A stretch of 64,000 nt of DNA from Mycobacteriales bacterium (lineage in GTDB: Bacteria > Actinomycetota > Actinomycetes > Mycobacteriales > SCTD01): the NCBI GenBank assembly GCA_030447385.1, contig JAUJOY010000004.1, forward strand, positions 229,150-293,149. Reading direction: 5' to 3'. Numbering within the stretch: position 1 is the first letter of the stretch; every line of letters starts with the position of its first letter. Positions 1 through 64,000 of the stretch are shown here, one piece after another. The position numbers and the translations under genes are program-made. The notes beneath the pieces were generated by a model. It did no database searches and was not told the DNA's origin. It was given only the letters and a program-made list of their open reading frames with translations.

Positions 1-1067
1 AGGAAGAACGCCGCGAACGGCTCGGGCCGCACCACGAGCTCGTCGTCCGGGCCGTGCTCGCCGGCGTACTGCAGGTAGTGGCCGTACTGGTGCGACCAGA
101 ACCAGTCCTGCTGCGGCGATGGCATCGGCAGGCCGACGACCGCGTGCGCAACCCGCTTTCCCTGGGCCACGGCGGAGCTGTAGTGCTCCGTCCGCCGCGG
201 CTGCGGCGCGCCGGGGGCGGTCACTGCGGCGACGTCACCCGCCGCGTAGATGCCCGGCACGTCGCTGCGCTGCTCGGCGTCCACCGCGACGCCGCCCGCC
301 GCGAGGGTCAGCGGCGCGCGGGTCAGCCAGTCCAGGACCGGTCGTGCCCCCACCCCCACCACGACGACGTCGGCCTCGAGCACCCGGCCGTCGGCCAGGC
401 GTACCCGCTCCGCGTGCCCAGCTCCCTCGATCGCCGCGACGCCGGTACCGCTGATCACGTCGACGCCGTGCTCGGTGTGCCAGCCGCGGACCAGCGCGCT
501 CAGCTGCGGCCCGAGCGCGGTCCACAGCGGGCCGGGCAGCGGGTCGACCGCGCTCACGCAGAGCCCGAGTGTCGACAGGGTGGCCGCGACCTCGCACCCG
601 ACGAGCCCGGTCCCGACGACCACGGCGCGTCCGCCAGGGCGGGCCGCGGCGGCCAGCGCCTCGGCCTCGTCCACCGTGCGCAGCGAGAAGACCCCGCCGA
701 GGTCCAGCCCATCGATCCTCGGCCGCACGTTGGCGCTGCCCGTCGCGACGACCAGTGCGTCGTACGCGAGCGTCTCGCCGTTCGCGAGGTGCACCCTGCG
801 CAGGGCGCTGTCCACGTCGACGGCCCGGACGCCGAGCCGCAGGTCGACGTCGGCATCGGGATAGGCCGTGGCCGGCGCGACCAGCAGCCGGTCGAGCGTC
901 ACCTCGCCGGCGAGGTAGCCCTTGCTCAGCTCCGGGCGCTCGTAGGGCAGGTGCGGCTCGGCGCCGACCAGCGTCACGGGCTCGGAGTAGCCGAGGCGGC
1001 GCAGCTCGAGCGCCGCGTGCGCACCCGCGAGGCTCGCCCCGACGACGACGACGCCGTCGCCGCTCAC
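1..1067 (-). CDS. FAD/NAD(P)-dependent oxidoreductase (ferredoxin reductase-like), 3' end outside window
   Basis: Reverse-strand translation from GTG at 1067: VSGDGVVVVGASLAGAHAALELRRLGYSEPVTLVGAEPHLPYERPELSKGYLAGE (Rossmann GxSxAG and Y-RPxLSKGYL motif). Start overlaps the stop of the Rieske gene. Confidence 0.9.
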   Translation of the reverse strand, partial: MSGDGVVVVGASLAGAHAALELRRLGYSEPVTLVGAEPHLPYERPELSKGYLAGEVTLDRLLVAPATAYPDADVDLRLGVRAVDVDSALRRVHLANGETLAYDALVVATGSANVRPRIDGLDLGGVFSLRTVDEAEALAAAARPGGRAVVVGTGLVGCEVAATLSTLGLCVSAVDPLPGPLWTALGPQLSALVRGWHTEHGVDVISGTGVAAIEGAGHAERVRLADGRVLEADVVVVGVGARPVLDWLTRAPLTLAAGGVAVDAEQRSDVPGIYAAGDVAAVTAPGAPQPRRTEHYSSAVAQGKRVAHAVVGLPMPSPQQDWFWSHQYGHYLQYAGEHGPDDELVVRPEPFAAFF

Positions 1068-1369
1068 CGCTCCAGCTCGAGGGCGCCGTCCACGAGGCGG
1101 GCCTGCCAGATGCCGAGCGGCCTCATCGCCGGGCCGTCGAGGACCGCCCCGGTCTTGAGGTCGAACTTCGCGAAGTGGCACGGGCACACCACCGCACCGC
1201 CCTCGAGCTCGCCGTCGGCGAGGGAGCACGCCGCGTGGGTGCACTCGTCGTCGAAGGCGTAGACCTGGCCGTCGACGACGGTCACCCCCACCTCCGCCCC
1301 GTCCACCTCGACGGTAGTGAGGTCGCCCTCCGCCGGTGCGTCGAAGCCGTCCACGCGATGCGTCGCCAC
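1064..1369 (-). CDS. Rieske (2Fe-2S) domain protein
   Basis: 101 aa ORF with CTHAACSL...CPCHFAKFDLKTG Rieske motifs. Confidence 0.92.
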   Translation of the reverse strand: MATHRVDGFDAPAEGDLTTVEVDGAEVGVTVVDGQVYAFDDECTHAACSLADGELEGGAVVCPCHFAKFDLKTGAVLDGPAMRPLGIWQARLVDGALELER

Positions 1370-1453
1370 GACGCCTCCTGTCTGAAGTTGGGGCTGGATC
1401 GGGGGGTCGATCCGACGGGCGTGCCCGCGGCTCGTGCGCCGGCGCCAGTGGAT

Positions 1454-2329
1454 CTAGCTCGGAGGGCGCCCGCCCAGGCGGCGCACACTACCGGCCTGGG
1501 TGGTCTCGGCCTCGTCGTCACGCAGCGCCGCCTTCAGGCTCGGAGTGCCCTGAAGCACGACGATGTCGGCCGGCATCTCGATGCCCGCCTCGTCCAGCGC
1601 CACCTTGATCTGCGTCAGGACGCGGTCGCGCGCCTGCAGCACGAGCGCCTGCTGCGGGGCGGTCCAGAACAGGACCTGCAGGTCGACGGTGCTCGGACCG
1701 AGCTCGCCGACGAGGACGAGCGGCGCAGGCTCGGCCAGCACCTCGTCGAGGCCGCGCAGGACGTCGAGCACGACCCGGTGCGCGCGGTCGACGTCGCTCT
1801 CGTACGCGATGCCGACCACCGCTTCGGTCCGGATCGCGCCGTAGGCGGTCTGGACGACGAGCTGGTTCTTGTACACGGTCGCGTTGGGGATGAGGACCTT
1901 GCGGCCCTCGTAGGTGCGCAGGACGGTCTCACGGAGGTTGATCTCGACGACGGTGCCGCGCGTGCCCTCGATGTCGACCTCGTCGCCCATCCGGAACGGC
2001 GACCGGAACAGCAGCAGGATGCCCGCGAGCAGGTTCTCGAGGATGTCCCGGAAGGCGAAGCCGACCGCGATGCTGAAGAAGCCGAGGCTCCCGAGCACGT
2101 TCACCGGCTGAACCGTCGGGAAGACGATGGTGGCCGCCGTGAGCACTGCGAGCAGGCCGAAGCCGAGCCGCACCACACGGCTCATGACGTTGGCGAAGCT
2201 GGGACGGTCCAGCCGGCACCACCGTCGTCGTACCCCGGCGCCGAGGACCCGGCCGACGCCGTAGAGCAGCAGCGCGACCGCCACCGCCACGCCGACGCGT
2301 GGCGCGGCGTCGCCGAGCGTGTCGAGCAC
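1454..2329 (-). CDS. MscS-family mechanosensitive ion channel
   Basis: Translation LGSLGFFSIAVGFAFRDILENLLAGILLLFRSPFRMGDEVDIEGTRGTVVEINLRETVLRTYEGRKVLIPNATVYKN is typical of MscS; GTG start at 2329 inferred. Confidence 0.9.
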   Translation of the reverse strand: MLDTLGDAAPRVGVAVAVALLLYGVGRVLGAGVRRRWCRLDRPSFANVMSRVVRLGFGLLAVLTAATIVFPTVQPVNVLGSLGFFSIAVGFAFRDILENLLAGILLLFRSPFRMGDEVDIEGTRGTVVEINLRETVLRTYEGRKVLIPNATVYKNQLVVQTAYGAIRTEAVVGIAYESDVDRAHRVVLDVLRGLDEVLAEPAPLVLVGELGPSTVDLQVLFWTAPQQALVLQARDRVLTQIKVALDEAGIEMPADIVVLQGTPSLKAALRDDEAETTQAGSVRRLGGRPPS

Positions 2330-2459
2330 GATGGATCCTTCCCGGCCGGCGTCGACCGGAGCCCTTCCCCCGGCCCCGGCGTGTGCCCGTGACGATTCTG
2401 TGACAGCCGGGTGCCGTCGCCGGCCGGGGGTACCGGTCGAAGGAGCGAAGGGGGAAGGG

Positions 2460-2990
2460 ATGCTGCCCGAGCAGCTCGGCGCCGGCTGGGAGCGACTGGC
2501 CGTGGTGCTGGTCTCCGCGCCCCTCGTGTACGCCTCGGTGATCGCCCTCTCCCGGCTCGCGGGAGCGCGCTCGCTGGCGAAGATGTCCACCTTCGACTTC
2601 GCGGCGACCGTGGCGGTCGGCTCGACTGTGGCGAGCACGGCGACCGGCAACGTCCCGCTCAGCGTCGGGGTCTTGGCGCTGGCCTTCCTGTTCGGGCTCC
2701 AGTACGCGATCGCCTCGTTGCGGCGCCGGGGCCTGCTCTACGGCCTGGTCGACAACCGGCCGGTGCCGCTGATGGCCGGCCCGCAGATCCTGGAGGCCAA
2801 CCTGCAGCACGCGCGCGTCAGCCGGGAGGAGCGGTGGGGCCAGCTGCGGCTCGCCGGGGTGCGCCACCGGCAGCAGGTGCACGCCGTTGTGCTCGAGACG
2901 AGCGGCGACGTCAGCGTCATCCGCACCGGAGAGCCGCTCGATGATCAGCTGCTGGACGGGGTCCGGGGCGCGGAGGCACTGCGCCGGTGA
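2460..2990 (+). CDS. DUF421 (YetF-like) membrane protein
   Basis: MLPEQLGAGWERLAVVLVSAPLVYASVIALSRLAGARSLAKMSTFDFAATVAVGSTVAST; typical DUF421 N-terminus (RxxGxRxLAKMSxFDFxxTVAxGS). Confidence 0.88.
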   Translation: MLPEQLGAGWERLAVVLVSAPLVYASVIALSRLAGARSLAKMSTFDFAATVAVGSTVASTATGNVPLSVGVLALAFLFGLQYAIASLRRRGLLYGLVDNRPVPLMAGPQILEANLQHARVSREERWGQLRLAGVRHRQQVHAVVLETSGDVSVIRTGEPLDDQLLDGVRGAEALRR

Positions 2991-4207
2991 GGGGTCGCTG
3001 GGAACGGTGGCGCGAGAGCGTGCGGTCCGGCTTCTGGGCGGTGCCGGGCGGCTGCGTGACGGCAGCGGTGCTGCTGGCGCTCCTGCTCGTGGAGGTCGAC
3101 CACCGGCTGCAGTCCTCGTTCGCGCTCACCTTCGGCGCGGGCCCCGACGGTGCCCGCGAGGTCCTCAGCGCGATCACGACCGCGATGATCACCTTCACCG
3201 GGCTGGTCTTCTCGATCACGGTCCTGGCGCTGCAGCTGACCAGCAGCCAGTTCTCTCCGCGGGTGCTGCGCACGTTCCTGCGCGACCGGCTGACGCAGTA
3301 CGCACTGGGAGTGTTCACGGCCACGTTCGTCTACGCGGTGATGGTGCTGCGAACCGTCCGCAGCGGCGAGGACCGGTTCGTGCCGGCGGTCGCCACAACT
3401 CTCGCTCTGGCTCTGCTGCTGCTCAGCGTGGCTCTGTTCGTCACCTACATCCACCACATCGCCACCTCGCTCCAGGTCTCCTCCGTCATCGCGGCGATCG
3501 GCACCGAGACGCGCGCCACCATCGACCGGCGCTTCCCCCCGGGGCGGGACCAGCCGATCGGAGCCCGAGCGCTGCCGCCGGACGCGGTGCCGGCCCTCGT
3601 CGTGCCGGCACGGCGCAGCGGGGTGGTCACCGCGGTCGACGAGCAGGCGCTCGTCCGCGCGGCGCGGGACGCCGACGTCGTCCTGCGCATGCAGGTCCGC
3701 CTCGGTCGCTACGTCCCCGAGGGTGCCCCGCTGCTGGAGGTCTCGGGCGAGGCCTCGCGCCTCGACGTGCCTGCCGTCCTCGCCGCGGTCAACCAGGAGC
3801 GGAACCGCACCCTCCAGGCCGACGTGGCGTTCGGGTTCCGCCAGCTCGTCGACATCGCCCAGCGCGCCCTGTCCCCGGGCATCAACGACCCGACGACCGC
3901 CGTGCAGGTCGTCGACGAGGAGCACGACCTGCTGAGGCGCCTCGCGACCCGGCCCTTGCGCACCGGCGTCCACACCGACGAGCACGGGCAGGTCCGGCTG
4001 GTCCTGCCGGCCGATGCGCTCGAGGACTACCTGGCCCTGGCCCTCGAGGAGATCGAACGGGACGGCGCAGACATGCCGCGGGTGCGCGTGCGGGTGGAGG
4101 AGCTGCTCGACGACGTCGAGGCGGCCGCCCTGCCCGGGCACCGGACAGCGTTGATCCGGTGGCGCGGCGAGCGGGAGCGCAGGACGCGGGCGGCGCGGAC
4201 CGGCTGA
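2987..4207 (+). CDS. DUF2254 membrane protein
   Basis: AITTAMITFTGLVFSITVLALQLTSSQFSPRVLRTFLRDRLTQYALGVFTATFVYA is characteristic of DUF2254; 4-nt overlap with upstream gene. Confidence 0.9.
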   Translation: MRGRWERWRESVRSGFWAVPGGCVTAAVLLALLLVEVDHRLQSSFALTFGAGPDGAREVLSAITTAMITFTGLVFSITVLALQLTSSQFSPRVLRTFLRDRLTQYALGVFTATFVYAVMVLRTVRSGEDRFVPAVATTLALALLLLSVALFVTYIHHIATSLQVSSVIAAIGTETRATIDRRFPPGRDQPIGARALPPDAVPALVVPARRSGVVTAVDEQALVRAARDADVVLRMQVRLGRYVPEGAPLLEVSGEASRLDVPAVLAAVNQERNRTLQADVAFGFRQLVDIAQRALSPGINDPTTAVQVVDEEHDLLRRLATRPLRTGVHTDEHGQVRLVLPADALEDYLALALEEIERDGADMPRVRVRVEELLDDVEAAALPGHRTALIRWRGERERRTRAARTG

Positions 4208-4218
4208 CGTGGGGCCGG

Positions 4219-4479
4219 TCAGGCGCGGTTGCGGCTGCGGCCGCTGACTCCCTCCGCTACACCGATGAGCAGGACGGCGGCGACGACCGCGACGATGAAC
4301 CCGAGGACGTTGAGCTCGAAGATCCCTCCGGTGCCGAGGAGGTTCGCGACGAGCCCGCCGATCACGGACCCCGCGAGGCCGAGCAGGAGGGTCGCGACGA
4401 CGCTGAGGTTCTGCTTGCCGGGCTTGATGAGGCGGGCGAGCACGCCGATGACGAGTCCGGCGACGATGAAGCCGATCAT
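4219..4479 (-). CDS. GlsB/YeaQ/YmgE family stress-response membrane protein
   Basis: MIGFIVAGLVIGVLARLIKPGKQNLSVVATLLLGLAGSVIGGLVANLL. Confidence 0.9.
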   Translation of the reverse strand: MIGFIVAGLVIGVLARLIKPGKQNLSVVATLLLGLAGSVIGGLVANLLGTGGIFELNVLGFIVAVVAAVLLIGVAEGVSGRSRNRA

Positions 4480-4540
4480 GGTGGGTCCCTTCGGTGGTGT
4501 CGTGAGACGGGGGCGGCCGGCCGGGCGGGCGCCGGATGGG

Positions 4541-4696
4541 TCAGGCGGTCGAACGGGACCTGACGTGCGAGACGACCTTGACGGCGAGCACGATCAGGCC
4601 GAGAACGAGCACGACGTGGATCAGCGCGCCGACGACGTTCAGGACGAGCCCGAGCAGCCAGATGGCGAGCAGGACTCCTATGATCGTCCAGAGCAT
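4541..4696 (-). CDS. Small lmo0937-like membrane protein (51 aa)
   Basis: Reverse translation from ATG at 4696: MLWTIIGVLLAIWLLGLVLNVVGALIHVVLVLGLIVLAVKVVSHVRSRSTA*. Not in the supplied ORF track, probably below its length cutoff. Confidence 0.82.
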   Translation of the reverse strand: MLWTIIGVLLAIWLLGLVLNVVGALIHVVLVLGLIVLAVKVVSHVRSRSTA

Positions 4697-5133
4697 GCGG
4701 TGCTTCCTTCCGTTGGTCGTTGCGGGCGGGGTCTACCCGGTCTGGGACGGTTGCCCGTCGAGCCACGACGCGGGCGCCGAGGTCGCCACGGCTGGTGGCC
4801 TCAGGACGTAGCCCTGCGCGCGGGCTGCGCCGCCCGGGCGGACCCGGGCGCCGGTCGGTCGCCGGCATGCACCGAGGCTGCCCACTGGATGGCCTTGCAC
4901 GCTCCTGTCGCGCGATCTACGGAGGGTTGTCAACAGACCGTCACGGCAGCGGGCGGGCAGCCTCCCTCCGCACAGCGCCACCCGACGGGGACCGCCGCTT
5001 CGACCCGGGCTGACTAGGACAACCGGCTCCAACGGGTCATCGCCAGAAGCCGCCCCTGACGGCACGCTGCGACAGGGACACGCGGTGTCACCCGATCGGG
5101 GGTTCAGATGGACAGGTCCAGAGCGGCCGGCAG

Positions 5134-7917
5134 ATGCCGGGCCCCCATGGCGGCGGCGCTGTCCCCCCGGCTGCTGTGGCAGTGACCCCTTCGCGCAGGG
5201 GACGGCTGGTGCGGGCCGTCTGCGCGGGGACCGCGGTCGCCGGTGTCGCCTTGCTGGTCCTCACCGGGGTCCTCGCAGGCTGGGGCGGCGGCTCCTGGGG
5301 CCTGCTTCTCGCACTCGGTGCGGCGCTGGCCGCCATCGAGCTGTTCCCGGTCCAGCTGACCCACCGCGGCGAGTCCGAGGCCCTTCACCTGGAGGAGGCG
5401 TTCTTCGTCCCGTTGGCCTTCCTGCTCGGCCCCCTGCCGACGATGGTCGTCATCGGCATGGCCGCCGCGCTGGCCAGCGCCGCCTCCAAGCGCCGGTCGG
5501 TGCACAAGGCGCTGTTCAACGTCGGGATGATCCTGTTCTCGACCGCCGCAGGCCTGGCGACCGCGAGCGCCCTCGGGCTGACCCGGGAGGCGCTGGACGC
5601 ACGGGACGTCCTTGCGGTGCTGGTCGGCGGGTTGGTGTTCTGCGCCATCACAGCGACCGCCGTGGCGGGGGTCATCTCCCTGGCCGAGGGCAGCCGGTTC
5701 CGCCCGGTCCTGCTGGACGGGGCTGTGGTGCGGGCGGCCACCTGGGTCGGCTCCCTCTCGCTCGGCGTGCTTGTCCTGCTGGCCGCCGAGCAGCGGCCGG
5801 TGGCTGTTCTCGCGGCGGCGGTGCCCGTGGTGGTCCTGCAGTTCGCCTTCTCGGGGGCCATGCGGCAGTGGCAGGAACGCCGGCGTACCGAGGCGCTGTA
5901 CGAGGCTGCCGGTCGCATCCACGCCAGGGTGGGCGTGCAGGGGGTACGGACGGAGCTGGCGGATGCGGCCGCCGTGCTGCTGGTGGCCGGAGCGGCGCAG
6001 GTCGTGGACGCGGGTACGCCGCCCCACGAGGGAGCGCTTCGTGCCGAGGTGGACGCGACCCTCGCCGTGGAGGTCTGGGACCGGGGAAGCGGCGGCGCGT
6101 GGACAGGGGGCGACGCGACCTGCCTGCAGGCGCTGGCGGTCATCGCCGGTGGGTTGCTTGCCAACGCCCGGCTCTACGAGCAGCTGCACACCGTCACGAG
6201 CAGCCTCGGTGAGGGCGTCCTCGCCTGCAACCCGTCCGGCGTCGTGACCTTCGCCAACCCCGCGGCCGACAGCATGCTGGGGTGGGCACCCGGGACGCTC
6301 GTGGGCCAGCAGCTGGCCGCGACCGTCGACCCGGACAGGCGGCAGGCCGTATCCGTCCGCGGCGGCGAGTGGGTGCACCTGGCCCGGCTGCGTTGCGGCG
6401 CCACGGTCCGCCTCGACGAGTACACGGTGAAGCGGCGCGACGGCAGCTCACTCGACGTCGCGCTGACGGCCTCCCCGGTGCAGCAGGAGGGGGACATGGT
6501 GGGCGCGGTCGTCGCGCTGCGCGACGTGACCGAGCGCAAGGCGCTGGAGCGCCAGCTGGTGCACCAGGCCTTCCACGACCAGCTGACCGGGCTGCCGAGC
6601 CGCGGGCTGTTCCTCGACCGCCTGGAGCACGCGCGCAGCCGGGCCGCTGAGGACGGCTCGACGCAGGCTGTCCTGTTCCTCGACGTCGACCGGTTCAAGC
6701 TGATCAACGACAGCCTCGGCCACCGCGTGGGCGACGACGTCCTGTGCACGGTGGCCTCCCGGCTCGTCGGTGCCGTCCGGGCGGGGGACACGGTGGCCCG
6801 CTTCGGCGGCGACGAGTTCACCGTGCTGCTCGAGGAGCTGGCCGGCCCGGCGGAGGCGACCGCGACTGCCGAGCGGATTCTGCAGTCGCTGCGGCGGCCG
6901 CTGGTCGCTGGGGACCGCGAGATCGTCCTGTCGGTCAGCATCGGTGTCGCGGTGGCTGCCTCCGGGGACGCGCCGACGGACCTGCTGGCGGCGGCCGACA
7001 TCGCCATGTACGACGCGAAGCGGGCCGGAAAGAACAGGTTCTGCACCGCGGCGGCGAACGCCGACGAGCTGGCCCTGGCACGGCTGGACCTGGAGACGCA
7101 GCTGCGCCGGGCCATCACGGCCGGCGAGCTGGAGCTGCACTACCAGCCGGTGCTGCAGGCGCACAGTGGCCGGCTGTACGGCTTCGAGGCCCTGGTCCGC
7201 TGGCGGCACCCAGAGCTCGGACTGCTCGGTCCGGCGCAGTTCATGGAGCTCGCCGAGGATACCGGGCTCGTGCTCCCCCTGGGCGAGTGGGTCCTCGAGC
7301 GGGCCTGCCGGACGGCCCGGGAGTGGCGGGACGCGCATCCGGGCGAGAACACGGTCATGGCGGTCAACCTGTCCGCGCGGCAGTTCCAGGATCCTGACCT
7401 CGGCGACCGGGTGGCCTCGATGCTCGACGCCGTCGGGCTGGAGCCGACCGCGCTGGTGCTGGAGATCACCGAAACGGTGGTCATGGGGGACACGGAGCGG
7501 ACGCTGGCCACCCTGAGCGCGCTCAAGCGGCTCGGCGTGCGGCTCGCCATCGACGACTTCGGGACCGGCTACTCCTCGCTGAGCTACCTCAAGCGCTTCC
7601 CGGTCGACGTGGTGAAGATCGACAAGTCGTTCGTCGACGGGCTGGGCGACAACCCGGTGGACCGCGAGATCGTCGCCGCGGTGATCCGGCTGGCCGCCGC
7701 GGTGGGCATGCAGACGGTGGCCGAGGGCGTAGAGACGCCGGAGCAGCTCGAGGAGCTCCAGCAGCTGGGCTGCTCCCTGGTGCAGGGCTACCTGCTCGCC
7801 CGCCCGCAGCCGCTGGTCGACCTGGAGCGCGCACTCGGTCCCACCCTGGTCCTGCCCGCCCCCCGGGGATCGGGCACGGCCTGGCTGGATGCGCGCCCGT
7901 CTGCCCTACGGCTGTGA
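5134..7917 (+). CDS. Membrane-anchored PAS-GGDEF-EAL c-di-GMP enzyme
   Basis: N-terminal hydrophobic segments, PAS-like region, RAGD-TVARF-GGDEF (I-site plus A-site), EAL domain (FEALVRWRHP, DDFGTGYSSLSYLKRFPVDVVKIDKSF). A later GTG start near 5180 is possible. Confidence 0.93.
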   Translation: MPGPHGGGAVPPAAVAVTPSRRGRLVRAVCAGTAVAGVALLVLTGVLAGWGGGSWGLLLALGAALAAIELFPVQLTHRGESEALHLEEAFFVPLAFLLGPLPTMVVIGMAAALASAASKRRSVHKALFNVGMILFSTAAGLATASALGLTREALDARDVLAVLVGGLVFCAITATAVAGVISLAEGSRFRPVLLDGAVVRAATWVGSLSLGVLVLLAAEQRPVAVLAAAVPVVVLQFAFSGAMRQWQERRRTEALYEAAGRIHARVGVQGVRTELADAAAVLLVAGAAQVVDAGTPPHEGALRAEVDATLAVEVWDRGSGGAWTGGDATCLQALAVIAGGLLANARLYEQLHTVTSSLGEGVLACNPSGVVTFANPAADSMLGWAPGTLVGQQLAATVDPDRRQAVSVRGGEWVHLARLRCGATVRLDEYTVKRRDGSSLDVALTASPVQQEGDMVGAVVALRDVTERKALERQLVHQAFHDQLTGLPSRGLFLDRLEHARSRAAEDGSTQAVLFLDVDRFKLINDSLGHRVGDDVLCTVASRLVGAVRAGDTVARFGGDEFTVLLEELAGPAEATATAERILQSLRRPLVAGDREIVLSVSIGVAVAASGDAPTDLLAAADIAMYDAKRAGKNRFCTAAANADELALARLDLETQLRRAITAGELELHYQPVLQAHSGRLYGFEALVRWRHPELGLLGPAQFMELAEDTGLVLPLGEWVLERACRTAREWRDAHPGENTVMAVNLSARQFQDPDLGDRVASMLDAVGLEPTALVLEITETVVMGDTERTLATLSALKRLGVRLAIDDFGTGYSSLSYLKRFPVDVVKIDKSFVDGLGDNPVDREIVAAVIRLAAAVGMQTVAEGVETPEQLEELQQLGCSLVQGYLLARPQPLVDLERALGPTLVLPAPRGSGTAWLDARPSALRL

Positions 7918-7935
7918 GCGTGAGCGGGCTCACGC
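7918..7935. terminator. Short inverted repeat directly after the GGDEF-EAL stop codon
   Basis: GCGTGAGC-GG-GCTCACGC perfect inverted repeat; no U-tract. Confidence 0.4.
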
Positions 7936-8026
7936 GGCTGCGCCCGGCTTCGTCCACGACGGCGGTGGGACACTGGCGGGGACACCCGCGGTGGCGGCGC
8001 GGCCACCCGTACGTCGAGGAGATCCC

Positions 8027-9226
8027 ATGCCACGACTCGCCAGCACCGACGGGCTCTCGGAGATCCAGCAGGAGATCCTCGGCACCGTGAGGGCGTTCGT
8101 CGAGAAGGAGATCCTGCCCTACGCCACGGAGCTCGAGCACAAGGACGAGTTCCCCGACGCGATCGTCGACGGCATGAAGGAGATGGGCCTGTTCGGGCTC
8201 ATGATCCCCGAGGAGCACGGCGGCCTCGGGGAGTCGCTGCTGACCTACGCCCTGGTCGTGGAGCAGATCGCCCGCGGCTGGATGAGCGTCTCCGGCGTCA
8301 TCAACACCCACTTCATCGTGGCCTATCTGCTGATGCACCACGGGACCCCGGAGCAGAAGGCGCGGCTGCTCCCGCTTATGGCGAGCGGTGAGCTGCGCGG
8401 CGGCTTCTCGATGTCCGAGCCCGGCTGCGGCTCGGACGTGGCGGCGATCTCGAGCAAGGGGGTGCGCGACGGCGACACCTACGTGCTCGACGGGCAGAAG
8501 ATGTGGCTGACCAACGGGGCCCGCGCGGGACTGATCGCGACCTTGGTCAAGACCGATGAGGGCGCGGACTCGGTCTACAAGAACATGACGACGTTCCTGG
8601 TCGAGAAGGAGCCGGGCTTCGGGCAGACCGCGCAGGGCGTCACCATCCCGGGGAAGATCGACAAGATGGGCTACAAGGGGGTCGAGACGACCGAGATGGT
8701 CCTTGACGGCGCCCGGGTCCCGGCCAGCGCGATCCTCGGCGGCGAGGCAGGCAGGGGGCGCGGCTTCTACCAGATGATGGACGGCGTCGAGGTGGGCCGG
8801 GTCAACGTCGCGGCCCGCGCCTGCGGCATCTCCATCCGTGCCTTCGAGCTCGCGATCGCGTACGCGCAGCAGCGCTCCACCTTCGGCAAGCCGATCGCGC
8901 AGCACCAGGCGATCTCGTTCAAGCTGGCCGAGATGGCGACCAAGGTGGAGGCCGCCCACCTGCTCATGGTCAACGCCGCGCGGCTCAAGGACGCCGGCAA
9001 GCGCAACGACGTCGAGGCCGGGATGGCCAAGCTGCTCGCCAGCGAGTACTGCGTCGAGGTGACCCAGGAGTCGTTCCGCATCCATGGCGGCTACGGCTAC
9101 TCCAAGGAGTACGAGATCGAGCGCCTCATGCGCGAGGCGCCCTTCCTGCTCATCGGCGAGGGGACCAGCGAGATCCAGAAGACGATCATCAGCCGGGGCC
9201 TGCTTCAGGACTACCCCCTGCGCTGA
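8027..9226 (+). CDS. Acyl-CoA dehydrogenase
   Basis: GGFSMSEPGCGSDVAAISSKGVRDGDTYVLDGQKMWLTNG and C-terminal RIHGGYGYSKEYEIERLMREAPFLLIGEGTSEIQKTII. Confidence 0.95.
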   Translation: MPRLASTDGLSEIQQEILGTVRAFVEKEILPYATELEHKDEFPDAIVDGMKEMGLFGLMIPEEHGGLGESLLTYALVVEQIARGWMSVSGVINTHFIVAYLLMHHGTPEQKARLLPLMASGELRGGFSMSEPGCGSDVAAISSKGVRDGDTYVLDGQKMWLTNGARAGLIATLVKTDEGADSVYKNMTTFLVEKEPGFGQTAQGVTIPGKIDKMGYKGVETTEMVLDGARVPASAILGGEAGRGRGFYQMMDGVEVGRVNVAARACGISIRAFELAIAYAQQRSTFGKPIAQHQAISFKLAEMATKVEAAHLLMVNAARLKDAGKRNDVEAGMAKLLASEYCVEVTQESFRIHGGYGYSKEYEIERLMREAPFLLIGEGTSEIQKTIISRGLLQDYPLR

Positions 9227-9261
9227 CCCGCCTGGCAAGGTGGCAGGAAGGTCGCGTCGCG

Positions 9262-9855
9262 ATGCCCCTCGACCCGGACAGCGTGCTCCTGCAGGTGGAG
9301 GCCCACCTGCTGGCCGCACTCGGCTCGGACAGCGGCCGGGCGGGCGTGTCCTTCCTCGGGGCCGAGCGCATCGACGTGCTGCGCTTCGGGCCCGATCCCG
9401 AGGGGCTGGTCCGCTACGCGACGCTCGGCATGTCACGGGCGCCGATGGGGGACCCGGGCGCGCAGCTCGTCCTCGGCGAGGGTCCCCGCGCCGAGCTGCT
9501 GCTGTCGGTCCGCGACCTGCACGACAGCGTGCTGCGCCGCCTGGCCATCCTCGCCGCCAGCCCCGCAGTCGAGGGGGTCGTGCTGGCACCGGGAGCGGGC
9601 CTGGACCTGGGCGAGCCGCTGTGGGACGCGAGCCCGTTCCGCGCGGTGCTGGTCGCGGAGCCGGGGGGGCTGGTACCCGACCTCGAGCTCGACGGCTCCC
9701 AGCGGGTGCGCTTCCTCCCGCTGCTGCCGATGACCGACAACGAGGCGGCCTGGAAGCGGGTGCACGGCGCGGACGCCCTGCAGCGGCGCTGGCTCGAGCA
9801 GGGCTGCGACCTGCGGGACCCGCGCCGCCCCGAGGTCGAGCTGCGGGTGTCGTGA
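9262..9855 (+). CDS. Suppressor of fused (SUFU) domain protein
   Basis: PLLPMTDNEAAWKRVHGADALQRRWLEQGCDLRDPRRPEV; typical of bacterial SUFU-family proteins. Confidence 0.75.
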   Translation: MPLDPDSVLLQVEAHLLAALGSDSGRAGVSFLGAERIDVLRFGPDPEGLVRYATLGMSRAPMGDPGAQLVLGEGPRAELLLSVRDLHDSVLRRLAILAASPAVEGVVLAPGAGLDLGEPLWDASPFRAVLVAEPGGLVPDLELDGSQRVRFLPLLPMTDNEAAWKRVHGADALQRRWLEQGCDLRDPRRPEVELRVS

Positions 9856-10901
9856 GCGGGCCACCGCTGGTCGAGCGCCTGCGCGCTCAGGCCCGCCACT
9901 GCCAGCGCGCGGGGAGCCCGCTGACCGCCGCGATCCTCTCCGGTGCCGCGGACGACATGGCCGCGGGAGGTCCCACCGCGGCGCTGCTCGACCCGCTCGA
10001 GGACGACCCCCCGGGCACGGTCCCCGCACTGCGCCTCGCGGGGGCGCTGCACCGGCTGGTGCTGGAGCGCCGCGCACCCGCGCTGGCCGTGCACTACCCC
10101 TCGGTCGGCGGCAGCCTCGGCGACGTGTGGCCGCCTGCGCGCGCCGTGATCGAGGAGCAGCTCGACACCCTCCGGGAGCTGGTGAGCCGCCCGGTCCAGA
10201 CCAACGAGGTGGGACGCAGCAGCGCGCTGCTCGGCGGCCTGCTGCACGTCGCCCGGGAGACCGGCCTGCCGGTGCGCCTGCTCGAGATCGGTGCCAGCGG
10301 CGGGCTGAACCTGCTCTTCGACCGCTACGGGCACGAGGTCGCCGACGCGGTCGTGCTGGGTGACCCGTCCAGTCCGGTGCGCCTGCGCGAGCGCTGGCAG
10401 GGCACCCTCCCGCCGTACCACTCCAGGCTCGAGACGGCAGAGCGGGCCGGCTGCGACCCCTGCCCCCTCGACCCCGCCAGCACCGAGGACCGGCTGACGC
10501 TCACGTCGTACGTGTGGGCGGACCAGGTGGAGCGCTTCGAGCGGCTGCGGGCGGCCCTGCAGGTGGCGGCGGCCTCACCGGTGCGAGTCGAGCCGCTGCC
10601 CGCGTCAGCGTTCCTGCAGCGGGAGCTGGCCCGGCCTCGCGCCGGGCTCGCCACCGTCGTGTGGCACTCCGTGGTGCGCCAGTACCTCGAGCCGGCCGAG
10701 CGCGAGCGGGTCTCCACCCTGCTCGCCGGGGCCGGCGGGCGGGCGAGCCCGCAGGCGCCGCTCGCCCACCTGTCCATGGAGCCCGAGCGCGCCGGCGCCG
10801 GGTCGTTCGACTTCCGGGTGAGCCTCACGTCCTGGCCCGGCGGGCGTACCCGCCTGCTCGGGGAGTGCGAGGGGCACGGGCCCCCGCTCGTCTGGCGCTG
10901 A
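9852..10901 (+). CDS. DUF2332 family protein
   Basis: GTG start overlapping previous stop; LLEIGASGGLNLLFDRYGHE and VVWHSVVRQYLEPAERERV typical of DUF2332. Confidence 0.85.
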   Translation: MSGPPLVERLRAQARHCQRAGSPLTAAILSGAADDMAAGGPTAALLDPLEDDPPGTVPALRLAGALHRLVLERRAPALAVHYPSVGGSLGDVWPPARAVIEEQLDTLRELVSRPVQTNEVGRSSALLGGLLHVARETGLPVRLLEIGASGGLNLLFDRYGHEVADAVVLGDPSSPVRLRERWQGTLPPYHSRLETAERAGCDPCPLDPASTEDRLTLTSYVWADQVERFERLRAALQVAAASPVRVEPLPASAFLQRELARPRAGLATVVWHSVVRQYLEPAERERVSTLLAGAGGRASPQAPLAHLSMEPERAGAGSFDFRVSLTSWPGGRTRLLGECEGHGPPLVWR

Positions 10902-10957
10902 CGGTGCAGGCGGACAGTGGTGGGAGGGCCAGAGCCCGTACCGACGAAGGAGTGCAC

Positions 10958-11458
10958 GTGCAGTTCGGCCGCTACTACGAGGAGTTCGAGGTCGGCGCGG
11001 TCTACAAGCACTGGCCGGGCAAGACCGTCACGGAGTACGACGACCACCTGTTCTGCCTGCTCACCATGAACCACCACCCGCTCCACCTCGACGCCAACTA
11101 CGCAGCCACCACCCAGCAGGGGCGCAACGTCGTCGTCGGCAACTACGTCTACTCGCTGCTGCTCGGCATGTCGGTCGCCGACGTCTCGGGCAAGGCGATC
11201 GCCAACCTCGAGGTGGAGAGCCTGAAGCACGTCTTCCCGACCTTCCACGGTGACACCATCTACGGCGAGACCGAGGTCCTCGACAAGACCGAGTCGAAGA
11301 GCAAGGCCGACAGGGGGGTCGTCTCCGTGCAGACCCGTGGCTACAACCAGGACGGTGTCGTCGTGTGCGTCTTCCGACGCAAGGTGATGGTTCCGAAGCG
11401 CCCGGCCGGAGGGGTGCCGGACGGCGGCGAGCAGCCGGGCCGTCCCGTCCCGGTGTGA
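10958..11458 (+). CDS. MaoC-family dehydratase
   Basis: VQFGRYYEEFEVGAVYKHWPGKTVTEYDDHLFCLLTMNHHPLHLD. Confidence 0.9.
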   Translation: MQFGRYYEEFEVGAVYKHWPGKTVTEYDDHLFCLLTMNHHPLHLDANYAATTQQGRNVVVGNYVYSLLLGMSVADVSGKAIANLEVESLKHVFPTFHGDTIYGETEVLDKTESKSKADRGVVSVQTRGYNQDGVVVCVFRRKVMVPKRPAGGVPDGGEQPGRPVPV

Positions 11459-11519
11459 AGCGGACCGCCATGTGGTCCGGGCCGATTGTGCGCAGCCGCA
11501 GACGGGAATAGCCTGAGGC

Positions 11520-11738
11520 ATGACCACACTCGTCGTCCTCACCGTCGTCATCCTCGTCGTGGCTGCCCTGCTCGTGGCGGGTGGAGCGCTGGACCGGCCC
11601 CGCCGGGTCGCCCGCCGGGAGCGCCGCGTGGTGGAGCCCCGCACCCGTGTGGTGGAGCGCCCGGCCCGTCGCGTGGTCGTCGAGGAGGAGGTGCCCGCGC
11701 GCGAGGTCGTACGCGAGGAGCGCCGGATCGTCGAGTAG
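11520..11738 (+). CDS. Small single-TM protein with Arg/Val/Glu-rich tail
   Basis: MTTLVVLTVVILVVAALLVAGGALDRPRRVARRERRVVEPRTRVVERPARRVVVEEEVPAREVVREERRIVE. Confidence 0.55.
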   Translation: MTTLVVLTVVILVVAALLVAGGALDRPRRVARRERRVVEPRTRVVERPARRVVVEEEVPAREVVREERRIVE

Positions 11739-11786
11739 CCCTCGCGGGCACTTGACCTTCTCCTTCCAGCGGCGGACCGTCGACGC

Positions 11787-12410
11787 GTGACCCCGCCCAC
11801 CTGCCCCCGGTGCGGTGCGGACCTGCGACCGCCGAGCCTGATGTCCAGCACCTGGGACTGCGAGCGGCACGGGCCGGTGGCTCCGCTGCACGTCCTCAGC
11901 CGGGTCAGCCCGGACGTCGTGGCCCAGGTGGCCGCGCGCAGCGGGGTTCCGCTGTGGACGCCGTGGCCGCTGCTGCCCGGGTGGACGGTGACCGGGCTCG
12001 CGCAGGCCGGCGACGAGCGTGCGCCCAGCCGGGCAGCCGTGCTGGCGCTGTCCGGCCCCTGCCCGCTCGGCGGGCCGGCCGACCTGCTGCTGGTGGCCGA
12101 GGAGCCGGGCGTGGGACTCGGCGCGCGCTACGCCGGCATCGAGTCGCTCGACCCGGGGGACGTCGTCGCGGGACCGCCCGAGGCCAAGGTCGAGGCTGCC
12201 GGGCACCCCACGGCGCTGTGGCGCAGCGACAGCGCCGGCGACCGGGTGGCCTTCGTCGGGGAGGCGCTCGGGATCTGGCTGTGGGCGGTCCTCTGGCCGC
12301 CGGCCGCGGAGCTGGTGCTGCTCGAGCACGTGATCCTGCACGACCTGCGTGCCGGTGGTCCTGCCCTGCTGGACCTGCCGGTGGGCGCCCCCAGCAGCAG
12401 GCTGGCCTGA
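11787..12410 (+). CDS. DUF6758-like protein with N-terminal zinc-ribbon motif
   Basis: MTPPTCPRCGADLRPPSLMSSTWDCERHGPVAPLHVLSRVSPD; family name from memory. Confidence 0.7.
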   Translation: MTPPTCPRCGADLRPPSLMSSTWDCERHGPVAPLHVLSRVSPDVVAQVAARSGVPLWTPWPLLPGWTVTGLAQAGDERAPSRAAVLALSGPCPLGGPADLLLVAEEPGVGLGARYAGIESLDPGDVVAGPPEAKVEAAGHPTALWRSDSAGDRVAFVGEALGIWLWAVLWPPAAELVLLEHVILHDLRAGGPALLDLPVGAPSSRLA

Positions 12411-13270
12411 CCCCGACCCGCCGCGCCCGCCGGATCGACCTGCACACGCACTCAACCGCGTCCGACGGCACGACGCCGCCGGCGCAGCTCGTCCGGCAGG
12501 CAGCGGCCGCCGGGTTGGACGTGCTCGCCATCACCGACCACGACACGACCTCGGGCTGGGCGGCAGCAGCATCCGCGCTCCCGCCCGGGCTGTCACTGGT
12601 GCGCGGCGCCGAGATCTCCTGCGTACGCGGCGGCATCAGCCTGCATCTGCTCGCCTACCTGTTCGACCCCGCGGAGCCGGTCCTGGCCGGCGCTCTGGCG
12701 CGGCTGCGCGCGGCCAGGGCGGGCCGGGCGCGGCGCATGGCCGAGCTGCTGGAGGCCGGCGGCACGGGGGTGACCTGGGAGCGGGTGCAGCAGCTGGCGG
12801 AGGGGACCGTGGGCCGCCCGCACCTGGCGAGCGCGCTGATCGAGCAGGGGCACGTCGGCTCGATGGCGGAGGCGTTCACGCCGGAGTGGATCGGCTCCGG
12901 CGGCCGCTTCTGGGTGCCCAAGGCCGAGCTCGACGCGGTGGAGGCGGTACGGCTGGTGGTCGGCGCCGGGGGCGTCGCGGTGTTCGCGCACCCCGCCGCC
13001 GCGGCCCGCGGCCCGACCGTGGGGGACGACGTCGTCGCCGAGCTGGCGCGGGCGGGGCTGGCCGGCCTCGAGGTGGAGCATCCCGACCACGACGACCGCG
13101 CCCGCGTACGCCTCCACGCGCTGGCAGGGGAGCTGGAACTGCTCGTGACGGGCAGCAGCGACTTCCACGGCGGCCGCAAGCCGGTGGCGCTGGGGGAGCA
13201 CGTGACGGCGGAGCCCGCCTACGAGCGGCTGGTGGCCGGCGCCTCCGGCGTGCCGGTGCTCGCCGCCTGA
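12407..13270 (+). CDS. PHP-domain metal-dependent phosphoesterase
   Basis: RIDLHTHSTASDGTTPPAQLVRQAAAAGLDVLAITDHDTTSGW; C-terminal TGSSDFHG. Start uncertain: in-frame CTG at 12407 overlaps the upstream stop. Confidence 0.88.
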   Translation: MTPTRRARRIDLHTHSTASDGTTPPAQLVRQAAAAGLDVLAITDHDTTSGWAAAASALPPGLSLVRGAEISCVRGGISLHLLAYLFDPAEPVLAGALARLRAARAGRARRMAELLEAGGTGVTWERVQQLAEGTVGRPHLASALIEQGHVGSMAEAFTPEWIGSGGRFWVPKAELDAVEAVRLVVGAGGVAVFAHPAAAARGPTVGDDVVAELARAGLAGLEVEHPDHDDRARVRLHALAGELELLVTGSSDFHGGRKPVALGEHVTAEPAYERLVAGASGVPVLAA

Positions 13271-13334
13271 CCCATCGCCTTCGGCATCGCCCGCGCAGCC
13301 CACAGGCGCGCAGACCTCCGGGCAGGATGAGCTC

Positions 13335-14000
13335 ATGCGACGTCTGCCCGCCCTCCTGCTCGTGCTCGGAGCAGTCCTCGGCGGCACCGCCGCTGCCGCC
13401 GCAGCCGAGGTGGACGAGGTGGTGCGGGGCCTGCGCGAGCAGCCGCTCTACGTCGACCCGGACAGCACCGTCCAGCCGGACGCCGGCGTCGTGCTCGACG
13501 CGCTGGAGGAGGCAGCCGTGCCGATCTACGTCGTCGTCGTTCCGCAGGCGGATGCCGCTGCGCAGGAGCTGGGCATCGACGGGCTGGTGCTGCGGATCGT
13601 GGAGCGGCTCGATCGGCCGGACGCCGTGGTGCTGGTCGTGACCGACGGGGAGGAGCTGCAGGTCAGCGGCGGCATCCCCGGCGTGGACGCGGTGGCGGCG
13701 CTCGACCGGGTGCTGAGGGCGCGCCTGGAGCAGCCCTTCACCTCCCAGACCCTCACCGGCGCCCTGGTCGACTTCACCGAGCAGGTCAGCGCCGACGCGC
13801 CGCGGGCCGGCGGCGTCAGCCGCCGGACCGTCGGGCTCACGGGTCTGGTGGCGGTGGCGGTGCTGACCGCGGGCTGGCTGTACGTGCGAGCACAGCGCCG
13901 GGTCCTGGACCCCGCTCCGCTTCCCGGCGCGCACCGGCCCGAGGACCCGGCCGGCTGGCAGGGTGCGCGGGCACCGGATCAGGGAATCGTGGAGCCATGA
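13335..14000 (+). CDS. Secreted/membrane-anchored protein (TPM-like, first of a tandem pair)
   Basis: Signal peptide MRRLPALLLVLGAVLGGTAAAAAAEVDEVVRGLREQPLYVDPDS; C-terminal TM segment TVGLTGLVAVAVLTAGWLYV. Confidence 0.65.
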   Translation: MRRLPALLLVLGAVLGGTAAAAAAEVDEVVRGLREQPLYVDPDSTVQPDAGVVLDALEEAAVPIYVVVVPQADAAAQELGIDGLVLRIVERLDRPDAVVLVVTDGEELQVSGGIPGVDAVAALDRVLRARLEQPFTSQTLTGALVDFTEQVSADAPRAGGVSRRTVGLTGLVAVAVLTAGWLYVRAQRRVLDPAPLPGAHRPEDPAGWQGARAPDQGIVEP

Positions 14001-15289
14001 TGCGCCTACGACGTTCCGCGCCGCCGGCTCTGGCGCTGCTCGGGCTGCTCGTCCTGGCAGCGCCCGCCGCCGCCGTCGACTCGGGGGAGGTGGTGGAGCA
14101 GCTGCTCGACCGCCCGGTCTACGTCGAGCCCGGCGCGCCGTACGCCGTCGACGAGCCGCGCGTACGCCAGGTCGTCTCGAACGCGCGTACGCCGGTCTAC
14201 GTCGCTGTCGTGACCGAGGCGACGGTGAACCGGGCGGGCGGCCCGGCCGCCCTGGTCGAGCGGATCGGGGTGGGGACGAAGAACAGCTCGTCGTCCGTCC
14301 TCGTCATCAGCGACCGGGCAGGCACACCCGTGCTCCGCGCTGCGAGCGGACGCCAGGCCCGGGCCGCCGGCGTCGATGCGGGCGCCGCGATCGACCGGGT
14401 CCTGCGCGGCAGCGGCGGACGGTTCGACTCGGCGGCCGCGACGGCGGCGGTCGTGCAGTTCGTCGGGATCCTCGACCAGCAGGCCTCGACCGGCCCCGGC
14501 CGGACCCTCGACGACAGCAGCGGATCCGGCGGCGGGGGTGGTGGTGGCAGCGGCGCGTTGCTCGGTCTGCTGGTCCTCGGGGGTGCCGGGGCCGGGGTGA
14601 TGCTGCTGCGCCGCAACAACAAGCGCCGCCTGAAGTCCCTCGAGGCCGACCGCGCCGACGTCGAGTCGCTGTACGGCCGGCTCGGCAGCGACGTCTCCAC
14701 GCTGGCGCCCGGGGACGACGACGTAGCGCGGCAGGCGCTCGCCGACGCGGCTGAGCGCTACAACGCCACCGGGGCGCTCATGGCCAAGGCGGACACCCCC
14801 GGCGAGTTCGCCGCGGCTCGGCGGACGGCGGCCGAGGGGCTCGCGGCGGCTCGCGTCGTGCGGGAGCGGCTCGGGCTCGACCCGGGTCCGGACGTCCCGC
14901 TGCCACCGGGCTCCGGTCCGCAGCTCGAGGCGCCCGCGCGGGTCCAGGTGGGTGAGGAGGAGTACGAGGGCTCACCCACGTACGAGCCCGGGCGGGGCCA
15001 CTACTACGGCGGCGGGATGCTCGGCGGGCGGATGGTCCCCGGCGGCTGGTACGCCGTCCCGTTCTGGGAGACTCTGCTGCTCGGCAGCATCCTCAGCGGC
15101 GGGCTCGGAGGAGGCTTCGGCGGGTTCGGCGGCGGTTACGAGCGCGGCTACGAGGAAGGCGTCGAGGACGCCACCGATGTCGGCTGGGGTGAGGGCGGCG
15201 GCGGTGGGTTCGAGTGGGGCGGCGGCAGCATCGGCGGCGGCGACTGGGGCGGCGGTGGCGGCGGCGGTGGCGGCGGCGGTAGCTGGTAG
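13997..15289 (+). CDS. Secreted/membrane-anchored protein with Gly-rich C-terminus (second of a tandem pair)
   Basis: Signal peptide, VVEQLLDRPVYVEPGAPYAVDE similar to preceding protein; TM LLGLLVLGGAGAGVMLL; ends GGGSIGGGDWGGGGGGGGGGGSW. Confidence 0.7.
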   Translation: MMRLRRSAPPALALLGLLVLAAPAAAVDSGEVVEQLLDRPVYVEPGAPYAVDEPRVRQVVSNARTPVYVAVVTEATVNRAGGPAALVERIGVGTKNSSSSVLVISDRAGTPVLRAASGRQARAAGVDAGAAIDRVLRGSGGRFDSAAATAAVVQFVGILDQQASTGPGRTLDDSSGSGGGGGGGSGALLGLLVLGGAGAGVMLLRRNNKRRLKSLEADRADVESLYGRLGSDVSTLAPGDDDVARQALADAAERYNATGALMAKADTPGEFAAARRTAAEGLAAARVVRERLGLDPGPDVPLPPGSGPQLEAPARVQVGEEEYEGSPTYEPGRGHYYGGGMLGGRMVPGGWYAVPFWETLLLGSILSGGLGGGFGGFGGGYERGYEEGVEDATDVGWGEGGGGGFEWGGGSIGGGDWGGGGGGGGGGGSW

Positions 15290-15321
15290 CCCTGCGGGCG
15301 GCGCGTGACAGGCTCCTGCGC

Positions 15322-16488
15322 ATGAGCCGGACCCGCTGGACGAGCGCGCGAGCCGACAGCTTCACCGAGTCGGTGATCCGCGAGATGACCCGCCTGTGCA
15401 CCGCCTCCGGCGGGGTCAACCTGGCCCAGGGCTTCCCCGACTTCCCGTGCCCCCAGGAGCTCAAGGACGCGGCGAAGGCGGCCCTCGACAACGACGTCAA
15501 CCAGTACGCCGTGACCTGGGGCGCCAAGGACTTCCGCGACGGCATCGCGGCCAAGGTGGCCGCCACGTACCCCGGGTGGACGGTCGACCCGGAGACCGAG
15601 CTCTGCGTGACCTGCGGGTCGACCGAGGCGATGATCGCCAGCCTGCTCGCCACGGTCGACCCGGGCGAGGAGGTGGTCGTCTTCGAGCCGTTCTACGAGA
15701 ACTACGGCCCCGACGCGGTGCTGAGCGGCGCCGTGCCGCGCTACGTGACCTTGCATGCGCCGGACTGGTCGATCGACGAGGCGGAGCTGCGCGCGGCCTT
15801 CTCCGGCCGGACCAGGGCGATCATCGTCAACACCCCGCACAACCCCACCGGCAAGGTGTTCTCCCGCGCCGAGCTCGACCTGATCAGCGAGCTGTGCCAG
15901 ACCCACGACGCGCTGTGCCTGACCGACGAGATCTACGAGCACATCGTCTACGACGCGGAGCACGTGCCGCCCGCGAGGGTGCCCGGCCTCGAGGACCGCA
16001 CCATCACCATCAACGCCATGTCGAAGACCTACGCGGTCACCGGCTGGCGGGTCGGCTGGACGATCGCCACGCCTGCCATCACCGGCGCCATCCGCAAGGT
16101 GCACGACTTCCTGACGGTCGGCGCCCCCGCCCCGCTGCAGGCGGCGGGGGCGGCGGCCATGGCGCTTCCGGCCGACTACTACGCCGCCACGGCCGCGGCC
16201 TACCGCGAGCGCAGGGACCTGCTGTGCCAGGTGCTGGACCGCGCCGGCTTCACCTTCCGGGTGCCCGACGGTGCCTACTACGTGCTCTGCACGACCGGTG
16301 CGCTCGACCCGGCGCAGGACAGCAGCGCGTTCGCCCGGCGGATCGTGGTGGACCCTGGGGTCGCCGCCGTGCCAGGGACGTCCTTCTACGCCGAGCCCGC
16401 GCACGGCGCCGGCCTGCTGCGCTTCGCCTTCCCCAAGCGCCTCGAGACGCTCCAAGCCGCCGGCGAGCGGCTCGCGCGGCTGGGCTGA
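15322..16488 (+). CDS. PLP-dependent aminotransferase (class I/II)
   Basis: NLAQGFPDFPCPQELKDAAKAALDNDVNQYAVTWGAKDFRDGIAAK; INAMSKTYAVTGWRVGW (PLP lysine). Confidence 0.93.
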   Translation: MSRTRWTSARADSFTESVIREMTRLCTASGGVNLAQGFPDFPCPQELKDAAKAALDNDVNQYAVTWGAKDFRDGIAAKVAATYPGWTVDPETELCVTCGSTEAMIASLLATVDPGEEVVVFEPFYENYGPDAVLSGAVPRYVTLHAPDWSIDEAELRAAFSGRTRAIIVNTPHNPTGKVFSRAELDLISELCQTHDALCLTDEIYEHIVYDAEHVPPARVPGLEDRTITINAMSKTYAVTGWRVGWTIATPAITGAIRKVHDFLTVGAPAPLQAAGAAAMALPADYYAATAAAYRERRDLLCQVLDRAGFTFRVPDGAYYVLCTTGALDPAQDSSAFARRIVVDPGVAAVPGTSFYAEPAHGAGLLRFAFPKRLETLQAAGERLARLG

Positions 16489-16500
16489 GCTCCTGTCCGG

Positions 16501-17403
16501 TCAGGTGGCGGGGGCCCACTCCCACCGCAGGAACTGCTCGGTCACGCGCATCCCGGCCTTCTCGTACAGCGCTACCGCCCCCGTGGGATTGGCGGCGTCG
16601 ACGCCGAGGACGGTTGCCGGCAGGCCGCGCTGGGCGTGGCGGCGGAAGCACTCGTGCAGCAGGGCGGTGCCGAGGCCCTTCCCGCGGAAGTCCGGGGAGA
16701 CCGCCAGCTGGCGCACGAAGCCGTAGTCGCCGACGTCCTGGCTCATGGCCGCCCCCGCCGGCTTGCCCTTCTGCCACGCGACCACGCACATCGCGGCGTC
16801 GAAGCGCGGAGTGTCCAGCAGGAAGGCCGACCACTGCTCCAGCGTGCGCGGACGCTGCCCGCCGATCTCCAGGAAGCAGGTCTCGATCAGCTCGTGCACG
16901 CTCGCATCGTCCGGGCTGCGCTCGAAGGAGCGCACGTCGACCTCGGCGGGCCAGCGCGGCTGCGGCGTGGCGGAGCCCAGCTCGATCCGCATCCGCCAGA
17001 ACTGCCGGGTGGGGGTCCAGCCACGCCGTCGCAGCCGCTCGGCCACTTCGGTGTCGGCGGCCGGAAGGTGGTGCTCGAGCGGGCTGCCGCGCTCCTGCAA
17101 CCAGGCGAGCAGCCGGTCCTGGACGTCGCCCGCACGCGCCGCCGGCGCGGTCACGGTGTCGGCACTGCCATGCGCATCCACCACGGCATAGCCGATCACG
17201 CTGCCGGCCTGCTCGACGACCAGCGTCGACGTGCTGAGGTCGAACCCGGCCTCCTCCCAGTCACCGGTGATGTCGCTCTCGTCGGTGTCCCGCGCACCGC
17301 GGATCGCCTCGTCGTAGAGCCAGTACAGCTCCAGGATCGAGGCCAGGTCGGCGTGCGAGGCGGGGCGGGTCAGCACGTCGCTCCGTCTGCCGGTGCCGGT
17401 CAC
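16501..17403 (-). CDS. GNAT family N-acetyltransferase (two GNAT-like halves)
   Basis: VRQLAVSPDFRGKGLGTALLHECFRRHAQRGLPATVLGVDAANPTGAVALYEKAGMRV. Confidence 0.88.
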   Translation of the reverse strand: MTGTGRRSDVLTRPASHADLASILELYWLYDEAIRGARDTDESDITGDWEEAGFDLSTSTLVVEQAGSVIGYAVVDAHGSADTVTAPAARAGDVQDRLLAWLQERGSPLEHHLPAADTEVAERLRRRGWTPTRQFWRMRIELGSATPQPRWPAEVDVRSFERSPDDASVHELIETCFLEIGGQRPRTLEQWSAFLLDTPRFDAAMCVVAWQKGKPAGAAMSQDVGDYGFVRQLAVSPDFRGKGLGTALLHECFRRHAQRGLPATVLGVDAANPTGAVALYEKAGMRVTEQFLRWEWAPAT

Positions 17404-17702
17404 GCCGAGGCGTCTTGGAGGGCGCGTGCGGCCCGGCGCTGGGCGGCCTCGCGCGCGCTGCGCTCGTGCGCCAGTAGCGGCCCCGCGTCGCTGCGCAGTG
17501 TCGACCCGGCGGCGGTCAGCGCCACCACTCCGCTGGGCCCCCGGTCGAGGAGCCGGACCTTGAGCGAACGCTCGAGTCGTTGCACTCGCTTGGTCAGCGT
17601 GGGCGAGGTGATGTGCAGCCGCGCCGCCGCGCGGCCGTAGTGACCTTCCTCGATCAGGACGAGGAAGCTCTCGACGCAGACCAGATCAAGGTGCACCAGC
17701 AC
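17400..17702 (-). CDS. LysR-type HTH protein lacking an effector-binding domain
   Basis: VHLDLVCVESFLVLIEEGHYGRAAARLHITSPTLTKRVQRLERSLKVRLLDRGPSGVVALTAAG; ends about 100 aa after start and overlaps the GNAT start (GTGA). Confidence 0.72.
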   Translation of the reverse strand: MLVHLDLVCVESFLVLIEEGHYGRAAARLHITSPTLTKRVQRLERSLKVRLLDRGPSGVVALTAAGSTLRSDAGPLLAHERSAREAAQRRAARALQDASA

Positions 17703-17746
17703 GTCCTTCCCCCGCCGCGCACCCTGCCAGCGCGGTGGTGTTCGCG

Positions 17747-17757
17747 CAATCAGATTG
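17747..17757. promoter_or_regulatory. Candidate operator: perfect 11-bp palindrome between the LysR-like and peroxidase genes
   Basis: CAATC-A-GATTG in the divergent intergenic region 17703-17893. Confidence 0.45.
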
Positions 17758-17893
17758 ATCGTCAAGAGGCGGTTCGTCAAAGGAACCGCACCTTGCGGGT
17801 CCTTCGCGGCCCGCGGGACCGTCCCCGTGCGCGAACCCGGATGCCGCGGAAGCGGGCAGCGAGACGACGACATCAGGCGCAGGGAGTTCTGTC

Positions 17894-19393
17894 ATGGCGC
17901 ACGGTTCTGCAGGTCTCGGTGAGACCACCCCGCAGTCGACCTTCTACGACCAGGGCCGGTTCGGGCGCCTGTTCCCGACGCTGCCGCCCTTCGCCGAGGA
18001 CACCCCGATGATCCGCAGCGCCCTGACCGCGCTGGGGGCGGCCGGCGGGCTCATGGACGCCGCTGACGACCTGTCCGACCCGATCTCCCTTGTGGTGGAC
18101 CCGGCGGCGAGCGCCGGCAACCCCAACAACCCGACGATGCCTGCGGGGATGACCTTCCTCGGCCAGTTCCTCGACCACGACATGACGTTCGACCCGACCT
18201 CCAGCCTGGCCCGCCAGCAGGACCCGGAGTCGATCCGCAACTTCCGGATCCCCGCGCTGGATCTCGACAGCGTCTACGGCAGCGGTCCAGGCGCCTCACG
18301 GCACCTCTACGACGCGACGGTCGACGGCGGCCAGACGACGCTGCTCACCGAGCAGATCCCCGGTTCGGGCGCGGTGTCCATCGACGGGTCCGCCCGTCAC
18401 GACCTGCCCCGCAACAGCCAGCAGACCGCGCTGCTCGGCGACCCCCGCAACGACGAGCACCTGATCCTGTCGCAGTTCCACGTGGCGATGCTGCGCTTCC
18501 ACAACCGGGTCGTGGACGACGTGAAGGCCGCGTTCGGCGCCGGCCACACGCCGTCGGAGATCTTCCGGGAGGCGCAGCGGATCGTGCGGTGGCACTACCA
18601 GTGGATCGTGCTGCACGAGTTCCTCGAGGCGACGGTCGGCCCGGCGATGCGCGACCGCGTCCTGGCTGCGCCGCGTCACTACCGCTGGCGCAACTCGCCG
18701 TTCATCCCCGTCGAGTTCTCCGTCGGCGCGTACCGCTTCGGTCACTCGCAGGTCCGGCCGAGCTACCGGGCCAACTTCGCCAAGAACGCGACCGATTCGA
18801 CGCAGCAGTTCTTCGCCCTGATCTTCGATCCGTCGGCTCCGCCCGGCGACGACCCGCCGGACCTTCGCGGCGGGAGGCGGGCGCCGCGACGGTTCGTCGA
18901 CTGGCAGACCTTCTTCGACTTCGGCGACGGCCACGTGCGGCCGAACAAGAAGATCGACACCACGCTGTCGTCCGTGCTGTTCGCACTGATGGGGCAGCCG
19001 CCGGGTGAGGCCACCTCTCTGGCCACGCGCAACCTGCTGTGCAACCTGACGATGAAGGTGCCCTCGGGACAGAAGGTCGCCAAGGCGATGGACCTGGAGG
19101 AGCTCGATCCGCACGAGCTGAAGGACCTCAAGGACTTCCACCTGCAAGGACGCACGCCGCTGTGGTTCTACGTGCTGCGGGAGGCACAGGTGCAGGCCGC
19201 GGGTGAACGGCTCGGCAAGGTCGGCGGGCGGCTGGTGGCGGGGGTGATCATCGGCCTGGTCCGCGGTGACCACCAGTCCTACCTGCGTCAGGACCCCGGG
19301 TGGACCCCGACGTACGGGCCGGGCGGCTCGTTCACGATCGCCGACCTGCTGCGGGCCGCCGGAGTGGTGGCCGCCGTTCCGCCGCCCCCCTGA
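17894..19393 (+). CDS. Animal-type heme peroxidase family protein
   Basis: MTFLGQFLDHDMTFDP and ALDLDSVYGSGP, LILSQFHVAMLRFHNRVVDD, FRFGHSQVRPSY-like segment (YRFGHSQVRPSYRANFA). Confidence 0.92.
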   Translation: MAHGSAGLGETTPQSTFYDQGRFGRLFPTLPPFAEDTPMIRSALTALGAAGGLMDAADDLSDPISLVVDPAASAGNPNNPTMPAGMTFLGQFLDHDMTFDPTSSLARQQDPESIRNFRIPALDLDSVYGSGPGASRHLYDATVDGGQTTLLTEQIPGSGAVSIDGSARHDLPRNSQQTALLGDPRNDEHLILSQFHVAMLRFHNRVVDDVKAAFGAGHTPSEIFREAQRIVRWHYQWIVLHEFLEATVGPAMRDRVLAAPRHYRWRNSPFIPVEFSVGAYRFGHSQVRPSYRANFAKNATDSTQQFFALIFDPSAPPGDDPPDLRGGRRAPRRFVDWQTFFDFGDGHVRPNKKIDTTLSSVLFALMGQPPGEATSLATRNLLCNLTMKVPSGQKVAKAMDLEELDPHELKDLKDFHLQGRTPLWFYVLREAQVQAAGERLGKVGGRLVAGVIIGLVRGDHQSYLRQDPGWTPTYGPGGSFTIADLLRAAGVVAAVPPPP

Positions 19394-19423
19394 CCGCGGC
19401 GGAACCAGGTCTCCAGGCACCTC

Positions 19424-20260
19424 TCAGAGCAGCCCCATCCGGGCCCGACCCGACTTGAGGTGCGGCCCGTGCCGCAGCGACTCCGGGGCGATCAGCAGGC
19501 CGCTGCGAAAGGCCAGACCGGCGGCGGTGGCGGCCACGTCGGTCGTCGGCAGCCCAGGGAGGCGGTAGAGCCGCCGCGCCCAGCGCGGCAGCATCGCAAA
19601 GGCCGCGGAGGCCAGCGCAACCCACGCTGCGCGCGCAGGAGTGCCGAGCTGCACCTTCGTCGGCATGGGCGGCCACAGCAGGAACGTGACCGTCTCGCGG
19701 GCGGCCTGGGTCACCCTCAGCTGCGGGCGCATGTCGCGCAGATAGGCACCCATCTGCGCGGCGGAGGCGGGCACCGTCGCCGGGTCGAGCCCCACGAGTG
19801 CGGCACCGACCGTCTGCTCGGCGTAGTAGCGGTCCCGGTCCGCGGGGGACACCCGCAAGCCGCACCGCACCGCCGTGGACAGGAACGACTCGACCTCGAC
19901 GCAGTGCACCCAGCGCAGCAGATCGGGGTCGTCCACGCGATAGGCCACGCCTGATTCGGGCTCGATGCCACCGAGCCGCCGGTGGACGCCGCGCACCCGG
20001 GCGCCGGCGCGATGCGCCTCCTGCGTCGTGCCGTACGTCGTGACGCCGACGTAGTCGGCCGTACGGAACAGCCGTCCCCAGGGGTCGGCCCGGAAGTCGC
20101 TGTGCTGGATGACGCCGGACATCGCAAGCGGGTGCACCGCCTGCAGCAGCAGGGCCCGCAGCCCGGCCAGGGCCATCGACGGGTCGGCATGGACCCGCCA
20201 GGTGACGCTGTCCGGTCCGTACAGGCCTGGGTCCGGGCAGGGTTCAGGCTGCTCGCTCAT
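19424..20260 (-). CDS. Oxygenase MpaB family (DUF2236) protein
   Basis: ALAGLRALLLQAVHPLAMSGVIQHSDFRADPWGRLFRTADYVGVTTYGT. Confidence 0.88.
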   Translation of the reverse strand: MSEQPEPCPDPGLYGPDSVTWRVHADPSMALAGLRALLLQAVHPLAMSGVIQHSDFRADPWGRLFRTADYVGVTTYGTTQEAHRAGARVRGVHRRLGGIEPESGVAYRVDDPDLLRWVHCVEVESFLSTAVRCGLRVSPADRDRYYAEQTVGAALVGLDPATVPASAAQMGAYLRDMRPQLRVTQAARETVTFLLWPPMPTKVQLGTPARAAWVALASAAFAMLPRWARRLYRLPGLPTTDVAATAAGLAFRSGLLIAPESLRHGPHLKSGRARMGLL

Positions 20261-20403
20261 GTCTCCAGGGTGGCATCTGCTGACGGCGCCCGCCCGGTGG
20301 CGGCCGCCCAGGTGCTGTTCGCCCCGGCGGAACGGGGCACCGGTGCGCCCGTCGGTCTCACCCAGCGGCCGATCGGGGGCTGCTCAGCCCTAGGCTCACC
20401 CGT

Positions 20404-20727
20404 GTGTCCTACGTCGTGATCAATGTCCTGACCGTTCCGGAGGGTGCCGGGAGCACCCTCGAGGAGCGGTTCGCCGCCCGTCAGGGAGCCGTCGACAGCG
20501 CGCCGGGCTTCGAGCACTTCGAGCTGCTACGGCCGGTGGAGGGCACCGAGGACTACCTCGTCTACACGCGCTGGCGCAGCGAGGAGGACTTCCGCGCGTG
20601 GCGCGAGTCGCAGGCGTTCGGGCAGGGGCACGCCGGAGCCGCCGGACGGCCCGAAGGCGCCCGTCCGGCGGCTACCGGATCCAGCATCTGGGCCTTCCAG
20701 GTGGTTCAGCACTCGTCCGGGGCCTGA
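20404..20727 (+). CDS. Antibiotic biosynthesis monooxygenase / MhuD-like ABM-fold protein
   Basis: MSYVVINVLTVPEGAGSTLEERFAARQGAVDSAPGFEHFELLRPVEGTEDYLVYTRWRSEEDFRAWRESQAFGQGH. Confidence 0.85.
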   Translation: MSYVVINVLTVPEGAGSTLEERFAARQGAVDSAPGFEHFELLRPVEGTEDYLVYTRWRSEEDFRAWRESQAFGQGHAGAAGRPEGARPAATGSSIWAFQVVQHSSGA

Positions 20728-21593
20728 GCCCCGGCCCTCTGGACGGTCTGCAGGAAGTCCAGCAGGGCGGCTGCTGTCGCGCCCGGCTGCTCGGCTGCGG
20801 GGGAGTGGGCCGCCCCCTGCACGACGACATGAGCGGCACCGAGCCGCCTCGCCATCTGCTCCTGCAGGGCGGGGGTCCACGCGTCGTCGGCCGCACCGTG
20901 CATCACCAGCAGCGGCACCCTCGCGGCGCGCAACTCCTCGACCCGGTCCGGCTCGGTCGTGAGGGCATCGGCCATGCCCAGGAGCGCCTGTGGGCTGGAT
21001 GCGAGCATCCGGTCCCGCAGAAAGCCCTGAAGCGACGCGTCCAGCGCCAGGTGGCGGGCGTCCTGGGCGTTCAGGGCATCCATCGCGGCGACCACAACCG
21101 GTATCCCGCCCTGCTGCAGCAGCGGGCGCAGCAGCGACAGGATCTCGACCCGAGGACCCGTGAGACCGGCTGGGCCGGATCCGAGGAGCGTGAGCGTACG
21201 AAATGCCGCCGGCCGGCACAGCAGCGCTGCTCGAGCGACCAACCCGCCGAAGCTGTGACCCACCACGTGCACAGGCCCGCCACCGAGCACGTCGATGACG
21301 GCGAGCAGGTCGGCACCGAGCGCGGCGGTCGTGTAGGCACCGGGGTCGTCGCGGCCCGGCGACTGGAACTGCCCCCGCTGGTCGAGGGCGATGACCGGAT
21401 GACCTGCTTCGGCGAGGGGCGCGAGCAGCAGGCGGAAGTCCTCCTTGCTCCCGGTGTAGCCGGGTACGAGCAGGACCGGGTCCCCGCAGCGGTCGCCGGC
21501 GGGCTCCCGGCGCAGCACCGCCAGCGGCCCGCCCGGTACGTCCAGCGCCTCGAACCGCACCGCTGGGTCCTCGAGCAGGGGGTGCAGGGCCAC
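20706..21593 (-). CDS. Alpha/beta-fold hydrolase
   Basis: VLLVPGYTGSKEDF, VVGHSFGGLVARAAL (GHSxGG), VMHGAADDAW. Confidence 0.92.
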   Translation of the reverse strand: MALHPLLEDPAVRFEALDVPGGPLAVLRREPAGDRCGDPVLLVPGYTGSKEDFRLLLAPLAEAGHPVIALDQRGQFQSPGRDDPGAYTTAALGADLLAVIDVLGGGPVHVVGHSFGGLVARAALLCRPAAFRTLTLLGSGPAGLTGPRVEILSLLRPLLQQGGIPVVVAAMDALNAQDARHLALDASLQGFLRDRMLASSPQALLGMADALTTEPDRVEELRAARVPLLVMHGAADDAWTPALQEQMARRLGAAHVVVQGAAHSPAAEQPGATAAALLDFLQTVQRAGAQAPDEC

Positions 21594-21603
21594 GCGCGCA
21601 AGG

Positions 21604-22125
21604 TTAGGTCCCGGCGGCGGGGTTCATGGCTTGCCGTGACGTCGGGTGCACGACGACGTCGCAGACGGCCCCGTCGTGCAGCCGCGCGGTCATGTACGTG
21701 CAGACCGGCTGGCGTCGGCGGTCGGTCGGGGACCCCGGGTTGAGCAGTCGCATCCCGCTCGGCGTGACGGTGTCCCAGGGGATGTGGCTGTGGCCGAACA
21801 CGAGCAGGTCGGTGTCCGGGTGCGCGAGGTCGGCCCGGGCCTCCCGTCCGGCGCGTCCGCCGGTCTGGTGGACGACGGCGACGCGTACGCCCTCGAGCAC
21901 CACCCGAGCCACCTCAGGAAGCCGGGCCCGCAGAGCGGCCCCATCGTTGTTGCCCCAGCAGCCGAGGACCTCGGCCCGCTCCTCGAGCCGGTCCAGCAGA
22001 TCGGCGCTCACCCAGTCCCCCGCGTGCACGACGAGATCCGCAGCGTCCACCTCCCGCCACACCTGCGCCGGCAGGTCCTTGGCCCGGCTCGGCAGATGGG
22101 TGTCGGCGATCAGCAGCAGGCGCAC
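21604..22125 (-). CDS. YfcE-like metallophosphoesterase
   Basis: MRLLLIADTHLP, VVHAGDW, LGCWGNND, LVFGHSHIPW motifs. Confidence 0.9.
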   Translation of the reverse strand: MRLLLIADTHLPSRAKDLPAQVWREVDAADLVVHAGDWVSADLLDRLEERAEVLGCWGNNDGAALRARLPEVARVVLEGVRVAVVHQTGGRAGREARADLAHPDTDLLVFGHSHIPWDTVTPSGMRLLNPGSPTDRRRQPVCTYMTARLHDGAVCDVVVHPTSRQAMNPAAGT

Positions 22126-22167
22126 GCCTTCAGTGTGGTGCCCGCCTCCGCACGGTTCTGCAGGGGT

Positions 22168-22608
22168 TCACAGCCTCGCGAGGACGTCGTCGACGGGCAC
22201 GTCGTCGAGGACCATGTCGGTCAGCCCGGCCAGCCGGCCGCACTCGACGCAGCGGGCAGCGACGACCACCCAGCGCACGGACGCGCCGCCCGGCATGTGC
22301 AGCCCCACGCCGATCTCGGCGATGGAGTGCCCGCAGCCGCGGCAGGCGAACATCGGCGGGTGCGTCCAGCGCGCTGCCGAGTCGAGCAGCGAGACGCTGC
22401 AGCCGCAGGCAAGGCAGCGCCGTCGCGCGATGCCGAGCGCGGCGTCCGCCTCGACGTAGCACCAGGTCGGCTGCTCGCTGCCGTGCTCGCCGCAGCCCAG
22501 CACGACCACGTCGTGCACCTGCGGAGCTCCTGGCAGCTCGTGCAACCAGGAGCTGAGGTCTGCGAGGTCCTCAGCCGTACTCGCCCCCGACACCGTCCGC
22601 AGCACCAT
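22168..22608 (-). CDS. Hypothetical Cys-rich (zinc-ribbon-like) protein
   Basis: RRRCLACGCSVSLLDSAARWTHPPMFACRGCGHSIAEIGVG...ARCVECGRLAG: three CxxC pairs. Confidence 0.6.
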   Translation of the reverse strand: MVLRTVSGASTAEDLADLSSWLHELPGAPQVHDVVVLGCGEHGSEQPTWCYVEADAALGIARRRCLACGCSVSLLDSAARWTHPPMFACRGCGHSIAEIGVGLHMPGGASVRWVVVAARCVECGRLAGLTDMVLDDVPVDDVLARL

Positions 22609-22658
22609 GGTCGTGATGTCGGCAGGCGGTGCGGTCGACCTGAAGGCCGCGGGCCCGG

Positions 22659-24425
22659 CTACTCCGGCGCGGCGGCTGTCGTCGTCCCGCCGTCGGCGTC
22701 ACCGGCGTTGCGCCCGCGGCCCCGCCCTCCTCGTCGTCGCCGGGGACGCGCAGCAGCGTCGCCGGCCTCACCGCCGGTACCGGCCGCGTCCGTTGCGGGC
22801 GCGGTCGTGGCGGCGCCGCTGTCGCCCGGCTCGCCGGCGCTTCCCCCACCGCGCGTACGCCGGCGGGTGCTCCCGCTGCGCTTGGGCAGCGCGGGCGCGT
22901 CATCCGCACCGGCCCCTGCACCGCCGCCGTCGCGACCGCCGTCGTGGGCGGCCCTGCGTACGCCGGATCGCCCGCCGCTCCGGCCGGCGTCACGGCCACC
23001 GGAAGCCGCCGGCCGCCGCCGGCCGGTCTCGCCGAGGTCCTCGACCTGCTCGGCGTCGAGCCCCGCCCGGACCCGCGCCGAACGCGGCAGCGTGCCCTTC
23101 GTGCCGATCGGGATGTCCTGGTCGGCGAACAGGTGGGGGGAGGAGCTGTAGGTCTCGACCGGCTCCGGGAAGGTCAGGTCGAGCGCCTTGTTGATCAGCC
23201 CCCACTTGGGGCTGTCGTCCCAGTCGACGAACGTGACGGCCACGCCGTTGGCACCCGCCCGGCCCGTGCGCCCGATGCGGTGCAGGAAGACCTTCTCGTC
23301 CTCCGGGCACTGGTAGTTGACGACGTGCGTCACGTCCTGCACGTCGATGCCGCGGGCCGCGACGTCGGTGGCGACGAGCACGTCGATCTTGCCGGAGCGA
23401 AACGCGCGCAGCGCCTGCTCGCGGGCGCCCTGCCCGAGGTCGCCGTGCACGGCGGCGGCGGCGAAGCCGCGGTCGACCAGGTCGGCGGCGACCTTGTCGC
23501 AGGTGCGCTTGGTGCGGCAGAACACCATCGTCAGTCCGCGACCCTCGGACTGCAGGATGCGGGCGAGGATCTCGCCCTTGTCCATCGAGTGCGCCCGGTA
23601 GACGAAGATCCGGGTGTTGGGAACGGTGCGGTTCTCGTCCGGCTCCTCGGCCCGGATGTGGGTCGGCTGCTTCATGAAGCGGCGCGCCATCGCCACCACC
23701 GGACCGGGCATGGTGGCTGAGAAGAGCATCGTCTGCCGCTCGCCGTGGATCTGCTCGAGGATCCGCTCGACGTCGGGCAGGAAGCCGAGGTCGAGCATCT
23801 CGTCGGCCTCGTCGAGGACGAGGACGCCCACGGCGTTGAGGTTGAGGTGCCCCTGACGGGCGAGGTCGAGCAGGCGGCCGGGGGTGCCCACGACCACGTC
23901 GACACCCTTGCGCAGCGTCTCGACCTGGGGCTCGAAGGCGCGCCCGCCGTAGATGGTGACGACGCGGATGCTGCGTACGCTGCCGGCGTTCTCGAGGTCC
24001 TTGGCCACCTGGACCGCGAGCTCGCGGGTGGGGACGACCACGAGTGCCTGGGGGATCCCCGTGGCGCCCTCGGCCTTGCTCGCGACGCGCTGCAGGAGCG
24101 GGATGCCGAAGCCCAGCGTCTTGCCGGTGCCGGTGCGGGCCTGGCCGATGAGGTCGTGGCCCGAGAGCGCGATCGGCAGGGTCATCGTCTGGATGGCGAA
24201 CGGGCTGGAGATACCCATCTTCGTGAGCGCCTCGACGGTCTCGGGGCGCGCTCCGAGGGCGGCGAAGCCGTTGTCCGTGGCGCTGTCGGCGGTGGTGCTG
24301 GTGGGGGTCAGGGGGCTGCCTCTCGTGCGGTCGCGTCGACCGACGACAGGAGCGGGCTCGCAGCGGACAGGTCTTGCTCTGCCGAAGCAGGGGGACCGGC
24401 CGGCGCGCCGCGGGAACACGGTCAA
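22659..24425 (-). CDS. DEAD-box RNA helicase with basic/Gly-rich tail
   Basis: ARTGTGKTLGFGIPLL, VVVPTRELAVQV, LDEADEMLDLGF, FSATMP, ATDVAARGIDV, HRIGRTGRAG. N-terminal start uncertain; conserved part begins near FAALGARPETVEAL. Confidence 0.93.
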   Translation of the reverse strand: MTVFPRRAGRSPCFGRARPVRCEPAPVVGRRDRTRGSPLTPTSTTADSATDNGFAALGARPETVEALTKMGISSPFAIQTMTLPIALSGHDLIGQARTGTGKTLGFGIPLLQRVASKAEGATGIPQALVVVPTRELAVQVAKDLENAGSVRSIRVVTIYGGRAFEPQVETLRKGVDVVVGTPGRLLDLARQGHLNLNAVGVLVLDEADEMLDLGFLPDVERILEQIHGERQTMLFSATMPGPVVAMARRFMKQPTHIRAEEPDENRTVPNTRIFVYRAHSMDKGEILARILQSEGRGLTMVFCRTKRTCDKVAADLVDRGFAAAAVHGDLGQGAREQALRAFRSGKIDVLVATDVAARGIDVQDVTHVVNYQCPEDEKVFLHRIGRTGRAGANGVAVTFVDWDDSPKWGLINKALDLTFPEPVETYSSSPHLFADQDIPIGTKGTLPRSARVRAGLDAEQVEDLGETGRRRPAASGGRDAGRSGGRSGVRRAAHDGGRDGGGAGAGADDAPALPKRSGSTRRRTRGGGSAGEPGDSGAATTAPATDAAGTGGEAGDAAARPRRRRGGRGRGRNAGDADGGTTTAAAPE

Positions 24426-24515
24426 CGCACAGGGTCGGGAGCGGCGAGCGCCACTCCTTGACGGGGGACTCTACCGCTCGGCCTGCCCCGGTCCCGGTGC
24501 GGCAGGATCAGCAGC

Positions 24516-25169
24516 ATGACCGAAGGGCTCGACCAGGCCACGATCGACCTGCTGGGGGTGCTCGCGTACGGCGAGCTGACGGCCTTCGAGCGGCTCGCGA
24601 GTGACGCCCAGCTCGCGCCGACCATCGCCGACAAGCACGCGCTCGCGTCCATGGCGGCGGCGGAGTTCGAGCACTACCGGCGGCTGCACGACCACCTGCG
24701 CAGGTCGGGCATCGAGCCCGAAAAGGCGATGGCGCCGTTCGTGCGCCCGCTGGATGAGTTCCACGACTCCACCCCCCCGAACGACTGGCTGGAGGGACTG
24801 ATCAAGGCGTACGTGGGGGACGGCCTCGCCAGCGACTTCTACCGCGAGGTGGCGGCGTTCGTCACCGACGCCGCCACCAGGGAGCTGATCCTCGAGGTGC
24901 TCGCGGACTCCGGCCAGGCATCGTTCGCCGTCGCCAAGGTGGGGGCGGCGATCGAGGCCGATCCCGCCGTCGCCGGGCGGCTGGCCCTGTGGGCCCGGCG
25001 CCTGGTCGGCGAGGCCCTCATCCAGGCACAGCGCGTGGCTGTCGATCACGACGCCCTCACCGAGCTGCTGGTGGGCGGCAGCGGTGACCTGGCCGGGATC
25101 GGCCGGCTGCTGACCCGCCTCACCGACAACCACACCGCCCGGATGCAGACGCTGGGTCTGCAGCCCTGA
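24516..25169 (+). CDS. Ferritin-like fold protein
   Basis: AYGELTAFERLASDAQLAPTIADKHALASMAAAEFEHYRRLHDHL. Confidence 0.8.
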   Translation: MTEGLDQATIDLLGVLAYGELTAFERLASDAQLAPTIADKHALASMAAAEFEHYRRLHDHLRRSGIEPEKAMAPFVRPLDEFHDSTPPNDWLEGLIKAYVGDGLASDFYREVAAFVTDAATRELILEVLADSGQASFAVAKVGAAIEADPAVAGRLALWARRLVGEALIQAQRVAVDHDALTELLVGGSGDLAGIGRLLTRLTDNHTARMQTLGLQP

Positions 25170-25194
25170 CCGGTCGAGCAGAACCCCGGGCACG

Positions 25195-25233
25195 CGCGAA
25201 GGCCGGCCTCCGAGACGGAGGCCGGCCTTCGCG
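25195..25233. terminator. Bidirectional terminator between convergent genes
   Basis: Perfect 18-bp stem CGCGAAGGCCGGCCTCCG / CGGAGGCCGGCCTTCGCG with AGA loop. Confidence 0.88.
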
Positions 25234-25247
25234 AGGAGCGGGAGCAG

Positions 25248-25535
25248 CTACGCGTTGATGCGGCGCCGCGAGCCCTTCTTGGTGACGGCGTTGTAGACGA
25301 GGAGCGCGATCACGGCCCCGATGATGGCGCCGATGATGCCGCTCGGCTGCAGGGCGCCCTCGTTGACGTCCTTGCCGAAGATGAGGTAGCCCAGGAACCC
25401 GCCGACGAACGAGCCGACGATGCCCAGCAGGATCGTCATCGGAACGCTCATCGCGTCCTTGCCAGGCACCAGAGCCCGGGCGACGAAACCGGCGATGGCC
25501 CCGACGATCAGCATGGTGAGAATAAAACCGAGCAT
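25248..25535 (-). CDS. GlsB/YeaQ/YmgE family membrane protein (second copy)
   Basis: MLGFILTMLIVGAIAGFVARALVPGKDAMSVPMTILLGIVGSFVGGFLGYLIFG. Confidence 0.9.
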   Translation of the reverse strand: MLGFILTMLIVGAIAGFVARALVPGKDAMSVPMTILLGIVGSFVGGFLGYLIFGKDVNEGALQPSGIIGAIIGAVIALLVYNAVTKKGSRRRINA

Positions 25536-25667
25536 GGTGTGCCTCCTCGAATGGTGAGCCGGGAACGCCCGGTCAGAGGATCATTTGCCCTCCGGTAGGA
25601 CCACTCGAACCTCGCGAGAGCGCCCGCCCCGCGCACTTGACGCTTGTGCCCGCCAATGTCGGGAAAG

Positions 25668-25895
25668 TCACAGCGCGGCGAAGCCCACCCGCCGCTGCTC
25701 GCTCTCGGCGATCTCCACGTAGGCCAGCTTGTCGGCCGGGATGAGCACCCGGCGGCCCTTCTCGTCCACCAGCGTCAGGACGCCGAGGTCCGCCTTCAGC
25801 GCGTCCGACACCGCCTTCGCGATGTCGTCCGGCGCCTGCCCGCTCTCCAGAACGAGCTCGCGCGCCGCGTGCTGCACGCCGATCTTGACCTCCAC
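25668..25895 (-). CDS. DUF3107 family protein
   Basis: MEVKIGVQHAARELVLESGQAPDDIAKAVSDALKADLGVLTLVDEKGRRVLIPADKLAYVEIAESEQRRVGFAAL. Confidence 0.9.
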   Translation of the reverse strand: MEVKIGVQHAARELVLESGQAPDDIAKAVSDALKADLGVLTLVDEKGRRVLIPADKLAYVEIAESEQRRVGFAAL

Positions 25896-25989
25896 GAAGG
25901 CTCCTCGTCGCCAGGGGGTATGTCGCCGGACCTCAGGCTAGTGCGTGGTGCCGGCGCCGGCCGGGCCGTCCGCCGTGGGCAGAACGCCG

Positions 25990-26640
25990 TCAGGTTGCCC
26001 GCGGCGAGCCCGAGATGCCGCGCCAGGCCAGCCCCATGAGCAGCTCCACGGCTCGCTCCTTGGGGATGCGGTCCGGGGAGGTGAGCCACCACCGGGCTCC
26101 GACCTCCATGAGGCCGGACAGCCCGATGGACAGCAGCTGCGCCTCCTCGGCGCGGTAGCCCGTGTCGTGCGCGATCGTCTCGGCGATGGCGTCGACGCAG
26201 CCCTGCGTCATCCGCTCCACCCGCTCGCGTACGGCCGGATCGTTGCGCAGGTCGCTCTCGAAGACCAGCCGGAACGCCCCCTCGCCGGGGGTGCCCTCGC
26301 CGTCCACGAAGTCGAAGTAGGCACCGACCGAGGCGGCCACCCGCTGCTTGTTGTCGGTGGTGGAGTCGAGCGCCTCGCGCACCTTGCAGACGAGCACTTC
26401 GGCGTGCTGGTCGAGCAGGGCGAGGTAGAGCTCCAGCTTGCTCGGGAAGTGCTGGTACAGCACCGGCTTGCTCACCCCGGCGCGCTCGGCGATGTCGTCC
26501 ATGGCGGCCTGGTGGTAGCCCTGCGCCACGAAGATCTCCTGCGCCGCCCCCAGCAGCTGCACCCGGCGGGCCTTGCGGGGCAGCCGCGTCCCCCGGGGCG
26601 CGACGATGCGGGCCTCGGAGTCCACGGGCGTCGCGCTCAT
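25990..26640 (-). CDS. TetR/AcrR family transcriptional regulator
   Basis: RRVQLLGAAQEIFVAQGYHQAAMDDIAERAGVSKPVLYQHFPSKLELYLALL. Confidence 0.95.
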   Translation of the reverse strand: MSATPVDSEARIVAPRGTRLPRKARRVQLLGAAQEIFVAQGYHQAAMDDIAERAGVSKPVLYQHFPSKLELYLALLDQHAEVLVCKVREALDSTTDNKQRVAASVGAYFDFVDGEGTPGEGAFRLVFESDLRNDPAVRERVERMTQGCVDAIAETIAHDTGYRAEEAQLLSIGLSGLMEVGARWWLTSPDRIPKERAVELLMGLAWRGISGSPRAT

Positions 26641-26691
26641 GCGCGCAACCCTAGCGGCGCAGCGCCCCTCGCGGGCGCGGCCTCCGGGCGC

Positions 26692-26922
26692 TCAGTCCTG
26701 CCCCGACAGCTCCCTGGAGCCGTGGCGCGTACGGCGTGCGTCGATCACCCGGTCGGGGTTGCGCCGGAGGTAGTCCCCCTCGAGCTCGGTCATGCGCATG
26801 GTGTGGAACTGCAGGGCGTCCTCGCTGCCGTGCAGGAAAGTGTCGTGTCGCGTCTCGTGCAGGTGCTTGAGCTCGCGTTCGAGCGCCTCGTCGGACAGCT
26901 GGTCGGCGGGCACTCCGGTCAC
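26692..26922 (-). CDS. DUF6158-like small protein
   Basis: VTGVPADQLSDEALERELKHLHETRHDTFLHGSEDALQFHTMRMTELEGDYLRRNPDRV; family name from memory. Confidence 0.8.
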   Translation of the reverse strand: MTGVPADQLSDEALERELKHLHETRHDTFLHGSEDALQFHTMRMTELEGDYLRRNPDRVIDARRTRHGSRELSGQD

Positions 26923-26972
26923 GGTTCCTCCTGCGGGTTGCGGGTCGCCCCTACCCGGGTATCGGGGGCTCC

Positions 26973-27653
26973 ATGACTGAGACTGCACCTGGCGTCAACA
27001 CCCCGTCCGCGCTGATCCTCGATGTCGACGGGACCCTGCTGGACACCGTCTACCTGCACGTCCTCGCGTGGTGGGAGTCCTTCCTCGCGGAGGGCTACGA
27101 GGTCTCCTGCTTCGACATCCACCGCGCGATCGGCCGGTCGTCCGAGGAGCTCGTCGAGGCGCTGATCGGCACCTCGGCCGAGGGGGTGACCAAAGGGCAC
27201 AGCGGGCGCTGGGCGCCGCTGCGCGAGCGGTGCATCCCCTTCCACGACGTTCCGGAGCTCATCCGGACCGTTGCGGGGCGCGGCGTGAAGGTCGTCTACT
27301 GCACCAGCGGCAGCGAGGACGACGTCGCCGACTTCCGCGAGAAGATCGGCTGTGACGACGTCATCGCCGCGGTTGTCGACTCCGGCGACGTGGAGCACAG
27401 CAAGCCGGCGCCGGACATCGTCAGGGCGGCCCTGGACGCCGTGGGTGTGGCGCCGGAGCGGGCCGTGATGCTGGGCGACACGGTGTACGACGTCCGCGCC
27501 GCCGCTGCTGCCGGCGTCCCGTGCATCGGCCTGATGTGCGGCGGGATCGGGGAGCGGGAGCTGCTGGACGCGGGCGCCGTCGCCGTCTACGGCAACCCCT
27601 CGGAGCTGCTCCAGGAGCTCGACGAGTCGCCGGTCGGCCGGCTGCTGGGCTGA
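26973..27653 (+). CDS. HAD-family hydrolase
   Basis: ALILDVDGTLLDTV, KPAPDIV, VMLGDTVYDVRAAAAAGVPCIGL. Confidence 0.93.
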   Translation: MTETAPGVNTPSALILDVDGTLLDTVYLHVLAWWESFLAEGYEVSCFDIHRAIGRSSEELVEALIGTSAEGVTKGHSGRWAPLRERCIPFHDVPELIRTVAGRGVKVVYCTSGSEDDVADFREKIGCDDVIAAVVDSGDVEHSKPAPDIVRAALDAVGVAPERAVMLGDTVYDVRAAAAAGVPCIGLMCGGIGERELLDAGAVAVYGNPSELLQELDESPVGRLLG

Positions 27654-27677
27654 TCCGGCACACGGGAGCCGGCCGGC

Positions 27678-28274
27678 TCAGCGCTTCTGCATCGCGTCCA
27701 GGCAGATCGCGAGCGCGATCGCGAGCCGCGCGTCATACCTCTGGTCCTGCAGCTCGAGGACGTAGCGGTCCCGGATGCCCCACAGCCGGGTGTGGGTCAG
27801 CACCGGCTGCCCGCCCGCCGACACCCCGTCGAAGTGGAAGACCCACGGCACCGGCAGGTCACCGAGATAGGGCACGAGGCCCCAGAGCCGGCGCAGCAGC
27901 GCGATGGCCACGCTGCGTTCCTGCACGACGACCTGAGGCAGCCCCGCCTGCTCGATCTCCCACGTGGAGCGCAGCAGGCTGGCCGCGCCCTTCTTGCGCA
28001 GCACGCCGACGACCTGCCCGCTGGGGTCGGCGACGGTCATGGTCGAGCGCACGTCGATCCTGCGGTCCGCGCGGATCGTCAGGACGGGACGGGTCGCCTC
28101 CTCGTCGCCGTAGAGCGTGAAGGACTCCTTGAACGCCATCCGCTTCTGCTTGGCGAAGGCGATCAGCGCCCCCGGCTGACCTGACGCGTCCCCGAACACG
28201 CGGTAGGTGTTCTGGAACGGCGTGATCTTCTGGCGCACGTGGAAGCGCGCGGTGGGTGCCTGCGTGGTGGTCAC
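27678..28274 (-). CDS. LURP-one-related family protein
   Basis: RFHVRQKITPFQNTYRVFGDASGQPGALIAFAKQKRMAFKESFTLYGDEEATRPVLTIRADRRIDVRSTMTVADPSGQVVGVLRKKG. Confidence 0.7.
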   Translation of the reverse strand: MTTTQAPTARFHVRQKITPFQNTYRVFGDASGQPGALIAFAKQKRMAFKESFTLYGDEEATRPVLTIRADRRIDVRSTMTVADPSGQVVGVLRKKGAASLLRSTWEIEQAGLPQVVVQERSVAIALLRRLWGLVPYLGDLPVPWVFHFDGVSAGGQPVLTHTRLWGIRDRYVLELQDQRYDARLAIALAICLDAMQKR

Positions 28275-28476
28275 GGCTCTCCTCGGCTCGTTCGCCGTCA
28301 GCCTGCCGCGTCCAGTGCCGCACGTCAGCCGCATCCCGGAGTTGATGCGGCCGGCAGGCGCAGGCGGGGAAGCCGTCGGCCCGCACACCTGCGATGCTGC
28401 CTCCGTCTCGGCACAGGCCGCCCGCCGGCGCCGGACGCACGACGGCGGAACCGCCGGAGGACTCGAGAGGTGCTAC

Positions 28477-29898
28477 GTGACCGACGCCCTGACCCACTCT
28501 GCCGCCGACCTGTCCCTGCGGGCAGCGGGCGACGCCCCGGGGGACCTGGCGGCGCTCGTCGACGCCGCCGCCCGCACCTACGAGCTCGACCGGGCGCACG
28601 TCTTCCACTCCTGGTCCGCGCAGCGGCAGATCACGCCGATGGTCATCGCGGCGGCAGCCGGGTCCTACGTCTGGGACGGGCAGGGCAGGCGGCTGCTCGA
28701 CTTCTCCAGCCAGCTGGTCAACACCAACATCGGCCACCAGCACCCGCGGGTCGTCGCCGCGATCCAGGAGCAGGCGGGGCGGATGTGCACCATCGCGCCG
28801 CAGCACGCGAACGACCAGCGCAGCGAGGCGGCGCGGCTCATCACCGAGGTGGCCCCCGGCGACCGCCTCACGAAGGTGTTCTTCACCAATGCCGGCGCGG
28901 AGGCGGTGGAGCACGCGGTGCGGATGGCGCGGCTGCACACCGGACGGCCCAAGGTCCTCGCCACCTACCGCAGCTATCACGGCGGCACCCACCTGGCGAT
29001 CAACCTCACCGGGGACGCGCGGCGCTGGGCCAGCGACACGGGCACGGCGGGGGCCGTGCACTTCTTCGGCCCGTTCCTCTACCGCTCCCCGTTCTCCGCG
29101 AGCAGCACCGAGGAGGAGTGCGTGCGGGCGCTGGAGCACCTCGAGGCGGTGATCCTGGCCGAGGGGGCGCAGACCCTCGCCGCGATCATCCTTGAGTCGG
29201 TACCGGGCTCGGTGGGCGTGATGCCACCGCCACCGGGATACCTGACGGGGGTACGGCGCCTCTGCGACCGGTACGGGATCGTCTTCATCGCCGACGAGGT
29301 GATGGCAGGCTTCGGGCGTACCGGCCGGTGGTTCGCCGTCGACCACGACGGTGTCGTTCCGGACCTCATCACCTTCGCGAAGGGGGTGAACTCCGGGTAC
29401 GTGCCACTCGGGGGGGTTCTGCTCGACGAGAGCATCGCCGAGACCTTCGCCGAGCGCCCCTACCCCGGTGGGCTCACCTACTCCGGGCACCCGTTGGCCT
29501 GCGCCGCGGCCGTAGCCACGATCTCCGCGATGCGGGAGGAGCGGATCGTCGAGAACGCCGCGCACATCGGACACAGCGTGCTCGGGCCGGGGCTCCGCGA
29601 GCTCGCCGAGAAGCACCCGAGCGTGGGGGACGTGCGCGGGGTCGGCGTCTTCTGGGCGCTGGAGCTCGTGCGTGACCGCGCCACCAAGGAACCGCTGGTG
29701 CCGGCCGGGGCCGTCGGCGCAGCCAACGCACCGATGGCCGAGCTCACAAAGGCGTGCAAGGACGCCGGGCTGCTGCCCTTCGTGGCGGCGAACCGGGTGC
29801 ATGTCGTCCCGCCGTGCACCGTGTCGGTCGAGGAGGCCCGAGAGGGCCTCGCCCTTCTCGACGAGGCGCTGACCGTCGCCGACGCCCACACCGGCTGA
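28477..29898 (+). CDS. Class III aminotransferase (aspartate aminotransferase family)
   Basis: VFFTNAGAEAVEHAVRMARLHTGRPKVLATYRSYHGGT, IADEVMAGFGRTG, ITFAKGVNSGYVPLGG. Confidence 0.94.
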   Translation: MTDALTHSAADLSLRAAGDAPGDLAALVDAAARTYELDRAHVFHSWSAQRQITPMVIAAAAGSYVWDGQGRRLLDFSSQLVNTNIGHQHPRVVAAIQEQAGRMCTIAPQHANDQRSEAARLITEVAPGDRLTKVFFTNAGAEAVEHAVRMARLHTGRPKVLATYRSYHGGTHLAINLTGDARRWASDTGTAGAVHFFGPFLYRSPFSASSTEEECVRALEHLEAVILAEGAQTLAAIILESVPGSVGVMPPPPGYLTGVRRLCDRYGIVFIADEVMAGFGRTGRWFAVDHDGVVPDLITFAKGVNSGYVPLGGVLLDESIAETFAERPYPGGLTYSGHPLACAAAVATISAMREERIVENAAHIGHSVLGPGLRELAEKHPSVGDVRGVGVFWALELVRDRATKEPLVPAGAVGAANAPMAELTKACKDAGLLPFVAANRVHVVPPCTVSVEEAREGLALLDEALTVADAHTG

Positions 29899-29916
29899 GG
29901 GCCCGCCGCCCCCCCA

Positions 29917-30792
29917 CTACAGCAGCGGGGCGAACAGGTCCCCGTGGCGCGCCACGCGGCCGAGGACGTCGTCGCTGGTGAACACCAGGTCGTCGGCGCG
30001 GCGGCACCCCTCGACCTCCTCCCACGTGATCGGCGTGGACACGGTGGGCCGGGGCCTCGCCCGCAGCGAGTAGACGCTGACGGTCGTCTTGGCCGCGCTG
30101 TTCTGCGACCAGTCGACGAGGACCTTGCCCGGCCGCAGCGACTTCGTCATGCGGTGCACGACCAGGTCGGGGTGCTCCTTCTCGAGCCGCTGCGCGACGC
30201 CCTTCGCGTAGGCCGAGGTCTGCTCGCTGGAGTCGAAGCCGTCCGCCCGGGCGTAGAGCTGCATCCCCTTGCTGCCACTGGTCTTCGCCAGCGGCGACAG
30301 CCCGTCGGCCTCGAGCAGGGGCCGGAGCAGCTGGGCCACCTGGCAGCACTCGACGATCGTGGCCGGCTCGCCGGGGTCGAGGTCGAACACGATCAGGTCC
30401 GGCCCGTCCCGGTCCACCCGCCACATGTGCGTGTGCAGCTCGAGGCTCGCCAGGTTGGCGGTCCACACCAGCGTCGCGAGGTCCTGCACGACCACGTAGT
30501 CGATCGTCTCGCGGTTCTTGCTCGACCCGGGCGAGGGGAGGTTCACGGTGCGCACCCACGGCGGTGTCCCTCGCGGCGCGTTCTTCTCGAAGAAGACCTG
30601 GCCCTGCACGCCGTCGGGGTAGCGCTTGCGCGTCACCGCGCGCTCGGCCAGGTGCGGGAGCAGTACGGGGGCCACGCGGGTGTAGTAGTCGAGCACCTGG
30701 CCCTTGGTGAAGCCGACCTCCGGGTAGAGCACCTTCTCGAGGTTGGACAGCACCACCGAGATGCCCTCCACGTCTACGGCGATCTTCGTCAT
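29917..30792 (-). CDS. LigD-type NHEJ polymerase/primase domain protein
   Basis: VVLSNLEKVLYPEVGFTKGQVLDYYTRVAPVLLPHLAERAVTRKRYPDGVQGQVFFEKNAP; DPDLIVFDLDPGE-like DGPDLIVFDLDPG; TSGSKGMQLYA. Confidence 0.92.
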   Translation of the reverse strand: MTKIAVDVEGISVVLSNLEKVLYPEVGFTKGQVLDYYTRVAPVLLPHLAERAVTRKRYPDGVQGQVFFEKNAPRGTPPWVRTVNLPSPGSSKNRETIDYVVVQDLATLVWTANLASLELHTHMWRVDRDGPDLIVFDLDPGEPATIVECCQVAQLLRPLLEADGLSPLAKTSGSKGMQLYARADGFDSSEQTSAYAKGVAQRLEKEHPDLVVHRMTKSLRPGKVLVDWSQNSAAKTTVSVYSLRARPRPTVSTPITWEEVEGCRRADDLVFTSDDVLGRVARHGDLFAPLL

Positions 30793-32252
30793 TCGCGCAC
30801 GACCTCGTCCGGCGGCACGTCCTCGCGCAGCCCCTTGAAGGACGGGTGCCGCAGCCGGCCGTCCCGCGTCCACTCGGTGTACTCCACGTCGCACACCAGC
30901 TCCGGCTCGACCCAGACGGCGTGCCGGGCGTGCTCGCGCGGCACCGGTGTGGCGAAGGGCGACCCGGTCCGGCGCAGGAGCTCGAGCCGCCGCCCCAGGT
31001 CCGCCAGGGTGGCGGCGCTGAAGCCGGTTCCGACGTGGCCGGCGTACTCCAGGCCGTGCCCGGCGTGCAGGCCCAGCAGGAGGGAGCCGATCCGGCCGGA
31101 CCGCCCGCCGTCCCCCGGCTTCCAGCCCGCGATGACCGCGGACGTCCGCCGCACGTGCTTGACCTTGAGCCAGCAGTCGCTGCGGCGGCCCGGGAGGTAG
31201 CCGCTGTCACGGCGCTTCATGACGACGCCCTCGAGCCCCTGCTTCCGGGTGGCGGCCAGGACCGCCTGGCCCCCGCCGTGAAAGGCCGGTGGCACCTGCC
31301 AGTGCTCGCCCTGCAGGCCGAGCTCCTCCAGAGCGGCCCGGCGCTCGTCGTAGGTGCGCTGCAGCAGGGACCTGCCGCCGGAGTGCAGCAGGTCGAAGAC
31401 CAGCAGCTGCACGGGCGTCGACCGGAGCAGCGCCGCGCCGGGTCGGACGACGTGCATGCGAGCCTGCAGGAGGCCGAAGTCGGTGCGGCCCTGCGCGTTG
31501 AACGCGACCACCTCGCCGTCGAGCAGGACCTGCCGCGAGCCCAGCTGCAGCCCCAGGCCCCGCAGCTCCGGGTAGGAGGCGGTCACGTCGTTGCCGTTGC
31601 GGGAGGTCACCGTCAGGCGGCCGCCGCCGACGGCGACGAGCGCGCGTACCCCGTCCCACTTCACCTCGTACGCCCACGCGTCGTCGTCCGCGGGAAGCGT
31701 GCCGGTCGTCGCGAGCATCGGGCGCAGGTCGCGCGGCAGCGGGGCCCAGCCCGGCGGTGGTGGATCCATGCGGTGCACCATCCAGTCCCGGTCGCCGGTG
31801 CGGAAGAAGACGTAGCGGCCCGAGACGCGCGAGCCGGACAGCACCACCTTCACCTCGCCCGGCGCCCACTTCTCCAGCAGGTACGTGCCGCTGTCCCAGA
31901 TGGTGACCTGCCCGCCGCCGTACTGCCCCTTCGGGATGTCGCCGGCGAAGGTCGCGTAGGACAGCGGGTGGTCCTCGGTCTGCTTCGCGAGGTGGTTCGT
32001 GGCCGGGTCCAGCGGAAGCCCCTTCGGCACCGCCCACGACACCAGGACCCCGTCGCGCTCGAGCCGGACGTCCCAGTGCAGCGCGGTCGCGTGGTGCTCC
32101 TGCACGACGAAGGTGTTGCCCCTGCCGGACTGCTCGTCGCCCGTGTGGTCGACCACCTCGGCCGGGCCCGGCGGCGAGTCGTCGGCGGGCGCCGGCACCG
32201 GCTCGGGCGTGGACGCCGGCTTGCGCTTGGCGCGGTAGGTGTCGAGCGGCAC
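30789..32252 (-). CDS. ligD: ATP-dependent DNA ligase with N-terminal 3'-phosphoesterase domain
   Basis: FVVQEHHATALHWDVRLERDGVLVSWAVPKG (PE domain) and AYEVKWDGVRALV (ligase motif I), LDGEVVAF, GLEGVVMKRRDSGY. Overlaps the Pol gene by 4 nt. Confidence 0.92.
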   Translation of the reverse strand: MPLDTYRAKRKPASTPEPVPAPADDSPPGPAEVVDHTGDEQSGRGNTFVVQEHHATALHWDVRLERDGVLVSWAVPKGLPLDPATNHLAKQTEDHPLSYATFAGDIPKGQYGGGQVTIWDSGTYLLEKWAPGEVKVVLSGSRVSGRYVFFRTGDRDWMVHRMDPPPPGWAPLPRDLRPMLATTGTLPADDDAWAYEVKWDGVRALVAVGGGRLTVTSRNGNDVTASYPELRGLGLQLGSRQVLLDGEVVAFNAQGRTDFGLLQARMHVVRPGAALLRSTPVQLLVFDLLHSGGRSLLQRTYDERRAALEELGLQGEHWQVPPAFHGGGQAVLAATRKQGLEGVVMKRRDSGYLPGRRSDCWLKVKHVRRTSAVIAGWKPGDGGRSGRIGSLLLGLHAGHGLEYAGHVGTGFSAATLADLGRRLELLRRTGSPFATPVPREHARHAVWVEPELVCDVEYTEWTRDGRLRHPSFKGLREDVPPDEVVRE

Positions 32253-32357
32253 GAGGTGGTCCTACCCCTGCGGCTGGATCACCCTCGTGGACCGCGCGCC
32301 GAACTATTAGGACCCTCTACGCTGATCACTCAGCGGGCAGCGGGTAGGGGAGGCGTC

Positions 32358-33377
32358 GTGAGGTCGATCTGGAAGGGCGCCATCAGCTTCGGGCTGGTGA
32401 CGATCCCGGTGAAGCTGTACAGCGCGACGGAGACCAAGGACGTCTCCTTCCACCAGGTCCGCCGCTCTGACGGCAGCCGCATCAAGTACAAGCGCGTGGC
32501 GGCCGTGGACGGCGAGGAGGTCGCGTACGGCGACATCGCCAAGGGCTTCGAGCTCTCCAGCGGCGAGACCGTCGTCCTCAGCGACGAGGACTTCCGCGAC
32601 CTGCCGCTGACCACGAGCCGCGCGATCGACGTGCTGCAGTTCGTGCCGCTCGAGGAGCTCGACCCCATCTTCTTCGAGAAGAGCTACTACCTCGAGCCGG
32701 ACAAGGCGGGGGTCAAGCCGTACGTCCTGCTCCGCGATGCGCTCGGGAAGTCAGGTCGGGTCGCGATCGTCAAGGTGGCGCTGCGCAACCGGGAGTCGCT
32801 CGCCGCGCTGCGCGTGCGCAACGGGGTGTTCGTCCTCGAGACGATGCTGTGGCCGGACGAGGTGCGCACCCCCGACTTCGGCTTCCTGAACGAGGACGTC
32901 GAGGTCCGGCCACAGGAGCTCGAGATGGCCGGCAGCCTCATCGAGACCCTCACCGGCGAGTTCGACCCCGGCGAGTACAAGGACAGCTACCGCGAGGCGC
33001 TCCAGGCCGTCATCGAGGCCAAGGTCGAGGGACGCGAGGTCGTGCAGCCCGCCTCCTCGCAGCCGACCTCCGGCTCGGTGGTGGACCTGATGGCGGCCCT
33101 GCGCGCCAGCGTGGAGGCGGCCAAGCAGGGCCGGACGGACAGCGGGACCGCCGCATCGGCGGGCTCCGAGGAGGACCCCGAGAAGGACGTGGCGACGGAG
33201 GCCGACTCCGGCTCCGGCTCGGCTCGGAAGGGGCCGTCGAGGAGCGCTCCTGCGAAGAAGGCTCCCGCCCGCAAGAAGGCGGCCGCGGCCGACGGCGCCG
33301 GGGAGAAGGCCCGGCCGAAGAAGGCCGCCGGCGACACGTCCAAGCCGGCGAAGCGCACCGCCCGCAAGTCCGCGTGA
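32358..33377 (+). CDS. ku: Ku protein
   Basis: VRSIWKGAISFGLVTIPVKLYSATETKDVSFHQVRRSDGSRIKYKRV; Lys/Ala-rich C-terminal tail. Confidence 0.96.
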   Translation: MRSIWKGAISFGLVTIPVKLYSATETKDVSFHQVRRSDGSRIKYKRVAAVDGEEVAYGDIAKGFELSSGETVVLSDEDFRDLPLTTSRAIDVLQFVPLEELDPIFFEKSYYLEPDKAGVKPYVLLRDALGKSGRVAIVKVALRNRESLAALRVRNGVFVLETMLWPDEVRTPDFGFLNEDVEVRPQELEMAGSLIETLTGEFDPGEYKDSYREALQAVIEAKVEGREVVQPASSQPTSGSVVDLMAALRASVEAAKQGRTDSGTAASAGSEEDPEKDVATEADSGSGSARKGPSRSAPAKKAPARKKAAAADGAGEKARPKKAAGDTSKPAKRTARKSA

Positions 33378-33396
33378 GGCCCCGGACGGCGCGCCG

Positions 33397-34068
33397 GTGA
33401 GGGGCACGGTCTGCCTCCAGGGGGGCGGCGAGTTCTCCCCCTCCTGCGTGGACATGGACGCCGACCTCGTCGCCCGCGCCGGCGGGGGCCCGGTCGTGGT
33501 GACCGCGCTCGCCGGCGCTCCGGGGCAGGACTACCGCACCGCCACGGCGAACGGCGTCCGCCACTTCGCCACGGTCGGGGCGACGGCGGTCGTGGGGGCG
33601 CCCGACGTGCGCGAGAACCCCGAGGATGCGCTGGCGGTGCTGCGGACGGCCCGCCTGCTCGTACTGCCCGGAGGCTCCCCGGCGCGCCTGCTGGCGGCAC
33701 TTCGGTCCAGCGGCGCCGGCCAGGTGGTGGCGGACCTGCTGGACAGCGACGGCGTCGTGATGGGAGCGAGTGCCGGGGCGATGGTGCTGTGCGACTGGAC
33801 GGTGCTGCCGGACCGGGGGATGCGGGTCGTGGCGGGTCTCGGCGTCGTACCGCAGACCGTGGTCGTACCGCACTGGAGCGGCGGTCGGGAGGACTGGCTG
33901 GCGGCCGTCGACGCCGCGGTTGCGCCGCAGGTGAGCGTTCTCGGTCTGCCGGAGGAGTCCGGCGTCGTGGTGGACCGCACCGGGCTTCTGGCCGTCGGCC
34001 GGTCTCCGTCCGCGCTGCTTCGACAGGGGGTCGAGCTGGCCGTGGGTTCGCGGGTGGAAGCGGCATGA
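33397..34068 (+). CDS. Peptidase S51 / type 1 glutamine amidotransferase-like protein
   Basis: GTVCLQGGGEF, LLVLPGGSPARLL, VVMGASAGAMVL. Confidence 0.82.
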   Translation: MRGTVCLQGGGEFSPSCVDMDADLVARAGGGPVVVTALAGAPGQDYRTATANGVRHFATVGATAVVGAPDVRENPEDALAVLRTARLLVLPGGSPARLLAALRSSGAGQVVADLLDSDGVVMGASAGAMVLCDWTVLPDRGMRVVAGLGVVPQTVVVPHWSGGREDWLAAVDAAVAPQVSVLGLPEESGVVVDRTGLLAVGRSPSALLRQGVELAVGSRVEAA

Positions 34069-34186
34069 CGCGTCGTGGCCGGGGATCGCGGCGGCCGCGC
34101 GCAGTCCGAACCGTACGGGCCGTTGGGGGTGGCGTTGGGCTGTCCGGCCCCCGCGATGCGATGCTCGCCCTGCGGAGGACGTCGAC

Positions 34187-36160
34187 ATGCAGTGGAGGGA
34201 GGGGCACGTGAGCCAGGACAACAACCCGTCAGGTCCGACTCGGCCCTCGGGCGGCAGCGGCGGCGGGCCGATGGCGGAACGGATGCAGGCCCTGCTCTCC
34301 CGTGCAGCAGAGGAGCAGCTGAGCGAGCAGCGGCAGGTGTCGTCCGTGCTCGCCGACCTGCGCCAGCTCGTCGCCGGCCTCAGTGAGCAGCTGCGCGGGA
34401 CGGCCTCGTCCGAACGCGTGGAGAGCCTCGCGGGCGAGGTGAGCGCGCTGGTGACCGAGCTGCGCGCCTCGAGCGCGGTCCTGGGGGAGCGGCTCGACGG
34501 CGTCGGTCGGCGCATCGACGAGCAGGCTGCCGCCACCTCCGGGATCGCCACGGGCAGCGGTGCGGGCAGCGCGGGCGTCGAGCAGCGCGTCGCCGAGCTG
34601 GGCTCGCAGGTCACGGCGCAGGAAGGGGCGCTGAGCCAGCTGCAGGACTCGCTCGCCCCGCTCTCCACGACCCCTGACACCCTGTCGGCGTTGCAGGGCG
34701 ACATCGCGGGGATGCAGGAGCGCCTGCAGGCCCTCGGTGACACCCTGACCGCCGTCGGGCAGATGACGCAGGTGCGCAGCGATCTGGGGGTGCTGCGCGG
34801 CGACGTCCAGCAGCTCGGCGCGCGGCTGGCGCAGATGGAGGTCCCGACGACGGACGCGATCGCCGCCGCCGTGCGGCCGCAGACCGAGCACCTGGTGGGC
34901 GAGCTCGCGCCGCGAGTCGCCGACCTGGTGCTGAGCCGGGTGTCCGCCACCCTGGTCGAGCAGGTGGCCAGCAGCGTGACCGCCGCCGTGCAGAGCGGGC
35001 TGACGGAGCGGGTACGCGCCGCGACCGCGGACAGCGAGCTGCGGATCAGCGCGCACGTCGACGAGGCGATCCTGGCGCTGGCGGAGGCGCTGCTGCGCCG
35101 CCGCCGGAGCAGCCGCGGCTCCGTCCTCGCGGGAGTGACGGACCCGGCCGCCGCGGTGCCGGAGGCCGAGCCCGCGGAGGAGCTCGAGCTGCCCGCATAC
35201 GCAGTGGCAGTCGGTGCGCAGGCTGCAGCCGCTGATGCAGGCGGGCCTGGAGCGGACGGCGACGTCGAGGACGCCCCGCAGCGCGGCCTGGGCGCCGCGG
35301 CCCCTGCCGAGGACGAGGACCCGGCTGACCAGGACGTCGCCGAGGACACGGCTTCCGCCGCAGCCGCGGCCGACGACCCGGCCGACGCCGACGCCGGACC
35401 GGACGTGGTGGCGCAGGTCGAGCGAGGCGGCGCGGAGGACGACGACGTGGGCGCCGACGCCCAGGGCGGGGGCCCACACGGCGACGACCGTGCTGCGCAG
35501 GACCGTGCTGCGCAGGACCTGGCCGCGCAGGACCCGGTGGCCGAGGATCCGGCAGCCGAGGACCTGGTGCCGGAGGACCTGGCGCCCGAGGACACGGCAG
35601 CTCAGGACCTGGCGCCGGAGGACCTGGCGCCGGAGGACACGGCACCGGAGGACACGGCGTCCGAGGACCTGGCGCCGGAGGACACGGCGTCCGAGGAGCT
35701 GGCGCCCGAGGACGCCGCGCCCGAGGAGGACCGGCTGGACCTGGACGATGACGGGCAGCGCAGCCAGGCACCCTCGGGCCCGTCGCGGCAGCCGGAGCGC
35801 GCGGACCGAGCCGAGCCTCCGGCGGAGGCCCCGCGGGTCTCGGCTCGCACCGCGCTGGAGGAGCTCCTCGCGGGACGTCAGGCCTGGGGCTACCGGGCCG
35901 AGACGGCCGCCACCGCCGGGCCCCCCACGGCCGGCGCCGGCGTGGACAGTGCGGCGCTGGTCGACACCTCCAAGGCTCCCGCCCCGCGGGTCTACACGCG
36001 CTCGCGGCTCACCTCGCCCGATCCCGACAACGAGACCGCAACCGCCACGCAGGCCCAGCCGGATGCGGAGGCCGGTACCGGTCGCGTTCTGGACGAGGAC
36101 TGGTTCGACGAGGAGCACGACGGCCCACGCCGCCGGCCGTGGTGGCGCCCCGGCGGATGA
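34187..36160 (+). CDS. Coiled-coil protein with acidic pentapeptide-repeat region
   Basis: N-terminal heptad-like helical region (SVLADLRQLVAGLSEQLRGTASSERVESLAGEVSALVTELRASS) followed by long Asp/Glu/Ala/Pro repeat region. Likely start is GTG near 34208. Confidence 0.7.
   Translation: MQWREGHVSQDNNPSGPTRPSGGSGGGPMAERMQALLSRAAEEQLSEQRQVSSVLADLRQLVAGLSEQLRGTASSERVESLAGEVSALVTELRASSAVLGERLDGVGRRIDEQAAATSGIATGSGAGSAGVEQRVAELGSQVTAQEGALSQLQDSLAPLSTTPDTLSALQGDIAGMQERLQALGDTLTAVGQMTQVRSDLGVLRGDVQQLGARLAQMEVPTTDAIAAAVRPQTEHLVGELAPRVADLVLSRVSATLVEQVASSVTAAVQSGLTERVRAATADSELRISAHVDEAILALAEALLRRRRSSRGSVLAGVTDPAAAVPEAEPAEELELPAYAVAVGAQAAAADAGGPGADGDVEDAPQRGLGAAAPAEDEDPADQDVAEDTASAAAAADDPADADAGPDVVAQVERGGAEDDDVGADAQGGGPHGDDRAAQDRAAQDLAAQDPVAEDPAAEDLVPEDLAPEDTAAQDLAPEDLAPEDTAPEDTASEDLAPEDTASEELAPEDAAPEEDRLDLDDDGQRSQAPSGPSRQPERADRAEPPAEAPRVSARTALEELLAGRQAWGYRAETAATAGPPTAGAGVDSAALVDTSKAPAPRVYTRSRLTSPDPDNETATATQAQPDAEAGTGRVLDEDWFDEEHDGPRRRPWWRPGG
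35486..35725 (+). repeat. 16 tandem 15-nt (5-aa) units encoding D-x-A-x-E/Q
   Basis: Units read as protein: DRAAQ DRAAQ DLAAQ DPVAE DPAAE DLVPE DLAPE DTAAQ DLAPE DLAPE DTAPE DTASE DLAPE DTASE ELAPE DAAPE. Confidence 0.85.
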
Positions 36161-36191
36161 TCCCCGGCTGACTCGCGCCTGCGAGCGCACA

Positions 36192-36220
36192 GGAGGCCGG
36201 GCCGCAACGGCCCGGCCTCC
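36192..36220. terminator. Intrinsic terminator-like hairpin between convergent genes
   Basis: GGAGGCCGGGCC-GCAAC-GGCCCGGCCTCC, 12-bp perfect stem. Confidence 0.8.
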
Positions 36221-36281
36221 CGCGTACGCCCTCTTGTAGGTCCTGCGTGCGGCCGCCAGCCGCGGGGGCTGACGGCAGGTG

Positions 36282-36452
36282 CTACTTGAAGACGTCCTTG
36301 ACCTTCTCGCCGGCCTGCTTGAGGTTGCCCGAAGCCTGGTCCTTGTGACCCTCGGCCTCGAGGTTCTCGTCACCGGTGGCGCGCCCGACGTGCTCCTTGC
36401 CCTGGCCGGAGACTTCCTGGGCCTTGTTCTTGATCTTGTCCGTGGCACTCAC
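36282..36452 (-). CDS. CsbD family stress protein
   Basis: VSATDKIKNKAQEVSGQGKEHVGRATGDENLEAEGHKDQASGNLKQAGEKVKDVFK. Confidence 0.93.
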   Translation of the reverse strand: MSATDKIKNKAQEVSGQGKEHVGRATGDENLEAEGHKDQASGNLKQAGEKVKDVFK

Positions 36453-36588
36453 GATGAGGCCTCCCTTCGACGACAGATCTGTGCCCTGAAGCCGGCACGG
36501 CACACCTGCGGGGAAGCGGCGCGGGGAATCGCGGGCTCGCTGGCAGGCTTGCAGAACGAGGTAGTGCCGCCGATCCGAAGGAGTTCCT

Positions 36589-37779
36589 GTGCCGATGCCC
36601 CCGTTGGTCGAGCCGGCCGCCGAGCTGAGCCGCCAGGAGGTCATGCGCTACAGCCGCCACCTGATCATCCCCGACGTGGCGATGGACGGGCAGAAGCGCC
36701 TGAAGAACGCCAAGGTCCTCGCTGTCGGCGCCGGTGGGCTCGGCAGCCCCACGCTCATGTACCTCGCCGCCGCGGGTGTCGGCACCCTGGGCATCGTCGA
36801 CTTCGACGTGGTCGACGAGAGCAACCTGCAGCGCCAGGTCATCCACGGGCAGAGCGACATCGGCCGCCCGAAGGCCGAGAGCGCCCGCGACTCGGTACGC
36901 GAGATCAACCCGCTGATCGAGGTGGTGCTCCACCAGGAGCGGCTCGACAGCAGCAACGTGATGGACATCTTCGCGCAGTACGACCTCATCGTCGACGGCA
37001 CGGACAACTTCGCGACGCGCTACATGGTCAACGACGCGGCGTTCCTCCTCGGCAAGCCCTACGTCTGGGGCTCGATCTACCGCTTCGACGGGCAGGCGTC
37101 GGTCTTCTGGCCGACCGCTCCCGGGGGTCAGGCGCCCTGCTACCGCTGCCTCTACCCCGAGCCGCCGCCGCCGGGCATGGTCCCCTCGTGTGCGGAGGGC
37201 GGTGTGCTCGGCATCCTGTGCGCGTCCATCGGCGCGATCCAGACCACCGAGGCGATCAAGCTGCTGACCGGCATCGGCGAGCCGCTCGTCGGCTCCCTGA
37301 TGGTCTACGACGCGCTCGACATGGAGTACCGCAAGATCAAGGTCCGCAAGGACCCTGAGTGCCCGCTGTGCGGCAAGAAGCCCACGATCCGCGAGCTGAT
37401 CGACTACGACGCGTTCTGCGGCGTGGTCTCCGAGGCGGCGCAGGACGCGGCCGCGGGCAGCACCATCCTCGCGACCGAGCTGAAGACGAAGATGGACGCC
37501 GGGGAGGACTTCCTGCTCGTGGACGTCCGCGAGCCGGCCGAGTTCGAGATCGTGCGCATCCCCGGCGCGGTCCTCATCCCCAAGGGCGACATCCTCAACG
37601 GGTCGGCCCTGTCGGATCTGCCGCAGGACAGGCAGATCGTCCTGCACTGCAAGAGCGGCGTCCGGTCCGCGGAGGCGCTGGCCGCGCTCAAGGCCGCCGG
37701 CCTCACCAACAGCGTCCACGTGCAGGGCGGCGTGCTGGCCTGGGCGGCGCAGGTCGACCCGAGCCTGCCGACGTACTGA
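36589..37779 (+). CDS. moeZ: Adenylyltransferase/sulfurtransferase MoeZ
   Basis: E1-like RYSRHLIIPDVAMDGQKRLKNAKVLAVGAGGLGSP plus C-terminal rhodanese (LLVDVREPAEFEIVRIPGAVLIP, HCKSGVRSAEAL). AAGGAG 5 nt upstream of GTG. Confidence 0.95.
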   Translation: MPMPPLVEPAAELSRQEVMRYSRHLIIPDVAMDGQKRLKNAKVLAVGAGGLGSPTLMYLAAAGVGTLGIVDFDVVDESNLQRQVIHGQSDIGRPKAESARDSVREINPLIEVVLHQERLDSSNVMDIFAQYDLIVDGTDNFATRYMVNDAAFLLGKPYVWGSIYRFDGQASVFWPTAPGGQAPCYRCLYPEPPPPGMVPSCAEGGVLGILCASIGAIQTTEAIKLLTGIGEPLVGSLMVYDALDMEYRKIKVRKDPECPLCGKKPTIRELIDYDAFCGVVSEAAQDAAAGSTILATELKTKMDAGEDFLLVDVREPAEFEIVRIPGAVLIPKGDILNGSALSDLPQDRQIVLHCKSGVRSAEALAALKAAGLTNSVHVQGGVLAWAAQVDPSLPTY

Positions 37780-37847
37780 TCCTGCCGGCCCGCCCGCCGG
37801 CCGGTCTGCCCGCCCCGCCGCCCGCCCCGCCCCGCCCGGCCGGCCGG

Positions 37848-37912
37848 CCGCCGGCCCGCCCCGCCGCCGCACGATCGCGCGCCCGCCCCGCCGGCCCGCC
37901 CCGCCGCCGCAC
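37848..37912. repeat. Two 25-nt direct repeats (40-nt period) in an almost A/T-free intergenic tract
   Basis: CCGCCGGCCCGCCCCGCCGCCGCAC at 37848-37872 and 37888-37912. Confidence 0.8.
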
Positions 37913-37957
37913 TGCGGGGGGGCGGGGTGGCAGCAGGGGGGAGGCGTTCTCGCGGGG

Positions 37958-39490
37958 CTAGCGCGGGGAGGGCTGGCCCATCAGGATTCCGTCGAGCCCG
38001 GAGAAGGCCGAGCCGACCACCATCGAGCCCTCGCCGATCGTCAGCTCCCGGATCTGCTGGTCGTGGGCGCTGCCCCGCATCTTGAGCATCAGGATGCCGC
38101 GCTTGAGCTCGCTGTCGACCTCGACGTAGCGCAGGACCAGGATCACGTCGATCAGCCCGGATATGTGGCTCTCGGTCACCGAGGTCCCGCCGATCAGGTG
38201 CGTCGCCGAGGCGGTCATCAGCGAGGCCACGGCGATCTGCTTCACGTAGGACGTCAGGCCGATGACGAACTCGCGGTAGGCCACCGGCGAGCCCAGCCGC
38301 TCCAGCGCCGAGAGGCTGTCGACGATCAGCCGGGACGGCCGGTGCCCGTCGACGAGGTCGCGGATCTGGACCAGGTGGTCGTCGAGCGAGGCCACCTCCG
38401 GGTAGAGCGACACGATGCGCAGGAGCCCCTGCTCCTCGTATGCCCGCAGGTCGTGCCCCCAGCTCTGGCCGTTGCGGTAGATCTGGTCGTGCGTCTCCTC
38501 GTACGCCAGGAACAGCACCCGCTCGCCCCGGCTGGCGCTGTCCGCGGCGAACTGCGTGGCGATGAGCGTCTTGCCGGTGCCGGTCGGCCCGGACACCAGG
38601 GTGCTGGACCCCCGGAAGAGGCCGCCGTGCGCCAGCCGGTCGATGCCCTCGTTGCCGGTGGAGACGCGCTCCTCGTGAGCGTCGGGAGCGGCGGTGGGCG
38701 CGCCGACCGGCAGGACGACCAGACCCTTTCCCGGCAGCACGGTGAACGCGACGTCGCCCTTGTGGTGCATGGCGCCCCGCATCTTGAGCACCTCGACGGT
38801 GCGCCGCCGGAAGGCGCCCTCGCGCACGTTGCGCAGCAGGACGACGTTGTCGGCGACGAACTCCTCGATGCCGTAGCGGGACAGGGTGCCGCCGGGGTCA
38901 CCGGGCGTCTCGACGGTCAGCAGCATCGTCAGGCCCATCGCGCGCAGGCTGGCGATGAGGGTGCGCAGCCGCTGGCGGGTGGCCGCCCCGTCCTCGTGCA
39001 GGGCGAGCACGGCGTTGAGGCTGTCCAGCACCAGCCGCTCCCCACCGGTGGCGTCCACGGCGTGCCCGATCTGCGCCGTCAGCGTCTCCAGGCTGTACGG
39101 GGAGGTGCCGGCCGCCGTCGACAGCGGCGAGGCGTCCACGAAGCGCCAGTCGCCCGCGGCCTCCCACGCCGGGACGTCCCAGCCGAGGGTGGCGAGGTTG
39201 GCGCGCAGGTCGGCCGCGGGCTCCTCGAGCGTGACGAACACCCCTGGCTCGCCGCGGCGCACCCCCTCGGCGAGGAACTGCCCGGCGAACACGGTCTTCG
39301 CGCTGCCTGCCTGCCCGGCCACCACGGTCGCCCGCCGCGCGGGCAGCCCGCCCATCGCGACGTGATCGAAGCCGGGGATGCCGGTCAGCAGCTTGGGGAC
39401 CGACCCACCGCGCTCGTGGCCGTCCCCGCCGAGGTCGAGCAAAGCGTGCCGTCCGCCAGGGTCGCTGGCCGCCTCCCCCGCAGGGCTCAC
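37958..39490 (-). CDS. Two-domain KaiC-like RecA-fold ATPase
   Basis: Two P-loops (GQAGSAKTVFA; GPTGTGKTLIA), EE motifs (VTLEEP; LAYEET), CII segment TESHISGLIDVILVLRYVEVDSELKRGILMLKMRGSAHDQQIRELTIGEGSMVVGSAFSGLDGILMG. Confidence 0.93.
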   Translation of the reverse strand: MSPAGEAASDPGGRHALLDLGGDGHERGGSVPKLLTGIPGFDHVAMGGLPARRATVVAGQAGSAKTVFAGQFLAEGVRRGEPGVFVTLEEPAADLRANLATLGWDVPAWEAAGDWRFVDASPLSTAAGTSPYSLETLTAQIGHAVDATGGERLVLDSLNAVLALHEDGAATRQRLRTLIASLRAMGLTMLLTVETPGDPGGTLSRYGIEEFVADNVVLLRNVREGAFRRRTVEVLKMRGAMHHKGDVAFTVLPGKGLVVLPVGAPTAAPDAHEERVSTGNEGIDRLAHGGLFRGSSTLVSGPTGTGKTLIATQFAADSASRGERVLFLAYEETHDQIYRNGQSWGHDLRAYEEQGLLRIVSLYPEVASLDDHLVQIRDLVDGHRPSRLIVDSLSALERLGSPVAYREFVIGLTSYVKQIAVASLMTASATHLIGGTSVTESHISGLIDVILVLRYVEVDSELKRGILMLKMRGSAHDQQIRELTIGEGSMVVGSAFSGLDGILMGQPSPR

Positions 39491-39981
39491 CCCGTCTCCT
39501 CCATGTCCGGTGCGATCTGCCCCGGCGGCCGGGCCGCCGCATCGTCCTCGACAGGGGCGAGCGCGCCGCGCGGGAGGCGGAACCAGGCGGTCTTGCCGCC
39601 CTCGTCGTGCGGCTCCATCGCGGACTCCCCGGCCAGCGCCCGCACCAGCAAGAGCCCCCATCCCCCTTCGCGCTGCACGTAGGGCTGCTGCTCGGGACGG
39701 GTCAGGTTCAGGTCGTGGACGGTCACCAGGACCGAGTCGTCGGTGACGGTCAGGCCGAGCACGAGGGGGGTGCGGGCGTGCAGCACCGCGTTGGTGACCA
39801 GCTCGGAGGTGAGCAGCAGGAGCGCGTCGTGGATCTCGGGCGGGAGCGAGGGGGCGTGCCCGGCGACGAACTCGCGTGCCTCGCGGACCAGACGCGGCAG
39901 TGGCTCGAGCCGGACGTGGTAGGTGGCCTGCACCGCGTCACCGGCCTGCAGGGCGGAGGAGAGCACACGCTGGCAGCTCAC
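39487..39981 (-). CDS. HATPase_c (RsbW-like) ATP-binding protein
   Basis: LLLLTSELVTNAVLHARTPLVL (N-box), VTVHDLNL, EGGWGLLLVRALA (G2 box). Stop overlaps KaiC-like start (GTGA). Confidence 0.88.
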   Translation of the reverse strand: MSCQRVLSSALQAGDAVQATYHVRLEPLPRLVREAREFVAGHAPSLPPEIHDALLLLTSELVTNAVLHARTPLVLGLTVTDDSVLVTVHDLNLTRPEQQPYVQREGGWGLLLVRALAGESAMEPHDEGGKTAWFRLPRGALAPVEDDAAARPPGQIAPDMEETG

Positions 39982-40053
39982 CGCGTGCCTCCTTCGCACT
40001 CGCCGGGACGCTCGGGCGCCTGCCATCGGCTGTGATACCCCACACTCGCATGC

Positions 40054-40479
40054 GTGACGCCACGAGGTGCCAGTGCCTCGGCCGGGCTCGCGGTGCGGGG
40101 CCGGTCGGCAGCGCCGCCCACGGCGTACGCCCGGCTCGTCCTCGACGTCGTCGACCGGATCCCGCGCGGCAAGGTGATGACGTACGGCGACGTCGCCGAG
40201 ATGCTCGGCCGCGGCTCCCCGCGCACCGTCGGGACGGTGCTCACCAACCACGGCCGCGAGGTCCCGTGGCAGCGGGTCGTGCAGGCCTCCGGGCGGCCCG
40301 CCGAGCCTTACCTGCAGGAGGCGCTGGCACTGCTCGTCGCGGAGGGCTGCCCCGTTGTCGGGGAACGGGTCGACCTGGCAGCGGCGCGCTGGGACGGTCG
40401 ACCAGGCGCAGAATCGTCAGAGGTACGTGGTGGACTGCCTCGTCGTGAGCCCCCTCGTTCGGCGCCCCCCAGCGGCTGA
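40054..40479 (+). CDS. Alkyltransferase-like protein (MGMT family, Trp in place of catalytic Cys)
   Basis: VLDVVDRIPRGKVMTYGDVAEMLGRGSPRTVGTVLTNHGREVPWQRVVQASGRPAE: PWQRVV replaces PCHRVV. Confidence 0.88.
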   Translation: MTPRGASASAGLAVRGRSAAPPTAYARLVLDVVDRIPRGKVMTYGDVAEMLGRGSPRTVGTVLTNHGREVPWQRVVQASGRPAEPYLQEALALLVAEGCPVVGERVDLAAARWDGRPGAESSEVRGGLPRREPPRSAPPSG

Positions 40480-43400
40480 GCCCGCGGCGTACCGCCTCGT
40501 GCGCACGCCGCCGCCCGCGCGCCGCCCGATGGTGCCCGACCCCGACCAGGCGGCGGTGCTGGCGCACGGGGGCGGGCCGCTGCTGGTGCTCGCCGGGCCC
40601 GGCACGGGCAAGACCACGACCCTGGTCGAGGCTGTGGCCCGCCGGGTCGAGGGCGGGCTCCCGCTCGACCAGGTGCTGGTGCTGACCTTCAGCCGGAAGG
40701 CGGCGGAGGAGCTCCGCGGCCGCATCACGACCCGGCTCGCCGCCGCCGGCGCGGGCCCGTCGGCCTGGACCTTCCACGCCTTCTGCTACGCCTTGGTGCG
40801 CCAGCACCAGCCCCCGGAGCGCTACGCGGAGCCGCTGCGGCTGCTCTCGACCCCGGAGCAGGACGTCGCGCTGCGCGAGCTCCTGCGCGGGTCGCGGGAT
40901 CTCGGCCAGGTGTGGCCGGACACCCTGCGGACCTGCCTGACGACCCGCGGGCTGGCGGAGGAGGTCCGGGGGCTGCTCTCGCGGTCCCGCGAGCTGGGCC
41001 TGGACCCCGAGGACCTGGCGCGAGTGGCCGAGCGGGAGGGCCGGGAGGACTGGGCCGCCCTCGCGGGGTTCTTCGCGGACTACCTCGACGTGCTCGACGC
41101 GCAAGGCGCGCTGGACTACGCCGAGCTGGTCCAGCGCGCGGTGCTGCTGGCCGAGGACCCCGAGATCGGGACGTCGCTGCGCAGCCGGTTCCGGGCGGTC
41201 TTCGTCGACGAGTACCAGGACACCGACCCGGCGCAGGAGCGGCTGCTGCAGGCGCTGGCCGGGGCCGGTGGCGATCTCGTGGTCGTCGGCGACCCGGACC
41301 AGGCGATCTACGCCTTCCGCGGGGCCGACGTCTCCGGGCTGCTGCAGTTCCCTGACCGCTTCCCGAGGGTCGACGGCACTCCCGCGCCGGTCGTGGCGCT
41401 GCGCACGAGCCGCCGGGCCGGCGCCGAGCTGCTGCAGGCCTCCCGCCTGGTCGCAGCGCGGCTGCCGGCGCCGGGCCTGCCGGTGGATCGGGTCCGCGCG
41501 CACCGTGCGCTGCAGCCGGCCGGCGCCGGCCGGGACGGCGTCGTCGAGGCCCACACGTTCCCGTCGGCCGGCGCCGAGGCCGACGCGATCGCCGAGCTGC
41601 TGCGCCGCGAGCACCTCGAGCGCGCGACCGAGTGGTCGCGCATGGCCGTCCTCGTCCGCTCAGGAGCCCGATCGATCCCGCTGCTGCGGCGGGTGCTGAG
41701 CGCTGCGGGCGTGCCGCTGGAGGTGGCCGGGGACGAGCTCGCGCTGGCGCGTGAGCCGGCGGTGGCGCCGCTGCTGCTGGCACTGCGGGTGGCGGCCGAC
41801 CCGGCGTCCCTGACCGTCGAGGCCGCCCGCCAGCTGCTGCTCTCGCCGCTCGGCGGCGCGGAGCCGTCGGGCCTGCGCCGCCTGGGGCGGGTGCTGCGCG
41901 CGCTCGACGCCGAGGCGGCGGCCGCGGCCAGCGCCACGGGGGAGGTGCCCAACCGCCTCGCGGCGCCGTCCGCATCGCTGCTGCGGGAGGCGGTGGCCGA
42001 GCCCGGCGTGCTGCTGGCGGTCGACCCGCGTACCGCCCGGCCGGCCCTTCGGTTGGCCGCCCTGCTGTCTCGGGCCCGCCAGGCCCTCGCCGCGGGGCCG
42101 GAGGAGGCGCTGTGGGAGCTGTGGTCAGGCAGCCCCTGGCCGGAGCGGCTGGAGGCGGCCTCGCGCAGCGGCGGTCCGGCCGGGCGGTCCGCCGACCGCG
42201 ACCTCGACGCCGTGGTCGGGCTGTTCGCCAGCATCGGCCGGGCGGTCGAGCGCCGCCGGGTCGCCGGGGTCGGCCCCCTGCTCGATGAGATCGAGGCGCA
42301 GCAGATCCCCGGCGACACCCTGGCCGAGCAGGGCGTGCGCGGGCAGGCGGTGCGGCTGCTCACCGCCCATCGCAGCAAGGGCCTGGAGTGGGACGTCGTC
42401 GTCGTGGCGGGCGTCCAGGAAGGACGCTGGCCGGACCTGCGCCGCCGGTCGACGCTGCTCGAGCCGGAGCGCCTCGCGCCGCCGGGCGAGCCGGAGCTCC
42501 GTGCGCCGGCCGGGCGGGCCGAGCTGCTGGTGGACGAGCGGCGGCTGTTCTACGTCGCGCTCACCCGGGCCCGCCGGCGCGTGGTGGTCACCGCCGTGGC
42601 CGGCGTGGAGGAGGAGGGTGAGCGTCCCAGCCGGTTCCTGTCCGAGCTCGGCGTGCAGGTGCAGGCCCACCTCGAGCGCACGGCGCGCCCGCTGTCCCTT
42701 CGCGCCCTGGTGGCCGCCCTGCGGCGCATGTCGGTCGATCCGGCGGCCACCCCCGCCGCCCGCCGGGCCGCGGCCGGTCGGATCGCCGCGCTGGCGGCCG
42801 CGTCCGACGCGCAGGGGCAGCCGCTCGTTCCCGCGGCTCACCCGTCGAGCTGGTGGGGCCTTGCGCCGGTGACCGAGAGCGACACCCCCGTACACCCGCC
42901 GGAGGCTCCGGTCCCCCTTTCGGGCACGTCGCTGGCGGGGTTGCAGGAGTGCCCGCTGCGGTGGTTCCTGGAGCACGAGGTGCACGCCGAGCAGGCCACC
43001 AGCTCGGCGATGGGGTTCGGCGGCGTGGTGCACGCCCTCGCGGACGAGGTGGCCAGGGGACGTACACCGGCCGACCTCGACGTGCTCGTCGAGCGGCTGG
43101 ACACCGTGTGGACACAGCTGGCCTACGACGCCCCGTGGCAGTCCGTGCAGCAGCACGACCAGGCGCGGAATGCGCTGCAGCGCTTCCTGCGCTGGCACGC
43201 CGCTGCCCGCGACCGCGAGCTCGTGGCCACCGAGGTGGGCTTCGCCGTCGAGATCACCGTGCCCGGGGGGACGGTCCTGCTGCGGGGCTTCATGGACCGG
43301 GTGGAGCTCGACCGGGACGGCCGGGTGCACGTCGTGGACCTGAAGACCGGCAAGCAGCCCTTCTCCCAGAAAGCGATCTCGGCGCACGCGCAGCTCGGCA

Positions 43401-43690
43401 CCTACCAGCTGGCCGCGCGCGCCGGAGCTCTGGACGAGGTGCTCCCGGCGCGGCCCGAGGTCGGCGGGGCCGAGCTCGTGATGCTGCGGGTCGACAGCGC
43501 CGGGGGGCCCAAGGTGCAGGGGCAGCCGGCGCTCGAGCCGTCCCCGAGCTGGGTCGAGGAGCTGCTGGACACCGCGGTGCGGCGGCTGCTCGGGGAGCGC
43601 TTCCCGCCGACACCGCAGGAGCGCTGCGGGCGCTGCCCGTTCCGGACGTGCTGCCCCGCGCAGCCCGAGGGACGGCAGGTGGTCCCGTGA
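40445..43690 (+). CDS. adnA: AdnA-like UvrD-type helicase-nuclease subunit
   Basis: LVLAGPGTGKTTTLVEA, VFVDEYQDTDPAQERLL, LLTAHRSKGLEWDVVVVAG, C-terminal nuclease HVVDLKTGK; Cys set ECPLRWFLEHE + CGRCPFRTCC. Start is one of several GTG/ATG options. Confidence 0.85.
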   Translation: MSPLVRRPPAAEPAAYRLVRTPPPARRPMVPDPDQAAVLAHGGGPLLVLAGPGTGKTTTLVEAVARRVEGGLPLDQVLVLTFSRKAAEELRGRITTRLAAAGAGPSAWTFHAFCYALVRQHQPPERYAEPLRLLSTPEQDVALRELLRGSRDLGQVWPDTLRTCLTTRGLAEEVRGLLSRSRELGLDPEDLARVAEREGREDWAALAGFFADYLDVLDAQGALDYAELVQRAVLLAEDPEIGTSLRSRFRAVFVDEYQDTDPAQERLLQALAGAGGDLVVVGDPDQAIYAFRGADVSGLLQFPDRFPRVDGTPAPVVALRTSRRAGAELLQASRLVAARLPAPGLPVDRVRAHRALQPAGAGRDGVVEAHTFPSAGAEADAIAELLRREHLERATEWSRMAVLVRSGARSIPLLRRVLSAAGVPLEVAGDELALAREPAVAPLLLALRVAADPASLTVEAARQLLLSPLGGAEPSGLRRLGRVLRALDAEAAAAASATGEVPNRLAAPSASLLREAVAEPGVLLAVDPRTARPALRLAALLSRARQALAAGPEEALWELWSGSPWPERLEAASRSGGPAGRSADRDLDAVVGLFASIGRAVERRRVAGVGPLLDEIEAQQIPGDTLAEQGVRGQAVRLLTAHRSKGLEWDVVVVAGVQEGRWPDLRRRSTLLEPERLAPPGEPELRAPAGRAELLVDERRLFYVALTRARRRVVVTAVAGVEEEGERPSRFLSELGVQVQAHLERTARPLSLRALVAALRRMSVDPAATPAARRAAAGRIAALAAASDAQGQPLVPAAHPSSWWGLAPVTESDTPVHPPEAPVPLSGTSLAGLQECPLRWFLEHEVHAEQATSSAMGFGGVVHALADEVARGRTPADLDVLVERLDTVWTQLAYDAPWQSVQQHDQARNALQRFLRWHAAARDRELVATEVGFAVEITVPGGTVLLRGFMDRVELDRDGRVHVVDLKTGKQPFSQKAISAHAQLGTYQLAARAGALDEVLPARPEVGGAELVMLRVDSAGGPKVQGQPALEPSPSWVEELLDTAVRRLLGERFPPTPQERCGRCPFRTCCPAQPEGRQVVP

Positions 43691-46600
43691 AGCCGTCGGA
43701 CCTGCGGGACCTGCTGGGGATCGACTTCTCCGACCAGCAGCTGCGGGCCGCCGCCGCCCCGCTCGCCCCTGGGCTCGTCGTCGCGGGCGCAGGGTCGGGC
43801 AAGACGAGCGTGATGGCCGCCCGGGTGGTCTGGCTCGTGGCGACCGGACAGGTCCGGCCCGAGGAGGTGCTCGGCCTGACCTTCACCAACAAGGCGGCCG
43901 CGGAGCTGGCCGATCGGCTGCGCGGGGCGCTGCGGCGGGCTGGGAGGCCGGCGGTCACCGGCGGGATGCCGCCGAGCCCGGCCGGCGCGCCGGCTGCCGA
44001 GCAGACGGAGCGGCCGGCCACCCCCGGCGGCCCCGAGGAGCTGGATGAGCCGGGCGTCTCCACCTATCACGCCTTCGCCGGCCGGCTCGTCGCCGAGCAC
44101 GGCCTGCGGCTGGGCGTCGAGCCGCGCTCGCGACTGCTGGCCGACGCCACCCGCTACCAGCTCGCCGCGCGCGTCCTGCGCCGGCACCGCGGCCCGATCT
44201 CGGCGCTGACCAGCCCGCTGTGGATGCTGGTCGAGGACCTCGTCAGCCTCGAGGGGGAGCTGTCCGAGCACCTGGTCGCGCCCGAGGAGCTGGACGCCTT
44301 CGACGCGCGGTGGCTAGCTCTCGTCGAGCAGGCCTGCGTGGAGCTGGACGGTCAGAAGGGGTGCAAGGGCCACTGCGACGACCTGCGCGCCATGGTCCTC
44401 GCCTCCCGGCGGCGAAGCGAGCTGAGCAGCCTGGTCCGGAGCTACCGCGCCGCGAAGGCCGAGCTCGACGCGGTGGACTTCGGCGACCAGGTCGCCCTCG
44501 CCGCCCGGCTGGCCGAGACGGTGCCGGAGGTGGGGGCAGCCGAGCGGGAGCGGTTCCGGGTGGTGCTGCTGGACGAGTACCAGGACACCAGCGTCGCGCA
44601 GCGGCGGATGCTCGTGGGCCTGTTCGGGGGCGGGCACCCGGTCACCGCCGTGGGCGATCCGTGCCAGGCGATCTACGGCTGGCGTGGCGCCTCGGTGTCC
44701 AACCTCGACGGCTTCCCCCAGCACTTCGCGGCCCGGGACGGGACGGCGGCCGCCTGCTTCGACCTCGCCGTCAACCACCGCTCCGGCGGTCGCCTGCTGC
44801 AGCTCGCCAACGCCCTGGCCTCCCCCTTGCGCCGGCGTCACCGGGTGGTCGAGCTGCAGGCGCCTGCGGCGAAGGCCGACGCCGGCGAGGTCGTCGTCGC
44901 CCTGCACACCACCTGGTCGCAGGAGTGCGCGTGGGTTGCGGCACAGGTCCGGGCCGCGGTCGAGCGGGGCACACCGCCGGGTGAGTGCGCCGTTCTCGTG
45001 CGCGCCCGCAGCGACTTCGCCGATCTCTACGCGGCACTGACCGCCGCCGATCTGCCTGTCGAGGTGGTGGGGCTGGGCGGACTGCTGGCGCTGCCCGAGG
45101 TGGCCGACCTGGTGGCGGTGCTGCAGGTGCTCGAGGACCCGACCGCCAACGCCGCCCTGCTGCGCGTGCTCACCGGGCCGAGGTGGCGGCTCGGCAGCCG
45201 CGACCTGGCTGTCCTCGGGCGCCGGGCGAAGGAGCTGCTGAAGGCGGACGACCCGACCTCAGGCGCCGCAGCGACCTCGCTGGAGCAGGCGGTCGCGGGG
45301 GTGGATCCCTGCGACGTGGTCGCGCTGCACGACGCGCTCGACCGGCCCGGACAGCAGGGCTGGTCGGCGGAGGCGCATCGCCGCGTGAGCGCGCTGAGCG
45401 AGGAGCTGCGCCTGCTGCGCTCCTTCCGCGACGAGCCGCTGCTCGACCTCGTCCACCGCGTGGTGGGGACGACCGGGCTGGACGTCGAGCTGTCCGCCTC
45501 ACCCGAGGCCGTCCGCGCCCGCCGCCGCGAGTCCCTGTCGGCGTTCCTCGACGTCGTCGCCGACTTCCACGACCTCGACGGGGAGAGCAGCCTGACCTCC
45601 TTCCTGGCGTTCCTGCGCGCAGCCGAGCAGCACGAGCGCGGCCTCGACGCGGTCACTCCCTCGGGCGGCGATGCGGTGCAGCTGCTCACCTCCCACCGGG
45701 CGAAGGGACTGGAGTGGGACGTCGTCGCCTGCCCCGACCTGACGGCCAGGGTCTTCCCGTCGACGACCCTGCGCGGCCGCTGGACCACCAGCGGCGCCGT
45801 CCTGCCGGGGCCGCTGCGCGGCGATTCCGGCGATCAGCCCCTGCTGCGGACCTACGGCAAGAGCGGCGTCGCCGACTACGACCAGGAGTGCCGTGACCAC
45901 CTCGAACGCGAGGAGCGGCGGCTCGGCTACGTCGCCTTCACCCGTGCGCGGCACCTGCTGATCGGCAGCGGCCACTGGTGGGGCGCGACTCAGAAGAAGC
46001 CCCGTGGGCCCTCGCCGTTCCTGCACGAGCTCCAGGCCCATGCCGAGGGCGGCGGCGGCTCGGTCGCGCTGTGGGCGCAGGTACCGCTCGAGAAGAGCAA
46101 CCCCGCGCTGGCCTCCCCCGCCGTGCACGCCTGGCCGGCCCCTTACGACGCGGAGCCCCACCGGCGCCGGCTCGAGGCTGCCGAAGCGGTGCTGGGGGAC
46201 CTGGCGGCGCTTCACGCGGGCAGGGCGCTGCCCGAGGACGACCGGGCAGCCCTCCGCGCGGCCGAGCGCGAGCAGCTCGGGCGCTACGACTCGGAGGCGG
46301 CTCTCCTGCTGGCGGAGGAGCGCTCCGGCCGCCGGGCGGTGCGCGAGGTCGAGCTCCCGGCCTCGCTCACGGCCAGCCAGCTGCTTCGGCTGCAGGCTGA
46401 ACCGGAGGCGTTCGCGCGGGAGCTGGCCCGGCCACTGCCGCGGCGTCCCGTCCCGGCGGCCCGGCGGGGGACCCGGTTCCACGCCTGGGTGGAGACGCAG
46501 TTCGGGTCGCGGCCGCTGCTCGACCCCGACGAGCTGCCCGGTGCGGAGGACGACGGGTTCGCCGACGACGCCGAGCTGGCTCAGCTGCAGCAGGCCTTCC

Positions 46601-46953
46601 TGGCGAGCCCCTACGGCTCCCGGCCGCCGCATGCGGTGGAGGCCGCGTTCGCTCTACCTCTCGCCGGCCGGGTGGTGCGCGGACGCATCGACGGCGTCTA
46701 CGACCTCGGCGGGGGACGGTGGGAGGTCGTCGACTGGAAGACGGGAGTGGAGAGCGCCGACCCGCTGCAGCTCGCCGTCTACCGGCTGGCCTGGTCACGG
46801 CTCACCGGGGCCGACCCCGCCGCCGTGTCCGCCGCCTTCCTCTACGTCCGCACCGGCCAGGTGGTCCGCTTCTCGCAGGAGCTGCCCGGCGAGGACGAGC
46901 TCGCCGCCCTGCTGACGGGCCAGGTCGAGGTCGAGGCGTTGACGCTGATGTGA
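43687..46953 (+). CDS. adnB: AdnB-like UvrD-type helicase-nuclease subunit
   Basis: LVVAGAGSGKTSVMAARV, VLLDEYQDTSVAQRRML, LLTSHRAKGLEWDVVACPD, nuclease WEVVDWKTG. GTGA overlap with upstream gene. Confidence 0.85.
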   Translation: MKPSDLRDLLGIDFSDQQLRAAAAPLAPGLVVAGAGSGKTSVMAARVVWLVATGQVRPEEVLGLTFTNKAAAELADRLRGALRRAGRPAVTGGMPPSPAGAPAAEQTERPATPGGPEELDEPGVSTYHAFAGRLVAEHGLRLGVEPRSRLLADATRYQLAARVLRRHRGPISALTSPLWMLVEDLVSLEGELSEHLVAPEELDAFDARWLALVEQACVELDGQKGCKGHCDDLRAMVLASRRRSELSSLVRSYRAAKAELDAVDFGDQVALAARLAETVPEVGAAERERFRVVLLDEYQDTSVAQRRMLVGLFGGGHPVTAVGDPCQAIYGWRGASVSNLDGFPQHFAARDGTAAACFDLAVNHRSGGRLLQLANALASPLRRRHRVVELQAPAAKADAGEVVVALHTTWSQECAWVAAQVRAAVERGTPPGECAVLVRARSDFADLYAALTAADLPVEVVGLGGLLALPEVADLVAVLQVLEDPTANAALLRVLTGPRWRLGSRDLAVLGRRAKELLKADDPTSGAAATSLEQAVAGVDPCDVVALHDALDRPGQQGWSAEAHRRVSALSEELRLLRSFRDEPLLDLVHRVVGTTGLDVELSASPEAVRARRRESLSAFLDVVADFHDLDGESSLTSFLAFLRAAEQHERGLDAVTPSGGDAVQLLTSHRAKGLEWDVVACPDLTARVFPSTTLRGRWTTSGAVLPGPLRGDSGDQPLLRTYGKSGVADYDQECRDHLEREERRLGYVAFTRARHLLIGSGHWWGATQKKPRGPSPFLHELQAHAEGGGGSVALWAQVPLEKSNPALASPAVHAWPAPYDAEPHRRRLEAAEAVLGDLAALHAGRALPEDDRAALRAAEREQLGRYDSEAALLLAEERSGRRAVREVELPASLTASQLLRLQAEPEAFARELARPLPRRPVPAARRGTRFHAWVETQFGSRPLLDPDELPGAEDDGFADDAELAQLQQAFLASPYGSRPPHAVEAAFALPLAGRVVRGRIDGVYDLGGGRWEVVDWKTGVESADPLQLAVYRLAWSRLTGADPAAVSAAFLYVRTGQVVRFSQELPGEDELAALLTGQVEVEALTLM

Positions 46954-47046
46954 GCGGAGGGGACCAGACGCGGCCGTCTCCGCCGGGTCCCGATATGGCC
47001 CGGAAGGATCATGGCGCCCCGTCACATGTCGTAACAGAGTGCTGGC

Positions 47047-47958
47047 ATGGGGTGGGAGCTGGCCGCGGGCCTGAACGTGCTGATTGCAACCTGCTACGTC
47101 CTGATCTCCTCGCTGATCCTGCTCGGACTGATCCGTACGCGGCAGCTGGCGACCAACCCGCTTGCCGTGGCGACGTCCGCGATCTTCACCACCTGCGCGG
47201 TGCACCACGGCCACCACGCGGCCCACCTGCTTCTGGCCTTCGGCGACGCCGGCCATGCCGAGCAGCTGGACGCGGTGCGGGCGGTCTTCGGCGAGTGGCA
47301 CACCGTCCTGATCGACGGCATCGGCGCGGCGGTTGCGGTGACCTACCTCGGGCTGCGGCACAGCTACAAGGCCCTGCTGAACACCCCGGCGATGTTCGAC
47401 GACGCCGTGCGGATCGCGGCGGAGCAGCAGCTGCGTCGGCTCGCGTACACCGACCTGCTCACCGGCATCCCGAACCGGGCCGCCTACCAGCAGTACGCGG
47501 ACGGCCTCCCGGTGGACGGGCGTCCGGTCGTCGTGCTGTTCCTCGATCTCGACAGCTTCAAGGGGGTCAACGACCGGCACGGCCACGACGCCGGGGACCG
47601 CCTCCTGCGGGAGGTGGCGCAGCGCATGGAAGCGATGCTGCGTCCGGACGAGGCGGTGTTCCGGCTGGGCGGGGACGAGTTCGTCCTCGTCGGCCTGGGC
47701 TACGACGACGCCGCCGCGGAGGAGCTGGTCGAGCGCACCCGCGCCGCCATCGGAGCGCCGATCGCGGTCCGGGACGGCGTCGTGAGCGTGGACGCCAGCA
47801 TCGGCGTCGCCGCCGGCACGGCCGACGACGGCATCGACCGCCTGCTGCGCGACGCCGACGCGGCGATGTACGCGATGAAGGGACACGGCCGGCAGATCCT
47901 TCTCCCGGTGGCCCGGTTCCCCGGCCCGCAGCCGGCGCAGGCCCCCGCCCGCAGCTGA
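47047..47958 (+). CDS. Membrane-associated GGDEF diguanylate cyclase
   Basis: YTDLLTGIPNRAAYQQ, VVLFLDLDSFKGVNDRHGHDAGDRLLREVAQR, VFRLGGDEFVLVG. Confidence 0.93.
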   Translation: MGWELAAGLNVLIATCYVLISSLILLGLIRTRQLATNPLAVATSAIFTTCAVHHGHHAAHLLLAFGDAGHAEQLDAVRAVFGEWHTVLIDGIGAAVAVTYLGLRHSYKALLNTPAMFDDAVRIAAEQQLRRLAYTDLLTGIPNRAAYQQYADGLPVDGRPVVVLFLDLDSFKGVNDRHGHDAGDRLLREVAQRMEAMLRPDEAVFRLGGDEFVLVGLGYDDAAAEELVERTRAAIGAPIAVRDGVVSVDASIGVAAGTADDGIDRLLRDADAAMYAMKGHGRQILLPVARFPGPQPAQAPARS

Positions 47959-47965
47959 CGGTGCG

Positions 47966-48733
47966 TCAGGACCCGAGCTGCACCAGCAGCGCGCGGTGGT
48001 CCGACACGGCCAGCTCCGGGTTCTCGACCGCAAGGACGCTCGGCAGGGAGCCCGAGGCCAGCACGTGGTCCAGCTGGATGCGTGGCTCCCATGCCGGATA
48101 GGTCACCGCCTGCGCCAGCGACCGCCACCGGCTCAGGACTCGCGGGAAGGGCGGGGGCATGTTCAGGTCACCCAGCAGGACTCGTGGCCCGGGGAGCCGG
48201 GCCAGGTCCGCGGTCAGCGTCCGGAGCTGGACGCCGTTCCACACGGGCACGAACGACAGGTGCGTGGTGGCCACCGTCACCACCCCGATCGGGGTCTCGA
48301 CCACCGCTGCAAGCCCCACCCGTGGCTCGTCCTTCAGCCAGATCACCTGCCGGCTGCCGGGCAGCACGACCGGCGAGCGCACCGACGCCGCCGCGAGCCG
48401 GGTGACGTGCCAGGACCGCACCGGCCAGCGCGACACCAGACCGATGCCGTACGCCGGCTCGGCGCCGTCGTCGTCGCTGTCCGTGCCGGCCCGCCAGTCG
48501 AAGCCGGGAGTGCCGATCAGCGCGGGGACGAACTTCCAGTAGGGCGCCTCCATGGCCTCGGCAACCGACCGGGTCAGGTCCGCGCTGTGCGAGCGTGGCT
48601 GCGCCCGGTCGACCTCCTGAAGGCCGACCACGTCCGCTCGCAGCTCCCACACCGCTTCGACAAGCCGGGCGGGGGTCACCGAGCCGTCCGCGAGGGACAT
48701 GCCGTTCAACAGGTTCAGGGTCGCCAGGCGCAC
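47966..48733 (-). CDS. Endonuclease/exonuclease/phosphatase family protein
   Basis: MRLATLNLLNGMS, VVGLQEVDRAQPRS, LLGDLNMPPP, IQLDHVLASG, VSDHRALLVQL. Confidence 0.92.
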   Translation of the reverse strand: MRLATLNLLNGMSLADGSVTPARLVEAVWELRADVVGLQEVDRAQPRSHSADLTRSVAEAMEAPYWKFVPALIGTPGFDWRAGTDSDDDGAEPAYGIGLVSRWPVRSWHVTRLAAASVRSPVVLPGSRQVIWLKDEPRVGLAAVVETPIGVVTVATTHLSFVPVWNGVQLRTLTADLARLPGPRVLLGDLNMPPPFPRVLSRWRSLAQAVTYPAWEPRIQLDHVLASGSLPSVLAVENPELAVSDHRALLVQLGS

Positions 48734-48742
48734 CCGGTGACG

Positions 48743-49810
48743 CTAGTGCAGGTCCCGGCGCTGGAAGAGCGCGACGCCCACGATCACCAGGACCGCGGTG
48801 ACGCCGCCGAGGACGGCCGCGCCGTGCAGGTTCGACAGCAGCACCTCCCGCCCGCTGTCGATGTACGCGCCGCGCTCGTCGACGTACCCCTCGTTGAACA
48901 GGTAGATCTTGTGCCCGCCGTTCAGCAGGAGCGCCGCCGCGTTGTCGGTCAGCAGCCACTCCTGCCAGGAGGGACGGAAGCCGCGTACGGCGCTCTCGAC
49001 GACGGCGAAGTAGACGAAGCCGACGCCCAGCGCCGCCGCTGTGTTGCGGACGAGGTTGGCGATCCCGAACCCCAGCAGGCCGGCGAAGACGGCCAGCGCG
49101 ATGGCCCGCCCCTGCTGGCCGAGCAGGTCGGGGTAGAAGTCCTTCGGCAGCCGGCCCGTCCGGCCGAGGGTGCGCGCCATGACGAGGGCGGTGCCCCACC
49201 ACAGCGCTTGGCTGATCAGGGCCAGCAGCGCGCAGGCGCCCACCAGCACGCCCAGCTTGACCCGCATCACCTTCAGCCGCCGGGGTTCCCAGAACAGCAG
49301 CGCCACCATCGAGCGGCTCGACCACTCGGCCCCGACATAGGTCGCCCCGATCACAAAGGCGAGCGCGGCCACGGCCACCGCCACCGCCACCGCGCCCGAC
49401 GGCAGGTCGCCGGCGAGGACGAACGGCCGCTTGTCCAGGAACTCCTCCACCGGGAAGCTCTCGGCGGTGGCCTGTGGCCCGCAGACCTCCTCGACGGGCA
49501 CGTCCGCCGGGAGGCCCTGGCTGAACGCCCCGGGATTGGTGAGGCACTGCTCGCGGAAGCGGTTCTGCTCCGCGACGATCTCGGCGACGTTGCGCTGGGC
49601 GGCCGCCAGCTGTTCCGGGGTGGTCTTGCTGAAGCCCTGCGTGGAGGCCAGGACGATCGCGAGGGCGTAGCCGAGCAGCGCGAGCAGCAGCAGGACCTGG
49701 AGGAAGCGGCGGGACCGGAAGCGGCGCAGCTCCGAGCGCAGCAGCGAGCCACGGGCCGTCGAAGGCGTGGGCGGCACGACGACGGCGGGCGGCGCCGCAA
49801 GGTCGGTCAC
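48743..49810 (-). CDS. ABC transporter permease
   Basis: Multi-TM protein translationally coupled (GTGA) to the ABC ATPase; GATYVGAEWSSRSMVALLFWEPRRLKVMRVKLGVLV typical of ABC-2-like permeases. Confidence 0.85.
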   Translation of the reverse strand: MTDLAAPPAVVVPPTPSTARGSLLRSELRRFRSRRFLQVLLLLALLGYALAIVLASTQGFSKTTPEQLAAAQRNVAEIVAEQNRFREQCLTNPGAFSQGLPADVPVEEVCGPQATAESFPVEEFLDKRPFVLAGDLPSGAVAVAVAVAALAFVIGATYVGAEWSSRSMVALLFWEPRRLKVMRVKLGVLVGACALLALISQALWWGTALVMARTLGRTGRLPKDFYPDLLGQQGRAIALAVFAGLLGFGIANLVRNTAAALGVGFVYFAVVESAVRGFRPSWQEWLLTDNAAALLLNGGHKIYLFNEGYVDERGAYIDSGREVLLSNLHGAAVLGGVTAVLVIVGVALFQRRDLH

Positions 49811-50721
49811 GGCTGGTCCTGCGTGAGCTCGAGGAAGATGCTCTCGAGGTCGGCGGCGACCGGCGAGAGCTCGGTCAGGTAGAGCCGCTGGCGCACCAGC
49901 GCGCGGGTGATGTCGGCCGGGTCCGTGACCCCCCGCACCCGAAGGCCGTCCCCGTCCGCGCTGACCGAGAAGCCCGCCTCGTCGAGAACCTCCTGCGCAC
50001 GGCGCTGGTCCGGCACGCGCACGCGCATCTCCGCGCCCCCGCCGCCGGCCAGGACGGAGTGCACGGGTCCGGCGGCGACGCACCTGCCCCGGGCCAGGAT
50101 CGTCACCGAGTCGCAGACCTGCTGCACCTCGGCCAGCAGGTGGCTGGACAGGAAGACCGTCGTCCGCCCGTCGCGGCCGAGCCGCTGGATCAGCTCACGG
50201 ACCTCCCGGATCCCCGCCGGGTCCAGCCCGTTGCTGGGCTCGTCGAGGATGAGCAGCCGGGGCTGCTTGAGCAGCGCCGCGGCGATGCCCAGGCGCTGCT
50301 TCATGCCGAGCGAGTAGCCCTTGAACCGGTCGTCGCCCCGGTCCCGCAGACCCACGAGCTCCAGGCACTCCTCGACGCGCAGCCGTGAGCTCCCCGCGAC
50401 GTCCGCGAGCAGCCGCAGGTTCAGCCGGCCGGTGAAGTTCGGGAAGAACAAGGGCGTCTCCACCAGCGCCCCGACCTGGCTGATGACGGCCGGAAGAGCC
50501 TGCGGCACAGGCTGGCCGAACAGGCGCAGCGAACCGGAGTCCGGACGCACCAGGCCGAGCAGCATCCGGATCGTCGTGGTCTTGCCCGAGCCGTTGGGGC
50601 CGAGGAAGCCGTGCACGCCGGCGTCCTCCACCACCAGGTCCAGGCTGCTGAGCGCGCGTTCCGGCGGCCGGCCCCTGCGTCGATAGCTCTTCTGGGCCCC
50701 CGTCACCTCGATGACCGTCAT
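49807..50721 (-). CDS. ABC transporter ATP-binding protein
   Basis: GFLGPNGSGKTTTIRMLLGLVRPDSG, YSLGMKQRLGIAAALLKQPRLLILDEPSNGLDPAGI. Confidence 0.96.
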   Translation of the reverse strand: MTVIEVTGAQKSYRRRGRPPERALSSLDLVVEDAGVHGFLGPNGSGKTTTIRMLLGLVRPDSGSLRLFGQPVPQALPAVISQVGALVETPLFFPNFTGRLNLRLLADVAGSSRLRVEECLELVGLRDRGDDRFKGYSLGMKQRLGIAAALLKQPRLLILDEPSNGLDPAGIREVRELIQRLGRDGRTTVFLSSHLLAEVQQVCDSVTILARGRCVAAGPVHSVLAGGGGAEMRVRVPDQRRAQEVLDEAGFSVSADGDGLRVRGVTDPADITRALVRQRLYLTELSPVAADLESIFLELTQDQP

Positions 50722-50801
50722 GCGCTTCGACTTCCCCCCGCAGTGCGGCGTCGCGGATCAGGACCGGCTGCACCGTGTCACACCGCAGGAGTGCTGCAGG
50801 C

Positions 50802-51071
50802 TCAACCGAGGAAGAACGCCGAGCCGGACTCGCTGCTGCGGGCGTCGAGCACCTGGTCGTTCAGCCGCACCGCCGCGACCGGGTCGAGGAAGACCCTCGC
50901 CCGGGGGTCGTCCAGGACGAGGTCGTCGGGATCGGGATGCTCGGCGAGAGTCATCTGCAGGCCCGGCGTGTCGAAGGGCTTCGCGATGCGCAGCGCCAGG
51001 TCGCCCGAGGCACCTGACTGCTCGCGCAGCCGTGCGATCATCGCCGCCGCCGAGTCGGTCAGGGTGAGCAT
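50802..51071 (-). CDS. HesB/IscA-like fold protein without cysteines
   Basis: MLTLTDSAAAMIARLREQSGASGDLALRIAKPFDTPGLQMTLAEHPDPDDLVLDDPRARVFLDPVAAVRLNDQVLDARSSESGSAFFLG. Confidence 0.72.
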   Translation of the reverse strand: MLTLTDSAAAMIARLREQSGASGDLALRIAKPFDTPGLQMTLAEHPDPDDLVLDDPRARVFLDPVAAVRLNDQVLDARSSESGSAFFLG

Positions 51072-51181
51072 GGGCGCCTCCGGAGGGGACGAGGGGAGGA
51101 CCTTCGTCACCCTCGTCGGGTCCGGCGCGGGCGTCAAGGCCTTCCGCGGCCGGGTACGGGCTCGCGGGCGACAATGTCGGG

Positions 51182-52864
51182 ATGTCGAGGCTTGCTGCTG
51201 GTCCCGGGTCGGGCACGCACGAGGTGGTCAACCAGCCGCCGCCGCTCGTCGGGCACGACGTGGCGGCCGACCCGGCCCTGCTCGAAGGGCTGGAGCGCGA
51301 AGGTGCCGGCTGGCACGCGGGAGACCTGCACCGCCTCGGGCGGCTGGCGGGCAGCGAACGGGCGCAGCGCTGGGCGGAGCAGGCCAACGCCTGCCCGCCG
51401 GTGCTGCGAACGCACGACCGCTACGGCTCCCGCATCGACGAGGTCGAGTTCCATCCGGCCTGGCACTCGCTGCTCGAGGTGGCTGTCGAGGAGGGGCTCG
51501 CCGGAGCCGCCTGGTCCGATCCCCGCCCGGGTGCCCACGTGGCCCGGGCGGCGGGCTTCTACGTCTGGGGTCAGGTGGAGGCCGGCCATGGCTGCCCGGT
51601 CTCCATGACCTACGCCGCGGTGCCGGCGCTGCGCAGGGCGCCTGCCCTGTCGGCGGTGTACGAGCCGCTGCTCACCAGCCGGGTCTACGAGCCGGGCCTG
51701 CGCCCCCCGACGGACAAGCGCGGCCTCCTCGCCGGGATGGGGATGACCGAGAAGCAGGGGGGCTCGGACGTCCGCGGCAGCACCACGACCGCCGAGCCCG
51801 CGGCCGACGGCACCTGGCTGCTGCGGGGGCACAAGTGGTTCACCAGCGCCCCGATGAGCGACCTGTTCCTGGTCCTCGCGCAGGTGGCCACGGGAGCGGG
51901 GGAGCAGCGCCTGTCGTGCTTCCTCGTCCCGCGGGTGCTGCCGGACGGGAGCCGCAATCCCTTCCGGATCCAGCGGCTCAAGGACAAGCTCGGCAACCGC
52001 AGCAACGCCTCGTCGGAGCCGGAGTTCGACGGCACCGTGGGCTGGCTGGTCGGTGAGGAGGGGCGGGGTGTGCGCACCATCGTGGAGATGGTGGCGACAA
52101 CGCGGCTGGACTGCGTGGTCGGCAGCGCCGCCGGGATGCGAGCGGCGGTCGTCCAGGCCATCCACCACGCGCGTCACCGCGACGCGTTCGGCAGCCGGCT
52201 GGTCGACAAGCCGCTGATGCGAAACGTGCTCGCCGACCTCACCCTCGAGAGCGAGGCCGCGTCCATGCTCATGCTGCGCCTCGCCGGGGCCGTCGACCGG
52301 GCGCAGCGCGGTTCCGCCGATGAGCGGGCGTTCGCCCGGATCGCGACTCCTGTCGGCAAGTACTGGGTCTGCAAGCGGGCGCCGGCGGTCGCCGCCGAGG
52401 CGCTGGAGTGCCTCGGCGGCAACGGCTACGTCGAGGAGTCGGGCATGCCGCGCCTCTATCGCGAGGCGCCGCTCAACTCGCTGTGGGAGGGCTCGGGCAA
52501 CGTCATCGCGCTGGACGTCCTGCGCGCCATGACCAGGGAGCCGGCTGCTGTCGACGCCTTCTTCGCCGAGGTGGACCGGGCGCGCGGCGCCGACCCGCGC
52601 CTCGACGACGCGGTCCTCGGACTGCGCGCCGGGCTGGCGGAGCGGGACGACCTGGAGGCCCGCGCCCGGCGGCTGGTGGAGCGGATGGCGCTGGTGCTGC
52701 AGGGCTCGCTGCTCGTACGCCATGCGCCGCCGGCCGTCGCCGACGCGTTCTGCGCCAGCCGGCTGGCCGGCAACTGGGGGCACGCGTTCGGCACCCTGCC
52801 CGCGGTGGCCGACACGGGGGCGATCCTCGCCCGCGCGTGCCTCGAGGATCCGCCTACTTCGTGA
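51182..52864 (+). CDS. AidB-like acyl-CoA dehydrogenase family protein
   Basis: EVVNQPPPLVGHDVAADPALLEGLEREGA, GMTEKQGGSDVRGSTTTAEP, CLGGNGYVEESGMPRLYREAPLNSLWEGSGNVIALDVLRAM. Confidence 0.92.
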   Translation: MSRLAAGPGSGTHEVVNQPPPLVGHDVAADPALLEGLEREGAGWHAGDLHRLGRLAGSERAQRWAEQANACPPVLRTHDRYGSRIDEVEFHPAWHSLLEVAVEEGLAGAAWSDPRPGAHVARAAGFYVWGQVEAGHGCPVSMTYAAVPALRRAPALSAVYEPLLTSRVYEPGLRPPTDKRGLLAGMGMTEKQGGSDVRGSTTTAEPAADGTWLLRGHKWFTSAPMSDLFLVLAQVATGAGEQRLSCFLVPRVLPDGSRNPFRIQRLKDKLGNRSNASSEPEFDGTVGWLVGEEGRGVRTIVEMVATTRLDCVVGSAAGMRAAVVQAIHHARHRDAFGSRLVDKPLMRNVLADLTLESEAASMLMLRLAGAVDRAQRGSADERAFARIATPVGKYWVCKRAPAVAAEALECLGGNGYVEESGMPRLYREAPLNSLWEGSGNVIALDVLRAMTREPAAVDAFFAEVDRARGADPRLDDAVLGLRAGLAERDDLEARARRLVERMALVLQGSLLVRHAPPAVADAFCASRLAGNWGHAFGTLPAVADTGAILARACLEDPPTS

Positions 52865-53069
52865 GGTGCACCATCGCCTGCGCGGCGAGGAAGTACCTGT
52901 TCTTGCCGAGATCGGACACCGTACGGATGCGGAAGGCCTTGCGCAGAGCCTCGGCGTCCTCCTCGGTGACCCCGGTCAGGGCGCTCACCGGCGCTGCCAG
53001 GACCTCCTCGAGGGTGGACGACTCGTAGGCCTGATCGAGGTACTTGGACAGGTCGACGGAGACGGTCAC
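52854..53069 (-). CDS. Small hypothetical protein, possible helix-hairpin-helix-like segment
   Basis: VTVSVDLSKYLDQAYESSTLEEVLAAPVSALTGVTEEDAEALRKAFRIRTVSDLGKNRYFLAAQAMVHLTK (71 aa). Confidence 0.72.
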   Translation of the reverse strand: MTVSVDLSKYLDQAYESSTLEEVLAAPVSALTGVTEEDAEALRKAFRIRTVSDLGKNRYFLAAQAMVHLTK

Positions 53070-53213
53070 GTGGAGCTCCTCGCTGACCGGCAGGGTGCAC
53101 GGCCGACATGAACCCTGACGCAGTCGCGCCGCCCGCGCCAGAGCACCCAGCGCGGTCGCTGGGCAGGTGAGGACTGAGCGGCGACGGGGATCCGGGCGTA
53201 CTAGCGTCGGACT

Positions 53214-54569
53214 GTGCCGCCTGCCTCCCGTACACCGTCCGCCGTCCGCCCCCGCCGCGCCGCTTCCAAGGCCCCGACCGGCGCTGCCCGGCCGTCCTAC
53301 CTGGTCGAGCGGGCCACCCTCGGCAACGGCCTGCGGGTCGTCGTCAGCGGCGACCCCTCGAGCCCCGTGGTCGCGGTCGCCGTCTACTACGACGTCGGGA
53401 TGCGCAGCGAGCCGCAAGGGCGCACCGGCTTCGCGCACCTGTTCGAGCACCTGATGTTCCAGGGCTCGGCGAGCCTGGGCAAGACCGAGCACTTCACCTA
53501 CGTGCAGGGCAACGGCGGGACCCTCAACGGCTCCACGCACGTGGACTACACCAACTACTACGAGGTCATGCCGAGCAGCGCCACCGAGCTGGCGCTGTTC
53601 CTCGAGGCGGACCGGATGCGCAGCGTCGCGGTGACCCAGGAGAACCTGGACAACCAGATCGCCGTCGTGCAGAACGAGATCCGGGTCAACGTCCTCAACC
53701 AGCCCTACGGCGGCTTCCCCTGGCTGAAGATCCCGCCTGTGCTGTTCGGGCAGTTCGCCAACAGTCACAACGGCTACGGCGACTTCGTCGACCTGGAGAG
53801 CTCGACCCTGGAGGACGCCCGCGGCTTCTTCGAGCGCTACTACGCGCCGGGCAACGCGGTGCTGGTCGTGGCCGGCGACGTCGACCCGGCGCAGGTGCTC
53901 GCCTGGACCGAGCAGCACTTCGGCGACATCCCCGCCCGGGCGGTGCCCGATCGACCCTCCTTCGCCGAGCCGTGGCCGACGAAGGAGCGGCGGGACGTGG
54001 CGTACGACGAGCTCGCCCCGGCGCCCGCGGTGGCCCTCGCCTGGCGCGTGCCGGACCCGGCGGACCTGGCGACCTACCTGCCCTACATCGTGCTCGCCGA
54101 GGTCCTCACCGACGGCGACGCGTCTCGGCTGCAGGAGCGGATGCTGCTGAAGGACCGGTCGGCCACCAGCGTCGGCGGCTACCTCGGCCTGCTCGGCGAC
54201 CCGCTCGATGCGCGCGATCCGACGCCGTTCCTGCTGGAGGTGCACCACCCGCAGGAGACCTCCGTCGACACGGTGCTCACGGCGGTGGAGGAGGAGCTGA
54301 CGCGCCTGGCGAGCGAGGGCCTGAGCGCTCCTGAGCTCGACCGGACCGTCGCCCGCATGACGTCGCGCTACCTGCGCGAGGTCGACTCGGTGCTGGGCCG
54401 GGCCACGACGATGGCGGTGTTCGAGCAGCAGCGCGGGCGCGCCGAGCTCGTCAACGAGCTGCCCGACCTGCTGCGCCAGGTGAGCGCGGAGGCGGTGCAG
54501 GCGGCGGCCGCCACGCTGACCCCGCAGACCCGCACCGTGCTCGAGCTGCGCCCGGGGAAGGCGGCATGA
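53214..54569 (+). CDS. M16 family metallopeptidase (catalytic, HxxEH)
   Basis: RTGFAHLFEHLMFQGSASLGKTEHFTYVQGNGGTLNGSTHVDYTNYYEVMPS. Confidence 0.93.
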   Translation: MPPASRTPSAVRPRRAASKAPTGAARPSYLVERATLGNGLRVVVSGDPSSPVVAVAVYYDVGMRSEPQGRTGFAHLFEHLMFQGSASLGKTEHFTYVQGNGGTLNGSTHVDYTNYYEVMPSSATELALFLEADRMRSVAVTQENLDNQIAVVQNEIRVNVLNQPYGGFPWLKIPPVLFGQFANSHNGYGDFVDLESSTLEDARGFFERYYAPGNAVLVVAGDVDPAQVLAWTEQHFGDIPARAVPDRPSFAEPWPTKERRDVAYDELAPAPAVALAWRVPDPADLATYLPYIVLAEVLTDGDASRLQERMLLKDRSATSVGGYLGLLGDPLDARDPTPFLLEVHHPQETSVDTVLTAVEEELTRLASEGLSAPELDRTVARMTSRYLREVDSVLGRATTMAVFEQQRGRAELVNELPDLLRQVSAEAVQAAAATLTPQTRTVLELRPGKAA

Positions 54570-55951
54570 GCACCGCCCCGTCCTTCCAGCCGGCCGCAGC
54601 GGCCCCGGCCGCGCGCTCGGCTGCGCGGCCGATCCCCGCCCTGGGGGCGCCTCGCAAGGCCAGGCTGCCGAGCGTGGCGGACCGCACGCTCGACAACGGC
54701 CTCCGGGTGCTGGCCGTCCGTCGCCCCGGTGTCCCGCTGGCCGAGCTGCGGCTCCGGGTCCCCTTCGCGGCGCCGCCCGGCCGCGGCGGGCGGGCCCACA
54801 CCGCGCGGGCCCACCTCCTGGGCGACACGCTCCTGTCGGGCACGGACCGGCGTACGGCGGCTCAGCTGGCCGCCGACGTGCAGGCCGTCGGTGGGCAGCT
54901 GTCCTCGAGCACCGACGCCGACCGCCTCGGCATCGGGGGCTCGGTGCTCGTGTCCGGCCTGCCGGGCCTGCTCGAGATCCTCGGAGAGGTGCTCACCTCG
55001 GCGAGCTACCCGAAGCGCGAAGTGGTCGGCGAGCGGGACCGGCTCGTGCAGGAGCTCGCCATCCACCGCAGCCAGGCGTCCGTGGTGGCCCGGGAGGCGC
55101 TGATGGGGCGGCTCTACGGCGAGCACCCGTACGGCAGGGAGCTGCCCTCCGCGCAGGAGGTGCAGGCCGTCGCTCCGGGCCAGCTCCGCGCGCTGCACGC
55201 CCGCCGGCTGGCGCCCGCCGGCAGCATCCTGACGGTGGTGGGTGACCTGCAGCCCAGCAGGGCGATCGGGCTCGTGGAGAAGGCGCTCGCGGCGTGGACC
55301 GCCACCGGCGAGGCGGCGAGGACGCCGGCGCTGCCCCCGCCGGTGGACCGTCCGGCGCTGCTGCTCGACCGGCCCGGCGCGGTCCAGACGACCATCCGGA
55401 TGGGGGGCGTGGCGCCGTCGCGCAGCGATGCGGACTACGCCGCCTTCGGCCTGGTCAACCTGGTGTTCGGCGGCTACTTCTCCTCCCGCTGGGTGGCCAA
55501 CATCCGCGAGGACAAGGGCTACACCTACAGCCCGCACGCCCAGGTGGAGCACCCGCCGGCCGGCTCGCGGGTGAGCATCAGCGCGGACGTCTCCACCCCG
55601 ACGACCGCTGCTGCGCTGCTAGAGACGCTGTACGAGCTGGGGCGCGCGTCCCTGCTGCCGGTGTCGCAGGGCGAGCTGGACCAGGCCCGCCGCTACGCGA
55701 TCGGGTCGCTCGCGCTGAGCACCTCGACGCAGGCCGGGCTCGCCTCGACGCTCTCGCAGCTGGCGGGCAGCGGCCTCGGGGTCGACTGGCTGCGCGACTA
55801 CCCGGCGCAGCTGGCCGCGGTCACGGTCGAGGACGCCCTCGTCGCGGGAGGCCGCTACCTGGCGCCGAGCGCCTTGACGACGGTCCTGGTGGGAGACGTG
55901 GCGCAGGTGGAGCGGCCGCTGCGCGCGCTGGTCGACCTCGAGCTGGGGTGA
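54566..55951 (+). CDS. M16 family peptidase-like protein (no HxxEH)
   Basis: LDNGLRVLAVRRPGVPLAELRLRVPFAAPPGRGGRAHTARAHLLGDTLLSGTDRRTAAQLAADVQAVGGQLSSSTDAD; ATGA overlap with catalytic partner. Confidence 0.9.
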   Translation: MSTAPSFQPAAAAPAARSAARPIPALGAPRKARLPSVADRTLDNGLRVLAVRRPGVPLAELRLRVPFAAPPGRGGRAHTARAHLLGDTLLSGTDRRTAAQLAADVQAVGGQLSSSTDADRLGIGGSVLVSGLPGLLEILGEVLTSASYPKREVVGERDRLVQELAIHRSQASVVAREALMGRLYGEHPYGRELPSAQEVQAVAPGQLRALHARRLAPAGSILTVVGDLQPSRAIGLVEKALAAWTATGEAARTPALPPPVDRPALLLDRPGAVQTTIRMGGVAPSRSDADYAAFGLVNLVFGGYFSSRWVANIREDKGYTYSPHAQVEHPPAGSRVSISADVSTPTTAAALLETLYELGRASLLPVSQGELDQARRYAIGSLALSTSTQAGLASTLSQLAGSGLGVDWLRDYPAQLAAVTVEDALVAGGRYLAPSALTTVLVGDVAQVERPLRALVDLELG

Positions 55952-56829
55952 GCGGCACTCCGGCCCTCGCCCGGGCCGGGGCCGACCTCGACGCCGCCAC
56001 CCGGGACGACCCCGCTGCCCTGGCGCTGGCCTGGGAGCAGGCCCGGGTGCTGGTCGTGTCCGCCGGGCTGGTGGCCGTCCTCGACGACAGCCGGCCCCGG
56101 CTGCTGCTCGTGCCCGCCTCGCAGGCCCCCGAGGGGGAGCGGGTCTACCTCGGCCGCGACGCGGAGGGTCCGTTGTTCGCCGTCAGCGCGACCCTGCCGG
56201 ATCTGCCGGGGGTGCGCGTGGCGGGACTGCGCGACGTGGGCGCCCTGCTCGACGATCGTGACGCCGGGCTCCTCGCGCACGCGGTAGGGGTCACCAACTG
56301 GCACAGCGCCCACCCGCACTGCGCCCGGTGCGGCGCCCCCACCTTCCCGGTGCGTGGGGGAGCGGTCCGCCGGTGCACCGCCGACGGGAGTGAGCACTTC
56401 CCGCGTACCGACCCGGCGGTCATCATGCTCGTCCACGACGGCGCGGAGCGGTGCGTGCTCGGCCGCCAGGCCAGCTGGCCGGTCGGCCGCTTCTCCACCC
56501 TGGCCGGCTTCGTCGAGCCGGGGGAGAGTGCGGAGCGCGCGGTCGTGCGGGAGGTGGCCGAGGAGACGGGCGTGCAGGTGGAGGACGTCCGCTACGTCGC
56601 CAGCCAGCCGTGGCCCTTCCCGTCCAGCCTCATGCTGGGCTTCACCGCCCGGTGCGCCCCCGACGCGGAACCCCGTCCGGCCGACGGCGAGCTGGCCGAG
56701 GCCCGCTGGTTCTCCCGGGCCGAGCTGCGAGCAGCCGGGACGTGGAGCAGCGCCGGCTCCGGGCTGCAGACCCCCTCGAACGTGTCGATAGCGGCCCACC
56801 TGATCCGGTCCTGGCTGGACCAGGACTGA
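55948..56829 (+). CDS. nudC: NAD(+) diphosphatase (NUDIX)
   Basis: CARCGAPTFPVRGG zinc ribbon; GFVEPGESAERAVVREVAEETGVQVEDVRYVASQPWPFPSSLMLGF (SQPWPFPxS is a NudC hallmark). Confidence 0.95.
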   Translation: MSGTPALARAGADLDAATRDDPAALALAWEQARVLVVSAGLVAVLDDSRPRLLLVPASQAPEGERVYLGRDAEGPLFAVSATLPDLPGVRVAGLRDVGALLDDRDAGLLAHAVGVTNWHSAHPHCARCGAPTFPVRGGAVRRCTADGSEHFPRTDPAVIMLVHDGAERCVLGRQASWPVGRFSTLAGFVEPGESAERAVVREVAEETGVQVEDVRYVASQPWPFPSSLMLGFTARCAPDAEPRPADGELAEARWFSRAELRAAGTWSSAGSGLQTPSNVSIAAHLIRSWLDQD

Positions 56830-56857
56830 CGTGCGTGCGCAGGGGCAGGAAGGTCCC

Positions 56858-57667
56858 ATGGTCGGGACGGTCGAGGACAGGGCACGGCAGGCGCACCGCA
56901 GCGACACCGTCGAGGGGCTCGCCCGGGTCGGCATCGCCGCGCGGGGGCTGGTCTGGCTCGTCGTCGGGCTGCTGGGGCTGGCCGTGGTCCTCGGCGGCGA
57001 CGAGCAGACCGACAAGGGCGGCGCGCTTCGGGCCATCGCCGACCGGCCGCTCGGCGACCTGCTCCTGGTCGTGCTGGTCGTGGGGTTCCTCGGCTACGCC
57101 GCGTGGCAGCTGCTGTCCGCCGCGGTCGGGCACCGCGACACCGACGGGGCCAAGCGGTGGGGCAAGCGGGGCGTCTCCCTCGGGAAGGGACTGCTCTACG
57201 CGGCGCTGGCCCTCAGCACCCTGCGCTTCCTGCTGCGCGGCACCGCGGCGCCGGACCAGACCGGGTCGCTCACCGCACGGCTGATGAGCCAGCCGGGAGG
57301 ACGCACCCTCATCGGCCTGATCGGGGTCGGGCTCCTCGTCGCCGGTGTGGTCATCGCGGTCCGGGCGCTGCGGGAGAAGCACACCAAGCGGCTGAAGCAG
57401 TACCGCCTCCCGCGGTCGTTGAGGCGTCCGGCCGTCGTGCTCGGCATCGCCGGGCTGGTGGGGCACGGCGCGGTGTTCGCGCTGATCGGCAGCTTCCTCG
57501 TCCAGGCCGCCTGGCAGTTCGACGCGGCGCAGGCCAAGGGACTGGACGCCGCGCTGCAGGCGCTGGCCCAGCAGCCGTACGGCCGGTTCCTGCTCGCAGT
57601 GGCCGTGGCCGGGATGCTGTGCTACGCGATGTGGTCGTTCGTCGAGGCGGCCTACCGGCGGATCTGA
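56858..57667 (+). CDS. DUF1206 membrane protein
   Basis: VEGLARVGIAARGLVWLVVGLLGLAVVLG...GKGLLYAALALSTLRFLLRG repeated pattern of three membrane modules. Confidence 0.88.
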   Translation: MVGTVEDRARQAHRSDTVEGLARVGIAARGLVWLVVGLLGLAVVLGGDEQTDKGGALRAIADRPLGDLLLVVLVVGFLGYAAWQLLSAAVGHRDTDGAKRWGKRGVSLGKGLLYAALALSTLRFLLRGTAAPDQTGSLTARLMSQPGGRTLIGLIGVGLLVAGVVIAVRALREKHTKRLKQYRLPRSLRRPAVVLGIAGLVGHGAVFALIGSFLVQAAWQFDAAQAKGLDAALQALAQQPYGRFLLAVAVAGMLCYAMWSFVEAAYRRI

Positions 57668-57676
57668 GCCTGGAGC

Positions 57677-58522
57677 TCAGCGCCGTCCGGCCAGCTCGGG
57701 CGGAAGGGGGACGGCCGGATCGGTCGCCGACTTCACGATCTCGCGGGACAGGTCGTGCACCTTGCGCCCGCGGGAGCGGGCGACCTTGCGCAGGCGCTCG
57801 AAGGCCTGCCGCGGGGAGCTGTGCTGGCGCTCGGTGAGCACGCCGATCGCCTGCTCGACCACCACGCGGGCGGCCAGCGCGTGCTCGAGCTGCTGGACGG
57901 AGATGCGCAGCTTGGTGACCTCGTCCACCGGGCCGTCGACCTTCGCCGGACGCGCCCCCGGCTTGAGCTCGCCGGCGAGCAGGTCGGCCAGCACCATGGC
58001 GCTGGTCAGGTCGCCGACCGCGTGCTCGCCGACCGACCAGCCGCCCTCTGCGGAGCGCTGGATGACCAGCCCCTCCTGCATGAGCGGGCCGAGGTGGGTG
58101 GCCAGCACGTCGGCCAGGCGGCACAGGACCTCGAGGGTCTCGTCGTCGACGTCGACGCAGCCGCGGTCGATCCCGCAGAGGGTCGCGACGACCTGCCCAC
58201 TGGGGTCGCAGATCGGGACGCCGACGTAGGACCGGATCCCGAGCTCTTCGCGCTTGGGCGCGTCGCGGTAGGCCGGGTCGTTGGCGGCGTCGGTCGTCCG
58301 GCTGGGCGCCCCGGCCAGCAGGCGGTGGCACAGCGAGTCCGTGCGCGCGGCGGTCAGGCCCGCGGCGACCCCGGGCCACTCCGTGTTGCCGACGCGGACG
58401 CGTTCGAAGGTGAAGGTGTCCCTGGTCAGTCCGCCGAGGAAGACGATCTCCATCCCGAGCAGGCAGGCGGCAGTGGACATGACGGCGTCGATCGCGGGGT
58501 GACTCGAGAGCTCGAGGGTCAC
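57677..58522 (-). CDS. GAF-ANTAR domain protein
   Basis: IRSYVGVPICDPSGQVVATLCGID (GAF), LEHALAARVVVEQAIGVLTERQHSSPRQAFERLRKVARSRGRKVHDLSREIV (ANTAR). Confidence 0.9.
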   Translation of the reverse strand: MTLELSSHPAIDAVMSTAACLLGMEIVFLGGLTRDTFTFERVRVGNTEWPGVAAGLTAARTDSLCHRLLAGAPSRTTDAANDPAYRDAPKREELGIRSYVGVPICDPSGQVVATLCGIDRGCVDVDDETLEVLCRLADVLATHLGPLMQEGLVIQRSAEGGWSVGEHAVGDLTSAMVLADLLAGELKPGARPAKVDGPVDEVTKLRISVQQLEHALAARVVVEQAIGVLTERQHSSPRQAFERLRKVARSRGRKVHDLSREIVKSATDPAVPLPPELAGRR

Positions 58523-58610
58523 GACGACGCTCCTTCCAGTGCGGGCCAGTGCCTGGAACTGCCGCTACGCACAGTACGCGGGCCATTGTCCACCGGAGAG
58601 GGGGCCCCTG

Positions 58611-58874
58611 TCAGGTGGTCCCCGTTCCGACGGCCGGTGCAAGGCGCGACTTCACCTGGGCCAGGCTCGGGTTCGTGAGCGCCGAGCCGTCCGGGAACAC
58701 CACGGTCGGAACGGTCATGTTGCCGCCGTTCACGCTCTGGACGTACTCGGCGGCGGCGGGCTCCTGCTCGATGTCCACCACCGAGTAGGACACCCCCTCC
58801 CGGTCCAGCTGCTTCATCAGCCGGTGGCAGTAGCCGCACCACTGGGTGCTGTAGATCGTGAGCGGCTCGGGCAT
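58611..58874 (-). CDS. mrx1: Mycoredoxin (glutaredoxin-like)
   Basis: [78 protein letters not shown] (CGYC). Confidence 0.92.
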
Positions 58875-58966
58875 GCGGGGAGCTCCTTCGACGGCAACCG
58901 GTGCCCCCCCGTCAACAGGATGCATGTCTACCCGCTTCCCGCGCCGCCGGCTGGGAGACTGCCGCC

Positions 58967-61058
58967 GTGGACGACGAGCGCACCGCGGACCGCATCCTGG
59001 CGGCCCTCGACGAGGACCAGCGCGAGGCGGCCCGTGCCGTGACCGGCCCGGTGTGCATCCTGGCCGGCGCCGGCACCGGCAAGACGCGCACCATCACCTC
59101 GCGGGCGGCCTACGCCGTGGCCTCCGGCGCCGTGCAGCCCGGCTCGATGCTGGCCGTCACCTTCACGGCGCGGGCGGCTGGTGAGATGCGCACGCGGCTT
59201 CGGGCGCTCGGCGCCGAAGGGGTGCAGGCGCGCACGTTCCACTCCGCGGCTCGACGGCAGCTCGGCTACTTCTGGCCACGGGTGATCGGTGGGGCCCCGC
59301 CCAGGCTGGTGGACAACACCTTCGGCCTGGTCGCCGCCGCCGCCTCCCGGGCACGGCTGAGCCCGGGCACGAGCGAGATCCGCGACCTGCTGAGCGAGCT
59401 GGAGTGGGCAGCGAGCACGCTGGTCGGGCCGGAGGACTACCCGCAGGCCGCAGCGCAGGCCGGCCGCCAGGGGCCGTACGACGAAGCTGTGGTGGCGCAG
59501 GTCTACGACGCCTACGTCCAGCTCAAGCAGGCGCAGGGGGTCGCCGACTTCAGCGACCTGCTGATGCTCACTGCGGGTGCGCTCGAGGAGCACGCCGGGG
59601 TGGCCGAGGAGTTCCGGGCCCGCTACCGCTCCTTCGTCGTCGACGAGTACCAGGACGTCACGCCGCTGCAGCAGCGCCTGCTCGACGCCTGGCTCGGCGG
59701 TCGCGACGACCTGTGCGTGGTGGGCGACGCCTCGCAGACCATCTACTCCTTCACGGGCGCCTCCGCCGACTACCTGCTGCGGTTCGGTCGCCGCTACCCG
59801 CACGCCAGGCAGGTACGGCTGGTGCGCGACTACCGCTCGACGCCCCAGGTGGTGACCCTGGCCAACGCCGTGATCGCCCAGGCGGCCGTGCGCTCCGCCC
59901 GGCTCGAGCTGGTCGCGCAGCGGTCACCCGGGCCGCCCCCGAGCTTCTGCGAGCACGACGACGCCCGCCGCCGAGGCCGCGTGCGTGGCCGACCGCTGCC
60001 GGGAGCTGCTTGCGGGCGGCACCCCGGCCAGCGAGATCGCCGTCCTCTACCGCGTCAACGCGCAGAGCGCGGGCTACGAGGCCGCGCTCGGTGACGCCGG
60101 CGTCCCCTACCTCGTACGCGGTGGGGCCCGCTTCTTCGACCGCGAGGAGGTGCGCAAGGCCGTGCTGCTGCTGCGGGGGGCAGGCCGCGCCGCGGACGAC
60201 GACGCGCCCGTGGGCCTGGCCGACCTGGTCGCGGACGTCCTTCGGTCCGGGCTGTCCTGGACGGTGGACCCCCCCGCAGGTGCCGGTGCGACGCGCGAGC
60301 GGTGGGAGTCGCTGGCCGCGCTGCACCGGCTGGCCGGCGACCTGGCCCGCGACCAGCCGGAGGCCGGGCTGCGCGAGCTGGTCGCCGAGCTCGAGGAGCG
60401 GGCCTCGGCCCAGCACGCGCCCGCCGTGGAGGGCGTCACCCTGGCCTCGCTGCACGCCGCGAAGGGGCTGGAGTGGGACGCGGTCTTCCTGGTGGGCCTG
60501 GCCGACGGCACCCTGCCGCTGGCGCTGGCGGACAGCCCGGCAGAGATCGAGGAGGAGCGGCGGCTGCTCTACGTCGGCGTGACCCGGGCGCGTTCCCGGC
60601 TGTTCCTGTCGTGGGCTCTGGCGCGCTCGCCCGGTGGGCGCGGGAGCCGCCGCCCGTCCCGCTTCCTCGACGGGCTGCACGCGGTCGCACGTCCGGCTCC
60701 GCCTCCCGGACGAGGCGGCGGTGCCGGCCGGCGCGACCGGGCCGGCACGCCGGCGTGCCGGGTGTGCCGCGCCCCCCTCACCGCAGCCGTCGACCGCAAG
60801 CTCGGCCGCTGCGGGCACTGCCCGGCGGACCGGGACGAGGCGCTGTTCGAGGCCCTGCGCTCATGGCGCTCGGAACGAGCCAAAGCCCTGAGCCAGCCGG
60901 CATTCTGCGTGTTCACCGACGCGACGCTGACGGCCATCGCCGAGCAGCGCCCGGGCACGGCGGCCGCCCTGGTCGCCATCCCCGGCATAGGGCAGGCAAA
61001 GCTGGACCGCTTCGGTGACGAGGTGCTCGCTCTGGTGGGCTCGAGCGACCCGACCTGA
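58967..61058 (+). pseudogene. uvrD2: UvrD2-like helicase split by an apparent frameshift near 59958-59975
   Basis: Frame of 58967-60094 carries [39 protein letters not shown]; homology continues in frame of 59985-61058 ([63 protein letters not shown]-terminal HRDC-like). Could be a sequencing error rather than a true pseudogene. Confidence 0.85.
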
Positions 61059-61077
61059 GCCGGCGAGAACTAATCCC

Positions 61078-61106
61078 TTGCGCGCTTCCGGACAGGCCTC
61101 TACCGT
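61078..61106 (+). promoter_or_regulatory. Putative whiB7 promoter (-35 TTGCGC, 17-bp spacer, -10 TACCGT)
   Basis: AACTAATCCC upstream of TTGCGC at 61078-61083; TACCGT at 61101-61106. Confidence 0.55.
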
Positions 61107-61152
61107 GCTCCTGCCGGTGCTCTCCGGCGTGAGGGGTCAGGAGGTGGACGAC

Positions 61153-61362
61153 ATGGGAACTCTGACGTGCATGCCGGCCTCCGCCCGCGCTGCCGGCGCC
61201 AGCCGCCTGCGTCGCACCCCGGCGCCGAACACCGCCGCGCACGCCACCGGTCTGTCCATCTCCGGTACGGCGGTCGCCGCTCCCAGCGCACAGGTCACCC
61301 TCCTGTTCGCCGCCGGCTACCTCGCCGACCCGGGTTCCCCTCCTCGAGGTGCACCGGTCTGA
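61153..61362 (+). CDS. Putative regulatory upstream ORF (uORF) in whiB7 leader, 69 aa
   Basis: AGGAGG at 61139-61144, ATG at 61153, stop TGA 61360-61362: MGTLTCMPASARAAGASRLRRTPAPNTAAHATGLSISGTAVAAPSAQVTLLFAAGYLADPGSPPRGAPV*. Confidence 0.6.
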   Translation: MGTLTCMPASARAAGASRLRRTPAPNTAAHATGLSISGTAVAAPSAQVTLLFAAGYLADPGSPPRGAPV

Positions 61363-61418
61363 CCCCAGACCGATCAGCGCCTCGAGGCCGCGGAACCCGA
61401 ACCGGGATCCGCGGCCTC
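61331..61418 (+). promoter_or_regulatory. Putative transcription attenuator: antiterminator/terminator pair upstream of whiB7
   Basis: Terminator stem GAGGCCGCGGA (61384-61394)/TCCGCGGCCTC (61408-61418) with inner CCCG-AAC-CGGG. Alternative pairing 61331-61338 with 61392-61399 and 61342-61349 with 61380-61387. Confidence 0.65.
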
Positions 61419-61542
61419 CTTGCGTTTCCGGGCTGCATTTCCTGGAGCTCTGCCCGCTCTGTCCACTGCCAGCTCCCCTCCGGGCCACCGCCCACGAATG
61501 ACCCCCAGGCCTACCGGCCGACCACGAAGAAGGTGAACCACG

Positions 61543-61827
61543 GTGCTCGCCACTCCCGACCTGAACCCGACCTCCGCTGCACCCTCCGACCCGGTCCTGC
61601 CCTGCTGGACGGCGGACCCCGACCTGTGGTTCGCCGAGTCGCCCCAGTCCGTCGAGGACGCCAAGGCGCTCTGCGTCCCGTGCCCGCTGCGGGAGGCGTG
61701 CCTGGCCGGTGCTCTCGAGCGGCGCGAGCCGTGGGGCGTCTGGGGCGGCCAGCTGGTCGTGCAGGGCGTCGTCGTCCCGCGCAAGCGGCCGAGGGGCCGG
61801 CCCCGCAAGGTCGACCTCGCAGCCTGA
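61543..61827 (+). CDS. whiB7: WhiB7-family Fe-S transcriptional regulator
   Basis: CW...CVPCPLREACLAGALERREPWGVWGGQLV and C-terminal AT-hook RGRPRK. Confidence 0.92.
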   Translation: MLATPDLNPTSAAPSDPVLPCWTADPDLWFAESPQSVEDAKALCVPCPLREACLAGALERREPWGVWGGQLVVQGVVVPRKRPRGRPRKVDLAA

Positions 61828-61871
61828 TGTCCCTCCCCGTACCTCCCCCTTCCACGTCTGGAGAAGATCCC

Positions 61872-62039
61872 GTGTACCCCGCCCATCCCTCGGTGACGCT
61901 CGCCCGCGAGCAGCGCGAGCGGGAGCAGCGGGCGGCCGAGCACGTCCTGGCCGCCCGACTCGTACGCCTGCGCCGGCTGGACCGCCGAGCCGCGGCCGCC
62001 TCCGCGCGCGCCCGGCTGGCACGTCTGGCGCTGCAGTAA
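61872..62039 (+). CDS. Small basic/Ala-rich ORF downstream of whiB7
   Basis: VYPAHPSVTLAREQREREQRAAEHVLAARLVRLRRLDRRAAAASARARLARLALQ. Confidence 0.4.
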   Translation: MYPAHPSVTLAREQREREQRAAEHVLAARLVRLRRLDRRAAAASARARLARLALQ

Positions 62040-62051
62040 CCCGACGGCCCA

Positions 62052-62082
62052 GGTGGCTCTCCCGATGAACGGGGGAGCCGCC
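62052..62082. terminator. Terminator-like hairpin downstream of whiB7 and the small ORF
   Basis: GGTGGCTCTCCCG-ATGAA-CGGGGGAGCCGCC, 13-bp stem with two G-U pairs; no clear U-tract. Confidence 0.55.
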
Positions 62083-62109
62083 TGTGCCGCCTCGACCTAG
62101 GCTCTGCGG

Positions 62110-63552
62110 GTGCCCTTGCCTTCGCGCGACCTGACCAGCGACGTCATCGTGCGCTCGGGGCTGGCCACGGCGGGGCTGCGTGATCGCGCGCTCGACGTGC
62201 TGCTCGACCCGTCCCTCGCACACGTCGTCGACCTCGTCTGCTGGCCCGAGAAGGGCATGGTGCACGTCGCCGACAGCCAGGGTCACGCCGCGCTGGCGGC
62301 GGACGGGACCACCGAGGTGCTCGCCGGACGGAACCCCGTCGCGCTGCAGGACCCGCTCTCCGACGACGGATACCCCTACGCCGCCGTGCGTCTGCACTCG
62401 CTGTTCGCCGACCCGCGGGCGCCAGACCTCGCGGTGGTGCACACCGGGGCGCACCACTGGCCCGAGCGCGGCGGCCATCTCGGCGAGCACGGCTCGCTCA
62501 ACGCGCTGCAGTCGCGAGCGCCGTTCCTGCTCTCGGGAAGGGGCGTACGCGAGCGCGGCGTCGTGGACCGGGTGGCTCGCACCGTCGACATCGGCGCCAC
62601 CCTCGTCCACCTGGCCGGCGGCTCGTACGACGAGATGGACGGCGTCCCCGTCGACCTCGCGATCCCGGCGGCGCGGCACGTCGTCGGCCTGCTGTGGGAC
62701 GGCGCGCCCTGCGGGGAGCTCCTGGAACGCGCTGCGGGCGGTGAGCTGCCCCATGTCGCCCGGCTGCTGGAGCGGGGCTGTGCGCTGCGCGGCGGGGCCA
62801 TCGCTGAGTTCCCGAGCGTGACCCTGGTCAACCACACGAGCGCGCTCACCGGGCTCGGACCGGGTCGCCACGGCATCGTCAACAACGCCTTCTTCGACCG
62901 CGTGGCCGGGGAGCAGGTCGTGCCGAACTCCTCAACCTCCTGGCACCGCGCGATGGAGTGCCTGCGGCCGGGCGTGCGTACGGTCTTCGAGCGCCTTCCC
63001 GCCGGAACTCTCAGCGCCTGCGTCAACGACCCGGTGGACCGCGGTGCGACCTACAGCACCTTCGCCCTCATCCGCGCGGCCGGCATCGGCGGCACCGGCA
63101 CGCTGTCCTCGATGCTGCCTCCCGCGGTGGACGACCCGCACGCCAGCCGTGAGCACGTCGTGGCCGACGGCGACTACGCCTGGTCGACCCAGGTGGACGC
63201 GAGCGGGCTCGAGCAGGTGCTCGAGCTGTGGGGTGCGGAGGTGCCACCCCGGCTGACCTGGTGGAACACCACCCTCACGGACTCCGGGCACCACGCCGGG
63301 GGCCCCGGATCCCGCATCTCCCGGGCCTCCCTGCAGGACGCGGACCGGCGCCTCGGGGTCTGGCTGGACCTGGTCGAGGAGCGCGGTCTGCTCGACGACA
63401 CCGTGGTGCTGCTCACAGCAGACCACGGGATGCAGGCCGCCCACCCGGCGTGCACCGGCGACTGGGACAAGGCGCTGACCGCCGCCGGTGTGCCCTTCCG
63501 GGACGAGGCGTACGGCTTCATCTACCTCGGGGATGACGTCCTCGACGGCTAG
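62110..63552 (+). CDS. Alkaline phosphatase superfamily (nucleotide pyrophosphatase/phosphodiesterase-like) protein
   Basis: LLWDGAPCGELLERAAGGELPHVARLLERGCALRGGAIAEFPSVTLVNHTSALTGLGPGRHGIVNNAFFD; VVLLTADHGMQ. Confidence 0.88.
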   Translation: MPLPSRDLTSDVIVRSGLATAGLRDRALDVLLDPSLAHVVDLVCWPEKGMVHVADSQGHAALAADGTTEVLAGRNPVALQDPLSDDGYPYAAVRLHSLFADPRAPDLAVVHTGAHHWPERGGHLGEHGSLNALQSRAPFLLSGRGVRERGVVDRVARTVDIGATLVHLAGGSYDEMDGVPVDLAIPAARHVVGLLWDGAPCGELLERAAGGELPHVARLLERGCALRGGAIAEFPSVTLVNHTSALTGLGPGRHGIVNNAFFDRVAGEQVVPNSSTSWHRAMECLRPGVRTVFERLPAGTLSACVNDPVDRGATYSTFALIRAAGIGGTGTLSSMLPPAVDDPHASREHVVADGDYAWSTQVDASGLEQVLELWGAEVPPRLTWWNTTLTDSGHHAGGPGSRISRASLQDADRRLGVWLDLVEERGLLDDTVVLLTADHGMQAAHPACTGDWDKALTAAGVPFRDEAYGFIYLGDDVLDG

Positions 63553-63857
63553 GGCCCGCAGCCGCCCTGACCTGCGCTTCTGCGTGCCGCGTGGTGACGT
63601 CGCGTTCGGCTCGTGACGTCCTCGGTACGCAGGTCTGCGGACCTCTTGCGGACTGGCTGCGGACTGGGGGCGGACGGGAGGCTGTGCGCGAGGCCATGTC
63701 GACCCGCCGCGACGTTCGGGACTGCCACGCCTGGCTCGGCGCTCCGGGACCGAGGCCTGTGAGCTTCTGGTGGGGCTTGAAAACGCCCGCTCGGCAGAGC
63801 TGGCGTGTGGTGAGTGCCGTCTTGTCGGGCGAAATCATCTGGTGAAGAACTCATCGT

Positions 63858-64000
63858 ATGACGAGTTATGCGATCGAGATCGCCGATCTCCGGGTGTGCC
63901 GCGGCGGCCGGGACGTGTTGCACGGGCTGGGCTTCACCGTCGGGCGCGGCAGCGTCACCGGGCTGCTCGGGCCGAGCGGCGGCGGCAAGACCACCGTGAT
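63858..64000 (+). CDS. ABC transporter ATP-binding protein, truncated by window end
   Basis: MTSYAIEIADLRVCRGGRDVLHGLGFTVGRGSVTGLLGPSGGGKTTV (Walker A). Confidence 0.9.
   Translation, partial: MTSYAIEIADLRVCRGGRDVLHGLGFTVGRGSVTGLLGPSGGGKTTV

Follow-up and report, generated by a model that had tools for sequence, protein, structure and literature searches.

Between uvrD2 and whiB7, the window (the whole 64,000-nt stretch of DNA that was analysed) carries a leader that is very probably a ribosome-sensing transcription attenuator of whiB7. It is a further, well-preserved case of the established whiB7/wblC switch, here in an uncultured actinobacterium. The initial annotation had read the region as a uORF-controlled attenuator, and this reading is supported by the geometry of promoter, uORF and helices, by the covariation of both helices and by folding with a masked ribosome. 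Ribosome-controlled attenuation of whiB7/wblC has already been published (PMC9618640, PMC11550727, PMC4128351, PMC13236596). PMC9618640 and PMC11550727 credit the mechanism to Lee, Lee and Roe (2022, Mol Microbiol 117:179), and the mycobacterial whiB7 leader is described in PMC4128351.

The genome comprises 3.4 Mb in 13 contigs, with Frankiales MAGs as its nearest named relatives. The open reading frame behind the leader encodes a WhiB-family protein (PF02467 at 5e-15). Of the genome's seven WhiB-like matches it is the strongest, and genus-mates have a product with 78-88% identity to it behind the same leader; this identifies it as WhiB7. Among 61 relatives, 57 have the gene, as do 88 of 98 genomes from across the class. 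As for its neighbours, uvrD2 (58901-61058) is split over two frames, 58901-60094 and 59985-61058, with a break near 59900-60020 and its N- and C-terminal UvrD domains apart; this is a frameshift or an assembly error. Directly 3' of whiB7 lies an Arg/Ala-rich ORF of 55 codons (61872-62039) with a GTG start and an SD-like GGAGAAG just 5' of it.

Table 1. Features of the whiB7 leader in the window (all on the forward strand).
Feature	Position	Strand	Details	Basis
Promoter	61068-61106	+	AT-rich AACTAAT 61068-61074; -35 TTGCGC 61078-61083; -10 TACCGT 61101-61106	sequence, leader comparison
Shine-Dalgarno of uORF	61139-61144	+	AGGAGG	sequence; kept in relatives
uORF	61153-61362	+	69 codons; ATG 61153; stop TGA 61360-61362	
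Mid-uORF motif copy	61240-61260	+	CACGCCACCGGTCTGTCCATC; divergent at motif positions 5-6	
Antiterminator outer helix, 5' arm	61331-61338	+	CGGGTTCC	verified letters, covariation
Antiterminator middle helix, 5' arm	61342-61352	+	11 bp	verified letters, fold, covariation
Inner hairpin with uORF stop	61355-61372	+	two-sided changes at 5/7 pairs	verified letters
Antiterminator middle helix, 3' arm	61377-61387	+		verified letters, fold, covariation
Antiterminator outer helix, 3' arm	61392-61399	+	GGAACCCG	verified letters, covariation
Terminator hairpin	61384-61418	+	11 + 4 bp	verified letters, fold, covariation
Imperfect T-rich tail	61419-61429	+	CTTGCGTTTCC	sequence
whiB7	61543-61827	+	94 aa; Pfam WhiB PF02467; 78-88% identity in genus-mates	

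The promoter and the SD-preceded 69-codon uORF of the initial annotation were both confirmed letter by letter. The gap between AACTAAT and TTGCGC is 3 nt and the -35/-10 spacer 17 nt, so that the window shows the WhiB7-type order of an AT-rich element, 3 nt, a -35 element, 16-19 nt and TANNNT. From these elements a transcript start would be expected near 61113. WblC-activated promoters have the same layout, with an AT-rich element upstream of the -35 (PMC7157823). For comparison, 162 Actinomycetia leaders with a recognisable SD-preceded uORF were collected from relatives, class-wide genomes and 80 named loci; in the second set, 9 of the 80 loci gave no uORF under the criteria used. A TTGNNN-N16-18-TANNNT promoter stands 5' of the uORF in 150 of the 162, against 3.6 in mononucleotide shuffles, and the ten bases ending 3 nt before the -35 are 68% AT across these leaders, against a background of 36%.

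The uORF of the window ends just before the terminator, its stop codon lying within the inner antiterminator hairpin. This arrangement, with a long uORF overlapping the antiterminator, had been put forward as a specific layout; it turns out not to be special, since nearly all leaders end the uORF just ahead of the terminator. By length, too, 69 codons are ordinary, as the medians in two leader sets are 79.5 and 76 codons and the window's family spans 61-111. The uORF of L012, with 111 codons, contains imperfect repeats (AAVTPAAVRA), and the motif discussed below is not recognisable in it. A GGCCGCGG-like terminator arm follows within 120 nt of the uORF stop in 156 of the 162 leaders, at a median distance of 24 nt (5-95% range 17-29 nt), a spacing count that is partly circular in the second set, where the terminator arm also helped to choose among uORF candidates.

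All four pairings of the initial annotation hold letter by letter: CGGGTTCC with GGAACCCG in the outer antiterminator helix, CCTCGAGG (61342-61349) with CCTCGAGG (61380-61387) in the middle one, CGGTCTG (61355-61361) with CAGACCG (61366-61372) in the inner hairpin, and GAGGCCGCGGA (61384-61394) with TCCGCGGCCTC (61408-61418) in the terminator. Folding extends two of them, the middle helix to 11 bp (CCUCGAGGUGC/GCGCCUCGAGG) and the terminator by four pairs (CCCG/CGGG). The two structures had been said to share 61384-61394; this is true of 61384-61387 and 61392-61394, and the four positions between (61388-61391) are unpaired in the antiterminator. Both structures are far beyond chance: the antiterminator segment folds at -59.0 kcal/mol, against -38.4 +/- 3.2 in dinucleotide shuffles, and the terminator segment at -37.8 against -20.0 +/- 2.7 (z = -6.5 for both), and for neither did any of 200 shuffles reach the same stability. 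A search of the leader region in Rfam matched no family. A simple terminator scan of the leader returned no canonical terminator; the covarying hairpin is followed by an imperfect, T-poor tail, CTTGCGTTTCC, that fails this strict scan, and the tail consensus of relatives is near CTTTGnTTTTCC.

Covariation across orthologous leaders, proposed as a check, was found for both helices in 33 sequences. In the antiterminator, 82.8% of cells are paired and 13 of 23 pairs show two-sided changes (6.6 in shuffles); in the terminator the figures are 96.8% and 6 of 15 (1.6 in shuffles). Both counts exceed every shuffle, in a set whose non-family sequences were hand-picked for diversity and whose members are all related by descent, so that the counts are not independent events. 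Controls slid out of register lose paired cells sharply for both structures, and the covariation score of the terminator at slides of +2 and +3 comes close to that of the true register. Covariation is plainest in the inner hairpin, where one genus of the family has GCGCUG/CAGCGC in place of GGUCUG/CAGACC. Conservation is lowest in the outer helix, with 75% of cells paired. The window thus has a conserved antiterminator that overlaps the end of its uORF. The abstract of Lee et al. from 2022 reportedly speaks of conserved antiterminator structures in actinomycete subclades.

Folding with and without ribosome masking, another check that had been suggested, supports the switch. A masked ribosome at codons 62-70, around the stop, removes the antiterminator and lets the terminator form (probability 1.00, against 0.00 for the middle helix), and with the ribosome further upstream the antiterminator arms stay free. 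When the RNA has reached 61400-61405 behind an upstream-stalled ribosome, outer and middle helices both form with a probability of 1.00. Once the RNA extends past 61414, the outer helix can give way to the upper part of the terminator, which leaves the terminator's lower 4 bp in contest. In the equilibrium fold of RNA to 61425 with the ribosome upstream, the upper 7 bp of the terminator reach 1.00 and the lower 4 bp 0.80; therefore, energy alone does not predict antitermination. Since the energy model favours the terminator hairpin even without a ribosome, the decision would have to be kinetic, or to depend on the lower 4 bp adjoining the T-rich tail. The mutual exclusivity claimed at the outset is, in the energy model, kinetic rather than thermodynamic.

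This preference of the energy model, together with the strength of the predicted hairpin, would also suit a constitutive terminator between uvrD2 and whiB7, with the uORF and the upstream arms being incidental. Such a reading is very improbable, as the antiterminator arms inside the uORF covary with their partners, the spacing from stop to terminator is nearly fixed in most of the 162 leaders, and a dedicated promoter precedes the uORF. Translational control, in which the leader hides the ribosome binding site of whiB7, has the precedent that uORF-based translational attenuators are common for genes of resistance to ribosome-targeting drugs. We consider it just as improbable here: the binding site lies outside the structures, which end some 120 nt short of the whiB7 start (61543), and the hairpin conserved downstream resembles a terminator and has a T-rich tail.

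For transcription attenuation, the favoured reading, we propose the following course. A WhiB7-type promoter would drive the leader, and its uORF would be translated. As comparison or computation shows, a ribosome reaching the uORF stop covers the antiterminator's 5' half and the terminator hairpin forms, whereas after an earlier stall the antiterminator folds completely before the 3' arm of the terminator is made. The folded antiterminator would then need to last long enough, holding the bottom 4 bp of the terminator open, for the polymerase to read through into whiB7, whose product may reinforce its own promoter. Work on Streptomyces and Mycobacterium points to antibiotics or amino-acid shortage as the probable inducing signals.

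The attenuators of Streptomyces and Mycobacterium, as described in PMC9618640, PMC11550727 and PMC4128351, share with the window the gene, the promoter type, a translated uORF, an intrinsic terminator that separates the uORF from whiB7, and an antiterminator formed upon stalled uORF translation, which is here predicted. Compared with these descriptions, the window differs in sequence details only, namely an uncultured Frankiales-type lineage, a 69-codon uORF and a three-helix antiterminator. Similarly, in the trp and M. tuberculosis ilvB1 attenuators (PMC13236596) a ribosome at the stop favours the terminator and an upstream stall the antiterminator. Unlike those leader peptides, the whiB7 uORF is long and does not repeat a single regulatory amino acid in a run; the stimulus for whiB7 leaders is general translation stress.

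An iterative search seeded with family sequences revealed that about 40% of whiB7 uORFs have a motif, (CA)GGGGACNNGTNYGTCC, in their middle. The window copy, which lacks two of the G residues, scores 21.1, and no other site on either strand of the window scores higher; the L011 leader has the consensus in full. A matrix from the first leader set gives many second-set uORFs, among them those of Streptomyces, Nocardia, Pseudonocardia, Cellulomonas and others, scores well above those of codon-shuffled uORFs; the same scan found no motif in the uORFs sampled from Mycobacterium or Nocardioides. The 99.9% shuffle level of the second set is exceeded by 68 of the 162 uORFs, 56 in frame 0, 9 in frame 1 and 3 in frame 2. 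In L016, from the window's family, the motif nucleotides are kept in another frame and read QETSVL instead of GTGLS. In four Pseudonocardia leaders (L117, L119, L122, L126) a motif-like site (WTGVSV and similar) begins 51 nt before the uORF end, a shorter distance than in any other sampled lineage. The exact consensus occurs in 7 of 198 and 5 of 299 genomes, in samples that share some genomes. Of these 12 hits, 7 adjoin whiB7 and another lies within a long protein-coding frame (L110); the idea of a general genomic word was rejected.

Because selection by matrix could bias third bases, uORFs were re-selected by peptide only, counting the preceding Q/H/K codon as codon 1. Among the 53 uORFs, with closely related species entered separately, the third base is T at codon 4 in 47 (9.9 expected), G at codon 5 in 49 (27.4 expected) and C at codon 6 in 45 (27.6 expected). 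Much of the remaining uORF is highly divergent, and the third-base bias therefore points to a constraint on nucleotides, kept across frames and at synonymous sites.

What the motif does is a matter of more tentative judgement. Most copies lie in frame 0 and read G-T/S/I-x-L/V/M-S/P, as would a conserved peptide (QGTGLS) that arrests the ribosome. This is unlikely, given that nine copies, L016 of the window's family being one, are read in another frame and give E(K/T)SVL-like peptides, that the residue at codon 4 varies (G, A, T, S, R, L), and that its third base is fixed well beyond codon usage. Pairing partners were also sought. A local hairpin (GGAC/GUCC) was dismissed, positions 8/15 and 6/17 changing without compensation, and pairing elsewhere in the leader is no better than for shuffled motifs (mean z 0.17 upstream, 0.06 downstream). 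GGTCTG is repeated in the window, where the motif could pair with the 3' arm of the inner hairpin; as a general rule this fails, several relatives with CAGCGC retaining GGTCTG in the motif. Our best guess, still a cautious one, is that the motif may be a second, frame-independent element acting as nucleic acid, possibly an RNA polymerase pause site that would keep the first ribosome close behind at the choice between antiterminator and terminator. The elemental pause consensus is G-10 Y-1 G+1 (PMC12288461). If the pause is set immediately 5' of the motif's invariant G, which is 61254 in the window, positions -11 and -10 are G, -1 is T/C and +1 is G, and G-10, Y-1 and G+1 occur in 60, 64 and 64 of 64 distinct sites, the window copy having C at -10. 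The motif is longer and more specific than this consensus; the match was noticed after the motif had been seen and the motif is G-rich, so the likeness is suggestive only.

The analysis adds an uncultured lineage to those with this known antibiotic-response switch and provides a comparative description of promoter, uORF, antiterminator and terminator over 162 leaders. If the motif is functional, whiB7 attenuators would have a built-in element besides their two hairpins.
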